NCBI GenBank assembly: GCA_024280855.1
Contig: JAJRPG010000098.1
Location: forward strand, 1-51,879
Direction: 5' to 3'
DNA: 51,879 nucleotides
Source of the DNA: Planctomycetota bacterium
GTDB taxonomy: Bacteria; Planctomycetota; Phycisphaerae; UBA1845
Shown here: one piece after another, positions 1 to 51,879 of the stretch
Position numbering within the stretch: position 1 is the stretch's first letter
Layout of the letters: every line of letters starts with the position of its first letter
Translations under genes and position numbers: made by a program
The notes under the pieces: generated by a model
Databases searched by the model: none
What the model was told of the DNA's origin: nothing
The model's input: the letters and a program-made list of their open reading frames with translations, nothing else

Positions 1-443
1 CGCAGACATGATAGCAGAGAGCTACGAATCAAGGTATTAGACAAACCTCTCGCGACGACGTGAGCGGATCAGAAAATGTGCAGGAAAATTCTGTCAGGAA
101 AACACTTGAAAGAAAAACTCTTTCAGGTATGGGCCACCCCGGCGACTTTTCCTTTTCAATAGTCCTATAATTAGTGACAACTGCACGGCATATACTTATT
201 GCGATAGGCCTTTCGGTCTGGTCGCATATCGGAACTACATTCTTCACGGACCAAGAACTAACTCAACTTGATTGACATGGCTTGCCGGAATACAATTTTG
301 TAGCGTTGGGTCGAGCTAGACCTGTAAATCCTGGCCTGGGGGTGGCGGGGATAGTACACAAAAATTCCTCAAAATAGTGGTTGATGACATGTTCGAGCTA
401 TGTGGCTCGTATGTGCGGAAGTATAGTCACGATGAGTTTTCCT
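1..443. other. Upstream region without a supported gene
   Basis: No convincing gene is seen before the beta-helix protein. A 72-codon minus-strand frame (29-247) has no recognisable domain, signal peptide or ribosome-binding site. A TTGACA-like hexamer at 272-277 and a TACAAT at 291-296 are only 13 bases apart, which is too close for a standard promoter. The region probably holds the promoter of the gene starting near 444, but I cannot place it. Confidence 0.4.
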
Positions 444-2219
444 ATGAAAAATATAAAATTGTTCCGGCCCTTATTGGCTGCTGTTGTGATGTCGCTGCCA
501 TTTGGTAGCGGCGCGTACGCTGGCATTATCAATGTTCCGGCTGATGAATCGACGATTCAGGCGGCTATTGTAGCAGCGGGTATTGGTGATGAGATTGTCG
601 TCGCTCAAGGGACGTATTTCGAGAATATCGATTTTCTCGGCAAGGCTATTACCGTGCGATCGACCGATCCAATAAACCCGGCGGTGGTTGCGCTCACGAT
701 AATTGATGCAGGCAATTCGGGGCGTGGCGTCACGCTTAGTAATGGTGAAAGTTCGAATACTATTTTTGATGGCTTTACTGTTAGGAATGGCGCGGAGACA
801 AACGGCGGCGGGATACATTGTCAAAACACCAGCCCGACTATATCCAATTGCGTGTTTAGTGGAAACTCGGCGACGATTGGTGGTGGTGGCATGTATAATT
901 CAATCGGAGCAACTCCGTTGATTACAAACTGCTCATTCACGAATAACACGGCGAATAACGGCGGGGGCATGTTTAATAGTCAGAGCCAGCCGACGGTTAT
1001 CAATTGCAAGTTCACGACCAACGTATCTGCATTTGGCGGAGGCGGAATGTTTAACTCCGATTCAAGCCCGGACGTTGTTGGATGTACTTTCCTTGCGAAC
1101 TCGGCGAATGGTGCCATCGGAGTGGTCGCAGGCGGCGGCGGGATGTTAAATATAAATTTAGCGGGGCAAGACAGCAATCCTACCGTTACCCGTTGCGAAT
1201 TTTTAGCGAACGTTGCTGTGCTGAATGGCGGCGGGATGCTCAACCATATTGGTAGCAATCCGCTGGTAACTGGCTGTGTGTTTAATGGAAACATGGCTGG
1301 TGGCAATGGAGGTGGCATGATTAATACCTTCGAGAGCTTAACTTTTCCTGGCATGAACTCGTCGGTGACCAATTGCGTGTTTAATCGAAACTTCGCGGGG
1401 ATTAGCGGCGGCGGGATGTTCATTGAACCCTTGGCTCTGGCTACGGTGACGAACTGCCAGTTTACCGGGAACACGGCTGTGGTTGAGGGCGGTGGGATTT
1501 TTTGTAGCGTTCCGACCGACTTCGATGTCAGGGTGACAAACTGCACATTTTACGAGAATACGGCAAATGTTGGCGGCGGCATGGCTATTGACGGGGGCGC
1601 GTTGGTGACCGGAAGTATTTTCTGGAATGATAGCCCAGATGCCGTTGACATTCTGAATGGCACATCATCTGTTATTTCTTCTTGCGTTATACAAGGCGCG
1701 TTGCCAGTTAGCTCGATTGGTGGCGGCAATATTGATGCTGATCCTAAATTCGTAGACGCTGTTGGTGTGGACGGTATTGTTGGTACGCTGGATGATGACC
1801 TTCGACTATTGCCTGGCTCGCCGTGTATTGATGCGGGGCGAAATCCTCAAATTCGCCCTGACGTTTCAGACGTGGATGATGATGGCGATGTTACTGAACC
1901 TATCCCGCTGGACCTTAACGGTAGCCCGCGATTTGTGGACGACCCAGCTACGATGAATACGGGATTTAGTATGATATGCTCTATCTGTAGCGGGGGACTG
2001 TTGAGTAAAAGCGATATTGGCGCGTTTGAATATATTCCCGGCGATGGTGACCGCGACGGCGATACCGACCTTACTGATTACGAATTGTTCACCTACTGCC
2101 TAAACGGCTCCGATGGTGGCGTATCGTCAGAGTGCCTTGCGTTTGACATGAACGCAAATGGGCAAGTTGACCTGTTTGATTGGCGCATTTTTCAAATTGT
2201 ATTCATTGACTTACCTTAG
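444..2219 (+). CDS. Secreted right-handed beta-helix protein with dockerin-like tail
   Basis: Predicted exported protein of about 591 residues. I chose the ATG at 444 because it places a typical signal peptide at the N-terminus (MKNIKLFRP, a hydrophobic run, then cleavage after GAYA). The frame is open from a TTG at 381, so longer starts are possible. The body is a right-handed parallel beta-helix: about nine rungs carry a GGG[MI] turn, each followed by a 'T/V-x-N-C-x-F-x-x-N' strand, as in polymorphic outer membrane protein repeats. Residues about 533-591 hold two calcium-loop motifs (DRDGDTDLTDYELF and DMNANGQVDLFDW), resembling a type I dockerin. Surface or extracellular location is likely. 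Substrate and role are unknown. It is monocistronic, and the next gene is convergent. Confidence 0.85.
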   Translation: MKNIKLFRPLLAAVVMSLPFGSGAYAGIINVPADESTIQAAIVAAGIGDEIVVAQGTYFENIDFLGKAITVRSTDPINPAVVALTIIDAGNSGRGVTLSNGESSNTIFDGFTVRNGAETNGGGIHCQNTSPTISNCVFSGNSATIGGGGMYNSIGATPLITNCSFTNNTANNGGGMFNSQSQPTVINCKFTTNVSAFGGGGMFNSDSSPDVVGCTFLANSANGAIGVVAGGGGMLNINLAGQDSNPTVTRCEFLANVAVLNGGGMLNHIGSNPLVTGCVFNGNMAGGNGGGMINTFESLTFPGMNSSVTNCVFNRNFAGISGGGMFIEPLALATVTNCQFTGNTAVVEGGGIFCSVPTDFDVRVTNCTFYENTANVGGGMAIDGGALVTGSIFWNDSPDAVDILNGTSSVISSCVIQGALPVSSIGGGNIDADPKFVDAVGVDGIVGTLDDDLRLLPGSPCIDAGRNPQIRPDVSDVDDDGDVTEPIPLDLNGSPRFVDDPATMNTGFSMICSICSGGLLSKSDIGAFEYIPGDGDRDGDTDLTDYELFTYCLNGSDGGVSSECLAFDMNANGQVDLFDWRIFQIVFIDLP

Positions 2220-2355
2220 AAATGGACGACTGGAAAAACTCTGTGGGTCGAAAGTGTTAATGCGCTTTATCATCGACTCCCCGTCATGTCCACACGGATA
2301 GACATCAACCATGTGCGCATAGTTAAGGCAGGTCATCCTGCTCTACGTTTTACAT

Positions 2356-2391
2356 AAAAAAACCCCGACGCGCTAAACGCGGGCCGGGGTT
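2356..2391 (-). terminator. Rho-independent terminator of the heme lipoprotein gene
   Basis: An AACCCCG / CGGGGTT stem (arms at 2361-2367 and 2385-2391) encloses a CGCG-rich loop. It is flanked on the low-coordinate side by seven A's, which read as a T-run after the hairpin on the minus strand. It lies about 65 bases past the stop of the minus-strand gene at 2458-4071. The plus-strand beta-helix gene ends at 2219 and may share the stem without the T-run. Confidence 0.8.
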
Positions 2392-2457
2392 ATGAATTAT
2401 TTCCTGTGAGCGCGTGCTACGTTTGCTTCTACACGCAGCACGCTTCGGCTATCACTA

Positions 2458-4071
2458 CTATGGTGAAGGTAACGGCGTTGGTGTATTCACACCCCCGCGT
2501 TCTAACACAAGCGACTCCATAGCACCAGCAGAGAATCCGCCTTCCTCTGTTGGGTTAAAAATTTCTACATCGGTCACAGTATGACACGCTCGACAACTCA
2601 AGCCCTGGGTCAGCAGCGCGTTCGCACCTGCGTGGCTTTGGTGAATGGCTTCGCCCGTTGCCGGATCGATGTATTCCAAATCGACATTGTCGCCGTTGAG
2701 GAATTCGTAACTGGTGATTCCTGGCAAGAAGGCGTCCATATTGGTCACTGGGAACGTCGCGGTGTCCGAGAAGTCCGGAAGCGTGCCGCTGCCACTGCCT
2801 GCCGTCTTAATGGCTTGGATATCAGCATCACCACCATTGAGCGATAAGGTGTAAGCGAATGATACATAGTGATCACGCACGGTGACCATACCTTTATGGA
2901 TAGCAAAGGCAAGGTTGTAAACTTGGCCATCTGCCAACGCGGTGTCATCGTCGTTCCCGGTATCCAAGGCTCGCTGAATGTTTGAATCCCATTGGCCTAC
3001 GAGTGGATCTGCTGCTGAAGCTGTAAATGTCGTACCCGTTGCGGATATGTCTCCTCGACTACCTTCCGTTTGACGAAGTCTACGACGAGGAACCGTATCA
3101 CCTTCACTTGGGACATAGCCCATAGCAATAGCGTCAGCGTAATCAATGCCGACAGGATTCGGAGCATTTATTCCTAGGTTTTCAGCCGTTCCGTCCGTAA
3201 AGAATCGTAGTGGACTGGTGAAAAGGTCTTCAAAATTAAAAGCGAACAAACCACCAGCAGTACCTGGGTCAAATGCCCACTGCGGATTGCCATCATCATC
3301 GGTTGAAGCTGTGGCATATGGGCCTGTACCAGCATCACCATGACGAGAACCACCGCCGCCATCACCTTCGTCGCCTGTTCGCTGGCCTACCCATTGATCG
3401 TCAGACAAGCCTATGGGGTTCGCTCGACCGAGGCGATGATGCCAGAGGTCAAGGCGTCCAGAAACGTCATCTGGAAGATATTTGTGAACTTCTCCATCCT
3501 CTTCGAGCCACATGGGCATCGCCCGACTGTTATCATGGCAGGTCATCATGCAACCATACTGGGCAAAGCCTTCGACAGCGTTTGGACCTGTGGGGTCGTC
3601 TAGCATGAAGGTGACCCGTGATTCGTAAATGGTCGAATTGATGCTCGTAGAACCTCTCGCGGTGTCATTGTCTATAGTGGCTTGGGCATCGCGTCGCACG
3701 CCACCTTCACGCTGCCATGCGCCGTCGGTGTAGCGGAAATAATCATGCGTATCACCCCGATCACCTTCCCAACTCATATGGAAAAACATGGTGTCGTCAT
3801 TGTAAGCGGCTTGTACCGTGAACGGTAAGGTGATGGCTTTGTTTGCGTCTAAGCCTTGTAAGGTTGGTGCGTTGCTTGCGCTGCCATCGGATACACAAAC
3901 GCCATCGACGCAGGTCTCGCCATCCGCACAGGTTACGTCGGCACAGGCATCAACCGGGGGTGGCACTGTGGTCCCTGGGCAGCCTACCATAAAAAGTGTC
4001 ATGGCCAGTAAAGGGAGTGTCATCCCAATGGCCAAGAGCGGTTTCCAGATTTGTGATTGTTTTTTTGACAT
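2458..4071 (-). CDS. Lipoprotein, ethylbenzene-dehydrogenase-type heme-binding domain with two heme c motifs
   Basis: 537-residue predicted lipoprotein. The signal sequence ends in a lipobox (FMVGC, Cys31), and an AGGAGAG ribosome-binding site precedes the ATG. A short Cys-rich knot follows (about residues 38-60, four Cys). The next about 330 residues resemble the beta-sandwich heme-binding domain of the ethylbenzene dehydrogenase gamma-subunit family (a 'FTVQAAYNDDTMFFHMSWEG' strand pattern); this is by recall, not a search. Inside it is CMMTCH (174-179), a C-x3-C-H variant of the heme c motif, and near the C-terminus is a normal CRACH (493-497). It probably binds two hemes on the outer face of the inner membrane or on the outer membrane. 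It sits directly downstream of the barrel/multiheme operon, in the same direction but separated by about 250 bases, so it may have its own promoter. Confidence 0.75.
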   Translation of the reverse strand: MSKKQSQIWKPLLAIGMTLPLLAMTLFMVGCPGTTVPPPVDACADVTCADGETCVDGVCVSDGSASNAPTLQGLDANKAITLPFTVQAAYNDDTMFFHMSWEGDRGDTHDYFRYTDGAWQREGGVRRDAQATIDNDTARGSTSINSTIYESRVTFMLDDPTGPNAVEGFAQYGCMMTCHDNSRAMPMWLEEDGEVHKYLPDDVSGRLDLWHHRLGRANPIGLSDDQWVGQRTGDEGDGGGGSRHGDAGTGPYATASTDDDGNPQWAFDPGTAGGLFAFNFEDLFTSPLRFFTDGTAENLGINAPNPVGIDYADAIAMGYVPSEGDTVPRRRLRQTEGSRGDISATGTTFTASAADPLVGQWDSNIQRALDTGNDDDTALADGQVYNLAFAIHKGMVTVRDHYVSFAYTLSLNGGDADIQAIKTAGSGSGTLPDFSDTATFPVTNMDAFLPGITSYEFLNGDNVDLEYIDPATGEAIHQSHAGANALLTQGLSCRACHTVTDVEIFNPTEEGGFSAGAMESLVLERGGVNTPTPLPSP

Positions 4072-4275
4072 AATTACTCTCCTCTTGTTGAAAGGATCAC
4101 TACGAAATCCAGTTCATGCCCGTGAGCGGTTTTTGACACCTCGTCACGAGCTTAAATCAATCTATTTATCATAGCCTGGCTGCGGCTGACGTCTATACGT
4201 CTCGCACATTCCGTGCCAAAGTGGGGAGAAAAACAGGAATCGGGGGATGTTCCTTAGCCGCAAAATATGCGCCCG

Positions 4276-4303
4276 CTGGATACCCGCCTGCACGGGCATG
4301 ACG
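4276..4303 (+). repeat. Dispersed palindromic repeat, family A, copy 1
   Basis: CTGGATACCCGCCTGCACGG followed by GCATGACG. This is the 'CTGGAT-n-CCCGCCT-n-CGCGGG-n-ATGACG' element, also found at 16285-16312 (inverted), 16333-16360 and 34257-34284. The internal CCCGCCTnCnCGGG part is a short palindrome. It sits about 20 bases past the stop of the minus-strand NHL gene, so it may act at the 3' end of that transcript. Confidence 0.8.
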
Positions 4304-4322
4304 AACGACCTGAACGCGCGGG

Positions 4323-5378
4323 TTATCGCAAATTGCCAATAGCGTAGAGACTTATTCGATGTGAACCTAGTGTATTTGAAACAAAGAGGTAGTATTGTGC
4401 GTCGAATTCTTGGGGGACTAATGCACGGATGGCAGGCGGGAGGTCTGGGGCGATGGCTAGGCCTGTTGGCATGGGGGTATCGCCCGGTTGATTTTCCGGG
4501 CCTCCAAGCAGCATGAGTAATTGGCCATCGTTATCGTACATGTGAACGCGAGCGAATTCGGTATCTGCCACGAAGATGACACCGTCTGGGCCTATGGCGA
4601 GATGCCGAGGTCTACCCATGTCGCCGTAGCGATTGCCCAGGCTACCGATGGTGGTTAAAGGCATAAATTCCTTATTAAATCTTTGAACTTGGCCATTTAT
4701 TGAATCGGAAACTAAAAGCTGGCCATTGTTGGTAGCTTCAATGCCCATTGGAAAAAAGAATTGGCCCGAGTCGCGGCCTGGTTCGCCGAAACTGGTTTCT
4801 AATTTGCCTGACGTTGCATCAAAAACGAGGATGCGGTGCGTCGTGATGTCGGCGACGTACACTTTTCCTGCTTGAACAGTCAGGGCGACAGGTTTCATTG
4901 GCTCGTTGCTATTGGGTCTTAGTCGATGGGATACTTTGTGATCCGATTGGTTGAAAATGATGACCTCGCCTCGACCGGTATCTGCAATATAGACGTTGTT
5001 GTTATCATCAATAGCTACATCGACAGGAATTTCGAGGGTAACATATCCGCCGTCGCCGATTTTGGATGCGTAGCCTGTGGCGAGGTTCCAACTATGTACG
5101 CAACTTTGGGCAGTATCACAAATGTATAGACGTTGGTCGCGATAGGCGATCCCGGATGGGGCGGAGACGAAGGGGCTTGCTAATCCGCCGCGAATTTTTT
5201 CTACCCAGGATTGTTGGGGGGCGATTAAATCGTGAAGGTGGTTGAACGATTTTAGGTGGACCACATGAGGCGTAGCTGGTGGCGCGGGGAAGTAGACTGG
5301 CTTTGTTGTGTTGGATTGCGTGACGCAGCCAGTACACATGGCAAACAACAGGCCTACGATTATCAGCGTAGACTTCAT
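4323..5378 (-). CDS. NHL-repeat six-bladed propeller lipoprotein (operon gene 5)
   Basis: 351-residue predicted lipoprotein. The ATG at 5378 (MKSTLIIVG) gives a signal peptide with lipobox MCTGC and begins 2 bases after the upstream stop at 5381, so translational coupling is likely. The frame extends nine codons further upstream. The body has repeated NHL/beta-propeller strands ('GIAYRDQRLYICDTAQ', 'VDVAIDDNNNVYIADTG', 'GIEATNNGQLLVSDSINGQV', 'HLAIGPDGVIFVADTEF'), giving about five or six blades. NHL propellers are scaffolds that bind proteins or ligands; no catalytic residues are evident. It is last in the overlapping barrel/cytochrome operon and is related in design to the second gene (7755-8801), so the operon carries two propeller lipoproteins. 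The likely job is structural, holding or docking the cytochromes, but this is inferred only from context. Confidence 0.85.
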   Translation of the reverse strand: MKSTLIIVGLLFAMCTGCVTQSNTTKPVYFPAPPATPHVVHLKSFNHLHDLIAPQQSWVEKIRGGLASPFVSAPSGIAYRDQRLYICDTAQSCVHSWNLATGYASKIGDGGYVTLEIPVDVAIDDNNNVYIADTGRGEVIIFNQSDHKVSHRLRPNSNEPMKPVALTVQAGKVYVADITTHRILVFDATSGKLETSFGEPGRDSGQFFFPMGIEATNNGQLLVSDSINGQVQRFNKEFMPLTTIGSLGNRYGDMGRPRHLAIGPDGVIFVADTEFARVHMYDNDGQLLMLLGGPENQPGDTPMPTGLAIAPDLPPAIRALVPQEFDAQYYLFVSNTLGSHRISLYAIGNLR

Positions 5379-5380
5379 GA

Positions 5381-5965
5381 TTACTTTTTGTGGCATGTGA
5401 GGCACAGGGCGCTACGGGCATTGCTCTTTACGAGCATATACGGAGCGCCGGATTGGTTATGTGGGTCGTGACAGGAAGTACACTCGACTCTCCCGTTGGG
5501 CAATAAGACAGTTCCTTTGGATAGCACAGTTGTGACAGGATGAAACTGATCGCTAAATGCCGGGTAGATGACACCTACCGGATGGTCGCTTCGGCCATGC
5601 CCTGCGGTGAAAGTAGATGGATGTTTGGTGTGAACAAATCGCGTAGTCTTAACACCTGGAACAACAGGCTTTGCGATGGTGCCGTCGTGACATTGTAAGC
5701 AAATTCGTGTGCCATCGCCTGACCGGCTGACTCGTACGTCTTGGCCATTGAATCGTTTTTTCAGGTCTGCTTTGGGATTCCAGAGTGGTGCGTTTTTGGG
5801 GGTGTCTTCTCTGTTCGGGACGTGACAGGCGGCGCACATGTCGCCTCCCGAAAAGTCTTGACTAGAAAAATCATGTTTGGACCCTTCAAGCCCCGAAGAA
5901 GCAAGGCCTGTGATGGCAAAGCAAATCGCAGCGCTGACGACCAGGAGAACTTTCGCACCAATCAT
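5381..5965 (-). CDS. Tetraheme c-type cytochrome (operon gene 4)
   Basis: 194-residue exported cytochrome. I chose the start at 5965 (MIGAKVLLVV) because it forms an ATGA overlap with the upstream stop (5962-5964) and opens a clean signal peptide (hydrophobic run ending ITGLASSG). The open frame continues 36 codons further, inside the upstream gene. Four CXXCH motifs are present: CAACH, CLQCH, CTSCH and CLTCH, the last two residues from the C-terminus. Extra His residues (VHTKHPST, GRSDHPVG, DQFHP) can supply distal ligands. The layout fits the 'doubled CXXCH' family of small periplasmic electron carriers. It resembles the N-terminal part of the 12-heme protein next to it ('PLWNP', 'CLQCHDGT'), so the two may share ancestry by duplication. 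Confidence 0.88.
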   Translation of the reverse strand: MIGAKVLLVVSAAICFAITGLASSGLEGSKHDFSSQDFSGGDMCAACHVPNREDTPKNAPLWNPKADLKKRFNGQDVRVSRSGDGTRICLQCHDGTIAKPVVPGVKTTRFVHTKHPSTFTAGHGRSDHPVGVIYPAFSDQFHPVTTVLSKGTVLLPNGRVECTSCHDPHNQSGAPYMLVKSNARSALCLTCHKK

Positions 5966-7758
5966 CGTCGTCCTCCTCGATAAATTTTGCCAGATTTCAA
6001 AGCCGATTTTCTCGGCCCGGCATTCGAGTAAGGTATCGTTACATGGGTAAATCCGTGGCAGGTGAGCGTGCAATTGCCGGCGAGTCTTCCCGTGTCTTCG
6101 TAAGCAATGCGTCTACCGGCTGGGGTGTCAGCTGATTGCACGATCGACATATCGAAGTTTATCAAGCTGCCATGATTGACGCTATTGCCCTGCCCACGGT
6201 AGATGCCGTGCGCGTCGTGGCAGGCACTGCACGGCGTTCTTATGTCAACAATATGTCGGCGATGTCTGGAGAAACTTTCGTCACCAAGAATGCTGTCTCG
6301 ACTGTGACAGCCATAACAAAGGGCGTAGGCTTGGGCGCTTTCCGTGTTGAAATCGTCGGTGTCGTAATTTCTTACTAATAGCGGCTCAAAAATCGAACCG
6401 TGAGGCCCGTTTGGACCCGACCCGCCAAAGGCCCGGGCGGTGTCACTATTGTGGCAGTCGGTGCAAGTGATGACGCTGCCTACGCGCAGTGGCGATAGTA
6501 AACTCACCACATCAGTATTGCGCCGAGGGCCAGCTATGGGGTGAAAGGAGGGATTGGATGTTTGGAATTCGAGTCGCGTGTTCGTTTGGCTAACTTGCCG
6601 GGACGTGGTCAATCTTGGCCTAGCTACGCCGTCTGCGTGACATTTGAGGCACATCTCGTAGGTATAATTAATATGATTAATATCTCGCCCGCTGATAGTA
6701 ATGCCGGAAACGCGCAGATTAGGCCCTTTGACAAGCGAACCGAGTGTGCCGCGAACCAGGCCTATCGGGTTTGGGGCGGCTGCGTGTGGGTTATGGCAGT
6801 CGGCGCATTCGCTATGACGACGCATGGTCAGGGCATTTTCGACAGGGTCATGCACCCTAGTGCGCCTTGTAGGATCATGGCTTGAGCGTTTGCGAATTTC
6901 TGAGGCGATGTTGAAATTGGCAATAGTTCCGCTATGGCAGTTCAGACAGCCATCTTCTTCGCGGCGAAAGCGAAGCAATCGCTCACGTTCCGGGGCTGAA
7001 TGAATCTTGTGACAATTGATGCAGCCATTGTCTGCGACGGTGGCGTATTTGAGTCGCTCGACCGGATCAACCGTTCGTCCGGTGGTGCGTTTTCCGCTGG
7101 TGGCATGAGAAGCGTGCGACCAGCCCTTCATGTCATGGCAGGTGATGCACATGGTAGACATTTGGTCGGAAATACGCAGAAAATCGCCGCGTTCGTTATT
7201 GTGCGGATCATGACAAGTTGTGCAGTGCATTTCCTGGTGCGTGCCCAAGGGAAGTTTACTGCTGATGACTTCTGGTGGTCGAATCTGCGGATCGGCGTTT
7301 GATAGCGCGCGGTCGTAGCGAAAGCCGATGGGATGATCGTCGGAGAGATCGTTGCTCAGGTCGGCTGTGCCCGGTGGAATCGTTCGGGCGGTCATCATAA
7401 TCGGATGCGTTAAGGGGCGAGAGAGTACGTTGCCCAGAGCCATTGATCCGTCGTGACAACTTAGACACATCTTGGATGGCCCGGTTGGCTGATCGATACG
7501 GGCGTCGGTGGTGGAGCTACGATAGATGCGATAGTGCGTGCGCGGGTTTTCACGATTCCACAATGGTGTTTGCGGCGCTCCGTTATGCGGAGTGTGGCAG
7601 AAAATACAAATTTCGTTTTCGTAGATCGCACGGACCGGACCTGGCCCACGTGCGGATAAGTCGTGAACGGAGTTAACCACGGTTTCGTCGGCGCGTGATA
7701 GCACCGCTAACAAGCCGAACATGGTTAGGCTACATATTTTAATGCGGTGATGCCTCAT
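5962..7758 (-). CDS. Dodecaheme c-type cytochrome (operon gene 3)
   Basis: 598-residue exported cytochrome with eleven CXXCH motifs (CIFCH, CLSCH, CTTCH, CITCH, CINCH, CLNCH, CADCH, CLKCH, CTDCH, CYGCH, CSACH) and a final CTLTCH (563-568), a C-x3-C-H variant. The signal peptide runs to about residue 23 (MFGLLAVLSRA-DE). Motifs often occur as pairs with 'CHDPHN', 'CHKIHS' or 'CHDAHG' tails, typical of doubled-CXXCH electron-transfer proteins. The start overlaps the upstream stop as ATGA (7755-7758) and the stop overlaps the next start as ATGA (5962-5965), so it is tightly coupled to its neighbours. With the upstream barrel and propellers it is the likely wire of a trans-outer-membrane conduit. 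No enzymatic domain is recognised. A multiheme terminal reductase is an alternative. Confidence 0.9.
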   Translation of the reverse strand: MRHHRIKICSLTMFGLLAVLSRADETVVNSVHDLSARGPGPVRAIYENEICIFCHTPHNGAPQTPLWNRENPRTHYRIYRSSTTDARIDQPTGPSKMCLSCHDGSMALGNVLSRPLTHPIMMTARTIPPGTADLSNDLSDDHPIGFRYDRALSNADPQIRPPEVISSKLPLGTHQEMHCTTCHDPHNNERGDFLRISDQMSTMCITCHDMKGWSHASHATSGKRTTGRTVDPVERLKYATVADNGCINCHKIHSAPERERLLRFRREEDGCLNCHSGTIANFNIASEIRKRSSHDPTRRTRVHDPVENALTMRRHSECADCHNPHAAAPNPIGLVRGTLGSLVKGPNLRVSGITISGRDINHINYTYEMCLKCHADGVARPRLTTSRQVSQTNTRLEFQTSNPSFHPIAGPRRNTDVVSLLSPLRVGSVITCTDCHNSDTARAFGGSGPNGPHGSIFEPLLVRNYDTDDFNTESAQAYALCYGCHSRDSILGDESFSRHRRHIVDIRTPCSACHDAHGIYRGQGNSVNHGSLINFDMSIVQSADTPAGRRIAYEDTGRLAGNCTLTCHGFTHVTIPYSNAGPRKSALKSGKIYRGGRR

Positions 7759-8801
7759 GATTTAGCCTTTATATATTGAAAGACCTGAATGCGGCGGTTG
7801 CCAGCATCGGCGATCCATATGCGGTCCAGGTTATCTATGGCTATCCCTGCTGGCAAGATGAACTCGCCCACGCCGCCGCCCTCCTTACCCCAGGCTAATA
7901 ATAATTGGCCTTGATCGTTGAAAATTTGCACGTTTTCAAAGTGCGCGTCTACTACATAAATATGCCCGTCACTATCTACCGCGACACCCTTTGGTAAAGA
8001 AAGATCGCCTGCGCCGTCACCCTTTTGCCCGATGACCTGATGACAATGCCCTTCTAAATCGAGTAGCTGCACACGAAAATTTCCGCTATCCGCGAGCAAA
8101 AGTCTGTCGCCTGTGGAAGTGATATGCGAAGGATAATTGAACTCGCCCGGCGCAGTGCCTCGCTTGCCGATGTATTTTTCCAATTGGCCTTGGGTGGTGA
8201 AGACGGCTATTCGATGGGCATTTCCATCTACAACATAAATGCGCTGACTCGACGGGGAAAAGGTGACGCCTACGGGACGTTGTAAATCTTCTGTACCGAA
8301 ACGATTTTGCAAATTGCCCAAGGTGTCTAATTCGATGACTTCATGTCGCCCGGCGTCAGTGATGAACAGTCGTTCATTTATCCAGGCTACGCCGACTGGT
8401 GCAGCAAATCTTTCGTCACCCCACCCAGCTACGATGCGATGCGAGCGGGTGTTGATATTGATCAGATGGACCGCAGCTGCGGAAACGTCTGCTACGGCAA
8501 GCCAGCCATTTGGACCGATGGCTAATCCGTGTGGGCTGGACAATCGAATGGGTGGTCTTGGCCCGCGTAAGCCTGCTTTGAAAACTTCCCAACCTGTTTG
8601 TGCCGCATGCAAATCGTCGCTGTCAGCCAGGGCTCCGAGGTATTGGATGCGCGATTGTTGCGGGGGGGCGGGCCAAGTCTTCGGCGATTCGATAGCAGGG
8701 AAAACAATGCCAGCTGGGCGTGCGCATCCGGTGGCTAATGTGCCAAGCATAAGGCACCACAGCATCGATGTTTTCGTGAGTTGTTTAGCGTAGCAAGGCA
8801 T
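7755..8801 (-). CDS. NHL-repeat six-bladed propeller lipoprotein (operon gene 2)
   Basis: 348-residue predicted lipoprotein starting at 8801 (MPCYAKQLTK). A GAGAG site lies just upstream, and a lipobox LATGC follows the hydrophobic stretch. A shorter start at 8765 (MLWCLMLG) is possible. The start overlaps the barrel gene by 17 bases. NHL blades are clear: 'GLAIGPNGWLAVADVS', 'GVAWINERLFITDAGRHEV', 'GVTFSPSSQRIYVVDGNAH', 'HITSTGDRLLLADSGNFRV', 'GVAVDSDGHIYVVDAHFENV' and 'GIAIDNLDRIWIADAGNRRI', i.e. six blades closing a propeller. Blade 6 ends close to the C-terminus. Function is unknown. The conserved pairing of NHL propellers with multiheme cytochromes suggests assembly or docking in the envelope. 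Confidence 0.88.
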   Translation of the reverse strand: MPCYAKQLTKTSMLWCLMLGTLATGCARPAGIVFPAIESPKTWPAPPQQSRIQYLGALADSDDLHAAQTGWEVFKAGLRGPRPPIRLSSPHGLAIGPNGWLAVADVSAAAVHLININTRSHRIVAGWGDERFAAPVGVAWINERLFITDAGRHEVIELDTLGNLQNRFGTEDLQRPVGVTFSPSSQRIYVVDGNAHRIAVFTTQGQLEKYIGKRGTAPGEFNYPSHITSTGDRLLLADSGNFRVQLLDLEGHCHQVIGQKGDGAGDLSLPKGVAVDSDGHIYVVDAHFENVQIFNDQGQLLLAWGKEGGGVGEFILPAGIAIDNLDRIWIADAGNRRIQVFQYIKAKS

Positions 8802-10839
8802 CTGGAAACTCTCTTCGCACTCTGAAAAACACACCGTAATCATCTTCTTCTGATTCAGGCAGGCCCAGGCGGTCGTACTCCAAAACAAGCTCGCCGGACA
8901 ATTGGCCAATCTCAAAATCAATGCCGGCTGAGACATCCCAAGCCTGGGTAATGCCTCTGCTGGAATCCCTTTCGTAACGATAGCTAAGCCGCTCCACGAT
9001 GGAAACGGTATCGCTCATCCGTAGGTGATGATCGAGCTGAACATCGACCAGGGTGACGTTGCGATTATCGAAGCCGCCTTCAAATAATAGCCTGGAGATT
9101 CGCGTTGATAGATCGATGGTGCGGGCGGATGATTGCAACATGTGGTACAGGCCATTAACGTGAAAAGCGTCGTAAGGCTCGATCGTATCGTCGAAGATTT
9201 CGTACTCGACGTCCCAGGAATACTTCTTTTTTTCGTACCTGACGCCCAGACGATGATGATTGGTTCTATCGGCGCGACGGGCAAAACCGAACGAGACCTC
9301 ATCCTCCTGGTTACGGTAAGAAAGTCGATAGTACGGCGTAAAGCCGTTGGCGAACTTTTGTTCTATGCTGAAATCCACGCGGACCGTATCGAGTTTCCCG
9401 TTTGCTGGCGTGCGAAACAGATAATCAACCCATACCGTGTCACCATCTGCAATGATGCCAGTCCGAACGCGGGAAATGCGTGTGACGTTTCCCTGTCGAA
9501 AAACGATATAGTCAACACCGGCTAAATATATTCGGCGGTTGCCCGTGTCGGTGACAACCACGCTAGCTAGGTCTACATTACGATTGCCCAGGGTGATGGG
9601 GATAGGGTCGCGGAAGGTCGCGGATTCGTCGAGTACTAATCTACGGCCTTCGTCGCTATCTACTTTTTCTGTGTCATAAGCGAGGGCGAGATTGGCCCGC
9701 AGTTGGCCAAAGCGATTGTTTCGGTTGTATTGCCAGTCTATCGAAGCGCCGTATTGTGTCGTGTTGATGTCATTTTCGACGTCTTCATAAAGCGAGAAAG
9801 CATCAAAAGTCGTGGTGAGATTACTGTATGCCTGATGCACGGCTTGGAAGTCTACGCGCTGCGTCTCCACGTCCAGCCCGGCGTATCGTTCCCGATTGAA
9901 TTGGTATTTATAACTCGTTTGAAAATTGTCGGAATGCGAAAGCGTTAGTTGCGGGCCGATCTCAAAAATGTCTCTTGCGAAGTCGCCACTTTCCTCTTGC
10001 CATCTGAACCGAGTGCGCAGCGTATGCTGAAACTGTTGGCCAAAGGCAATTTCGTCGTCCACGATGAGCAAATCTCGCGTCGTCTCAAACCGCAGATTGG
10101 TTCCTTGAAACCGCTGCTGGTTTTCTGAATGGTCATAAGAAAGCTTTAATATGCGGTGTTCGTCGAGGTTCCAATCCAGGTTGTAATGCAACGTGCTATC
10201 GGTGAATTCCTCGTCATCGCGGCGGTTACGATTGCCGCGGCGGTCGGTGCGGGTGAAATCGTAAGTTAATTCCATCGGTATGATATCGTGTGCGTAGACC
10301 CAACTGGTTCCGAAACTGGTACGTCTTTCGGTTAAGGTCGGCTGAAATCGACGATTGATACGATTGTCGCGGCGCAAGCCATAGATTGATCCTGAAAATG
10401 CGCTGCCGGGGAAAATATTTACTCTGGCGTCATATTCGAGCAGATAGCCTCGGTCGGTTTCGGATTGGTGGTCGAAATTCGTACTTTCCTGAAAATGATC
10501 CTGGGCTAAGCCAAAATTCAGGTCGGCGCGGTAGGTCAAAAATTTGGCGTCGATTAGTGTGCCGCCGAGCGTTAAGCCAAATTTTTCCTCGAAACGCCAT
10601 TCGCGATTGGTCTGCTTTCGCTTGAAAGGGAAGCGCTGGCTACGAGACTGGATGTCGGTGTAGGCTAACTGGGATTCTAGCTCGAGATAGATGTCGCCAT
10701 AATCGAGGGTGAGTAGGCCCCTGGTTTCTTGATGTTTAGCCTTATCTTCTTCGGCTATAGCCATGGTAATAGTCCCCGCTAGTACGCATACTGCGGAGAC
10801 TAACAGGGGGGTGACTCGTGTGATGGGTACGCCGTTCAT
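8785..10839 (-). CDS. Outer-membrane beta-barrel, putative porin of a cytochrome conduit (operon gene 1)
   Basis: 684 residues with a signal peptide (hydrophobic residues about 10-28, then AEEDK). The rest is a long series of alternating amphipathic strands rich in aromatic, Arg, Asp and Asn residues ('TLHYNLDWNLDEHRILKLSY', 'FTPYYRLSYRNQEDEVSFGF', 'HHRLGVRYEKKKYSWDVEYE'), as expected of a large barrel. Residues about 428-474 form a small module (VVVTD, then GVDYIVFRQGNVTRI, then DGDTVWVDY) that I recall from other large barrel and surface proteins. It has no CXXCH. It lacks the N-terminal CXXC of MtrB, and the last residue is Arg rather than an aromatic, so I do not assign it to MtrB/PioB. 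It is the first gene of a five-gene operon with two NHL propellers and two multiheme cytochromes, which supports a porin-cytochrome role by context. Confidence 0.72.
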   Translation of the reverse strand: MNGVPITRVTPLLVSAVCVLAGTITMAIAEEDKAKHQETRGLLTLDYGDIYLELESQLAYTDIQSRSQRFPFKRKQTNREWRFEEKFGLTLGGTLIDAKFLTYRADLNFGLAQDHFQESTNFDHQSETDRGYLLEYDARVNIFPGSAFSGSIYGLRRDNRINRRFQPTLTERRTSFGTSWVYAHDIIPMELTYDFTRTDRRGNRNRRDDEEFTDSTLHYNLDWNLDEHRILKLSYDHSENQQRFQGTNLRFETTRDLLIVDDEIAFGQQFQHTLRTRFRWQEESGDFARDIFEIGPQLTLSHSDNFQTSYKYQFNRERYAGLDVETQRVDFQAVHQAYSNLTTTFDAFSLYEDVENDINTTQYGASIDWQYNRNNRFGQLRANLALAYDTEKVDSDEGRRLVLDESATFRDPIPITLGNRNVDLASVVVTDTGNRRIYLAGVDYIVFRQGNVTRISRVRTGIIADGDTVWVDYLFRTPANGKLDTVRVDFSIEQKFANGFTPYYRLSYRNQEDEVSFGFARRADRTNHHRLGVRYEKKKYSWDVEYEIFDDTIEPYDAFHVNGLYHMLQSSARTIDLSTRISRLLFEGGFDNRNVTLVDVQLDHHLRMSDTVSIVERLSYRYERDSSRGITQAWDVSAGIDFEIGQLSGELVLEYDRLGLPESEEDDYGVFFRVRREFPDALLR

Positions 10840-11003
10840 CGCACGTCTTTCTTAACTTCCACATGACAACTTCATTCAACTTAATGTTCTATAGACGATT
10901 AGGCCAAAAGTGGCAAGATAGTCTATTGAAAATTGCACCGTAAATGGGTAATGTGTTCTTGGCGTGAAGGGCACGCCACGGCAAATAGAAAATGATATGG
11001 ACT
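10840..11003. promoter_or_regulatory. Divergent intergenic region between conduit operon and 5-heme lipoprotein
   Basis: About 160 bases separate the start of the minus-strand barrel operon (10839) from the start of the plus-strand 5-heme gene (about 11004). Both promoters must lie here or inside the genes. No confident -35/-10 pair or operator palindrome is visible. The arrangement would allow co-regulation of the two transcripts. Confidence 0.4.
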
Positions 11004-11561
11004 ATGCGCAAGGTTAGATGGACCATCGTTGTGGGTGCATTGGTTTTGTGGGGCTGTTCAACAAGCACCCGCGATAAGTTTTCGCATTGGTTTTTTGAAA
11101 TTCCTGATGAGTCCGCGCCAGTTGCGGTCTCTGATGATGGCCTACCTGCGGCGATGCCTGCCAAAGGACTAGCTGTGGTGATTAATCACTATACCTCTAC
11201 CCATCCGCCATACCTTAAACATCAATGTCTGGTTTGCCATTCTCAGGAAAACCAAATGCAGCCGCGTGAAGACGAAGCCTTGCTAAATGTCTGCCGTGAT
11301 TGTCATACGAAGTATTTTACGGAAAAGGTTGGCCATGCGCCAGTGGCCCAGGGCGAATGTATCACTTGTCACGACATGCACCGTAGCATGCAGCCCGCGT
11401 TGCTAAAACTCACGGTCTTTGAAACGTGTATTGAATGTCACGATGAGCCGGAAGATTTGAGCGAAGAGGCTCACGGCGGCGACAACATCGAAAATTGCAC
11501 CCGCTGCCATGATCCTCATTTTGGTGAGGGCGTGCTGCTGCGAAAACGACTTACAGGCTAA
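11004..11561 (+). CDS. Pentaheme lipoprotein cytochrome
   Basis: About 185-residue predicted lipoprotein cytochrome. It starts at 11004 (MRKVRW) or 10992; neither has a strong ribosome-binding site. The hydrophobic run ends in the lipobox LVLWGC. Five CXXCH motifs follow after about 65 residues: CLVCH, CRDCH, CITCH, CIECH and CTRCH, with paired 'CHDMHR' and 'CHDPHFGEG' ends typical of doubled-CXXCH proteins. The segment between lipobox and hemes is Pro/Ala-rich and could tether the heme domain away from a membrane. It is divergent from the conduit operon and followed by a monoheme lipoprotein 46 bases downstream. Probably an inner- or outer-membrane-anchored periplasmic electron shuttle; partner unknown. 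Confidence 0.85.
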
Positions 11562-11607
11562 GAATGATGTTTGCGAAGGCTTGCGCGATGCACGGAGTGA
11601 ATGAATT

Positions 11608-12126
11608 ATGCAAAACCTAATTACAAAATCCACAAGTTTACGCATATTGCTTTCATGCCTATCGATAGGGTTTATTTCCGTAGCTGGGTGCGGTACGAAT
11701 TTTGAAGATATTTTGTTTCAGGTAACTTCTGCTGCGGGTCGCACAGCCGTTGATGCCTTTGTGACTGACGTAGCAAATGCCATTGCGGGCGTCGAAGATG
11801 TTGATGGCTCCGGCGATAATGGCGCAAACAACGATTCTGATAATGACAATGGTTCAACAGACGACAATGATGCTGGCTCAGGTGATTTGGATAGCCTCAT
11901 CGGTGATTTAGCTAACGGTGAAGACCTGTACACGGTGAATAATTGCGGCGCTTGCCATTGCGCGGACGGCGTCGGCGGGTGTGCGCTTGACGCCCCATCG
12001 ATCGTAGGTGTAAGCACGAATGTCGCGGATATAGTATTGCGAGGCAGTAATCCCCACGCTGGCGGGAAGTTCAATTTCTCAGACCAAGAAATCGCCGACT
12101 TGGTTGCTTATTTGGCTTCATTGTAA
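11608..12126 (+). CDS. Monoheme lipoprotein cytochrome c with acidic linker
   Basis: 172 residues. The signal sequence ends in lipobox VAGC (about residue 28). A helical stretch follows, then a low-complexity Asp/Asn/Gly/Ser linker (residues about 67-95), then a small class I-like cytochrome c domain with one CGACH and a C-terminal helix 'FSDQEIADLVAYLASL'. The position normally holding the distal Met (just before that helix) reads HAGGKFNF with no Met, so the sixth ligand may differ. Two extra Cys (CHCADGVGGC) flank the heme motif. It lies 46 bases after the 5-heme gene and is probably co-transcribed. The flexible linker would let the heme domain swing between partners. Confidence 0.8.
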   Translation: MQNLITKSTSLRILLSCLSIGFISVAGCGTNFEDILFQVTSAAGRTAVDAFVTDVANAIAGVEDVDGSGDNGANNDSDNDNGSTDDNDAGSGDLDSLIGDLANGEDLYTVNNCGACHCADGVGGCALDAPSIVGVSTNVADIVLRGSNPHAGGKFNFSDQEIADLVAYLASL

Positions 12127-12326
12127 CTAGCACTTTAATCAATCTAATCGGGCCGTCCTCTCAAGCCATAATTCTTTGATTTTAGATTTTACTAAGTGTT
12201 TGGCGTCTATTCCATTGCACTAGGATTTTCGATTCTGTAGAATGGCGAGTCCGATGCGTTTATGCGGATCGTAAGTCCGCCGCTCTTAGGCCTACACAAG
12301 CCATTATTTTGGACGGGAGTAATTCT

Positions 12327-12740
12327 ATGAAAAAAATGATCGTTATCGCGTTGATGGGTGCGCTTATTATTCCACTTGTCAGCGCACAGGGGGATGAAGC
12401 CGTATGCACTTCGGCGTCTGCGGGTAGTCAAACTTCAATGACTACTGGTTCATTTTATAACGCTGGGCAAGCTATCATTGGCGTAACTACAAACGGGACA
12501 ATCGAAGTTCTTGCTGGCGTCATGCATTGCATGTTGGTTAGCGGGTTGTCGCCAACTGGAGATTGCGATTTTAGTTTGTTCGTCGACCTACCAGACCTGC
12601 CAACATTGACAAGTAACGATTGTTTTCTAGGTCCGGTCAACCCATTTATTAATCTTGGCTGTACATGCTCGGACTTTAATGAAGACGGCCTCATCGACTT
12701 ATTAGATGCGGCTGCGTTTCAATTAGCCGTCAGCAATTAG
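12327..12740 (+). CDS. Small secreted protein with dockerin-like C-terminus
   Basis: 137-residue exported protein. The ATG at 12327 is supported by a GGGAG site 8 bases upstream and by the signal peptide MKKMIVIALMGALIIPLVSA. The middle is a short unassigned beta-rich domain ('GSFYNAGQAIIGVTTNGTIE'). The C-terminus reads CTCSDFNEDGLIDLLDAA, one calcium-loop repeat of the dockerin type, like the tails of the proteins at 444-2219 and 29668-34128. Six Cys suggest disulfides. Function is unknown. It starts a cluster of three exported proteins on the plus strand. Confidence 0.75.
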   Translation: MKKMIVIALMGALIIPLVSAQGDEAVCTSASAGSQTSMTTGSFYNAGQAIIGVTTNGTIEVLAGVMHCMLVSGLSPTGDCDFSLFVDLPDLPTLTSNDCFLGPVNPFINLGCTCSDFNEDGLIDLLDAAAFQLAVSN

Positions 12741-12850
12741 ATACAGATCAACTGAGACCTGTCGAATGGTCTTCACATGAAATTAGATAATCACAATATA
12801 GAAAACGGTGCGGGTTGGGATGATTCGCACTATTGCAAGGAGCGGAATCG

Positions 12851-14665
12851 ATGAGCAAAAAAAAGTTATTGAAAAGTTTGGCTATGGGTATCTTGTTCGC
12901 AAATTGTGGGCTAGCGTCCGCGATGGAAAAAGAAATCTTATCAGAACAAAAATCAGAAGTAGGATCACCACTGCAAAAAACGCAGGTCGATCAGACCGCA
13001 GCAACTCAAGAAGAAGGTAACGAGATTGCTGATACTCAAGACAGTACACAAAGCGCTGTTATGGCTGATGCGGACATTCGTACAGAAGACTCGCAATCGG
13101 CAAGTAATACAAGTGCCCAACAAACGGCATCTGCTCCAATTCTCGATAGTGATGCTTTGCGAATTAGCTTTCAAGCGCTGCTTCGTGATAACAACGGCGT
13201 CCCGCTAGCAGGCCCGGCTAAACTTGCATTTAATATCTACGACACTGGCGGCACACTTATTGAAGGACCAATTTCCGTTGGTTTTGTCGCGTTAACCAAT
13301 GGCGTCGCCGATACGACTTTTCCTGTATTGGCATCGAGTTTTGATGGTAGCGGCCGCGAGCTGGGCGTGATTGTAGATGGTGGCACAGAATTAAGCCCGC
13401 GTCTTCCACTGGTTACTGTACCCTACGCACTGAGAGTCGATCGCGTGGCCAGTGCTGAACTCGACGACGATATCGAGCTGGGTTCGGCTAGCGTTCACGG
13501 CAAATTAGCCACATGGAATGCGACGAATGATGTTGAGTCGATTGAGCTTGTGGGTAGCTCGGCCAGAATTAGCACTTACGGTTCTGATGGGCTGGAGCAA
13601 ATCCGTCTGCATGGCGTTTCATATGGCGAAATGATCATGTACGATCAAGATAACAATGATGAAGCTGTTCGACTCGGCGCCTCCCGGTCTTTCTCTTTTC
13701 CTGGTTTTCCAACTATTGATACTGGCGGGAGACTTCAGCTTCGCAATGGCGTGGGTAGCCTGCGTTCTCAATTGACAAGCTCAACAAACGCAGGAACTTT
13801 GTCTCTATATAATGGAAGCAATACACTTGCAACACAGGTAAGTGTTGATGCGGAGGGATCGGGACTGTTTTCTGCACGTGATGCGAATGGCACGGTCACA
13901 GTCGTGATTGAAGGCGCGGAGATTAGCACAGACGGCGCACAAATTACCCTGCGAGATGCATCTGGTGTTGATACTGTATTCATCGATGCCCAAGAAGGCG
14001 CTGGCGCTGCGCTGCGGTTAGCTGATGAAACAGGCAACCAAAAGATTATTATGGACGCTCAGGAAGGCTCGGCTGGTGGCGGCGTCATATACCTTTATAA
14101 CAACGCTGGTGTTAACACCATTGAAATCGACGCCGAAGAATCTGATAGCGCGTCGGCTATACGTCTTAAGGACTCGTCGGGGATCACGCGAATCACACTC
14201 GATCCACAAAGAACAGGCGGTGGTCGGGTCATCACGCCGGTTTTGCAAATCACGGGAGGTTCTGACCTATCTGAACAGTTCGACATCAGCGGCGATACCA
14301 AGCCTGGTATGGTTGTATCCATTAATCCGAATGCAGAAGGTAAACTTGTTATAAGCCATGAAGCTTATGACAGAAAAGTGGCTGGCATCATCAGTGGCGC
14401 GAATGGCGTGCTTCCCGGTATGCTCATGGGGCAACAAGGCTCTGAGGCAAACGGCGCACACGCGGTCGCCTTATCGGGGCGGGTCTACTGCTTTGCCGAG
14501 CAATCAGCTGGCACGATCATGGCTGGTGATCTTCTGACAACTTCCTCGGTTCCGGGACACTGCATGAAGGTGACAGATCATGTTAAAGCCCAGGGCGCGA
14601 TCATCGGAAAATCTATGGGTACGGTGAAAAACGGTATGGTTTTAGTCTTGGTAAACTTGCAGTAA
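12851..14665 (+). CDS. Exported fibre-like repeat protein
   Basis: 604 residues. The ATG at 12851 follows an AAGGAG site (12836-12841), and a signal peptide (MSKKKLLKSLAMG to about GLASA) follows. Residues about 30-100 are Gln/Ser/Thr/Glu-rich and probably disordered. Residues about 105-210 form a domain beginning 'LRISFQALLRDNNGVPLAGP'. From about 215 to 460 the chain is made of short repeats of the form 'I-x-L-x-D-x-S-G-x-x-x-I-x-I-D-A-x-E', a pattern expected of a beta-solenoid or trimeric fibre. The last about 120 residues (GMVVSINPNAEGKLV, GRVYCFAEQSAGTI, GDLLTTSSVPGHCM, VLVLVNLQ) form a compact C-terminal domain I recall from many bacterial surface and tail-fibre-like proteins. A surface filament or adhesin is likely. 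It is followed 22 bases later by a protease gene. Confidence 0.75.
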   Translation: MSKKKLLKSLAMGILFANCGLASAMEKEILSEQKSEVGSPLQKTQVDQTAATQEEGNEIADTQDSTQSAVMADADIRTEDSQSASNTSAQQTASAPILDSDALRISFQALLRDNNGVPLAGPAKLAFNIYDTGGTLIEGPISVGFVALTNGVADTTFPVLASSFDGSGRELGVIVDGGTELSPRLPLVTVPYALRVDRVASAELDDDIELGSASVHGKLATWNATNDVESIELVGSSARISTYGSDGLEQIRLHGVSYGEMIMYDQDNNDEAVRLGASRSFSFPGFPTIDTGGRLQLRNGVGSLRSQLTSSTNAGTLSLYNGSNTLATQVSVDAEGSGLFSARDANGTVTVVIEGAEISTDGAQITLRDASGVDTVFIDAQEGAGAALRLADETGNQKIIMDAQEGSAGGGVIYLYNNAGVNTIEIDAEESDSASAIRLKDSSGITRITLDPQRTGGGRVITPVLQITGGSDLSEQFDISGDTKPGMVVSINPNAEGKLVISHEAYDRKVAGIISGANGVLPGMLMGQQGSEANGAHAVALSGRVYCFAEQSAGTIMAGDLLTTSSVPGHCMKVTDHVKAQGAIIGKSMGTVKNGMVLVLVNLQ

Positions 14666-14687
14666 CTTAACATATAGGAGGCCTCTG

Positions 14688-16199
14688 ATGAAAACGAAAA
14701 TCATCACGGCTATGGTTTGCTGCTTTTTTTGCCGCATGACCCACGCCACGACGTTCAATGTCGAAATCGATTACATGGTCTCTACTGGCCATACTCATAA
14801 ACCCAGCACAGCTGTTATCAATGCAGTCAAAGCGGCATTTGCATGCCAGGGTCATACGCTCAATATCGATCTTGATGATGCTATTCCACATATAAACACA
14901 CTCGTACGCAATCCCAACAGCTGCACAAGCAGCTTGTTTGGCTACGACAACAATACAAACACGAGTTTTGGACAAATACGTCAAACTTATTTTGACCATG
15001 ATGGACAGGCTGGATGGTTCTATGGCGTATTTGTACACCGATACGAGAATACGTCCTGCGTCACATCCGGTAGTTCAGGATTATCTAACGGCGGGCAATT
15101 TTTCATCGTTAGCTTAGGAGGATTCTCTGGCCTAACGGGGACCCCCTTTGATAACGCAGCGACGCTCATGCACGAATTTGGGCACAATCTAGGCTTATCC
15201 CACTGCGGTACTCAAACCTGTGGTAATGATACGACAGTGAGTGATTATGTAGGCCCGTATGTACCCAATATGCCCAGCACGATGGCCTACCAGTATCAGC
15301 TCGCCGGAGTCGAGACCAATATGGAGTGCCAAGGGTTGTCACTACCCATGTCGCTTTATAAGGAAATTGATTATTCTCACGGTATTATGTGTTCGCAGAA
15401 TGAGGATGCGCTGAATGAACGAATCGGTTCTTACATGACCGAACTCGATTGGGATTGTGACGGGATACTTGAGACATCGGTTGCCCAAAACATCAATAGC
15501 GCAGCTAGTGGCTGGTGTGGCGCGGGCGGCAACCGTACAAACGTCCGCGACTATAACGAATGGGCAAACCTTTCACCTGGCGTCTCGTTGTTAGCAGCTA
15601 GTCAGACCGGTGATTACAAGGATTTGCTTGAGGCCGATTACCTATTTATTGATTCAACCAACCAAGATGAAATCCGTTCGATCGCGCAGGAATTCATCAC
15701 GACTAATAAACGGCCTGAGATGCTCAACCCTTTGCTTCAAGCGGCACAATCGGGTGATGCCGATCTGCTAGCGCCTGCCAAAGTTCTCACTTTCGATCGC
15801 AATGACCAAGATCAGGTAAAAAGTTTTGCTACGCAGATATTAGAAGAGCGGCGTGTTCAAAATGACGAACAGCCCTGCATCTCTGCGGAAGATTCACAGC
15901 AGCAGCGGATTCAGCAAGGCGGATGTGGTCAGCCAACACTGACTACGGAGTCATGTTTTGGCGGTAGTAACGTCTATGTCGGCGATCTTGCCTGCATTCC
16001 ATTGTTCGGGTGTTTCTCAGTTGGTACATGCTTTTTCCCAAAAGATACGATCGCCGGCGCTCAGGCTGCGTACTCATCCAACAGTCGTTTCTATCTCAAG
16101 CCAAAGACTTATGATGAGACCAATGGTTTGCTACTAAACAAGGCAGGTATATGGACGTGTGGCCGAAGTGACGGAACCGGCTCTGCACTGATTAAATAG
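14688..16199 (+). CDS. Secreted metzincin zinc metalloprotease
   Basis: 503 residues, with a good AGGAGG site about 7 bases before the ATG. The signal peptide ends near 'CRMTHA'. The zinc motif HEFGHNLGLSH (162-172) matches the metzincin consensus HExxHxxGxxH, and a Met-turn STMAY (Met199) follows, so catalytic competence is likely. The N-terminal 160 residues are reprolysin-like ('YGVFVHRYENTSC'). The C-terminal 250 residues have no domain I recognise and contain paired Cys. It is probably co-transcribed with the fibre protein 22 bases upstream and may process it or other surface proteins; that link is inference. Downstream there is no clear terminator, but an inverted pair of family A repeats. 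Confidence 0.85.
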   Translation: MKTKIITAMVCCFFCRMTHATTFNVEIDYMVSTGHTHKPSTAVINAVKAAFACQGHTLNIDLDDAIPHINTLVRNPNSCTSSLFGYDNNTNTSFGQIRQTYFDHDGQAGWFYGVFVHRYENTSCVTSGSSGLSNGGQFFIVSLGGFSGLTGTPFDNAATLMHEFGHNLGLSHCGTQTCGNDTTVSDYVGPYVPNMPSTMAYQYQLAGVETNMECQGLSLPMSLYKEIDYSHGIMCSQNEDALNERIGSYMTELDWDCDGILETSVAQNINSAASGWCGAGGNRTNVRDYNEWANLSPGVSLLAASQTGDYKDLLEADYLFIDSTNQDEIRSIAQEFITTNKRPEMLNPLLQAAQSGDADLLAPAKVLTFDRNDQDQVKSFATQILEERRVQNDEQPCISAEDSQQQRIQQGGCGQPTLTTESCFGGSNVYVGDLACIPLFGCFSVGTCFFPKDTIAGAQAAYSSNSRFYLKPKTYDETNGLLLNKAGIWTCGRSDGTGSALIK

Positions 16200-16284
16200 T
16201 TGATCACAGCGTAAGGTGAGATGCTCGTATCGCATGCAATCTCCTTGACTATTAACTTGATCGCCAAGATGGTGGTGCAACACT

Positions 16285-16360
16285 CGTCATACTCGCGCAG
16301 GCGGGTATCCAGTCTTTATGGCCGGCATGTTGCTGGATTCCCGCCTACGCGGGAATGACG
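16285..16360. repeat. Inverted pair of family A palindromic repeats (copies 2 and 3)
   Basis: One copy in reverse orientation (16285-16312, CGTCATACTCGCGCAGGCGG then GTATCCAG) and one forward (16333-16360, CTGGATTCCCGCCTACGCGG then GAATGACG) are separated by 20 bases. Together they can fold as one long stem. They lie between the convergent metzincin and cytochrome b genes, a typical place for REP/BIME-like elements, and may stabilise or terminate both transcripts. Confidence 0.85.
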
Positions 16361-16463
16361 GCTAGTAGAATGGCGAGATACAAGGCCGCAGCATGCGCTT
16401 CCGCAGTGTTACTTGCAATTCGTTGTGAAGTATTCGGCATATTTTGTATACGCGAATACTGTT

Positions 16464-17639
16464 CTAATGTGCTGGCGGTTCGGCATCCGCAGTGTCATCA
16501 AGCGGCACTGGCCAGCCTTTCAGCGTTATATGATATCGCTGGCCAAAGAATGTCTGCTCGGTCTCGGATATATGTCCGAGATAGCCAAGGAACATAGCGC
16601 CAAGTAAACCGAATAGGCCTAGTCCTACCGCGATGGGGCGTTTCCTGGGATGCCTCTCCTTGCCACGGTCGAGAAATGGCCAAAGTAGCAAAAGGACGAA
16701 TGGAACCGAACAGCCAATGATGCCCATCAATGCGCCGTATGGCCCTTCGAAGTATTTCAATAGTTGATAAGACGGTAGGAAATACCACTCTGGCTTAATG
16801 TGTGGCGGAGTTTGAAGCGCGTTCGCAGGTTCGCCGATTTCCCACGGTGACACCACGGACAATGTCACCAAAACCGCAAGCATCATCATCACGACGACAC
16901 CTTCCTTGGCGACATGTACTGGGAAAAATGGTATGCCATGTTCGGGCTTTAATGGCGCCTCCTCACCCACGCGTTCTAATGTAGCTAAATTGCTTAGTCG
17001 CATCAGAAACAAATGAACCGCTATGACACCGGTGAGCGCCCAAGGAAGCAAAATAACGTGAACGACAAAAAACCGTGATAGTGTTTCACCTGTGACGGCA
17101 TCGCCTCCACGAAGAAAATATTGCAACCAATCACCAATCACAGGCACCTTGCTCGCGGACTCCGTACCGACCGTGGTTGCCCAAAACGCAATCTGGTTCC
17201 ACGGTAACAAATAGCCTGTAAAGCCAAATGTGATAGTCAGGATAAAGAGAATGACCCCTGTCACCCAGGTAAGCTCTCTTGGTTTTTTATAGGCTCCCAT
17301 GAAAAAGGTGCGGATCATGTGCAGGATAACTGCGAAGATCATCATCGACGCACCCCACGCGTGAATCTGCCGATATAGCCAACCAAACTGAACCTCTGCG
17401 GTGATGTATTGAATGGATTTATGCGCAGCCTCGGGAGTGGGCCTATAGTAAATGAGCAGCATAATGCCGGTAATGGTTTGACTGATAAACAGTAGCAGCG
17501 ACAAACTACCTAATACGTGCAGCCAACCGGTGTGCGGCGGCAGGCGTTTGAATGCTTGTTTGGAGATAAGTTCTCCGGCTAACTTAGTATCGTACCGATC
17601 GTCGAAGAATTGTTTGACCGTATTAACCAAACCCATCAT
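16464..17639 (-). CDS. Cytochrome b of a Rieske/cytochrome b complex
   Basis: 391-residue polytopic membrane protein that forms the quinol-oxidising core. The two heme b ligand pairs are visible: IHAWGASMMIFAVILH (H-x13-H) and HVILLPWALTGVIAVH (H-x14-H). The x14 spacing in the second pair is the one known for cytochrome b6 rather than bc1. The Qo-site motif PEWY is present (KPEWYFLPSYQLLKY), as is the cd helix ('WATTVGTESASKVPVIG'). N-terminal (b6-like) and C-terminal (subunit IV-like) halves are fused in one chain. No Cys is present near the first helix for a covalent heme c(i). It is third in an operon after the nine-heme cytochrome and the Rieske protein, with a 71-base gap from the latter. 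Confidence 0.95.
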   Translation of the reverse strand: MMGLVNTVKQFFDDRYDTKLAGELISKQAFKRLPPHTGWLHVLGSLSLLLFISQTITGIMLLIYYRPTPEAAHKSIQYITAEVQFGWLYRQIHAWGASMMIFAVILHMIRTFFMGAYKKPRELTWVTGVILFILTITFGFTGYLLPWNQIAFWATTVGTESASKVPVIGDWLQYFLRGGDAVTGETLSRFFVVHVILLPWALTGVIAVHLFLMRLSNLATLERVGEEAPLKPEHGIPFFPVHVAKEGVVVMMMLAVLVTLSVVSPWEIGEPANALQTPPHIKPEWYFLPSYQLLKYFEGPYGALMGIIGCSVPFVLLLLWPFLDRGKERHPRKRPIAVGLGLFGLLGAMFLGYLGHISETEQTFFGQRYHITLKGWPVPLDDTADAEPPAH

Positions 17640-17710
17640 ATATTCACTTTTCTACGAATCAGCCAATATCCCTACTACACACAGTCCGCTCATCTAAATA
17701 AACGCAGCAT

Positions 17711-18154
17711 TCAAGCAGCAGACACGAACACTTTGTCGCCGATTTCCTTAACCACAAATTCGGGAAGCGGGGCAGGCGGAGGCCCGGATACAACTTTACC
17801 ATTTTCATCGAAGACAGCTGCATGACACGGACACAGGAATGACTTGGTGGGCGAATCCCATGTAACCAGACATCCTAAATGCGTGCAAACCGCTGAATAA
17901 GCTTTGAACCCACTACGATGGCGAACCACGACCACGGCTTGGCTTCCTACTTGAATGGTCTTACCTTGACCGGGCGTCATCTGGTCTGCACCTTCGACCT
18001 CGACTTTTGCGGGGCCCCCGCCTTTGGCAGCGGGCCAAAGGTACATCAAGCCGGGGATGCTCACCGCAGCCGTCGTGAGTAGTGAACCTACGGCTAAGAT
18101 CAAATCAAGAAAGCTGCGTCTTGTAGGTGGTTTGTTCATTTGACCTGACATCAT
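17711..18154 (-). CDS. Rieske [2Fe-2S] protein
   Basis: 147 residues. A twin-arginine-like signal anchor (TRRSFLDLILAVGSLLTT) is followed by a Gly-rich hinge and a Rieske domain with both cluster loops: CTHLGC and CPCH (two Cys and two His ligands, plus the disulfide Cys pair). The start may be 18154, preceded by a GAGG site, or the internal Met at 18139 (MNKPPTRRSF). The protein carries electrons from quinol at the cytochrome b Qo site to a cytochrome c, here presumably the nine-heme protein encoded 18 bases upstream. The close spacing supports one operon. Confidence 0.95.
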   Translation of the reverse strand: MMSGQMNKPPTRRSFLDLILAVGSLLTTAAVSIPGLMYLWPAAKGGGPAKVEVEGADQMTPGQGKTIQVGSQAVVVVRHRSGFKAYSAVCTHLGCLVTWDSPTKSFLCPCHAAVFDENGKVVSGPPPAPLPEFVVKEIGDKVFVSAA

Positions 18155-18172
18155 ACAACCTCAAAATAGTTC

Positions 18173-19585
18173 CTAATCAAGCGGCTTAACCCATTGCTTT
18201 TTGAGCTGTTTAAATTTCGCATAAATCGCAATCGAAAACAATATAGCTAAGACCCACATAGGGCCAAGAAGCTTATACCTCAGCGATAAGCCCGCCTCTA
18301 ACTCGTCAAGCTGATCGTTCACCTGGGCACATACTTCATTCAATGCGGCCACTTTTTCAGCCACTTTTTCGTTGTCCAAAGTATGCTGCGTAGGTGCTAG
18401 CGAGATCAGATGCGTCTTGGCATCCTCAAAAAGAAATCGCTGATTTTCCACGAGCAAAACACCCTGACCAACATGTTCTAATCGATTAGCTGTCTCTACA
18501 TATCGCAGTTCAGCGGCTGCGATCTCATCTAGTAGTTTGAACATCTTGGGCAGATTTTCATCGTCCTCCAAATCATCGTGACAATCCATACATGTCGCTA
18601 AGGCATGATTGATAATCTGCTTGGGACCGGGATGAATCGCATCTGCAACCTGCGCAGCTGTAGGATTAGACTGCGTTTTCAACAGATGGGCGTAACGCTG
18701 GATAAGAATGCCCGGCGGTTTCGAAATGCGATCAATATGGTGAAAGTGGCTATCTTCACCACCACCGTGACACTGCACGCAACCTTTATGTTCATCTTGC
18801 CCCGCGTGAATGCTAGTGGCAAACATGGCAGATTCGTGCTGATGACATTGGCCACAGACTGCGCCTATAGTTGAAAATCCTGGCGGCATAGCCGAGTGAT
18901 TACCGTGGCAGGTCGCACATGTAGGAGCGCCAGTATCACCCTCCTCGAATAATAACTTGCCATGAACGCTATCGCGGTATTCACTAACTATTTCTACAGG
19001 TAGTCCCGACTCAGCCATCAAATCTTTGTCGGCATGACAGGATGCACAAGTATCGGGTACATGCAGCGGATAAGTTTTACTCTCAGGATCACGACCAGTT
19101 CTAATATCGTGCGATCCATGACAATCGATACAAACCGCGACCTTTTCATTCCCGTTTACAAGCGCCTTACCGTGGCCACTGGTCAAATAGCGGGCGAGTT
19201 GATCTGTCCGCATGCCGTAGGGGTTCATCTTCGCTACGTCTGCATGGCACGTCCCGCAGCGACTGGGAACCTCTTTACGATTAGGCTTACCTAGAAAGCT
19301 TTGGCCATGATCGAATGTAAGCTGGCTATCGGCTGGGCGAGCAAGAAATTTGGCCAATTCACTTTTCGGTATCTCGAAACTAGATTCGCCACTATGGCAT
19401 TCCTGACAAGTCAAGCCGTGATGCACAGAAGTACCCAATTCGCTCCCCTGTGTGGTATGGCACGTTTGACATGAGACTTTGTTTTCCTGAGCGAATGAAG
19501 CGGTAGAAACGCAGCCTATGACGACCCGAGCTATAAAAACAACCATCAATCGTACATTTTCGATTTTCTTAATTAATAGGCTCAT
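18173..19585 (-). CDS. Nine-heme membrane-anchored cytochrome c of the Rieske/b complex
   Basis: 470 residues from the ATG at 19585 (MSLLIKKIENV); the frame is open for 11 more codons. After a signal peptide cleaved near ASFAQ there are nine CXXCH motifs (CQTCH, CQECH, CGTCH, CIDCH, CASCH, CATCH, CGQCH, CVQCH, CMDCH) in residues about 39-336. A helical, probably coiled-coil stretch (350-430) and one C-terminal transmembrane segment follow (about 439-456, 'LLGPMWVLAILFSIAIYAKF') with a positively charged tail. It is first in an operon with Rieske and cytochrome b and is the likely electron acceptor in place of cytochrome c1 or f. Multiheme partners of bc-type complexes are known from anammox planctomycetes and others; the exact family here is not established. 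Confidence 0.9.
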   Translation of the reverse strand: MSLLIKKIENVRLMVVFIARVVIGCVSTASFAQENKVSCQTCHTTQGSELGTSVHHGLTCQECHSGESSFEIPKSELAKFLARPADSQLTFDHGQSFLGKPNRKEVPSRCGTCHADVAKMNPYGMRTDQLARYLTSGHGKALVNGNEKVAVCIDCHGSHDIRTGRDPESKTYPLHVPDTCASCHADKDLMAESGLPVEIVSEYRDSVHGKLLFEEGDTGAPTCATCHGNHSAMPPGFSTIGAVCGQCHQHESAMFATSIHAGQDEHKGCVQCHGGGEDSHFHHIDRISKPPGILIQRYAHLLKTQSNPTAAQVADAIHPGPKQIINHALATCMDCHDDLEDDENLPKMFKLLDEIAAAELRYVETANRLEHVGQGVLLVENQRFLFEDAKTHLISLAPTQHTLDNEKVAEKVAALNEVCAQVNDQLDELEAGLSLRYKLLGPMWVLAILFSIAIYAKFKQLKKQWVKPLD

Positions 19586-20009
19586 AGTAAATTGCTCACG
19601 ACAACAAACTGCTATCACTATATACCCGTATCGTCACACAGCCACAATAATGTCCGAGACAAATCCAACAATGACACGATACCGTTTTCTTTACTTCGTA
19701 CAACTCCTCAAGCGAAACCGATTGCCAAGCATATCCTAGCTCCCAAGCCTAGCCCCCGGGATTGCCCTACATGCTTGACCTAAGTCCTGCCCAAATTACA
19801 TTGCAATTTACGGGCCAGCTTTGACCTGTCTTTCTAAAATTCCAAAATTTTGGATGCCGATCAATACAGAAGGCTTTGGTGAAAAAAACAAACATCAGGT
19901 AAGCCGACCTTTCATATAACTACTGAATATTTCCTATCACAGCTGAAAGATGTAGCTGAAGCCCGAAATAGATCAATTTTACATCACATCAACATATGAA
20001 ATGAGTATA
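19586..20009. other. Intergenic region upstream of the bc operon
   Basis: About 420 bases with no supported gene between the minus-strand cytochrome operon and the terminator of the next minus-strand gene. It should contain the promoter of the Rieske/b operon. I could not pick out a convincing promoter, operator or RNA structure. Confidence 0.4.
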
Positions 20010-20045
20010 AAAAAAGCAAGGCAGACTATCGTTAGCCTGCCTCGC
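20010..20045 (-). terminator. Rho-independent terminator of the subtilase gene
   Basis: A GCGAGGCAG / CTGCCTTGC stem (arms 20016-20024 and 20037-20045, one mismatch) is followed on the minus strand by seven T's. It lies about 45 bases past the stop of the subtilase gene at 20091. Confidence 0.85.
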
Positions 20046-20090
20046 TCTGAAATGGTTATCACAACAACTGTAGTTCAACCATAATACCGG

Positions 20091-23000
20091 TTAGTTCACG
20101 GTAATAGTTGTTGAAGGTTTATACTGTGATCCAGCGTTGTCCTTTGCTTCACCTTTCCAAGTCCAGTTCGTATCACCGCTGGGTAACCCAGATAAGTTAA
20201 ATGAAGCGGTCCACGTGCCATTAAAATGGTTTGTAAACGGCTCACGTACCTTGTTCTTATTAGAATCCTTGAGTTCCCATCGTTCACGACTGATGTCATT
20301 GAAATCCACCTGATCGGTGAATAACATCATATAGATCGTGTCACCAGTTGTGAACATCCGGTCATCCGTTGAGAAGTCCGCGTTCAAAGACAGGATGAAT
20401 CCTTCGCCGGTCGGCGCATTGCACGCAGGATCGCCGCTGCAATCCGAGTCGTTACAATCAGTAGCGCCATCGCAATCGTCATCAATGCCGTCCGTGCAAT
20501 TGGTCTCTGTGCCAGGTGGGTTACCACAATCACTGGAACACGAGCATTCATCCTCACCCGCGTCACAAGTGCCATCACCGCAGAATGACGCCACGCAAGC
20601 TGGATCGCCACTGCAATCTGCGTCGTTACAATCCGTAGCCCCGTCGCAGTCTTCATCGACACCATCGGTGCAATTGGTCTCGGAACCAGGTGGGTTGCCA
20701 CAGTCACTAGGACATGAGCATTGATCCTCACCTGCATCACATGTGCCGTCGCCGCAGAACGAACCGCCGCCTTGAGTAACCGTAACGGCCACTGATGGTT
20801 TGAATCTGGTGCCCGAACCGTCCTGAGCCTCTCCCTTCCATGTCCAGTTTGTATCACTGGACGGTAAACCAGAAAGGTCAAACGACGCGGTATACGATCC
20901 ATCAAAATTGTTCGTGAAAGGTTGACGTTCTCGGCTACCGTCAGCGGCTTTTAATTCCCACCGATTTTTCGATATGTCATTGAAGTCCACTTGATCAGTA
21001 AACAACATCATGTACATGGTGTCGCTGGTCGTAAATGAGCGATCGTCAGTAGAGAAGTCGGCATTACGCGAAATGATAAAGCCTTCACCCGCCGGCGGGC
21101 CTGTCGAATCGCAGGCATTGGTTGACTCATTACAAGTTTCACCAGTCAGACAGGGATCTCCGCTTGATACGCAATCGTTAATAGCGTCACAACTTTCCGT
21201 GCCGGTGCAGAACAGACCATCGTCAGGGCAGTTGGCGTTGTTGACGACGTTATCACACGCGTTAGTGCCTTCGTTGCACGAATCATCGGTACAACCTACG
21301 CCATCATTACAATTGACCGCACTGCCTGCCTGACAGTCGTTGACCGCGTCGCAGGTTTCTGTGCCATCGCAGAATAGGCCGTTGTTACAGTTTGCATCAT
21401 TGGCAGTGTTGTCGCAGGAATTCGTGCCTTCGTTGCATGAATCATCCGTGCAGCCCACACCGTCGTTGCAATTAACCGCCGTGCCCGACACGCATGTGCC
21501 CGCGCTGCACGTTTCCGAGCCGTTGCAGAAAACGCCATCATCACAGTCGCCGTTTACCAAGCAGCCCACACACATATTAGTGCCTTCGTCACATGTCAAG
21601 GTCGGACATGGATCAGTTCCAGCCTGACAATCGTTGACGGCATCACAAGTCTCAGCACCATCGCAGAACAAGCCATTATCACAATTAGCATTGTTAGCGA
21701 TGTTATCGCAAGAGTTTGTGCCTTCGTTGCACGAATCATCGGTACAACCTACGCCATCATTACAATTGACCGCACTGCCTGCCTGACAGTCGTTGACCGC
21801 GTCGCAGGTTTCTGTGCCATCGCAGAATATGCCGTTGTTACAATTTGCATCATTGGTTGTGTTGTCACAGGAATTCGTGCCTTCGTTACACGAGTCGTCT
21901 GTACAGCCAACACCGTCGTTACAATTGATCGCCGTGCCCGCCAAGCAGGTGCCCGCGCTGCACGTTTCCGAGCCGTTGCAGAAAACGCCATCGTCACAAT
22001 CGCCATTTACCAAACAGCCCACACACGCGTTCGCTCCTTCGTCGCAACTCATGGTTGGGCATGGATCACTACCTGCCTGACAATCGTTGACAGCATCGCA
22101 AGTCTCCGCACCGTCGCAGAATAAGCCGTTATTGTAATTCGCGTTGTTTGCGATGTTATCGCACGAATTTGTGCCTTCATTGCACGAATCATCCGTACAG
22201 CCAACGCCATCATTACAATTGACCGCACTGCCTGCCTGACAGTCGTTGACCGCATCGCACGTTTCTGCACCATCGCAGAACAGACCATTATCGCAATTGG
22301 CATTGTTGGCTACATTGTCGCAGGAATTCGTGCCTTCATTGCACGAGTCATCCGTGCAGCCAACACCATCGTTACAATTTACAGCCGTACCCGTTTGACA
22401 ATCCAAAGTGGCATTACAGGTTTCGACGCCGTCACAGAACAAGCCGTTGTCACAATTGGCATTGTTGGAGACGTTGTCACACGAATTAGTACCTTCGTTG
22501 CATGAATCATCTGTACAGCCAACACCGTCGTTACAATTGACCGCAGTGCCTGCTTGACAAACGCTGGCGACACAAGTTTCCGCACCGTTGCAGAACACGC
22601 CGTCGTCGCATTCTGAATTGAGCGAACATCCACCGCCTGAAACTAAAGCCAATGAACCTGTCGCGTTGATGCGACCAAATCCATACGCTCTGTCGAATCC
22701 CGTTGGTCCCAAATCATCGGCACCATCACGAATAATCTGACGAACTTCAGCCGGTGTTAACGATGGGTCGGCACTGAGAATCAAAGCAGCAAGACCAGCG
22801 ACCATCGGTGAAGCCATGCTGGTTCCACTCTTGCCGGTTATAGAACCACCGCCAGCGGCATTACTAGCTGACCATATATTGGAACCTGGGGCGGATACGT
22901 CGAGAAAATCACTTTCGTTACTGAAGCAAACGATCTGATCCTGGTTAGGCGAATTGTCAACGCAGCTACCCCAATTCCAGTTAGTGGTATTGTCTTCGCA

Positions 23001-24122
23001 TGTTGGGTAGTTGGCTTTATAAGTTGCACCAACAGCTATGACATTAGCGCCACATGCTGGTGACCCCATCGAATTGGAATTGTTTTCGTTTCCTGATGCC
23101 GCCACGACAACTACACCGTGAGCCACAGCATTGTTAGCCGCTACAGCCCAACTGTGAGTGCAAGCGCCACTCGTGAAGTTTCCCGTACCAATACTCAGGT
23201 TGATAACGTCGGCTCGACCGCCTGATGGAGATTGGTCTGCACAGTGGTCGATACCCGCGATGATATCACTACTAAAACCACCGCCCGCAGAGTTAAGAAT
23301 CTTGACACCAATCAGAGTGGCCGCTGGAGCCATGCCCTGGAATGCCTGTGGGCCTGCGCCGCATCCGAAATCAACATTCAGACCCACCCCGCCGACTGCA
23401 ATGCCCGCCACGTGAGAACCATGGCCATTGTCGTCATCGGGATTTGAATCATTGTTGGCAAAATCAAAGCCCGCAGCCGTGTCGATACGACTTGAATACA
23501 TCGTATGATCAATATCTATTCCTGTATCGGCTACACAAACGCGAATTCCAGCACCATCAGCCGAAAAACCTGCGGCTGTGATCTGGCTTTGCAAACCGTT
23601 CACTACACCAGTGGCATCGTGAAGATTCACCAAGTTGGGATAGTACTCATCCATTTCTATTCTGACCACGCCAGGCATATTTCGTAATTGAGCAATATCA
23701 CCCGCAGGGATGTTGCGCAGATTGAGGACATTAGGCAATACGCTGCCATATTCATATTTGACAACACCTTGGCACTGAGTGCAGAAATTGCGAACTGCTA
23801 GCCGAGCATCTGCCCCTCTTGCCAAGGTGGGGGCAAAATGAACGAGAACACTGACGCGATTGTTCTTGAGTGAGATGCCAATTTCATGCTGCGCAGTCTC
23901 TGCAATAATCAAATCTTTGGTGGGTACAACCGGCTGAAAAGCTTGCATGGCAGAAACGCCATCCACAGAAGTCCAGTCAATGTCTAGTTCAATTGGTGTA
24001 GCCACTTGAACATCAACTCGTCTTGGGTGATTCAACGGGCCAGCGCCAATCACCATGGCCCCTATACAACTCAGCAGTAATCCGGATTTCCAATTCATCA
24101 ATGGTCTGTAGTTTCGATGCAT
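20091..24122 (-). CDS. Large secreted subtilase (S8) with Cys-rich tandem repeats
   Basis: 1343 residues from the ATG at 24122 (MHRNYRPLMNW, AGGAG about 10 bases upstream); 24098 is an alternative. After the signal peptide and a propeptide-like region, the S8 triad is intact: Asp199 (VADTG), His234 (GHGSHVAG) and Ser435 (GTSMASPM). Residues about 495-1060 hold Cys-rich repeats of about 53 residues with seven copies of CNDGVGCTDDSCNEGTN, interrupted by 'CDDGVFCNGSETC' units. The C-terminus has two copies of a domain of about 100 residues (from GEGFIISRNADFS and GEGFILSLNADFS, each ending near 'TNWTWKGEA'). Between them are two metal-binding-like segments (CGDGTCDAGEDQCSC, CTDGVDEDCDGATDCN). 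Likely an exported or surface protease. One repeat has Tyr in place of a conserved Cys. Confidence 0.92.
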   Translation of the reverse strand: MHRNYRPLMNWKSGLLLSCIGAMVIGAGPLNHPRRVDVQVATPIELDIDWTSVDGVSAMQAFQPVVPTKDLIIAETAQHEIGISLKNNRVSVLVHFAPTLARGADARLAVRNFCTQCQGVVKYEYGSVLPNVLNLRNIPAGDIAQLRNMPGVVRIEMDEYYPNLVNLHDATGVVNGLQSQITAAGFSADGAGIRVCVADTGIDIDHTMYSSRIDTAAGFDFANNDSNPDDDNGHGSHVAGIAVGGVGLNVDFGCGAGPQAFQGMAPAATLIGVKILNSAGGGFSSDIIAGIDHCADQSPSGGRADVINLSIGTGNFTSGACTHSWAVAANNAVAHGVVVVAASGNENNSNSMGSPACGANVIAVGATYKANYPTCEDNTTNWNWGSCVDNSPNQDQIVCFSNESDFLDVSAPGSNIWSASNAAGGGSITGKSGTSMASPMVAGLAALILSADPSLTPAEVRQIIRDGADDLGPTGFDRAYGFGRINATGSLALVSGGGCSLNSECDDGVFCNGAETCVASVCQAGTAVNCNDGVGCTDDSCNEGTNSCDNVSNNANCDNGLFCDGVETCNATLDCQTGTAVNCNDGVGCTDDSCNEGTNSCDNVANNANCDNGLFCDGAETCDAVNDCQAGSAVNCNDGVGCTDDSCNEGTNSCDNIANNANYNNGLFCDGAETCDAVNDCQAGSDPCPTMSCDEGANACVGCLVNGDCDDGVFCNGSETCSAGTCLAGTAINCNDGVGCTDDSCNEGTNSCDNTTNDANCNNGIFCDGTETCDAVNDCQAGSAVNCNDGVGCTDDSCNEGTNSCDNIANNANCDNGLFCDGAETCDAVNDCQAGTDPCPTLTCDEGTNMCVGCLVNGDCDDGVFCNGSETCSAGTCVSGTAVNCNDGVGCTDDSCNEGTNSCDNTANDANCNNGLFCDGTETCDAVNDCQAGSAVNCNDGVGCTDDSCNEGTNACDNVVNNANCPDDGLFCTGTESCDAINDCVSSGDPCLTGETCNESTNACDSTGPPAGEGFIISRNADFSTDDRSFTTSDTMYMMLFTDQVDFNDISKNRWELKAADGSRERQPFTNNFDGSYTASFDLSGLPSSDTNWTWKGEAQDGSGTRFKPSVAVTVTQGGGSFCGDGTCDAGEDQCSCPSDCGNPPGSETNCTDGVDEDCDGATDCNDADCSGDPACVASFCGDGTCDAGEDECSCSSDCGNPPGTETNCTDGIDDDCDGATDCNDSDCSGDPACNAPTGEGFILSLNADFSTDDRMFTTGDTIYMMLFTDQVDFNDISRERWELKDSNKNKVREPFTNHFNGTWTASFNLSGLPSGDTNWTWKGEAKDNAGSQYKPSTTITVN
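21225..22625 (-). repeat. Coding tandem repeats in the subtilase (about 159-bp units, 453-bp higher-order period)
   Basis: The Cys-rich part of the subtilase is encoded by near-identical DNA units. For example, the stretch starting GTTTCCGAGCCGTTGCAGAA recurs at 21511 and 21964, 453 bases apart, so some units duplicated recently as a block of three. The repeats are in frame and translated, and are not a CRISPR array. Such repeats are prone to copy-number change and to assembly collapse. Confidence 0.85.
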
Positions 24123-24478
24123 TACGACGACGCTCCTAAAAGGGGTGATTGCGATGGACAACAGCTTGAGTGTTACATTAACACCGATCATCCATCGCTA
24201 TAAACGCTACGGCATTAAAAAATACGATGTTGCTCGATTGCACGAACCAACGTTACGCTACATAGCTTTTCAATTACCGCCATTAACTAAATACTAGCCG
24301 AACTTGGCTAATGCCAATTGCGGATACTCCAAGCTAATGACTATACCCATCAAATGCAATGAAATAATGGTGACGGAATCAATTACTTTCAATTGTTTTG
24401 CGCAATTATTGCGTTAGCGCGGGCTGCAAATTCCAAAATCTCCTTGTGCGGTTGCACAGCTAGTGAACTATGGCGTGG
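24123..24478. other. Intergenic region between subtilase and ispG
   Basis: About 355 bases. It should hold the promoter of the subtilase gene on the high-coordinate side and the 3' end of ispG. A small stem without a T-run (TGTGC / GCACA, near 24445-24460) is the only structure seen. No gene is supported. Confidence 0.4.
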
Positions 24479-25684
24479 CTAATTACGAATTGTCGGCAAT
24501 GGTATCGTGCCATCTTTGCGCGGCAATGGATCAGGCGGGGTAATAGTGACATCACGCTGTCCCAGTTGCACTTCGCCACGCTCCACTCGTTGTGCGAACG
24601 CAACAACTTCTCGGTGTAATGCTTCGAGCATGTCATCTTCGCTTACGGTACAGGTTTGCTCGCCCTGCACATAGATGATGCCCTTGCCTTTGCCCGCAAA
24701 AATTGCGACGTCTGCACCCTCGGCTTCACCGGGACCATTCACCACGCAACCCATAATGGCCACTTTTACAGGTGTTTTTATACCAACCAACTTTTTCTTA
24801 ACGTCAGCCGTGAGTTTAATCAGGTCAATCTCAATCCGGCCACAGGTGGGGCAGGCGATCAATTCTGGTTCGAGGCGATTGCGCATACCCAGCGAACAAA
24901 GTAATTCTTTCCCATCGTCAACTTCAAAAACAGGATCAGCCGCGTATGAAATTCTAATCGTATCGCCTACACCCATCGACAGGAGCGAACCAAGCGCGGC
25001 TATAGATCGAATGCGCCCGGTCTCCGGCGGGCCTGCATGCGTCACACCAAGATGCAGTGGCAAATCAAAACGCTCGCTAATTGCGCGGTAGGCATCGATG
25101 ACCATGCCCGCGTCAATGCTCTTCGCGCTAATCACTACATCATGAAATTTGTTGTCATCGAAAATGCGCATGTAGTCTTCAAGAATTTCAACCATCAGTC
25201 GGATCAGATGGGTGCGCCGATCTACTTGCAGGTCCGACTGCTGGGCCGCACGCAGCTGCTTATCTTTTCTCTCGACAACACTACCTTCGTTCACGCCGAC
25301 ACGGATGGGAATGCCACGGTCTCGACACGCGGCTATCACACGATCCACCTGTTTTCGATCTTGAATGTTGCCAGGATTCAAACGGATTTTATGCACGCCC
25401 GCTTCCACAGCTTCGAGCGCTCGTTCAAAATGAAAATGCACATCAGCCACAATTGGCACGGGAGACTGATCGAGAATAGCAGGCAAGGCGTCGGTGTCCC
25501 TTTTTTCAGGAACCGCGACGCGCACAATATCGCAACCCGCCTTAGCCAACGCGCGAATCTGAGCCACGGTCGCGTCAATATCGTAGGTGTAGGTGCTGGT
25601 CATGGATTGAATACTAACGGGCGCATTTCCGCCGATGAGTACACCACCAACATTAATCTGTCTGGTTTTTCTTCGCGGAATCAT
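24479..25684 (-). CDS. ispG: 4-hydroxy-3-methylbut-2-enyl diphosphate synthase
   Basis: 401 residues from the ATG at 25684 (MIPRRKTRQINVGG); the frame is open for 23 more codons. The enzyme reduces methylerythritol cyclodiphosphate to HMBPP in the MEP pathway of isoprenoid synthesis, using a [4Fe-4S] cluster. The family is clear: N-terminal TIM barrel ('PVSIQSMTSTYTYDI', 'VRVAVPEKRDTDAL', 'PIVADVHFHFERALEA', 'KIRLNPGNI') and a C-terminal reductase-like domain with cluster cysteines in CPTCGR and MGCVVNGPGEAEGADV. There is no plant-type insertion. The length is slightly above the usual 370. It stands alone, between the subtilase and a divergent lipoprotein. The ribosome-binding site is weak. 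Confidence 0.95.
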   Translation of the reverse strand: MIPRRKTRQINVGGVLIGGNAPVSIQSMTSTYTYDIDATVAQIRALAKAGCDIVRVAVPEKRDTDALPAILDQSPVPIVADVHFHFERALEAVEAGVHKIRLNPGNIQDRKQVDRVIAACRDRGIPIRVGVNEGSVVERKDKQLRAAQQSDLQVDRRTHLIRLMVEILEDYMRIFDDNKFHDVVISAKSIDAGMVIDAYRAISERFDLPLHLGVTHAGPPETGRIRSIAALGSLLSMGVGDTIRISYAADPVFEVDDGKELLCSLGMRNRLEPELIACPTCGRIEIDLIKLTADVKKKLVGIKTPVKVAIMGCVVNGPGEAEGADVAIFAGKGKGIIYVQGEQTCTVSEDDMLEALHREVVAFAQRVERGEVQLGQRDVTITPPDPLPRKDGTIPLPTIRN

Positions 25685-25909
25685 TTTCGCAAGCTCTAAC
25701 AATAAGTTCTCTCTGACGCACGAATTGTAAGTACAGTCAGCCACCTTGGCCACCGAACATATCCCATGCCGACAGAAGCAATCACAACAGAGATTTGAAG
25801 TTCAAAATACTGCCATATTGAGTACTTGACGCCCGGCGTAGGGTGTGGTCTGCTACTATATTGTTAGTTGTTTTAAGAGTTAATCGCGTCTCTGCGCCTG
25901 GAGGTATAC

Positions 25910-26947
25910 ATGATGCAGCGTTTTCATTTGAGTATGGTATTGTTCGTTTCTCTCGTAGGAACGTCTCTATTTACAGGTTGTGGCTCTTCGGAACGTGCAT
26001 TCGTGAGTTTCAGTTATATCGTTCAGCCATCACGAGGCCTACCTGAGGGCATGAATACAATCTACATCCAACCCGCCAAAGTCGGCCCATCAACCGATCC
26101 CAAGTGGTCTGATATTTGTGCAACCTCTCTGCGATCATTGGTACAAGAGTCGATCTCACAATTCGATACCAATATCCAGCTCACCGACCGTCAGGACACA
26201 CAAGCAACTTTTGACGAGGCGGACCTTGCAGCAGCCGGCATGTCTACAGGTAGGGCAGGGTCAGGAGGAAAATTGCTGGCAGCTGACGGCGTGATATTCA
26301 GTAATGTCAACGTCAAAATAACAGTGGATAAAGGCAAACAACGCACGCTATCAGGACTAAGCTTCGCTCGTGTTCGAGGCAGACACGTGAGTGGCGGTGG
26401 CGGGGACATTCGCACGGAAGAAGTGGAAACCGTCTCACGCCATATGACGGTACAAATGGAATACAAGCTGCTAGACACAGCCAACAACAAAACATGGGCA
26501 ACGTACTCACCACCACCTTACACCGCTTCAGACCGCACCCAGGCCAGCATCATTTTTGGTTCCAGCCAAACCGAAGCCGCACTCACACCTACAGATCAAA
26601 TCATAGCTGGTCTTGTAGAGAGAGGCGCTCGAGAATTCGTCAGCCAACTCATGCAGTGTCGTATTCATGTACGCGAGGAAATTTCATCAAGCCGAAACGA
26701 AAGCTGCGTTCGTGGCATCAAAATGCTACGCGCGGAGGCGTACCAGGATGCGATGTCGTTTTTCAAAGTAGCCCTGGCTGACAATCCAGAGGATGACCGC
26801 GCCGCTTTCGGTGCAGGCTTAGCCTCAGAAGCGATGGGTCAATATGGTGACGCACTCAGATACTACAATCGTGCTTGTGCCGAAAAGCTTGATGAACAGT
26901 ACACTCGCGCTCGCAACCGTGTGAAGGCATATGCCAATAGGACGTAA
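25910..26947 (+). CDS. Lipoprotein with C-terminal TPR repeats
   Basis: 345 residues. The ATG at 25910 follows GGAGG (25900-25904). The signal sequence ends with lipobox LFTGC. Residues about 40-240 form an alpha/beta domain that begins 'NTIYIQPAKVGPSTDPKW' and contains a Gly-rich loop. It is reminiscent of CsgG-like or LPS-export lipoprotein folds, but I cannot assign it. The C-terminal about 90 residues are tetratricopeptide repeats ('AEAYQDAMSFFKVALADNPE', 'GQYGDALRYYNRACAEKLDE'), which would bind a partner protein. Monocistronic. The converging flagellin gene shares a terminator hairpin with it. Confidence 0.72.
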   Translation: MMQRFHLSMVLFVSLVGTSLFTGCGSSERAFVSFSYIVQPSRGLPEGMNTIYIQPAKVGPSTDPKWSDICATSLRSLVQESISQFDTNIQLTDRQDTQATFDEADLAAAGMSTGRAGSGGKLLAADGVIFSNVNVKITVDKGKQRTLSGLSFARVRGRHVSGGGGDIRTEEVETVSRHMTVQMEYKLLDTANNKTWATYSPPPYTASDRTQASIIFGSSQTEAALTPTDQIIAGLVERGAREFVSQLMQCRIHVREEISSSRNESCVRGIKMLRAEAYQDAMSFFKVALADNPEDDRAAFGAGLASEAMGQYGDALRYYNRACAEKLDEQYTRARNRVKAYANRT

Positions 26948-26992
26948 GCGTCGTCATAAATGGCATGGGCCAAAGCTCTAGAATCGCAAGAT

Positions 26993-27040
26993 AAAAAAAT
27001 AGTAGCGGGCCAAGCGGTGTAACCCGCCGACCCGCTACTA
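26993..27040 (-). terminator. Terminator of the flagellin gene, possibly bidirectional
   Basis: A TAGTAGCGGG / CCCGCTACTA stem (27000-27009 and 27031-27040) is followed on the minus strand by seven T's (26993-26999). It lies about 70 bases past the flagellin stop and about 50 past the converging lipoprotein gene, which may use the same stem. Confidence 0.85.
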
Positions 27041-27108
27041 CACCCCGTGAGAGCGATCCCCCCGGCCGCTCTCGGAAAGTGCCCCCTCACCAGCAAACCC
27101 GTGAAGGC

Positions 27109-28578
27109 CTACAGCAAGGAAAGGATTTGTGACGCTTGCTGGTTGGCAATTCCCAGCAGCTGAATGGTTGATTGAACGAGAACCGTTTCTGAATTTAGTC
27201 GAGCGGTTACTAAAGCAAAGTCCGTATCGCCGATGGCGCTCACGGCATCTCCCAACGCGACATCTGCCGATTGCAATGATCTGATCGCACTGCCTACTTG
27301 GAATTTTTGGAAGCCGCCGATTCGGCCTCTTGTAGAGGCTACTTGTTGAATGGCTTCCTTGACCGAGCTAAATGCGCCTTCAGTGTTCGATCTCAAATCT
27401 GCGGAACCACCGGACCGTAATTCCGACAGACGTACCGTGCCATTACTACCCGCCAGGTTGAACGAAGCCAATGAATCGATACCAATGGTTCGCCTCGTTG
27501 ATGAAGTCGTGCCCAACTGATAGGTTGCACCACCAGATGCTAACACAGTAAACGCGGCTGTAGTCCCCGCCGTATTGCCCTCGCCAAAAGCCTGGGCCAG
27601 TGAGAATTCGAGGCTTAACCCGTTAGCGCTATAGCTAATATCCAGTCCATCAGCGCCGGTGGATTGACCATTGATCGTAATGTTTGCGTCCACGCCAGTA
27701 TTCTTGGTCGTGATCTGCACATCGTTGGCTGTACTTCCGTCCGTCGTAGCTGTGCCGTAGGATGAGTTCACGATGCCACCTGACAGAATGTTGACACTAA
27801 TGAACGAGTCATTGCCAAAGGTGGTCGAATTCAACCCTATATTCGCAGCATTTTGCAACGCGGACACGCCAGTCTGATCCTTGGCGGCATTGATGGCTGT
27901 AACTACTGCGGTCTGTGTTAATCCACTTGTCAGGGTAATCGTTGCCGTACCCAATGAGCCTTTGATAGATACCAGCGTCGTGCCAGAAGTTCGCACGGTA
28001 GAAGCACCACCAAATGTAGCCAAGGTAGCGGTCGCAAGCTGCGCGGAAGCAACTCGAGTGGCGGTGAGTACAGAGTCCGTCGTGGCATTACTACGAGAGA
28101 ATACGCGAAGATTATTGATAGTCGTCGTACTCGTTCCCGCTGTATCAATTGCCAGGGAACCGTCGATCAGCTTTTTGCCGTTGAAGTTAGTCGTATTGAC
28201 GATTCGATCTATGGCATCAAGTGCGTCGTCGATCTGAGATTGGTTCGCAGATATCTCGCTACTACTTAAATTAGCCGAGCTAGTAGACGCACTAACCAGA
28301 GTGGAAATCGAATTAAGTAAGCTGGAAATTTCGGTAAAAGATGCATCTGCTACAGATAGAATCGAATCTGTCCGTTGGTTATTGGTAATCGCACCCTGTA
28401 CAGCCGTTCGCTCTGCATCTAGGTTCGATATGGCAATCAACCCAGCCGGATCGTCCTTGCCGGAATTGATTCTCTTACCCGTAGAGAGTTGCAGCAAGGA
28501 ACTCCTCTGGGCTTCAGTGTTCTGATTCAAAATTCTCAGAAGTTGTAGCGTGTTCGAATTTGTTATTGTCAATGCCAT
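27109..28578 (-). CDS. fliC: Flagellin
   Basis: 489 residues, with an AAGGA site 8 bases before the ATG. The N-terminal D0/D1 region is typical: LRILNQNTEAQRSSLLQLST, GKRINSGKDDPAGL, then 'NNQRTDSILSVADASFTEIS'. The C-terminal D1/D0 helix is conserved ('TDFALVTARLNSETVLVQST', 'ANQQASQILSLL'). The variable D2/D3 middle (about residues 150-400) is Thr/Ser/Gly-rich. There is no signal peptide, as expected for export by the flagellar type III system. Length is in the normal range. No other flagellar gene is in the window. A 6-bp stem (28593-28607) lies directly upstream of the ribosome-binding site. Confidence 0.95.
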   Translation of the reverse strand: MALTITNSNTLQLLRILNQNTEAQRSSLLQLSTGKRINSGKDDPAGLIAISNLDAERTAVQGAITNNQRTDSILSVADASFTEISSLLNSISTLVSASTSSANLSSSEISANQSQIDDALDAIDRIVNTTNFNGKKLIDGSLAIDTAGTSTTTINNLRVFSRSNATTDSVLTATRVASAQLATATLATFGGASTVRTSGTTLVSIKGSLGTATITLTSGLTQTAVVTAINAAKDQTGVSALQNAANIGLNSTTFGNDSFISVNILSGGIVNSSYGTATTDGSTANDVQITTKNTGVDANITINGQSTGADGLDISYSANGLSLEFSLAQAFGEGNTAGTTAAFTVLASGGATYQLGTTSSTRRTIGIDSLASFNLAGSNGTVRLSELRSGGSADLRSNTEGAFSSVKEAIQQVASTRGRIGGFQKFQVGSAIRSLQSADVALGDAVSAIGDTDFALVTARLNSETVLVQSTIQLLGIANQQASQILSLL

Positions 28579-29667
28579 CGTCGTTATCCTTGGCCACTAC
28601 AAGTGGCTGACTGACTACGCTCCGTGCATAGCCTTTTGGACTCAACTTAACCGTAAAATATAAATGCGTGATTCGTCGAAAATATAATTAAATTTTTCAC
28701 TGGACCGAGTTCTCGTCATCGTGAAGTGGTATTTTGGTCAAATATATTTTGCTAGCAGATCGTCCACTTTTGACAGGCTGGATTTAAGTGCCATGTGAAC
28801 GTCCGTAATGATGCAAAAGAACGAGAATCGTCGAACCAAAATAATACGCAGCCAGCCGACAGGCTGGCTAAAACACAGTGTTCATGCCTCATGAATTTTC
28901 CTTCACTTGTGTTTTAATATTGGGACATTCGTACCACGATGATGACCATTAAAGTCCCATAACTATTAACGCCCGATAAGTATTTCAAACATCTTCCTTA
29001 AACGTCTAATTCTCGCAATCTCCTTGATATAGCCTCCCAGACCTAGTCTGCCGTGTTCCGCTCCAGCATATTTGAGTTGGGCCGGTAATTCCGCTTTACC
29101 TGAGTGTGTTTACATGCCTATGATTGATACGGACGTTGGAACGACACATTCGGCCATAGCTGCAGCGGGTCGAGAAACCGTGCCAACGTATGCGTAACCC
29201 GCTCTGAGGCTGGCAGAATTTTGGGGTGCCATGCCAAGTTCAGCGGTGTTTCGGTTTCGCGTCGATCAATATAGGACGCTCAAAATGGCTAATAATAGCC
29301 ATAAAGATCGGTTTTTTGACGGTGAAGTCTTGTTTGTTGCTCGCGAAAGAGGTACTATAAGTGCCTTGATTTGCTGCGGGGGTCGAATTTTTACATATGG
29401 TCGGCTCCGTTCAAGAGGGGACGTGTTGCGTCAAGGGGTGACTCGTCTCGCGCAGGGGTATTTCGTTGTCGTGTGCCATAGTCATTGCACTGTGCATATC
29501 GGCGCAGTTCGGATTTTGTCACCTCCTCTGATGTTTCAGAGGAGGCCTGTTTCATTCGTTGGGGGGTCCAATGTCTGACGCCAAACATATATACATATTG
29601 CTGGCGTACTACGGACATGGGAACAGCCATCCAGACGTATAGGTCATTTAAGAGGATTGCATTTACG
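28579..29667. other. Long region without a supported gene, between flagellin and large Cys-rich protein
   Basis: About 1.1 kb. A frame of 115 codons at 29231-29578 has no recognisable domain or signal. Visible structure: a 6-bp stem (28593-28607) next to the flagellin ribosome-binding site, a perfect AGCCAGCC / GGCTGGCT stem (28850-28869) and a perfect 10-bp stem (29522-29545). Divergent promoters for the flagellin and the Cys-rich protein must lie here. I found no clear sigma-28 or sigma-54 motif. Confidence 0.45.
29522..29545 (+). promoter_or_regulatory. Perfect 10-bp hairpin in the leader of the large exported protein
   Basis: CCTCCTCTGA, loop TGTT, TCAGAGGAGG. The 3' arm contains a Shine-Dalgarno-like GGAGG, which the stem would mask. 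There is no T-run after it, so it is not a standard terminator. It lies about 120 bases before the ATG at 29668, upstream of a 23-codon frame at 29571-29642. A leader control function is possible but unproven. Confidence 0.4.
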
Positions 29668-32600
29668 ATGGAAAGTGCTCAAAACACAAAGCATCGGACG
29701 GCTTGGATGCTGGTATTATGTTCGGCGATTATCGCGACATCGGCATGGGCGGACAATAAGGTTACGTTGGACAAAAGCAATTTGCTGCCAAGAGACATAG
29801 AGCAAATTGACATGTTTGAGCAGTCCCTCGCGGACTACCTCAAGGAGAATCCCAACGCGCCAAAGTTGCCTCAGATCGGAGAGGTACCAGACAACGTCAG
29901 AGTGCAGCGACACTTGGTTGTCATCGATGGTGAGCAAACCACCATATCAACCAAAGGATTAACAGCTGAGGCTGCGTTAAATTCGCAGATTAGCACGTCC
30001 GATGGCGAAAAAGCGGTGTACAGCAACACGCTTTATGATCTGGGCAACCTTTTCGGACTTACATTTATTCGACCAGGCACCGGCGTGCTTATGGCCGACG
30101 ACATCGGTACAGACCTGGTCGATGCCTGCACGCTGCGTCGTGTGCGCTTCGCGGTCAACGGTGGCGTGCCAGGCGGTGGTGGCGTATTCACCGTGCTCTT
30201 TAATATATACGACGGCTGCCCTGGTGATGGGGGCATCGCGGTCCCAGGTACCTTCAAGTTCCTGTCGGGTTTCGACAACAACAAAGCTATCATCCACGTC
30301 GTAGACGTGGTATTTCCAGACAGGACTTGCGGCGGTAATGCATTCAATGGCGCAGCCTGTACTGTGGCAACAGAGGCCGATGATTGTGCGGCTGGCGTAA
30401 CTTGCGATGATGTTCCTGACATCCAAATTCCCCCAGACTTCCATTTGTCCTTGCAATTCAACAAGCCGGAACCAGGTTGGCTGGGTGGAAATGCTGCCGA
30501 GCGCGGTTTCACGCTCGACACCTATTTCGTAGGTGGATTTGGCTGTAATTTATCGCTAGGTGGAGCCCCTTTCTTCCCACATGCTAGTTTCTTCGCTGAA
30601 ATATCTTCGGATATCTTATGCGAGACAGAGTATTTGGCTTACCAGGCTGTAGACAGCATTGCCCCAGCCGTGACGATTCCTTTGGGTGATCGATGGGCGA
30701 AGGACTTGACTCTTGCGCTTGGAGATCAGGCCTGCGAAATCAGTAGTTTGGAAGTCGGATTCCGGGCCAGTGGCACTTTGCCATATACGGTGGACATAGA
30801 TATTCGCCAACTGGCTGAGGAGCAAGGTCGTGCTGGCACGGTCATGCAGTTTACTGGTGAAGGAAATAACAAGCTGGAAATCGCGCGATTCCGATTCGCA
30901 CCGGGCATATTTCTTCCCGACCCAGCGTGGGTCACATTCAGCCCGAGTAGAGATGGCGTAGGTATTGTACAGGTTGGCGAAACACAGGCTGGCTTTAGCG
31001 AAGGTTCGTTTCGTGAAATCGTTGCCAATCAACCTCCAAACCCTCCCGGTTTTACATGGTCGTCACTGCGATGTATCGCCAATGGCGCAAAAACGGTAGC
31101 TTGCCCACAGCTCTTAGATTCTATCTTTTACGTTCGTGTTAAGTGTCGCGGTACAGCGCCAGTTGGGGCATGTTGCCCAGAACAGAAAGTACCAACCACA
31201 TGCGTCGGCGGACTGTTGCCAGGTATCACCTGCGAAACAGATGGCGACTGCATGGGCGGACAATGCCTGATTGTTGATACACCCTGCGTTACCGGGAATA
31301 ACGATTGCCCACTAGGTTCTATATGTGTTAACACCTGCACAGGTGGCATCCATGACGGCCTGACGTGTTTTAATGATGACGATTGCGTGAGTGATAGCGA
31401 ACCCACTAACACCGGTACATGCAATGGAGCCTCCATTTGTGATCGGGCAGCATGTTTCGATAATGTGCCCGTGCTCGGCTGCCTTAACGGGCGATGGCAA
31501 GCATCTAACGGTATTTTTAACGGAACCCCGGGGACAGGTGGTAATCAATGCATTGACAACCCATTCATTCCTGGCTGCGGTGAACACGCCTGTTGCCTAC
31601 CGGACAACTCGTCTCGTAACACGCGTTTCGAGCAATGTCTTCGTATCAAAGACCCTAACTCGATACCGACGGAATGTGGCCAATGCTTAATGGATGGCCA
31701 ACAATGCTTCACGGACATCGATTGCGTCTTGCCCGGTGACGTCTGCACCCCTAACGACTCGCTATGCTTAGCCGGCCAGGAGTGCCAACCTAATGGTATT
31801 TGCTCACCAAGAACCGCAATTTGGAATGCGGGGCAATTCCGCGGCGAAAATAACTTTACCTGTCCGATCTATGACTGTAATTTCGGAAGGCACGACTGCC
31901 TGGAAGAAGAGCCGTTTATCGACTGTCGCGTGGACGACCCTAATAATCCAGGTACGCTAATTGAAGACGATGACTTATGCCCTCCCGGTATACCATGCGG
32001 CAACCTCGACAACTTTGGTAACTGCGTATTCGGCGGCTGTGATAACGCACTGTGCTGCGACACAGTTTGTAGTCGAGATATTTTTTGTTGCGATGCGCTT
32101 TGGGATGATACCTGCGTTACATTTGCGGAAGAAGACTGCCCATTTATTCCGCCTGGAAATGATGATTGCTTATGCAAAACGTGCAGCGGCGTACCTTTCC
32201 GTTGCGACGTAGATGCCGATTGCGGGTTAAATCAAGATGGAACACAACGAACTTGTGAAATCAACAACGACATTTGTGGTTCACAAAATTTAGCCTTCAC
32301 CGAAGCATTAACCCAAGCTGCTTGCCTCCCAACGTCCCCAAGCTGTAGAGCTTTTGGAGAGTCCTCTAATGAGGCAGCGACAGTACCCCCAACTGACCCG
32401 ATTTTTTGTTGCAACAAAAATGGCCCGGTCGAGGCATTTGGTTCAGTCTGGTATCGGTTCATTATGCCAGATGTGGGCGGGGCAACTTCGGCACGTTTTC
32501 AAACGTGTAATACGAGTACGTCAGAAGGAGCCGTGGATTCGATTATTCAAATCTATGAAGCCGCAGATGACACCGACCGTGAGACGGCGTGCGCCTCACT

Positions 32601-34128
32601 GGTTACACTTGGCTGCAACGACGACGCCGGCGGAACCTGTGGCCGACTGTCTGATACCTGTGTAGAAGGCTTGATAGTTGGTAAAGAATATTTCATTACC
32701 GTAGCCTCTTCAGTCGATAATGCCACCGGTAAATATTTTCTTGAAGTTGAAGTTCCTTGTTCGCTACCGAATGCACCGCCTGCGAACAATGACTGCGTGA
32801 TCGCGGAGCAATTCGTTCCGCCATCGGTTTTGTACGATTTGAATAACGCGACGATTAGTTGCCCAACGGTTGACCAATGTCCTTCTTTCCTTTCGGACGT
32901 TTGGTTCGACTACGTTCCAGAATGCACGGGTATACTCACCGTTGACACTTGTGGCGGAGGCGAAACTAACCTAACCACGGCTGTGGCGGTTTATGAAGTT
33001 ACCACGGGCGACATTTGTCCGCCTGATCCGATCCTGGACTTTTTGGACTGCAGCGAAACCCCCTGCGCTACGGTTTCGGTGCCTGTGATTGGTGACCAGG
33101 TTAACACGCTATATCGCATTCGTGTTGGTACTACTGCACCAGATGATCCATTCAATACCACCGATCTGATTGGTACGCTAAGTCTTACTTGCGTGCAGCA
33201 GGACTGCCAACCGAATGGCGTCCCGGATGCGACAGACATAGCCGACTGCCCTGTGGGCGACCCGGTTTGTGCCGATTGCGACCTCAATCTGATCCCGGAC
33301 ATCTGCGACATTAACAACTGTCCAGCGGGTGATGTAAACTGCGCAGACTGCAACTTTAATGACGTACCAGATGCCTGCGACATTGCTAATGGCTTGGCGG
33401 ATAATAATGGTGACGGCATTCCAGATATATGTACCCCATGTACATCGCCGCCAGTTCCACAAACGTGGACATCAATTGGCCAACATGGTCCAGGATGTAT
33501 ATTCGATCCTACTTGTGGTGGCGCGGAATATGGTCAGGATATGCCTGCTGCCAGTGACTATTCAGAATCTCGTTCTACGGGCCTTAACAAGATCGTCATT
33601 AAATATGACGTGGACGTTAATGTCAGCCTCGCCACCGTATCTGTTACAGGGTGCGCGGTGGATGGCAGTAATCAAAACCTCGCGGGTATCACGATGTCAG
33701 TTGTAGCTAGTGCGAATCTAAAAGAAGCAGTGCTGCTATTTAGCCCATCGCTTCCGGGTAACAACCCTCAAGCGGGTGATACGCCGGTCAAGTACGAGAT
33801 CACCGTTTCGGGCGTCACTTGCGATAATAATGGAGGCCCGGGCGCTGGTGTTATTGTTGATGAAACCCGAACCGCGTGGGGCATCTTCGGCGATGCCAAT
33901 GCTTCACCGATTACGGTTAACAACGGCGACCTTGGTTTTGTACGACAAGCTCGTGACATTATCCTAATGCGTGCTGCCGGTTTGCAGGTTGTGGATCCGA
34001 ATAGCGCCACTGGCGTATTCGAGATTCGGGCTGATATTAACAACGACAATACGGTTAGTAACACCGACCTCGGCTTGGTACGTCTCGCTCGTGACTCGGT
34101 GCAACAGCCAACAGGCATGTGCCCGTAA
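29668..34128 (+). CDS. Large secreted Cys-rich protein with dockerin-like tail
   Basis: 1486 residues from the ATG at 29668, with AGAGGA about 12 bases upstream and a signal peptide (hydrophobic run ending in 'ATSAWA-DNK'). The frame is open from 29485. After a non-Cys N-terminal region come two beta-sandwich-like segments (about 90-480). A long Cys-rich region follows (about 490-870) with motifs such as 'CNFGRHDCLEEEPF' and 'CCDALWDDTCVTFAEEDC'. Then come two domains starting like 'GNDDCLCKTCSG' and 'NNDCVIAEQFVPP' that resemble planctomycete pre-peptidase-like beta domains. Next are repeats 'DCDLNLIPDICDI' and 'DCNFNDVPDACDIANG'. The C-terminus holds two calcium-loop motifs (FGDANASPITVNNGDLG and ADINNDNTVSNTDLG), a type I dockerin-like pair. 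No catalytic motif is visible. A surface matrix or shell component is plausible. Confidence 0.8.
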   Translation: MESAQNTKHRTAWMLVLCSAIIATSAWADNKVTLDKSNLLPRDIEQIDMFEQSLADYLKENPNAPKLPQIGEVPDNVRVQRHLVVIDGEQTTISTKGLTAEAALNSQISTSDGEKAVYSNTLYDLGNLFGLTFIRPGTGVLMADDIGTDLVDACTLRRVRFAVNGGVPGGGGVFTVLFNIYDGCPGDGGIAVPGTFKFLSGFDNNKAIIHVVDVVFPDRTCGGNAFNGAACTVATEADDCAAGVTCDDVPDIQIPPDFHLSLQFNKPEPGWLGGNAAERGFTLDTYFVGGFGCNLSLGGAPFFPHASFFAEISSDILCETEYLAYQAVDSIAPAVTIPLGDRWAKDLTLALGDQACEISSLEVGFRASGTLPYTVDIDIRQLAEEQGRAGTVMQFTGEGNNKLEIARFRFAPGIFLPDPAWVTFSPSRDGVGIVQVGETQAGFSEGSFREIVANQPPNPPGFTWSSLRCIANGAKTVACPQLLDSIFYVRVKCRGTAPVGACCPEQKVPTTCVGGLLPGITCETDGDCMGGQCLIVDTPCVTGNNDCPLGSICVNTCTGGIHDGLTCFNDDDCVSDSEPTNTGTCNGASICDRAACFDNVPVLGCLNGRWQASNGIFNGTPGTGGNQCIDNPFIPGCGEHACCLPDNSSRNTRFEQCLRIKDPNSIPTECGQCLMDGQQCFTDIDCVLPGDVCTPNDSLCLAGQECQPNGICSPRTAIWNAGQFRGENNFTCPIYDCNFGRHDCLEEEPFIDCRVDDPNNPGTLIEDDDLCPPGIPCGNLDNFGNCVFGGCDNALCCDTVCSRDIFCCDALWDDTCVTFAEEDCPFIPPGNDDCLCKTCSGVPFRCDVDADCGLNQDGTQRTCEINNDICGSQNLAFTEALTQAACLPTSPSCRAFGESSNEAATVPPTDPIFCCNKNGPVEAFGSVWYRFIMPDVGGATSARFQTCNTSTSEGAVDSIIQIYEAADDTDRETACASLVTLGCNDDAGGTCGRLSDTCVEGLIVGKEYFITVASSVDNATGKYFLEVEVPCSLPNAPPANNDCVIAEQFVPPSVLYDLNNATISCPTVDQCPSFLSDVWFDYVPECTGILTVDTCGGGETNLTTAVAVYEVTTGDICPPDPILDFLDCSETPCATVSVPVIGDQVNTLYRIRVGTTAPDDPFNTTDLIGTLSLTCVQQDCQPNGVPDATDIADCPVGDPVCADCDLNLIPDICDINNCPAGDVNCADCNFNDVPDACDIANGLADNNGDGIPDICTPCTSPPVPQTWTSIGQHGPGCIFDPTCGGAEYGQDMPAASDYSESRSTGLNKIVIKYDVDVNVSLATVSVTGCAVDGSNQNLAGITMSVVASANLKEAVLLFSPSLPGNNPQAGDTPVKYEITVSGVTCDNNGGPGAGVIVDETRTAWGIFGDANASPITVNNGDLGFVRQARDIILMRAAGLQVVDPNSATGVFEIRADINNDNTVSNTDLGLVRLARDSVQQPTGMCP

Positions 34129-34162
34129 GTCGAGCGTTACGGTAACGTAAATTAGTTCAAGG

Positions 34163-34192
34163 AAAGCGGCTGATTCGTCAGCCGCTTTTTTT
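34163..34192 (+). terminator. Rho-independent terminator of the large exported protein
   Basis: AAAGCGGCTGA, loop TTCG, TCAGCCGCTTT: a perfect 11-bp stem (34163-34188) whose 3' arm runs into seven T's ending at 34192. It lies 35 bases past the stop codon at 34128. Confidence 0.95.
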
Positions 34193-34256
34193 GCGCGCGG
34201 AGATAAAAATAACGATCCAAGAATGGCAAGCTTGACTAGGTATTGGCTACGAAAGA

Positions 34257-34284
34257 CTGGATACCCGCCTTCGCGGGTACGACG
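34257..34284 (+). repeat. Dispersed palindromic repeat, family A, copy 4
   Basis: CTGGATACCCGCCTTCGCGG then GTACGACG. Same family as 4276-4303 and the pair at 16285-16360. It again sits between convergent genes, past the terminator of the exported protein gene and past the 3' end of the nuo operon. Confidence 0.8.
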
Positions 34285-34375
34285 CTGGATGGGATCACGA
34301 AGTGGCTATCTGACTGGAGTAGTTACATTCGACGGGAAATGATATTCATGAGTCCGCAGATGCCTGATACCTGAT

Positions 34376-34402
34376 GAGCCGCGTGGCTTCAGCCCGCGCG
34401 GG
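34376..34402 (-). repeat. Dispersed palindromic repeat, family B, copy 1
   Basis: GAGCCGCGTGGCTTCAGCCC then GCGCGG, the reverse orientation of the element at 40715-40744 and 46718-46746. The core is a GCCGCG...CGCGGC-like imperfect palindrome around TTCA. It lies in the same convergent gap as family A copy 4. Confidence 0.75.
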
Positions 34403-34459
34403 GTCGCAACCGCCAACTGAAAACTGCAGCGAGATAGTAGCAACCGCTCAAAGCATATG

Positions 34460-35146
34460 TCAGCCTGGAAGGGTTTGGCACTTAGTAATTAGCTCGCGCG
34501 GTGCGCCAATGCCTACTACCGCAACGTGGCCCGTATAGTCTTCTACGCTCGGCAGGTCGAAAGCTTTCTTACGGGCCACAAACGTGATCGTAATGTCGGC
34601 TTGGACGGTGGCGTCAGATGCCTTACCCGTGTCGCAGTCTAATCCCGACGGTAAGTCGATAGCTACGGTCGCACGTTTTTCGATGTGGTTGATTTGACGA
34701 ATCAGCGTGTCAGCCGGGCTTCGCACGTCGCCGGTAAATCCAGTACCCAAAAGACAATCGACGATGACATCCTGAGCGTGGTTAGACGCTGCGAGTTTTT
34801 CGCTAATGACATCAGCTGTTGCAGGGGTGATCGTAAGATTCATTTTCTCTATGATAGATAAATTCGTTCGCGTGTCGGGCGTGAGTCGAGATAAGTCACC
34901 TACGATGAAAACCGTAACCTGCCATTGGAAGTTGTGTAAATGTCGGGCGATGACGCAGCCATCACCGCCGTTGTTGCCCGTCCCGCAAATGATGATGGCT
35001 CGTGGCTGATCTAAAGATCCGTAGCGTGCATGAATAATCTCAGCGGCACCTCGACCGGCATTTTCCATGAGGATCAAACTGCTCATGCCGTACCGTGAGA
35101 CTGCTTCCTCGTCTACGCGGCGAAGCTGCTCTCTGGTTAGAGACAT
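34460..35146 (-). CDS. nnrE: NAD(P)H-hydrate epimerase
   Basis: 228 residues (start 35146, MSLTREQLRRVDE; ATG at 35152 is equally possible). It interconverts the R and S forms of damaged NAD(P)H hydrate so that a dehydratase can repair them. The YjeF N-terminal fold is clear: 'SSLILMENAGRGAAE', the phosphate-binding 'IICGTGNNGGDGCVIARHL', 'VIVDCLLGTGFTGDVR' and 'VAIDLPSGLDCDTG'. The kinase-like dehydratase domain fused to it in many bacteria is absent, so that activity must be encoded elsewhere. It starts about 27 bases after nuoN and is probably the last gene of the nuo operon, where NADH repair fits the context. Confidence 0.93.
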   Translation of the reverse strand: MSLTREQLRRVDEEAVSRYGMSSLILMENAGRGAAEIIHARYGSLDQPRAIIICGTGNNGGDGCVIARHLHNFQWQVTVFIVGDLSRLTPDTRTNLSIIEKMNLTITPATADVISEKLAASNHAQDVIVDCLLGTGFTGDVRSPADTLIRQINHIEKRATVAIDLPSGLDCDTGKASDATVQADITITFVARKKAFDLPSVEDYTGHVAVVGIGAPRELITKCQTLPG

Positions 35147-35173
35147 TGGCATAACAAATTGTCCCCGCGAAAG

Positions 35174-36748
35174 TTATTTAGCTGTGCTAGACGGTGCTTG
35201 CGAATCTGCTACGTCATCGACTGAAGCAGTGAGTGAATCTATAGCGACCAATTGCGTGTTACTGTGATGGGCTGTTGCCACGATCTCCGTCGTAGCGGAC
35301 TGCGCTTGGTTTGAAAGTTCTATTGGCCAAGCGAACAGAAGTAATAGTGGAAAGCTGCAACAGCAAAAGGCTAATCTGGTAGGGAAACCGCCGGAAGCGA
35401 TGGCTGGCTCTTTTTCATCACCCATGTAAGCCGCGGCAACAATGCGTAAATAGTAAGCAGCGGCGATGGCTGCGTTGAGTACGCCGACAATTGCTAACAC
35501 AACAAGCGGGCCATGGAATGCGTGGGTGGTGCTAAGCGAAAACGCGCTTGAAAATACAAACATTTTGCCTAAAAAGCCTGCGGTTGGCGGTAATCCCATT
35601 AAGCTTACTACGCAAATCGCTAAGGCTAGCGAAGCGATAGGTGCGCGACGGGCTAAGCCGCCGAGGTCATCGAGTGTTTCCATTTCTCTATCGCCGACGC
35701 GGAAAGAAGTCAGCACGGCAAAGACGCCTAGATTCATCGCACCATAAATAGTCACATAAAACAGCAAAGCTGCGATGCCGTCGTGAAGTGGTCCTCGGCC
35801 GGCGATGGGGCCAACCAACAGCGCGACCAGCATGTAACCCGTGTGCGCGATACTCGAATAAGCTAGCATGCGCTTAACGTTTTTCTGGAGCAAGGCCAAT
35901 ACGTTGCCCACAGTCATCGAGGCGGCTGCGAGAATCCATAATAGCCACATCACTTGGGATGGAAGCTGCCATTGGAAGGCTGCGAGAATTTTTATCAAGG
36001 CGATAAAGCCAGCGAACTTAGGCACAAAACCTAGCAAGCCCGTCATGGGGGCAGCAGCGCCTTCGTAAACATCCGCTACATATACATGAAAAGGTACAGC
36101 CGCGATTTTGAAAGATAATCCGCCTATCACAAGCAGTAGGCCAATGAGCGCCGCTCCCGACATGTGGGAACCGGCAGGAAGCGTAGCTGTGACACCACTG
36201 GCAGTTACATGATGGAGTAGCGTGGTTCCAGATGCGCCGTACAAGAAGCTCAATCCATAAGCGAGGAGAGCTGCGGCTAATGCGCCGAGAAAGAAGTATT
36301 TCACGCAGGCTTCGGTCGCGCGTTTATCCAAACGACTCATAGCTATGAGTACATATGTTGGAATACTTACTAACTCAATAGCGAAAAAGAGGATGAGCAT
36401 ATCGTTGGCCGAGGCCGTGAGCAGTAAGCCTAGCAAAGATAAAAGTATAAGGCCCATGTACTCGCCGCGTTCAGTGCTGGTTGGCTGATGCCAGTTAGCC
36501 AGGACGAGTAACATGCCGATACCAAGCGTTAAGACGCGCGCGTAATAAGTAAGCGAAGTAAGCCACAGGCCAAGGTGCGCGTAAGTGCCATCCGGCGAGC
36601 CAGCTTGTAGCGATGCGCCCAAGGCGACAGCTAATACAAGAAACGTGACTAAGGATGTAATGCTACTGTTTAAGGATGCGCGGGTTACGCCGAGGAGTAA
36701 TACCCCACAAGCACCCACCAGAAGAATAAACTCCGGCAGCAGTTTCAT
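35174..36748 (-). CDS. nuoN: NADH-quinone oxidoreductase subunit N
   Basis: 524 residues from the ATG at 36748 (MKLLPEFILL); a TTG at 36769 would overlap nuoM. Antiporter-like proton-channel subunit of complex I, with about 14 hydrophobic segments. Conserved elements include 'FFAIELVSIPTYVLIA' (Glu in TM5), 'FHVYVADVYEGAAAPMTGLL' and 'QKNVKRMLAYSSIAHTGYML' (Lys in the proton path). The last about 45 residues (after 'LFAWPIELSNQ') are hydrophilic, Ser/Thr/Asp-rich and not part of the usual fold. There is a 13-base gap after nuoM. Confidence 0.95.
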   Translation of the reverse strand: MKLLPEFILLVGACGVLLLGVTRASLNSSITSLVTFLVLAVALGASLQAGSPDGTYAHLGLWLTSLTYYARVLTLGIGMLLVLANWHQPTSTERGEYMGLILLSLLGLLLTASANDMLILFFAIELVSIPTYVLIAMSRLDKRATEACVKYFFLGALAAALLAYGLSFLYGASGTTLLHHVTASGVTATLPAGSHMSGAALIGLLLVIGGLSFKIAAVPFHVYVADVYEGAAAPMTGLLGFVPKFAGFIALIKILAAFQWQLPSQVMWLLWILAAASMTVGNVLALLQKNVKRMLAYSSIAHTGYMLVALLVGPIAGRGPLHDGIAALLFYVTIYGAMNLGVFAVLTSFRVGDREMETLDDLGGLARRAPIASLALAICVVSLMGLPPTAGFLGKMFVFSSAFSLSTTHAFHGPLVVLAIVGVLNAAIAAAYYLRIVAAAYMGDEKEPAIASGGFPTRLAFCCCSFPLLLLFAWPIELSNQAQSATTEIVATAHHSNTQLVAIDSLTASVDDVADSQAPSSTAK

Positions 36749-36761
36749 AATGATGCATGTA

Positions 36762-38642
36762 TCATTCAAGGTGGTCTGCTCCAGAGGTAATGGCTAAATC
36801 ATAGCCCGAGGTGACGACGTTACCCTGACTCATCGGATACGAACTTAACACGCTGGCAGATAATTGCTTTGCGGAATCTAGTCGCGGTCTATTCACTTTT
36901 GTTATGCCATGATCGTCAAAATCGGGAAGGCTGATATTTTGTGCTTGGTTTACACTTCGCGTCCGCGCGGGCTCCCGATGAATCGGGATTTTATTTCGCC
37001 CGCGGCTCGGTTCTAAATCTATTGCGTAGACAGTTCCCAACGGCAAGATGTGTTGCTCGATGGCTACCTGAAACGAATTCAATAATGGCTTGGGATATAC
37101 GCCAATAAATACACAAGCCAAAGCCAATGGGACAAGGATGCTAATCTCTCGCTTGGTGAGGTCCGGCGTTAAGCCAGTTGAAGTATCCGGCGTATTGGGT
37201 GGCTCTTTTAGCGGGCCAAACAATACATGCTGACACATCCATAACATGTAGACCGCGCCGAGAATAATGCCCAAGGCTGCGGGGATGACATAGCCAAACC
37301 CAAGTGGTCCTGCCGGCCGCATATCAGAAGTCCCGGCCGAGATAGCTGTGCCTAGTAAAACTAAAAACTCACCCACAAAGCCATTTAAGCCTGGCAGGCC
37401 AATACTGCTTAACGTAAAGAAGACTAAGAAGAACGCCATCCACGGCATCTTCTTGGCTAGTCCGCCGATGTCGTCGATGCTGCGTGTGTGATACCTTTCG
37501 TACATGAAACCAATGAGCAAAAACAACGCGCCGGTCGATAGCCCGTGGTTAATCATGTAGATAATCGCACCGTTAACGCCAGCGACTTTCATGCTGAACA
37601 GGCCTAACATGCAAAATCCGAGGTGAGATACGGACGAATAAGCTACGAGCTTTTTGACATCTCGCTGCACCCAAGCCGCGAGTGCCGCGTAGATGATGCC
37701 GATGATAGCCAGGGTCGCAATGACGGGGGCTAACTCGCGCGAGGCAGCCGGGAACATTGGCAGACTCAATCGGCAAAAACCATAAGTGCCGAGCTTGAGC
37801 AATACCCCGGCCAGAATAACACTGCCCGCAGTTGGGGCTTCGGTATGAGCGAGGGGCAACCAGGTATGTACAGGAAACAAAGGCACTTTAATGGCAAAGC
37901 CAGCCGCAAACGCCAGGAACAGCCACCACTGCACACCGGGCGAAATAAATCCGGATTGGCCTAGCTCGGTTAATTTTTGAATGCTAAGCGTGATGTAACC
38001 TAAATCGGTGTAGGCATAATACGCGAGATACAAAATACCTGCGAAGGTTAGCACACTACCCGTAAGTGTGAAGATGAAAAACTTGTTAGCCGCCCGTCGT
38101 CGGTTCGGGCCTCCCCATATACCAATGAGGAAATACAGCGGGATTAACGTGAACTCGAAGAAAACGTAGAACAACAACAAGTCCATCGAGCAGAATACGC
38201 CTAGCATGCCCACCTGCAATAATAACAACAAGCTATAGTATTCACGCTCCCGATTGCGAATGGCGCTAAAGCTGCTCCAAATACAAAGCGGCATGAGCAT
38301 CGACGTGAGAACGAGTAGCCAAATACTGATACCATCAATGCCGACGTGATAACTAATGTCGATGGCTGGCTTAAAATCATCGCCTGGGTGACTTAACCAA
38401 CTGGCCCGCTGTTGTAATTGAAACGTGGGATCGCCCGAACCTACCTGCGGCGCGGATTGTTGAAACAAGTAGAGTGCATAAATCGTAAGCCCAAAGGTAA
38501 GCAGGCTATACAACATAGCTGAGCGGCGCACACTTTTACCATCGCCATAAGGCGGCAGCCATAGTAGCAACACGCCTGCTAGCGGCGAGAAAATGATTAC
38601 TGTAAGCAACCAGGATTGTTCTGCTAAAAAAACGTCCATCAA
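36762..38642 (-). CDS. nuoM: NADH-quinone oxidoreductase subunit M, with repeat-encoded tail
   Basis: 626 residues; the usual length is about 490-520. Antiporter-like proton-pumping subunit. Family motifs: 'VGIDGISIWLLVLTSML', 'FYVFFEFTLIPLYFLIGIWG' (TM5 Glu), 'HTWLPLAHTEAPTAGSVILA', 'QRDVKKLVAYSSVSHLGFCM'. The last transmembrane segment ends near residue 530 ('GVYPKPLLNSFQVAIEQHI'). The remaining about 90 residues are hydrophilic. Residues about 545-561 are encoded by a palindromic repeat element (36961-37008), which keeps the frame open. The proton-channel core looks intact. Confidence 0.95.
   Translation of the reverse strand: MMDVFLAEQSWLLTVIIFSPLAGVLLLWLPPYGDGKSVRRSAMLYSLLTFGLTIYALYLFQQSAPQVGSGDPTFQLQQRASWLSHPGDDFKPAIDISYHVGIDGISIWLLVLTSMLMPLCIWSSFSAIRNREREYYSLLLLLQVGMLGVFCSMDLLLFYVFFEFTLIPLYFLIGIWGGPNRRRAANKFFIFTLTGSVLTFAGILYLAYYAYTDLGYITLSIQKLTELGQSGFISPGVQWWLFLAFAAGFAIKVPLFPVHTWLPLAHTEAPTAGSVILAGVLLKLGTYGFCRLSLPMFPAASRELAPVIATLAIIGIIYAALAAWVQRDVKKLVAYSSVSHLGFCMLGLFSMKVAGVNGAIIYMINHGLSTGALFLLIGFMYERYHTRSIDDIGGLAKKMPWMAFFLVFFTLSSIGLPGLNGFVGEFLVLLGTAISAGTSDMRPAGPLGFGYVIPAALGIILGAVYMLWMCQHVLFGPLKEPPNTPDTSTGLTPDLTKREISILVPLALACVFIGVYPKPLLNSFQVAIEQHILPLGTVYAIDLEPSRGRNKIPIHREPARTRSVNQAQNISLPDFDDHGITKVNRPRLDSAKQLSASVLSSYPMSQGNVVTSGYDLAITSGADHLE
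36961..37008 (-). repeat. Palindromic repeat, family B variant, inside nuoM
   Basis: On the minus strand GAGCCGCGGGC ... GCCCGCGCGGAC forms the outer arms, the same ends as family B elsewhere. Here the central TTnAA is replaced by a second nested palindrome, TCCCGATTCATCGGGA. The element is read in frame and encodes residues of about 'PSRGRNKIPIHREPARTR' in the C-terminal tail of NuoM. Confidence 0.8.
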
Positions 38643-38703
38643 TGGTCCTAAAGACTAATTTTCAAACACAGGCCATAAATCTCGCCGCGCTTCTCTCAAA
38701 TTA

Positions 38704-40665
38704 CTACTGACGCCAAAAAACCAATAGCACAATAACCGTTACGCCTGCGACCATGCTTAAGCCATAACCCTGCATCGCGCCGCCTTGAAGCGTGCGAGCG
38801 AGATAGCCCAGCCCGCGCGGGATAGCTGTCACCATCCAAATTATTCCGTCGATAAAATAGTTATCCAGGCCAACGCAAATTTCGCCGGCCTTTTTCGCCG
38901 GTTCAACAATCCCAGCCTGGTACGCTTCATCTACGAAATATTTATTCCAAAGTGTGTCGTAAGTACCCCGAACGGATGACCGAATTAAACCAGGAATCCA
39001 AGGTTGACTCACATACATCACATAAGCCGCAGCTATACCAATAAAAGCTAGCGAACCAGAAACGACCATCAAGCCATATGCCTGCCAGAAACTTGGGTGA
39101 GCAACGGCATGAGCCGCGCCGTGCGATGGCATATGAGCCGCGAATGTTTCCGCGAATACTGGTTCCAGGAAGTGATGAAAGATTTTTGGTCCGACACCTA
39201 AATAACCTGCGCCAATCGCACCGACAGAAAGTACGAACAGCGGAAAGAGCATCCACCCGCCAGACTCATGGGCGTGAACACCTTCCGGAATGCGCTCTGG
39301 GCCTGAGAAAGCCATGAACACCATACGGAAAGTGTAAAATGCGGTAAGCAGCGCCGTGAGTAATCCGATACCACCGAGCAGCCAATGCGCTGACAGTGCG
39401 TGATGAATGATTTCGTCTTTACTGAAAAAGCCAGCGAAACCGGGTACGCCAGAAAGGGCGAGTGAGCCAATGACGAATGTCATAAACGTCCAAGGGATAA
39501 CTTTTCGCAAGCCGCCGAAACGACGCATGTCGATGACGCCGCCCATCGCGTGCATGACGCTGCCCGCACCCAGGAATAACAACGCTTTGAAAAATGCGTG
39601 GGTGAACAGATGAAAGACAGCTGAGTCTGCGGCGTAAACACCGATGCCCAGGAACATATAACCCAGTTGGCTAATCGTTGAATAAGCAAGTACGCGCTTC
39701 ATGTCCGTCTGGACCAGGGCAATCGACGCGGCGAACAGAGCGGTCGTGGCTCCGATGACCGCAATGACAGTCATCGCTAATGGCGACGCAGCGAAAATTG
39801 CCCCGCAACGAGCGATCATAAAGATACCAGCGGTAACCATTGTCGCGGCGTGAATAAGAGCGGATACCGGCGACGGGCCTTCCATCGCATCGGGCAACCA
39901 AACGTGTAATGGAAGTTGAGCGCTTTTTCCACACGCACCAGCTAATAGACACAGCGCGATAGCTGACAACCGTCCGTCGGTCAAAGGCTCACCAGAAGCG
40001 AGCAGTCTTTCCTGCACCATCTCAAAGACAGCTGCGTATTCTAACGTGCCAAAGCTGATGTAGATCAGTAAAATGCCCAAGCCAAAACCAAAGTCGCCGA
40101 CGCGATTGACCAAGAACGCCTTCTTAGCCGCTGCCGCAGCCGAGGGTTTATCGTAATAAAAACCAATGAGTAGGTAACTGCAAAGACCAACCGCTTCCCA
40201 ACCTAGATAAAGAAGCAGGAAGTTGCCGCCGAGTACCAAAATGCACATGGCGAAAACAAATAGGCCCAGGTAAGCGAAAAATCGCTCGTACCCTTTCTCG
40301 GGTTGGCCATGATCCCTCATGTAGTCGCGCGAATAAATGACCACGAGCAGCGCGACGCCCGTTACCATAACCAACATAACTGCGGTGAGCGGATCGACCA
40401 GTAACTCTACGTTAAACGAAGCCTTAGCTGAGGCAGTGATCCAACTATACAGCGGAATCTTAGCTAGGGTCTCACCCACCGGCGCCATATATACTTCGCG
40501 GAATAAGACAATTGCTGCGGTAAACGCACTACCCACGCCGAGCAAGATAGGCCAATGAGATCGGCTTTTAAATAGTCGCGGGCCTAGACCGCCAGCGAGA
40601 ATCGCGCCAGCAAGTGGTGCTAGCAGGATGACTAAGCCGCAAATTTTTAAGGTTTCAATCGACAT
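38704..40665 (-). CDS. nuoL: NADH-quinone oxidoreductase subunit L
   Basis: 653 residues, slightly longer than the E. coli protein (613). Distal antiporter-like subunit. Motifs: 'FVFAMCILVLGGNFLLLYLG' 'WEAVGLCSYLLIGFYYDKP' (TM5 Glu), 'HVWLPDAMEGPSPVSALIHA' and 'QTDMKRVLAYSTISQLGYMF'. The His-rich part (510-530, 'FAAHMPSHGAAHAVAHPSFW') sits where the lateral helix region begins. The C-terminus carries the expected final helix. It is separated from nuoK by 79 bases that contain a family B repeat, the widest gap in the distal half of the operon. Confidence 0.96.
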   Translation of the reverse strand: MSIETLKICGLVILLAPLAGAILAGGLGPRLFKSRSHWPILLGVGSAFTAAIVLFREVYMAPVGETLAKIPLYSWITASAKASFNVELLVDPLTAVMLVMVTGVALLVVIYSRDYMRDHGQPEKGYERFFAYLGLFVFAMCILVLGGNFLLLYLGWEAVGLCSYLLIGFYYDKPSAAAAAKKAFLVNRVGDFGFGLGILLIYISFGTLEYAAVFEMVQERLLASGEPLTDGRLSAIALCLLAGACGKSAQLPLHVWLPDAMEGPSPVSALIHAATMVTAGIFMIARCGAIFAASPLAMTVIAVIGATTALFAASIALVQTDMKRVLAYSTISQLGYMFLGIGVYAADSAVFHLFTHAFFKALLFLGAGSVMHAMGGVIDMRRFGGLRKVIPWTFMTFVIGSLALSGVPGFAGFFSKDEIIHHALSAHWLLGGIGLLTALLTAFYTFRMVFMAFSGPERIPEGVHAHESGGWMLFPLFVLSVGAIGAGYLGVGPKIFHHFLEPVFAETFAAHMPSHGAAHAVAHPSFWQAYGLMVVSGSLAFIGIAAAYVMYVSQPWIPGLIRSSVRGTYDTLWNKYFVDEAYQAGIVEPAKKAGEICVGLDNYFIDGIIWMVTAIPRGLGYLARTLQGGAMQGYGLSMVAGVTVIVLLVFWRQ

Positions 40666-40714
40666 TCTGTTATTTCAATAAGTCTAGGCGTTTTCGTAGA
40701 TCACTAACCTACTA

Positions 40715-40744
40715 CGTCCGCGCGGGTTAAAACCCGCGGCTCGT
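40715..40744 (+). repeat. Dispersed palindromic repeat, family B, copy in nuoK-nuoL gap
   Basis: GTCCGCGCGGGTTAAAACCC then GCGGCTCG, an arm-loop-arm palindrome abutting the nuoK stop codon (40745-40747). It lies inside the operon, between two co-oriented genes, so a stem would form in the mRNA between nuoK and nuoL and could differentially stabilise the segments. Confidence 0.8.
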
Positions 40745-41047
40745 TTAACCCTGCATGAACGACCATGCTTCAGCATCCAGTGTGCCTCGGCGACGATATA
40801 AAAGTACGATCATGCCCAAAGCCAGGCCCGCTTCGACAGCGGCAATGACCAGCATGAACAAGCCAAACGCCTGGCCATCCGTGTTTCCGTGGAGGCGGGC
40901 GTAAGTTACGACGTTTAGTACGATGCCTTGAAACATCAGCTCCGTCGATAGAAAAATCACGATCAGGTTACGACGAGTCATAAAACCCACCAATCCCAAC
41001 GCGAAAAGAATCGCACTAATCACGGAATATTCAGCCAATGAATTCAT
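40745..41047 (-). CDS. nuoK: NADH-quinone oxidoreductase subunit K
   Basis: 100 residues, the normal length. Three transmembrane segments carry the two conserved membrane Glu ('STELMFQGIVLNVVTYAR' and 'FGLFMLVIAAVEAGLALGMI'), which are part of the E-channel. The start codon directly follows the nuoJ stop (no gap), so translation is coupled. The stop codon is at the edge of a palindromic repeat. Confidence 0.96.
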   Translation of the reverse strand: MNSLAEYSVISAILFALGLVGFMTRRNLIVIFLSTELMFQGIVLNVVTYARLHGNTDGQAFGLFMLVIAAVEAGLALGMIVLLYRRRGTLDAEAWSFMQG

Positions 41048-41860
41048 CTAATACGGTTCCACCTCTTTACCTATTTGGCCAAGCGGCGGCGCCGTAGGCC
41101 TGTATCCTTCCATAGGCACGCGCTTACGCGACAAAGCAATAGCTCCGACCATCGACACCAAGAGCAAGATGCCCGAAATTTCTAACACCACCACATACTT
41201 TGTCATCACGCTCGCGCCAACGAGAAGCGTGTTACTGCTCGACAATGCCTCGTCCATCGTCGTGGACGAATCACCAGAAGCATCATCAGAGACCAATACG
41301 ATGGGCGATGCGTTATTTAACGCCGTTGAAGCACCAGCGACTTGCGAAGGTGCGATGTCCGCAGACCGCGTAGCTATCGCAGCCATCAATACAAACCCAG
41401 CCATCACGGCAAGCAACGGCTCTCGACTTCTACTATCGTAATGCGGCGTGGAAGTTTGCTGGGCTAACATGATGACGAAAAGATAGGTAACCATGATCGC
41501 ACCGGCGTAAACAATGATCGCAGCCACCGCTAGGAACTCCGCTTCGAGTAAAACCAGCAAAGCTGAAACCGCGATCACTACCAAAATAAAATATAGCGCA
41601 CTATACACCGGCCTGGGGTGCGTAATCACACGGACAGCTCCGGCTATCGCAATGGTTGAGAACAAGTAGAAGTAATAGGTGGTGTGGTCCGGCGTGATAA
41701 TGCGCGTGGATAGCACAAGCGCCAACGCGATTAACGACCCCAGCCCAAACAGCGCGCCGATAGCGGGCTTGGTTGCTTCACCACGAGGCAACAAGAAGTA
41801 TACACCCGCGCCGCCGAGGGCAAATGCAAAGTATAGTAAGTAAGCCGTTTCCGGGGTCAC
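41048..41860 (-). CDS. nuoJ: NADH-quinone oxidoreductase subunit J
   Basis: 270 residues; bacterial NuoJ ranges from about 170 to 280. Five or more transmembrane segments, with the conserved TM3 patch 'EFLAVAAIIVYAGAIMVTYL' 'FVIML' (pi-bulge region and Tyr/Gly). There is an extra N-terminal pair of helices before 'VITHPRPVYSALYFILVVI'. A Ser/Asp-rich loop (about 185-215) separates the last two helices. It overlaps nuoI by 4 bases and abuts nuoK. Confidence 0.93.
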   Translation of the reverse strand: MTPETAYLLYFAFALGGAGVYFLLPRGEATKPAIGALFGLGSLIALALVLSTRIITPDHTTYYFYLFSTIAIAGAVRVITHPRPVYSALYFILVVIAVSALLVLLEAEFLAVAAIIVYAGAIMVTYLFVIMLAQQTSTPHYDSRSREPLLAVMAGFVLMAAIATRSADIAPSQVAGASTALNNASPIVLVSDDASGDSSTTMDEALSSSNTLLVGASVMTKYVVVLEISGILLLVSMVGAIALSRKRVPMEGYRPTAPPLGQIGKEVEPY

Positions 41861-42450
41861 GATAGTTCCTTATCTTTGGTTTCTTCAATCGCGTTGGGTC
41901 TATTACCCGTTCCCGCATAACCCGTCACATGCGGATTCTTACGCGGTTTAAGTTCGCGTGTTTCATCAAACACAGCTAACAACTCTTCCTTATCCAGGAT
42001 CATTTCCTCGCGCGATCGACCTACCAAATCATAATGCGGGGTCAATTCAATCGCATCTACCGGGCAGGCTTCTTCGCACATGCCGCAGAAGATACATCGA
42101 AGTTCGTCGAGATCGAATTTGACTGGATATTTTTCTCGATCTTCCCAAGGCGATTCACCAGCTTCAATATGGATACAATTAGCCGGACATGCAGTGGCAC
42201 ACATAAAACAGGCCACGCAGGCGACTCGATCTTTTTCGTCGCGATTAAGTCGATGCACACCACGATAATTTTCTAATCGAATGTCCCGCTTTTGTTCAGG
42301 ATATTGTACCGTGCGATGTTGACCGACCAGCGACTTGCCCATGTGCGCAATGGTCGTCACCATCCCACCCAAAATCTGCGGGATGAAGAGTTTTTCCGCT
42401 GGGGACAGACTCGGCTCACTGAGTTCTAAAATGTCTTCGTCGTGTATCAT
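41857..42450 (-). CDS. nuoI: NADH-quinone oxidoreductase subunit I
   Basis: 197 residues. Two ferredoxin-type [4Fe-4S] motifs, CVACFMCATACPANC and CIFCGMCEEACPVDA, bind clusters N6a and N6b on the hydrophilic arm and pass electrons towards N2 in NuoB. The N-terminal region lacks the long membrane anchor of some homologues but has an amphipathic helix ('IPQILGGMVTTIAHMGKSL'). It lies 25 bases after nuoH and overlaps nuoJ by 4. Confidence 0.96.
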   Translation of the reverse strand: MIHDEDILELSEPSLSPAEKLFIPQILGGMVTTIAHMGKSLVGQHRTVQYPEQKRDIRLENYRGVHRLNRDEKDRVACVACFMCATACPANCIHIEAGESPWEDREKYPVKFDLDELRCIFCGMCEEACPVDAIELTPHYDLVGRSREEMILDKEELLAVFDETRELKPRKNPHVTGYAGTGNRPNAIEETKDKELS

Positions 42451-42475
42451 ATTCTCTTGCTCAAAACGAACAGCA

Positions 42476-43672
42476 TCAACCCGCAGCTGTGCCTACACCA
42501 ATGACATTCATACCAGCAGTTCGCCCGGAAACTTCCCGCCGCGACACAGCGACATACATTAACGTCAGCACAAGGATGACCGCATCACCGCCGCAGGTCC
42601 AAACCCACGACCGATGCAAACCAAAATAAAGCAGGCCTACGGTTATCATAAATAATCCCAACGTCATAGGAATCAAACCTAGCCAAGCTAATCGCATGAG
42701 TTGGTCAAATCGAAAACGAGGGAGCGTCCACCGCAACCACATCATCAAAAACAAAAAGCCAACAATTTTCCCACCTAGCACCATCATTTTTACAATCACC
42801 GCAGCCAAGCTCGTCGCCTCAGGCTGTGCCCAGGGAAGCCAGGGCAAGTGCCATCCGCCCAAAAACATGACGCTAATAAACGCACTGGCCGTAATCATAT
42901 GGGCGTATTCACCAAGGAAAAACATGCCGAACTTGAGCGCGCTATATTCCGTGTGAAAGCCGCCGACCAATTCCTGCTCCGCCTCAGCCAGGTCAAACGG
43001 CGCTCGGTTCGCCTCAGCTAACATGGTGATAAACAAAATGATAAAAACTAACGGATGCAGAAAAATGTTCCACTTGGGAATCGCGCCGGACCAATATTCG
43101 GTCTGAGGCAATATTATTTCTTCCAGACGAAGTGAACCCATCGTCAAAACGACAATCACGAGGCATAAGCCCATAGGAATCTCGTAGCTGAGCATTTGTG
43201 CTGTAGCTCGAATCGCGCCGTAAAACGAATACTTATTGTTACTCGCCCAGCCGCCAAGCACCACGCCGTAGACACCCATGCCCCCTACGCCAAGCAAATA
43301 TAGTAAACCGATGTCGGGGTTAGCGACTTGCACGTTGACGAGTTTACCATCCAGCATCCACTGCCCACCCCAGGGTATCGCAGCTAGACCAAGGAAAGCG
43401 ATGACGAACATGATGGTCGGAGCGAGTACGAACAACACCTTATCCACATGGCCGGGAATCACATCTTCTTTGAAAACGAACTTCAAGCCATCAGCTATCG
43501 GTTGCAATAAGCCAAAAGGCCCGACGCGGTTCGGCCCGCAACGGTCCTGAATCCACGCGGCTATCTTGCGCTCAAAGTAAATACTATAAGCCACCACGCC
43601 CTGCATGACGCCGAACACGACGGCCGCGAGCATGATGCTTACGCCCATTTGAGATGTTAGAAATTCACGCAT
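42476..43672 (-). CDS. nuoH: NADH-quinone oxidoreductase subunit H
   Basis: 398 residues; the usual length is 320-350. Quinone-chamber membrane subunit, with signature 'SIYFERKIAAWIQDRCGPNR' 'VGPFGLLQP' after TM1, 'LAEANRAPFDLAEAEQELVG' with the TM5-6 Glu loop, and 'RWTLPRFRFDQLMRLAWLGLI'. An extra C-terminal hydrophobic segment ('GGDAVILVLTLMYVAVSRRE') follows the usual end. There is a 42-base gap after nuoG. Confidence 0.95.
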   Translation of the reverse strand: MREFLTSQMGVSIMLAAVVFGVMQGVVAYSIYFERKIAAWIQDRCGPNRVGPFGLLQPIADGLKFVFKEDVIPGHVDKVLFVLAPTIMFVIAFLGLAAIPWGGQWMLDGKLVNVQVANPDIGLLYLLGVGGMGVYGVVLGGWASNNKYSFYGAIRATAQMLSYEIPMGLCLVIVVLTMGSLRLEEIILPQTEYWSGAIPKWNIFLHPLVFIILFITMLAEANRAPFDLAEAEQELVGGFHTEYSALKFGMFFLGEYAHMITASAFISVMFLGGWHLPWLPWAQPEATSLAAVIVKMMVLGGKIVGFLFLMMWLRWTLPRFRFDQLMRLAWLGLIPMTLGLFMITVGLLYFGLHRSWVWTCGGDAVILVLTLMYVAVSRREVSGRTAGMNVIGVGTAAG

Positions 43673-43714
43673 GTAAATTAGTTCTGCCGTATCTACCTAA
43701 ACCTTTAATCTCTA

Positions 43715-45337
43715 CTAATGCGCATGCACCGGCCTAGCCGGAGACTCATGCACCTTCGACAAATTTGGCACGGTCTTAGCCATCATTTCTCGCACCCGCG
43801 CCGCACTAAACAAACCAGTTTCACCAGCAATTTCAAACAGATATTGGCCATCTCGCCTTGCTCCGTCTGGAGGCACAATCGCCCACTGGAAAGGCTGAGT
43901 CAAACCGTCGGCATTGGTAAAGCTTCCTTCACGCTCAGCCCACGCACACGCCGGCAATACAATATCCGCCTTAGCCGTAAATTCGTTTTCAAAAATATCC
44001 TGCGCGACCAACAATTCAAACTTGCTCGCGATCTTAGCAACGTCTTTTTCGACCCACGGCTTAGGATATCCGCCCACTACCCACGCAGCAGTAATATCAC
44101 CCGCGCCAGTCTTTTCGATAAACTGTTCGTAAGTCAGCACGCTACCGCCCAACGACTCAAGTAATGACTCAATGCCTTTACGATTCGGCGCTTTCTCTTT
44201 GAGAATGGTAAATTTAACATCGTCGCCACTCGCCTTAGCCGGGAAGCTTTGGTCTTCACCTTCGTAAGGCACAGGCCCCATCGCCAATGATGCTTCAGGG
44301 GCAACGTCGCGAATAAATTTCGCCAACAGCCAGGCTTCTTCATTAGCCATGAATGGTGAGAGGACAGCCACAACTTTCGCCCCGCCCTGCTCACTGACAA
44401 ACTGCTCAAAACGATATCGTAAAACAGCAGGAACATCTTCCCAGTTGGGCGTGGTCTGCTCCAAACCTCGACGAACCAAAGGCGATGAGATGCGTTTCTT
44501 GTCGTGAATATAATCGTAGCCAAATCGCCCTTCGTCACACATCCACCAATCATTAACCTCAGGATTAAATCTCGGCTTGAGGCGATAAACTTTTTCGTCT
44601 ACATGATCGATTGAAATCGAACATCCTCGCGCACAGCCTGGGCAAACAGACTCGCCGCGTTTGAGTTCCCACACCCGTCGCTTAAAAAGAAAATCTTTAT
44701 CGAGCAGACAACCGACAGGGCAAATGTCCACGACATTACCCTGCATCGGATTATCAAGAGGCAAGCCGGGGAAGACATCGATCTCTAATCGAGAACCACG
44801 ATTGACCAGCGTCAGCTCGTGCGAACCAGAAATTTCATCCGTAAATCGCACGCACCGCGTACACATCACACAGCGATCCGAATAAAGTAGCGTGCGCGGG
44901 CCGATATCTTTCTTGGGGGTTTTAAGTTTCTGATCGACCATGCGCGACTCAGCTTTGCCAAACTTATAGCTATAGTCTTGCAAATGGCATTCACCCGCCT
45001 GGTCGCACACCGGACAATCGAGTGGGTGATTGAGCAGGAAAAACTCCATACAGTTTTCCTGATTCGTTTTCACCTTATCCGTATTGAAACGAATTTCCAT
45101 GCCCTCACGAACAGGCGTCTGGCAAGACGGCATTAGCTTGGGGGCCCAGCCCATCTCCTTGGTCTGAGGGTGGGGCATTTTCATTTCCATCAAGCAAAGT
45201 CGGCACGATGCTACGACGGAAAGTCCGGGGTGATAACAATAGTGAGGCACATCCCAGCCAGCTTCGACAGCAGCCTGCAACGCAGAGACACCATCGCGGC
45301 ACTCTATTTCCTGATTGTCAATGATGATCTTAGCCAT
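43715..45337 (-). CDS. nuoG: NADH-quinone oxidoreductase subunit G, short form with N7 cluster motif
   Basis: 540 residues from the ATG at 45337 (MAKIIIDNQEIECR); six more codons are open upstream. Cluster ligands: N1b (CYHPGLSVVASCRLC ... CQTP), N5 (HPLDCPVCDQAGEC), N4 (CVMCTRC ... CPVGC) and a C-x2-C-x3-C-x27-C set (CPGCARGC, then Cys in 'WWMCDEGR') that fits the off-path N7 cluster known from E. coli and Thermus. The molybdopterin-oxidoreductase-like C-terminal domain is short (about 300 residues, against about 600 in E. coli). There is a 52-base gap after nuoF. Confidence 0.93.
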   Translation of the reverse strand: MAKIIIDNQEIECRDGVSALQAAVEAGWDVPHYCYHPGLSVVASCRLCLMEMKMPHPQTKEMGWAPKLMPSCQTPVREGMEIRFNTDKVKTNQENCMEFFLLNHPLDCPVCDQAGECHLQDYSYKFGKAESRMVDQKLKTPKKDIGPRTLLYSDRCVMCTRCVRFTDEISGSHELTLVNRGSRLEIDVFPGLPLDNPMQGNVVDICPVGCLLDKDFLFKRRVWELKRGESVCPGCARGCSISIDHVDEKVYRLKPRFNPEVNDWWMCDEGRFGYDYIHDKKRISSPLVRRGLEQTTPNWEDVPAVLRYRFEQFVSEQGGAKVVAVLSPFMANEEAWLLAKFIRDVAPEASLAMGPVPYEGEDQSFPAKASGDDVKFTILKEKAPNRKGIESLLESLGGSVLTYEQFIEKTGAGDITAAWVVGGYPKPWVEKDVAKIASKFELLVAQDIFENEFTAKADIVLPACAWAEREGSFTNADGLTQPFQWAIVPPDGARRDGQYLFEIAGETGLFSAARVREMMAKTVPNLSKVHESPARPVHAH

Positions 45338-45389
45338 GGTCAGTATGATCTTCAACGATGCGGGCTTACCACATCACAACGAACAAGTT

Positions 45390-46697
45390 TTAATTTAACA
45401 CCTTCAATAAATCTTCCGCTCTACCACGAGGCTGAGCCAAGATAGATTCGTCCAGTTCACTGCGGAATTTTTTCACAATAGTCTCAATGGGAAACGTCGC
45501 GCCGTCAGGTAAACCGCAAATGCTTAGCCCTGGCATCATGCCCATGTTGCGAGCGGTTTCCAGCAAAATATCTAAATCTTCAGGCCGACCAGCGTCCGCT
45601 GCGATGCGCGTCGCAATTTTGTGCATCCAAGCCGTGCCCTCTCGACACTGCGTACACTGCCCGCAAGATTCCGTACCATAAAACCTAGCCATGTTTCTCA
45701 GCACGATACGCATGTCCATATCGTGCGGAATCACCACAGCCGCTGCCGTGCCCAAACCAAGTAAACCAAAGTTGCGCGGGTCGTCGAAATCCAGCTTCAT
45801 GTCCAACTCATCAGCCGAGAGTACACCCATCGAGCAGCCGCCCGGAAAGACAGCCTTGATGTGCTTACCGTCCATCATGCCGCCGCCCAGGTCTTCTCGC
45901 TCGATAAGGTCACGCACCGTAAAGTCCATCGCGCCTTCATAACAGCCAGGATTTTTCACCGGCCCACTGACGCAGAAAAGTTTTGGGCCTGCGCTATGCG
46001 CCGGGCCTATGCCGGTAAACCAATCCGCACCGCGTTCAATAATATGAGGCACGCACGAAAGCGTTTCGACATTGTTGACCACCGTCGGCAAACGAAACGC
46101 CCCCTCAATCGCAGGAAACGGCGGCTTAATCCTAGGCCAACCTCGCTTACCTTCTAAAGATTCGATCAACCCAGTCTCTTCGCCGCAAACATACGCCCCG
46201 GCACCACGATGCAAATACATCTCAATTGAAAAATCGCTGCCGAAAACTTTCTTTCCTAGATAGCCTGCTGCGTAAGCCTGATCGACGGCCTTTTGCAAAA
46301 TATGAAACTGTTCGTGGAATTCGCCACGAAGATAAATATAAACCGTCTGCGCCTGAACGGCATAAGCCGCGATGATCGTACCCTCAATCAGCTGATGAGG
46401 ATCGTTCTCCATAAGCACCCGATTGCAAAACGTCGGCGGTTCGGACTCATCGCCATTCACGCAGAGCAAAGTCTTCTTACGATCTTTCGGAAGGAAACCC
46501 CACTTCACGCCGGCTGGGAAACCCGCACCGCCTCGACCTCGAAGGTTAGCCTTTTTGACTTCTGCAACTATCTCGTCCGGCGTCTGCTTGAGCGCCTTGC
46601 GCACGGCTTGATAACCACCGCGAGATTCATAGACCTTCAGTGTAGTCGATCCCTCGACGCCACGGTTTCTCAATAATACTGGTTCAAAAGATGCCAT
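45390..46697 (-). CDS. nuoF: NADH-quinone oxidoreductase subunit F
   Basis: 435 residues, the usual size. NADH-oxidising subunit with FMN and cluster N3. The FMN/NADH site is visible in 'LRGRGGAGFPAGVKWGFLP' and 'GAGAYVCGEETGLIESLEG'. N3 ligands are in CGQCTQC ('ESCGQCTQCREGTAW') with the fourth Cys in 'GLSICGLPDGATFPIE'. It is separated from nuoE by an inserted membrane-protein gene, which is unusual because NuoE and NuoF form one module. Confidence 0.96.
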   Translation of the reverse strand: MASFEPVLLRNRGVEGSTTLKVYESRGGYQAVRKALKQTPDEIVAEVKKANLRGRGGAGFPAGVKWGFLPKDRKKTLLCVNGDESEPPTFCNRVLMENDPHQLIEGTIIAAYAVQAQTVYIYLRGEFHEQFHILQKAVDQAYAAGYLGKKVFGSDFSIEMYLHRGAGAYVCGEETGLIESLEGKRGWPRIKPPFPAIEGAFRLPTVVNNVETLSCVPHIIERGADWFTGIGPAHSAGPKLFCVSGPVKNPGCYEGAMDFTVRDLIEREDLGGGMMDGKHIKAVFPGGCSMGVLSADELDMKLDFDDPRNFGLLGLGTAAAVVIPHDMDMRIVLRNMARFYGTESCGQCTQCREGTAWMHKIATRIAADAGRPEDLDILLETARNMGMMPGLSICGLPDGATFPIETIVKKFRSELDESILAQPRGRAEDLLKVLN

Positions 46698-46717
46698 AAA
46701 CTCTACTACGCCCGTAA

Positions 46718-46746
46718 GTCCGCGCGGGTTGAAGCCCGCGGCTCGT
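46718..46746 (+). repeat. Dispersed palindromic repeat, family B, copy before nuoF
   Basis: GTCCGCGCGGGTTGAAGCCC then GCGGCTCG, nearly identical to the copy at 40715-40744 apart from the loop. It is in the 76-base gap between the inserted membrane-protein gene and nuoF. Confidence 0.82.
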
Positions 46747-46773
46747 TTGGTTGTGCGACTATCAACTTATATT

Positions 46774-48096
46774 TCATATCATCCACCGGAAGTACACCAC
46801 GCTCCAAACAATCATGGCTACGCTGACCCACCGCCGCCAACCTTGAAAACATTTTGGCGCGATGAGAACCAATATCGCTGGCAGATAATCCAGCGAAAAC
46901 CGATTGTAACCCCGCTGTACATTGCCGCTGGCGTGAAACAACATCAGCGGCACATACACGCACGCACTGGCTAGTAGCAAGATGCGTGCCGACGGCTGGC
47001 GAAGGATGCCGACCAAGTCCACCAACAGCCAAAGTAGTAACGGCGTCGTCCACCAGATACCCGTGCATACCATGTTGGGGCGATAGTGGACTTCGCGTTG
47101 ACCAGCCATGCTGATCACATGACGTTTGGGTAAGCCAATGTTGTGATAATAAAGATTGCGAGTCAAAAACGCGGTGGAAAACAAACCGTGTTCGTGGGCG
47201 TCTTGCGCGAAGCTGTCGTCTCGACCCTCGTAAATCAGCATGTAACCGGTTTTCAAAGGATGGCCAAACTTGAGCGTGTTCATGGTTAGCGGCACAGCTA
47301 CGATTGATAAGCATATTAGTGCAAGAGCCGCCCACTGCCTGCGCCGACCTGCGTCCGGCTCGTTTTTCCACGCCGACCAAACAAGCGGAATCATGAACGC
47401 TGCGGTAAGAGACCTTGCCATGGTCGCCATGAGCAGACCTAAACCCGCCACCCAGGTGCGCCGCTGACCTTGATACGCTATGAGAAAAATGAGCAATCCG
47501 ACTAGCGCGAGCGTGTGATTGACAAAGTACGGGCGGCATCCGCTGAGCGTGCGATCCATCACTGGCCAAGCGGACGTGCCGCAGACAAAGCCGATGGCTA
47601 ATAGTGCGCCGAAAATCGGTGACGACGTCGCGCGACGAAAGAGTAGATACGCCAAAATCGGTACTGGCAGCACGATGAATAGTAGTATGAACCAATGAGG
47701 CACGCCGCCGAACAGGGGCAAGAGCATGGCACTGATTATGGTGAACAACGGCGGAAAGTGACTGTACACTTTCCCTTCGGACAAAGCCGTGTCCCACTCG
47801 CGCACAGGGATGTCCAACTTCCCCTGCCGCCACGACGCAGCCTCGAGGATTTGAATGTTGCTTGACTCGGTAAACCTGAAGTCGCCCCGCCAACGCGATG
47901 CCTCCCTTTGTGCGGCGATGGGTGCAACGATCACACTCAACGGCGCAAGAAAAAAAACTACCACCAAAGCCAATGCCAACCAATCAAAAATTGGTTTATT
48001 AAATTGGCTCCACACTTCTACTATCTGCGACGGCTGATCCGCCGTTTCCGTTTCACTATCCCGATCTATATTCAACCGACCACTGGCGTCCTGCAT
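46774..48096 (-). CDS. Polytopic membrane protein, possible GT-C type glycosyltransferase, inserted in the nuo operon
   Basis: 440 residues. The N-terminal about 35 are soluble, followed by a first transmembrane helix ('WLALALVVVFFLAPLSVIVA'), a loop of about 60 residues with a His-Phe-Pro-Pro motif ('GKVYSHFPPLFTIISAM') and then about 9 further helices. That layout resembles GT-C/PMT-like lipid-linked sugar transferases, with a PP motif before TM2, but no clear catalytic acidic pair is proven, so the assignment is tentative. It sits between nuoE (58-base gap) and nuoF (76-base gap), is co-oriented, and is not a known complex I subunit. A long frame in another phase (46706-47983) over the same DNA lacks hydrophobic segments and is a shadow. 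Confidence 0.7.
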   Translation of the reverse strand: MQDASGRLNIDRDSETETADQPSQIVEVWSQFNKPIFDWLALALVVVFFLAPLSVIVAPIAAQREASRWRGDFRFTESSNIQILEAASWRQGKLDIPVREWDTALSEGKVYSHFPPLFTIISAMLLPLFGGVPHWFILLFIVLPVPILAYLLFRRATSSPIFGALLAIGFVCGTSAWPVMDRTLSGCRPYFVNHTLALVGLLIFLIAYQGQRRTWVAGLGLLMATMARSLTAAFMIPLVWSAWKNEPDAGRRRQWAALALICLSIVAVPLTMNTLKFGHPLKTGYMLIYEGRDDSFAQDAHEHGLFSTAFLTRNLYYHNIGLPKRHVISMAGQREVHYRPNMVCTGIWWTTPLLLWLLVDLVGILRQPSARILLLASACVYVPLMLFHASGNVQRGYNRFSLDYLPAILVLIAPKCFQGWRRWVSVAMIVWSVVYFRWMI

Positions 48097-48154
48097 ACCA
48101 CGCCACCCTAAATAACCAGCGCATTACTCTCGTGGCCCAATCCATCAAACACCA

Positions 48155-48811
48155 TCACTCCGCCTCCCGCATCTCACTCACGTCTGAAGTTGCGCCTATT
48201 GCCGAATCTTGCCCAACTGACGCAGCCTGCTTGCCCTTCTCCTCCGAAGGCGGATCAAACAAATCGCTGCGCTCCATGGACAACTTATCATTGTCAACAT
48301 CCACAAGCAGCGCAGGAATATCTTCAGCCTTAACGCACTTGTGCATCTTCTCGTTAATCAACAAACAAGGCGCGTGGTCGCAACCGGCTAAGCATTCTTC
48401 TGTAACCAAGCTATACCGACCATCTTTGGTCGTGCCATGCTCATCAATGCCCAACTCTTTCTTAATCGTGTCCAACATCTTCGCACCGCCCATCGCTTCG
48501 CAGGAAATGCTACGACAGACCGTAAGAACTTTTTCGCCTTTAGGATGCGTCCAAAAGTGAGTATAAAACGACGTCGTATTCATCACGTCCGACGGATGAA
48601 TCTCCAGCACCTCCGCTATTTCCGTCATCGCCTGCCAGGAAATATAGCCAAGCGTGTTCTGCACGATGTGCAGCGCCGGCAATAACACTGCCCGCTTGGT
48701 TTCATAGCGAGGGAAGAACGAACGGATTTTATCCCGTACCGCGTCACTCAATACCGGCGCGGCGTCCTTCTCAACTACGGGTTGATTGCGATCAATCGCT
48801 TTCCACGACAT
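48155..48811 (-). CDS. nuoE: NADH-quinone oxidoreductase subunit E
   Basis: 218 residues; typical is 160-220. Thioredoxin-like subunit with the [2Fe-2S] cluster N1a. Ligands are CRSISC (C-x4-C) and CLAGC (C-x3-C) in 'LVTEECLAGCDHAPCLLIN'. The N-terminal helical region is standard ('AVLLPALHIVQNTLGYIS'). The last 45 residues are charged, Asp/Ser-rich and beyond the usual end. It starts 73 bases after nuoD. Confidence 0.95.
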   Translation of the reverse strand: MSWKAIDRNQPVVEKDAAPVLSDAVRDKIRSFFPRYETKRAVLLPALHIVQNTLGYISWQAMTEIAEVLEIHPSDVMNTTSFYTHFWTHPKGEKVLTVCRSISCEAMGGAKMLDTIKKELGIDEHGTTKDGRYSLVTEECLAGCDHAPCLLINEKMHKCVKAEDIPALLVDVDNDKLSMERSDLFDPPSEEKGKQAASVGQDSAIGATSDVSEMREAE

Positions 48812-48884
48812 AACTCTTGCGTCTTATACTACCTTGACTATTAACAGGACTATTGGCAACATGCCAAATCCCTGTCACTTTTTT

Positions 48885-50162
48885 CTACCGGTCCAACTCA
48901 GCTGCGATAACATTCAAACTGCCAAGCACCGCGACCACATCACTGATCTTGTGCCCGACAATCAATTTTTCAAAACACTGATAATTAATAAACGACGGAG
49001 GCCGACATCTCGCACGATAAGGCATATTCCCGCCATCACTCACCAGATAAAATCCTAACTCACCATTCGCGGTCTCATTCGCACCATACACTTCACCCAC
49101 CGGCGGCGTATGTCCACGATTCGTCATGACCTGCTCAAAATGGTGAATCAATCCCTCAATACTTCCGTATACCTCATCCTTGCTGGGCAGCGCCATTTTA
49201 TCATTGGGCAACACATCTACAGGTCCAGACGGAATGTTATCCACTAGCTGAATAATAATTTTGATCGACTCGCGCATCTCAGCCATGCGAACCTGAAATC
49301 TTGCCAGGCAATCTCCGCCTGTTGCGATGGGAACCTTAAACGAAACCGCCTTGGCTCCCTGACCATCCCAATTATCCGCGTAACACAAATACGGCTCATC
49401 CTTACGCAAATCCCGACGAACACCAGCCGACCGCGCCAAAGGACCGGTGATGCCCCAATTAATGGCCTCTTCACGACTAATCTGACCCACGCCCTTGGTG
49501 CGCTCTATAAAAATGCGGTTTCGCAGCAATAAGTTTTCCAAGTCATGCAGCGCCTTAGGCAATTCGTCCGTGCAATAATCCTTCACCATGCCAGGCCAGC
49601 GCGGCGTAATATCCTGCATCAAGCCGCCGACCCGCGTATAACTTGTGGTAAATCGAGCGCCACAAATTTCTTCGCATAAATCGTAAATCGTTTCGCGGGC
49701 ATTAAACGGATACATGAAAGCCGTGAACGCACCGAGGTCTAACCCCGTCGCACCCACACTTAGCAGATGGTCCTGAATCCTGGCTAACTCCGCAATAATC
49801 GTACGAATCACTTTACATCTTGGCGTAAGTTCAATACCAAACAACTTCTCGCAGGCGTGATGCCACGCGATGTTATTCGCCATCGGCGAGACGTAATTCA
49901 TGCGGTCGGTGACAACCACATACTGATTAAAATTCATATGCTCAGCCAGCTTTTCAAACCCACTGTGCAAATAGCCTATATGAACCGTGCAACTGCGAAT
50001 CACTTCACCATCAAGCTCAAGCACATGACGAAGCGTAGTATGCGTCGCCGGATGTTGAGGCCCAAAGTTCAACGCCCACAGATCGCCGCCCGGTTCTTCC
50101 GGCGCGTACCCCGCAGGCCCAGCTTGGTGCGTCTCTTGTGGTGATGTCGCAGTAGTCATCAT
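48885..50162 (-). CDS. nuoD: NADH-quinone oxidoreductase subunit D
   Basis: 425 residues from the ATG at 50162 (MMTTATS), 10 bases after the nuoC stop; a GTG at 50180 would overlap nuoC. The 49-kDa quinone-site subunit: 'LNFGPQHPATHTTLRHVLEL', 'HSGFEKLAEHMNFNQYV' with the quinone-site His, 'RAGVRRDLRKDEPYLCYAD'-like region, and 'GELGFYLVSDGGNMPYRA' near the C-terminus. It is not fused to NuoC, unlike in E. coli. Confidence 0.96.
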   Translation of the reverse strand: MMTTATSPQETHQAGPAGYAPEEPGGDLWALNFGPQHPATHTTLRHVLELDGEVIRSCTVHIGYLHSGFEKLAEHMNFNQYVVVTDRMNYVSPMANNIAWHHACEKLFGIELTPRCKVIRTIIAELARIQDHLLSVGATGLDLGAFTAFMYPFNARETIYDLCEEICGARFTTSYTRVGGLMQDITPRWPGMVKDYCTDELPKALHDLENLLLRNRIFIERTKGVGQISREEAINWGITGPLARSAGVRRDLRKDEPYLCYADNWDGQGAKAVSFKVPIATGGDCLARFQVRMAEMRESIKIIIQLVDNIPSGPVDVLPNDKMALPSKDEVYGSIEGLIHHFEQVMTNRGHTPPVGEVYGANETANGELGFYLVSDGGNMPYRARCRPPSFINYQCFEKLIVGHKISDVVAVLGSLNVIAAELDR

Positions 50163-50172
50163 GTATAAATCG

Positions 50173-50709
50173 CTACGCACTCTCGCGCGTAATCACCTTA
50201 AAATTCTCTCGCTCGCCACGGCCTGTCAACGGATAATCCTTACGAAGCGGATGCGCCTCAAAACCTTCCCAGGTTAAAATGCGCCGCAGGTCCGGGTGAT
50301 CCGTAAAACGAACGCCGAACATGTCCCACACCTCGCGCTCCATCCACGTCGCGCCATGCCAAATACTTACCACCGACGGCACTTCCGGATTCGGGTCATT
50401 CACAAATACCTTCACCCAAAGACGATGCTCGTTCGACAGCGACAACAACGAATAGGTTACGCCGTAACGATCTTTCGCATTGGGAAAGTTAAGATAATCC
50501 ACGCCAGCTAAATCTGACAGTTGCTCGAACGCACATCGCTCGTCGCTTCGCAAAAATGACATCACTGCCATTAGCTTGTCAGCCCCAACCTTCACGCACC
50601 ACTGCTCTTTCGACTGATCTTCCATCTCAAGCAGCGGAGCCGGAGCAAAATCTATATCTGAAAATTGCTTTTGTAATAACTCGATAACAGGGGTGATTTT
50701 AGCGCTCAC
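50173..50709 (-). CDS. nuoC: NADH-quinone oxidoreductase subunit C
   Basis: 178 residues, the 30-kDa subunit. Family motif 'SIWHGATWMEREVWDMFGVR' followed by FTDHPDLRRILT and 'GFEAHPLRKDYPLTGRGE'. It begins directly after the nuoB stop (no gap), suggesting coupling, and precedes an unfused nuoD. Confidence 0.96.
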   Translation of the reverse strand: MSAKITPVIELLQKQFSDIDFAPAPLLEMEDQSKEQWCVKVGADKLMAVMSFLRSDERCAFEQLSDLAGVDYLNFPNAKDRYGVTYSLLSLSNEHRLWVKVFVNDPNPEVPSVVSIWHGATWMEREVWDMFGVRFTDHPDLRRILTWEGFEAHPLRKDYPLTGRGERENFKVITRESA

Positions 50710-51306
50710 TTATTTACCCGCCCCCTTCTCAACTTCAACTTGAACCGTAGGCTGAACCACAAGCCCTAATCCACGCTCGCGGTCTTTACTATTTATCATG
50801 CCTTCATTATCAACCAAGCGTTGAATAGCCATGACTCCTTCGAGCAAAGTTTCAGGTCGTGGCGGGCAACCGGGCACATAAACATCTACCGGCAAAAACT
50901 GGTCCACGCCCTGCACCACGGCGTAAGTATCAAACACGCCACCGGTACTCGCACAAGCCCCCATGCTAATGACCCACTTTGGCTCAGCCATCTGCATATA
51001 AATTCGCTGCAAAACAGGCATGGTCTTAATCGCCACTCGGCCAGCACAAATCATGAGGTCGCATTGCCTCGGCGTAAATCTCATAACCTCAGCCCCAAAG
51101 CGAGCGATGTCATATCGACTTGCCCCGGTAGCCATGAGTTCAATCCCGCAACACGCCGTTGCGAAAGGCATAGGCCAAAGGGAATTTTTTCGTGACCAGT
51201 TGATGCTTTGTTTGCGTAGCAGATCAATAAGATGACTTAACTTGGTCGTAAGAAATTCTTCTTTGCTCTCTTGATAAGGCATCGAACCGGCGGAGGCTAA
51301 TCCCAT
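50710..51306 (-). CDS. nuoB: NADH-quinone oxidoreductase subunit B
   Basis: 198 residues. It binds the terminal [4Fe-4S] cluster N2 that reduces quinone. Ligands are visible in '[19 protein letters not shown]' (adjacent Cys pair), '[16 protein letters not shown]' and '[17 protein letters not shown]'. The N-terminus is preceded by about 35 residues. It overlaps nuoA by 10 bases; the alternative internal Met ([10 protein letters not shown], 51282) would remove the overlap. Confidence 0.96.
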
Positions 51307-51713
51307 TTCAGCGCCCCCTTTCCAACTTCGTAAACCAAACCAAAAAGTAGCAGCGCGAAAAACATGCCCATGCCAGCTAGCAGAAATTCCTTACCGACCA
51401 TCGTTCCATCTTGAAGCGGGATGGTCGCGCCAGTAGTAGCCGCTTGGTAGAAAATCCTCGCCCAAGGCCACATGAAAATGATTTCGACATCGAAAAGAAT
51501 AAAAAGCATCGCGACGATGTAGAACTTAACATTGAAACGCCGTCGCGCGTCGGTGATGACCGGCATACCAGATTCATAAGCCGTATCTTTAACCGGACCA
51601 TGACGCTTGGGGCCAATCAGATGAGCCACCAGCAAAAACGCGATAGCCGCACCGGTCACAATGAGCAGCGTCGCCCCGATAGCTATATAAGGTTGTAATG
51701 TTTCAACTGTCAT
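51297..51713 (-). CDS. nuoA: NADH-quinone oxidoreductase subunit A
   Basis: 138 residues, three transmembrane helices, first gene of the operon. Motif '[20 protein letters not shown]' '[20 protein letters not shown]' (including the conserved YESG and FDVE), which caps the quinone site together with NuoH. The usual Cys of the loop in mitochondrial homologues is not expected here. No strong ribosome-binding site precedes the ATG at 51713. Confidence 0.96.
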
Positions 51714-51879
51714 AGACTATTCAAAATCAATCCCAACAACCGCTTGCTTTAGCCATAATCCATAGCCAAGGCATCCAGGCCCGCTATCGTATCGGCGCTC
51801 AGAGCCTATTTGCGCGAGCCTCGTTTTTTCGACTATCGCAAAACAAGCAATTCCAAGGCCATCACTCTGAAGCAATAGC
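51714..51879. other. Region upstream of the nuo operon at the window edge
   Basis: 166 bases with no supported gene. The promoter of the nuo operon is expected here or beyond the edge. I see no convincing -35/-10 pair or operator. Confidence 0.35.

Follow-up and report, generated by a model that had tools for sequence, protein, structure and literature searches.

In the accessible text of two reports (PMC12307469, PMC7096707), the anchoring of cytochrome nanowires to the cell and the entry point of their electrons are described as unsettled questions. In OmcS, heme 5 is described as taking its ligand histidine from the adjoining monomer, and a membrane anchor is suggested as a possible attachment point for the monomer at the end (PMC7096707). 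For MtrA, the multiheme wire housed inside the MtrB barrel, the accessible text of PMC12806980 gives a size of 25 x 50 A and a periplasmic N-terminus. The locus presented here combines likenesses to both kinds of system. In particular, the window, that is, the whole stretch of 51,879 nucleotides that was analysed, carries the following features:

8785-10839, minus strand: barrel, 684 aa, predicted outer-membrane protein with a signal peptide at about residues 1-29 (AF2, 28 long strands)
9400-9654, minus strand: insert domain of the barrel, about 85 residues, between strands 17 and 18 (secondary structure of the model)
7755-8801, minus strand: NHL1, propeller-type lipoprotein with lipobox LATGC (Pfam NHL, E 5.5e-32)
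5962-7758, minus strand: C12, 12-heme cytochrome with an OmcE-like head and an MtrA-like wire (phmmer, profile, model)
7132-7695, minus strand: OmcE-like four-heme head of C12, residues 22-209 (profile and model comparisons)
6157-7485, minus strand: MtrA-like stretch of C12, residues 71-513 of the model (VIA; 233 of 265 MtrA residues, rmsd 3.9)
7585-7587, minus strand: His58 of C12, within CIFCHTPH, presumed to serve as heme ligand in the adjacent subunit (analogy with OmcS)
5381-5965, minus strand: C4, four-heme OmcE-like protein ending CLTCHKK (sequence search, alignment)
5813-5815, minus strand: Asn51 of C4 (CAACHVPN), at the presumed joining-His position (alignment)
4323-5378, minus strand: NHL2, propeller lipoprotein with lipobox MCTGC (Pfam NHL, E 1.3e-22)
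10992-11561, plus strand: LIPO5, 5-heme lipoprotein, divergent, 152 bases from the barrel start (five CxxCH motifs and a lipobox)

Gene layout and linkage

A preliminary description of this DNA had reported five minus-strand genes with junctions of -17, -4, -4 and +2 bases, and recomputed coordinates agree with it exactly. Its assignment of the products as a barrel, two NHL lipoproteins and cytochromes with 12 and 4 hemes is likewise borne out by motif counts, Pfam searches and a predicted model, with Pfam NHL far over its cut-off in both propellers. The set extends further, as the divergent LIPO5 gene is part of it. The genome also has another such cluster (locus L015). Directly upstream of the barrel, L015, L018, L019 and L020 have 5-heme relatives of LIPO5, and L017 has a relative with 10 hemes.

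Linkage was followed in the best 80 of 365 relatives, retrieved by a contig profile search with C12 alone, the query being six C12 found beside barrels. These loci span about ten phyla. The conserved co-occurrence proposed earlier is found in them: among the best 80 of 365, the barrel stands directly upstream of C12 in 56 of the 66 loci with room, four of the 66 (L030, L033, L081 and L094) have no barrel, and in eight of the 80 the barrel is located elsewhere. Within the same best 80 of 365, 63 of the 75 loci with room have a related propeller whose end is no more than 400 nt upstream of C12. Among the 47 wide loci drawn from the best 80 of 365 relatives, the barrel is present in 43, NHL2 in 38, a LIPO-like gene in 21 and a 4-heme gene in 43, a count that includes a number of 4-heme proteins without recognised likeness to OmcE; in many loci, NHL2 relatives adjoin an OmcE-like gene. 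The loci of two cultured bacteria, Carboxylicivirga marina (L087) and Desulforhopalus sp. IMCC35007 (L066), contain the barrel, NHL1, C12 and NHL2 together with both an OmcE-like and a LIPO-like gene. Distances between families are correlated, both for C12 and the barrel (r 0.61) and for C12 and the OmcE-like proteins (r 0.62), and no permutation out of 2000 reached such values; this covariation can also be explained by shared descent.

The barrel and the cytochromes

The AF2 model of the barrel, based on a 62-row alignment (A3, the window barrel and 61 of 62 barrel references, with L095 omitted for length), has a mean pLDDT of 92.3 and a pTM of 0.84. Its 28 predicted long strands are in line with the earlier expectation of at least 20. 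By standard geometry, 28 strands correspond to a C-alpha diameter of about 49-56 A, compared with 45-52 A for 26 strands, a width sufficient to sheath a multiheme wire. The insert domain would lie on the extracellular side by strand counting, provided that the N-terminus is periplasmic. A phage tail-tube match of this insert in NCBIfam (19.5 bits, with a cut-off of 60) is taken as chance. As described before, the barrel lacks a CXXC motif, its single Cys being inside the signal peptide. Searches of Pfam, TonB families included, returned no family, and NCBIfam no MtrB-family match, the relevant model being, as we take it, TIGR03509; the barrel profile matched no solved structure by sequence. 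In VIA, the model aligns with MtrB (6r2q_B) over residues 21-649 (433 residues, Z 16.4, rmsd 5.5, rank 8), with four TonB receptors above it at Z 17.4-18.5 and others level with it. Foldseek places MtrB at rank 47 by E-value, with TonB receptors scoring better. The model has no N-terminal plug.

C12 contains 11 CxxCH motifs and one CX3CH, while shuffled versions have on average 0.058 CxxCH and at most 2 (2000 shuffles). Because the CX3CH is invariant in six of six sequences (that of the window among them) and all 87 rows aligned there carry its His, the count of 12 hemes is correct. Conservation in aligned C12 reaches at least 97% for 12 proximal and 14 other His, two beyond the need of 12 hemes, which speaks for the wire junction proposed below. 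Two further His are conserved at 90-91%, and 47 of 64 OmcE-like proteins carry an extra His absent from OmcE, so that the ligand count is not airtight.

The kinship of C12 with the Geobacter nanowire cytochrome OmcE (7tfs) is evident both with phmmer (E 3.2e-28) and by profile (E 1.7e-47). The set A4 comprises the window C12 and 49 of 77 C12 references. In VIA, the C12 model finds OmcE at Z 12.5 and MtrA at Z 10.3, the next multihemes reaching at most 5.4. Judging from the aligned range of the model, the MtrA-like stretch would contain heme motifs 2-11. The MtrA match appears only in VIA, as the 19 Foldseek matches of the model include OmcE and not MtrA. By sequence, the C12 profile matches the MtrA chain along one 80-residue stretch (E 3.9e-7). 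Against the DmsE-type decaheme model TIGR03508, which we take to cover MtrA, C12 scores 53.7 bits, under the cut-off of 192.2. Since residues 71-188 of C12 take part in both structural matches, a common descent of OmcE and MtrA wires is hinted at.

The donor role assigned to His58 of C12 goes back to OmcS, where we take His16 to be the corresponding residue. The joining His is present in 82 of 86 C12; the model in its vicinity is of low confidence (blocks of mean pLDDT 51-55). In the tree, a single supported fork unites the C12 heads with one other row, L020_8969, labelled OmcE-like, which overlaps the L020 C12 frame and is probably a piece of a frame-shifted C12. A single split between C12-head and OmcE-like labels occurs in only 34% of bootstrap trees.

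C4 has the features of the OmcE family, namely four hemes, OmcE-like sequence along the whole chain and a last heme at the extreme C-terminus; its matches include 9yuq_N (E 1.3e-14) and OmcE 7tfs (E 2.3e-10). Following the first heme motif, 61 of the 68 OmcE-like proteins in the alignment have the histidine presumed to join OmcE subunits; C4, with Asn51 at this position, and three close relatives lack it. On sequence grounds, C4 of the window may therefore be a cap rather than a polymer. The partner in L015, the second cluster of the same genome, has an intact joining His.

These results bear on the central proposal of the preliminary description, a porin-cytochrome conduit of distinct type. 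The number of strands, the co-occurrence and the MtrA-like C12 model speak in its favour, and such a conduit, with C12 modelling like MtrA, appears to be the best-placed interpretation. The propellers may, as that description proposed, act as scaffolds. What had been overlooked is the OmcE kinship of both cytochromes, and as both are relatives of a nanowire protein, the probable role of the system changes.

A proposed conduit-wire junction and its rivals

On sequence and model comparisons, we give an even chance to the proposal that the locus encodes an electron conduit of the outer membrane coupled to a cytochrome wire of the OmcE type. C12 would sit inside the barrel as MtrA does inside MtrB, carrying electrons across the outer membrane, and its N-terminal end would be shaped like the final subunit of an OmcE-type wire. 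Specifically, His58 of C12 would provide the missing ligand of the terminal heme in the adjacent OmcE-like subunit, the open site of C12 itself being filled internally, with His218 as candidate ligand. In most clusters the partner, which retains the joining His, could form a polymer that starts at C12; in the window, C4, which lacks it, could only accept, and the wire would be a single subunit long. This junction would be held or fed by the propellers together with the 5-heme lipoprotein. If true, this gene set may represent, in many phyla, the missing socket that links OmcE-type nanowires to the cell, and C12 would be a concrete, widely conserved candidate for the nanowire-cell joint, carrying a histidine that can be mutated.

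The least certain point is the side on which the C12 head lies. By analogy with OmcE an outside position is slightly favoured, and a periplasmic one, after the precedent of MtrA, is nearly as plausible. As the MtrA N-terminus is periplasmic, a C12 head placed likewise would be away from the known extracellular OmcE wires. An extended version of the proposal, which we consider unlikely, sees in C12 a splice of an MtrA-type outer-membrane wire with an N-terminal nanowire subunit, seeding OmcE-type wires through a shared heme ligand. With the MtrA orientation, these wires would cross the periplasm as a polymeric cable that links the inner membrane with the outer one, and the window variant would be a one-subunit stub, capped by a subunit without joining His.

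The same observations could reflect an MtrAB/Mto-like conduit and nothing else, in which the OmcE-like head is a shared end piece of a long heme wire that docks no nanowire, and C4 and LIPO5 are ordinary electron partners. The MtrA-like model of C12, the size of the barrel and the lack of a joining His in C4 are consistent with it, as is a Geoalkalibacter locus that combines homologues of MtoA and OmcE with two NHL proteins and is interpreted as serving Fe(II) oxidation in the accessible text of PMC12016550. This explanation nevertheless seems rather unlikely, given that an OmcE-like or other 4-heme gene occurs in 43 of the 47 wide loci from the best 80 of 365 relatives, and that the joining His, for which an idle end piece would have no need, is retained in nearly all C12. 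A nutrient-uptake barrel of the TonB-receptor kind, with unrelated cytochromes alongside, is highly improbable: TonB receptors are level with or above MtrB in VIA and have better Foldseek E-values, but the 28 long strands, the absence of a plug from the model and of a Pfam TonB family, and the linkage with C12 conserved across about ten phyla (best 80 of 365 relatives) argue against it.

Alternatively, the locus might encode a platform for nanowire export or assembly, the barrel being a secretion pore for OmcE-like subunits, the propellers assembly factors and C12 the start of the filament, with the pore not filled by it. A precedent is offered by the Geobacter osc operon, proposed in the accessible text of PMC13194489 to fold, secrete and shape OmcS wires. 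The adjacency of OmcE-like genes and NHL2 would also fit such a platform. Moreover, Shen et al. 2025 are said to describe OscD as propeller-like and a proposed assembly factor, and OscEFG as channel-like. We hold this reading to be quite unlikely, since profiles of the Osc E, F, G and H positions match 0, 1, 0 and 3 of 94 sources (80 loci, the best 80 of 365 relatives, 13 further genome stretches and the first 20 kb of the window), so that no such module is generally linked, and since C12 models like MtrA, which fills its own barrel.

Comparison with known systems

Among the papers listed in literature searches, no title or abstract opening describes a barrel with an OmcE-headed 12-heme protein, Wang 2022 (on OmcE), Baquero 2023 and Shen 2025 being outside this scope. 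The nearest literature parallel is the Geoalkalibacter locus of PMC12016550. The verrucomicrobial porin-MHC set was set aside by its description in the accessible text of PMC5615132, its adjacent cytochromes having eight conserved heme sites, not 12. PCC4, also found in Planctomycetes, resembles the window set in combining a porin with 4-, 5- and 10-heme cytochromes, but it has a conserved inner-membrane protein, and the accessible text of PMC5566968 names no propeller for it. A five-helix protein, as expected for the inner-membrane component of PCC4, was absent from the families recurring in at least six loci; by described gene content, the window set appears not to be the same as PCC3 or PCC4.

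The osc/Oet clusters (OmcS companions; OetABI of ANME partners) likewise bring together a barrel, propellers, multihemes and a filament cytochrome. In contrast to the window set, their filament cytochrome is of the OmcS and not the OmcE type, and they include proteins with 16 and 26 hemes as well as a peptidyl-prolyl isomerase. Profiles for the H, F and G positions (peptidyl-prolyl isomerase and the OscF/OscG lipoproteins; the position letters of the compared Geobacterales genes are our assumption) found 3, 1 and 0 frames in the 94 sources, none of them in the window. Comparison of the barrels of the two systems gave an hhalign probability of 12.9 (E 0.0022, 190 columns) and no HMMER match at E 1. 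Identity with Oet/osc, suggested by the accessible text of PMC10553843 and PMC5539420, was unsupported when tested with Geobacterales OmcS loci, the Osc-position profiles being nearly absent.

As to OmcE itself, C4 and the C12 head are its relatives, and in the Geobacterales loci examined omcE, too, has an NHL gene as its neighbour. These loci differ in having 8-heme, in most cases 10-heme, and NHL genes, and C4 in lacking the joining His. Identity with the Geobacter omcE cluster was rejected, as seven Geobacterales loci (L135-L141), whose proteins are 44-64% identical to OmcE, have no barrel or C12; G. sulfurreducens was not recognised among the genomes searched. In Geobacterales, the barrel-NHL1-C12 set forms a separate locus (L142-L145).

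With MtrAB, MtoAB and PioAB, the window set shares a wide barrel and a long multiheme wire, its barrel aligning end to end with MtrB and C12 modelling like MtrA. On the other hand, C12 has 12 hemes instead of 10 and an OmcE-like head, two propellers are linked, the barrel has neither CXXC nor an MtrB-family match, C12 is far under the DmsE-type cut-off, and no MtrC-like gene is recognised beside the set. The cluster differs from osc/Oet, from the Geobacterales omcE cluster and from the MtrB-family conduits.

The gene cluster and its barrel

The preliminary description had proposed five minus-strand genes joined by overlaps; when the coordinates were re-read, genes and junctions were borne out exactly, and a sixth, divergent gene was found 152 bases from the barrel start. 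The cluster is composed as follows:

10839-8785, minus: outer-membrane beta-barrel
8801-7755, minus: propeller lipoprotein NHL1; junction with the barrel -17
7758-5962, minus: 12-heme cytochrome C12; junction with NHL1 -4
5965-5381, minus: 4-heme cytochrome C4; junction with C12 -4
5378-4323, minus: propeller lipoprotein NHL2; junction with C4 +2
10992-11561, plus: LIPO5, a 5-heme lipoprotein

By sequence count, the heme motifs of C12 are 11 CxxCH and one CX3CH. Adjoining the cluster, a lipoprotein-like gene (2458-4071) carries an ethylbenzene-dehydrogenase-like domain (Pfam EB_dh, E 7.1e-28) and one CxxCH.

The barrel has no Pfam family. Its model, predicted from an alignment of 62 relatives (mean pLDDT 92.3, pTM 0.84), displays 28 long strands; 17 of them precede an insert of about 85 residues and 11 follow it. 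The best Foldseek E-values are obtained with TonB receptors, LptD and an usher; MtrB, the barrel surrounding the heme wire MtrA, is at rank 47, yet has the top TM-score (0.43/0.44) among the 50 rows listed. In VIA, MtrB is at rank 8, under TonB receptors with Z up to 18.5, and is aligned over 21-649 with Z 16.4 and 433 residues, the most among the rows listed. Strand count and MtrB alignment of the model together indicate a large outer-membrane barrel, similar in size to MtrB. The likeness to MtrB lies in model alignment and size and comes without a sequence match, both with NCBIfam models and when the barrel profile is compared with solved structures. Within the insert (9400-9654), in which no Pfam domain is recognised, the pattern VVVxD...GxDY...G.I..G.TV.VDY is kept across loci.

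Elsewhere on the minus strand (16464-19618), a cytochrome b/b6, a Rieske protein and a 9-heme cytochrome are encoded in a row. We read these genes as a quinol oxidase of bc type that has a multiheme subunit; it could feed quinol electrons to the periplasm and may thereby be a source for the proposed conduit.

Relatives and histidines of the cytochromes

When C12 is searched by sequence among proteins of known structure, its residues 7-209 align with the Geobacter nanowire protein OmcE, a tetraheme cytochrome (7tfs, E 3.2e-28), as well as with chain N of 9yuq, a putative multiheme cytochrome that occurs there in 16 chains (E 3.2e-24); from a profile of 50 C12 proteins, the OmcE match has E 1.7e-47. 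C4 matches 9yuq chain N over its full length (E 1.3e-14) and OmcE 7tfs in two stretches (E 2.3e-10). The predicted C12 model (mean pLDDT 84.4, weak around the first heme) also matches OmcE, both in Foldseek (E 1.5e-9) and in VIA (model residues 10-188, Z 12.5, 172 residues, rmsd 3.0). Moreover, VIA aligns residues 71-513 with 6r2q chain A, presumed to be the MtrA of that Mtr complex (Z 10.3, 233/265 residues, rmsd 3.9, 28% identity), while the remaining multihemes have Z of 5.4 or less. MtrA is absent from Foldseek's own 19 matches of the model; by sequence, the C12 profile reaches the MtrA chain over a single 80-residue stretch (E 3.9e-7), and C12 stays far short of the cut-off of the DmsE-type decaheme model (53.7 versus 192.2 bits). 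Heme motifs 2 to 11, that is 10 of the 12, fall within 71-513, and MtrA likewise has ten; judging from the aligned range, these hemes may overlie those of MtrA one by one.

As to the joining of subunits, the OmcS donor is presumably His16, the second His of the first motif CEGCHTMH, a position checked on the 6ef8 match and corresponding to His58 of the OmcE chain. In OmcS and OmcE wires, according to published accounts, a heme in one subunit is ligated by the next subunit's His (PMC12954529, PMC9473688, PMC7096707), the OmcS heme concerned being the fifth (PMC7096707). This presumed joining His is retained in 61 of 68 aligned OmcE-like proteins, three further non-proximal His in 67, 68 and 68 of them, and an additional His, missing from OmcE itself, is found in 47 of 64. 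The seven proteins lacking the joining His, namely C4, its relatives in loci L028, L029 and L031 and second copies in L046, L084 and L105, occupy three places in the tree. C12 proteins retain it in 82 of 86 cases, and their alignment contains 14 non-proximal His at 97% or above plus two at 90-91%, versus 12 hemes. In the mechanism that we propose, C12 would donate its His outward and fill its own open heme site internally, ordinary OmcE-like subunits would both donate and accept, and C4 would accept only.

A single origin of the OmcE-like C12 heads is favoured by the tree, where these heads group in a single fork (98/95) together with just one other, odd row. By analogy, the head could face inward, because the MtrA N-terminus is placed in the periplasm in PMC12806980, or outward, because OmcE wires are extracellular according to PMC12954529 and PMC12307469.

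Conservation of the gene set

The barrel is present in 9 of 199 genomes searched of the phylum, the window's own genome counted, and C12 shares a stretch with it in every locus read from them, bar one 7.4-kb contig (L023); the fullest gene order is OmcE-like gene, NHL2, LIPO5, barrel, NHL1, C12. Another cluster of this kind (L015) is carried by the window's genome; its 226-residue OmcE-like protein retains the joining His, and a cytochrome-c assembly protein (ResB and Cytochrom_C_asm domains) adjoins it. On the contig of this second cluster (L027, 859-6138), a 1759-residue protein with 30 CxxCH resembles NHL proteins.

From a scan of genome contigs with the C12 alignment, the best 80 of 365 relatives were used. 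These, mostly from metagenome bins, include Planctomycetota, Verrucomicrobiota, Bacteroidota, Ignavibacteria/Chlorobiota, Nitrospirota, Acidobacteriota, Desulfobacterota with Geobacteraceae, Anaeromyxobacter, Calditrichota, Zixibacteriota and alpha-, beta- and gammaproteobacteria. Among these 80, 75 loci have room for a propeller upstream of C12, and 63 of the 75 show one that ends no more than 400 nt away. Of the 66 with room for the barrel, 56 carry it just upstream and 4 lack it altogether; in 8 of the 80 it lies at another place in the locus. The 47 wide loci contain the barrel (43), a 4-heme gene (43), NHL2 (38) and a LIPO-like gene (21), the first three together in 36. Inter-family distances are correlated, with r from 0.38 to 0.67 across six pairs and no value as high in 2000 permutations; shared descent by itself could produce this.

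In the same set (L028-L107), 22 loci have a response-regulator-like family recurring near C12, and 21 have a sensor-like one, some members of which contain a CxxCH; this suggests dedicated regulation; the regulator at L015 is of sigma-54 type. Single loci show a tandem duplication of the NHL1-C12 pair (L078, 6209-11761) and a barrel broken into two overlapping frames by frameshift or assembly error (L063, 6774-8911).

Comparison with known clusters

Identity with osc/Oet is not supported: profiles made for Osc positions E to H have hardly any matches in the loci examined. Genes of the Geobacterales OmcS loci (L150-L156) were assigned to these positions by us. Those loci contain a protein of about 750 residues, a candidate barrel, together with smaller genes of about 200, 400 and 600 residues and 26- and 15/16-heme proteins; by eye, the sequences placed at OscF and OscG resemble CsgG/GNA1162-type lipoproteins. 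Locus reading rules out identity with the Geobacterales omcE cluster, and PCC3 and PCC4 are set apart by their published descriptions (PMC5566968 for PCC4). PMC12016550 describes a Geoalkalibacter locus as without mtoB, but with an MtoA-like protein, an OmcE-like protein and two NHL proteins; by this description it looks akin to our gene set.
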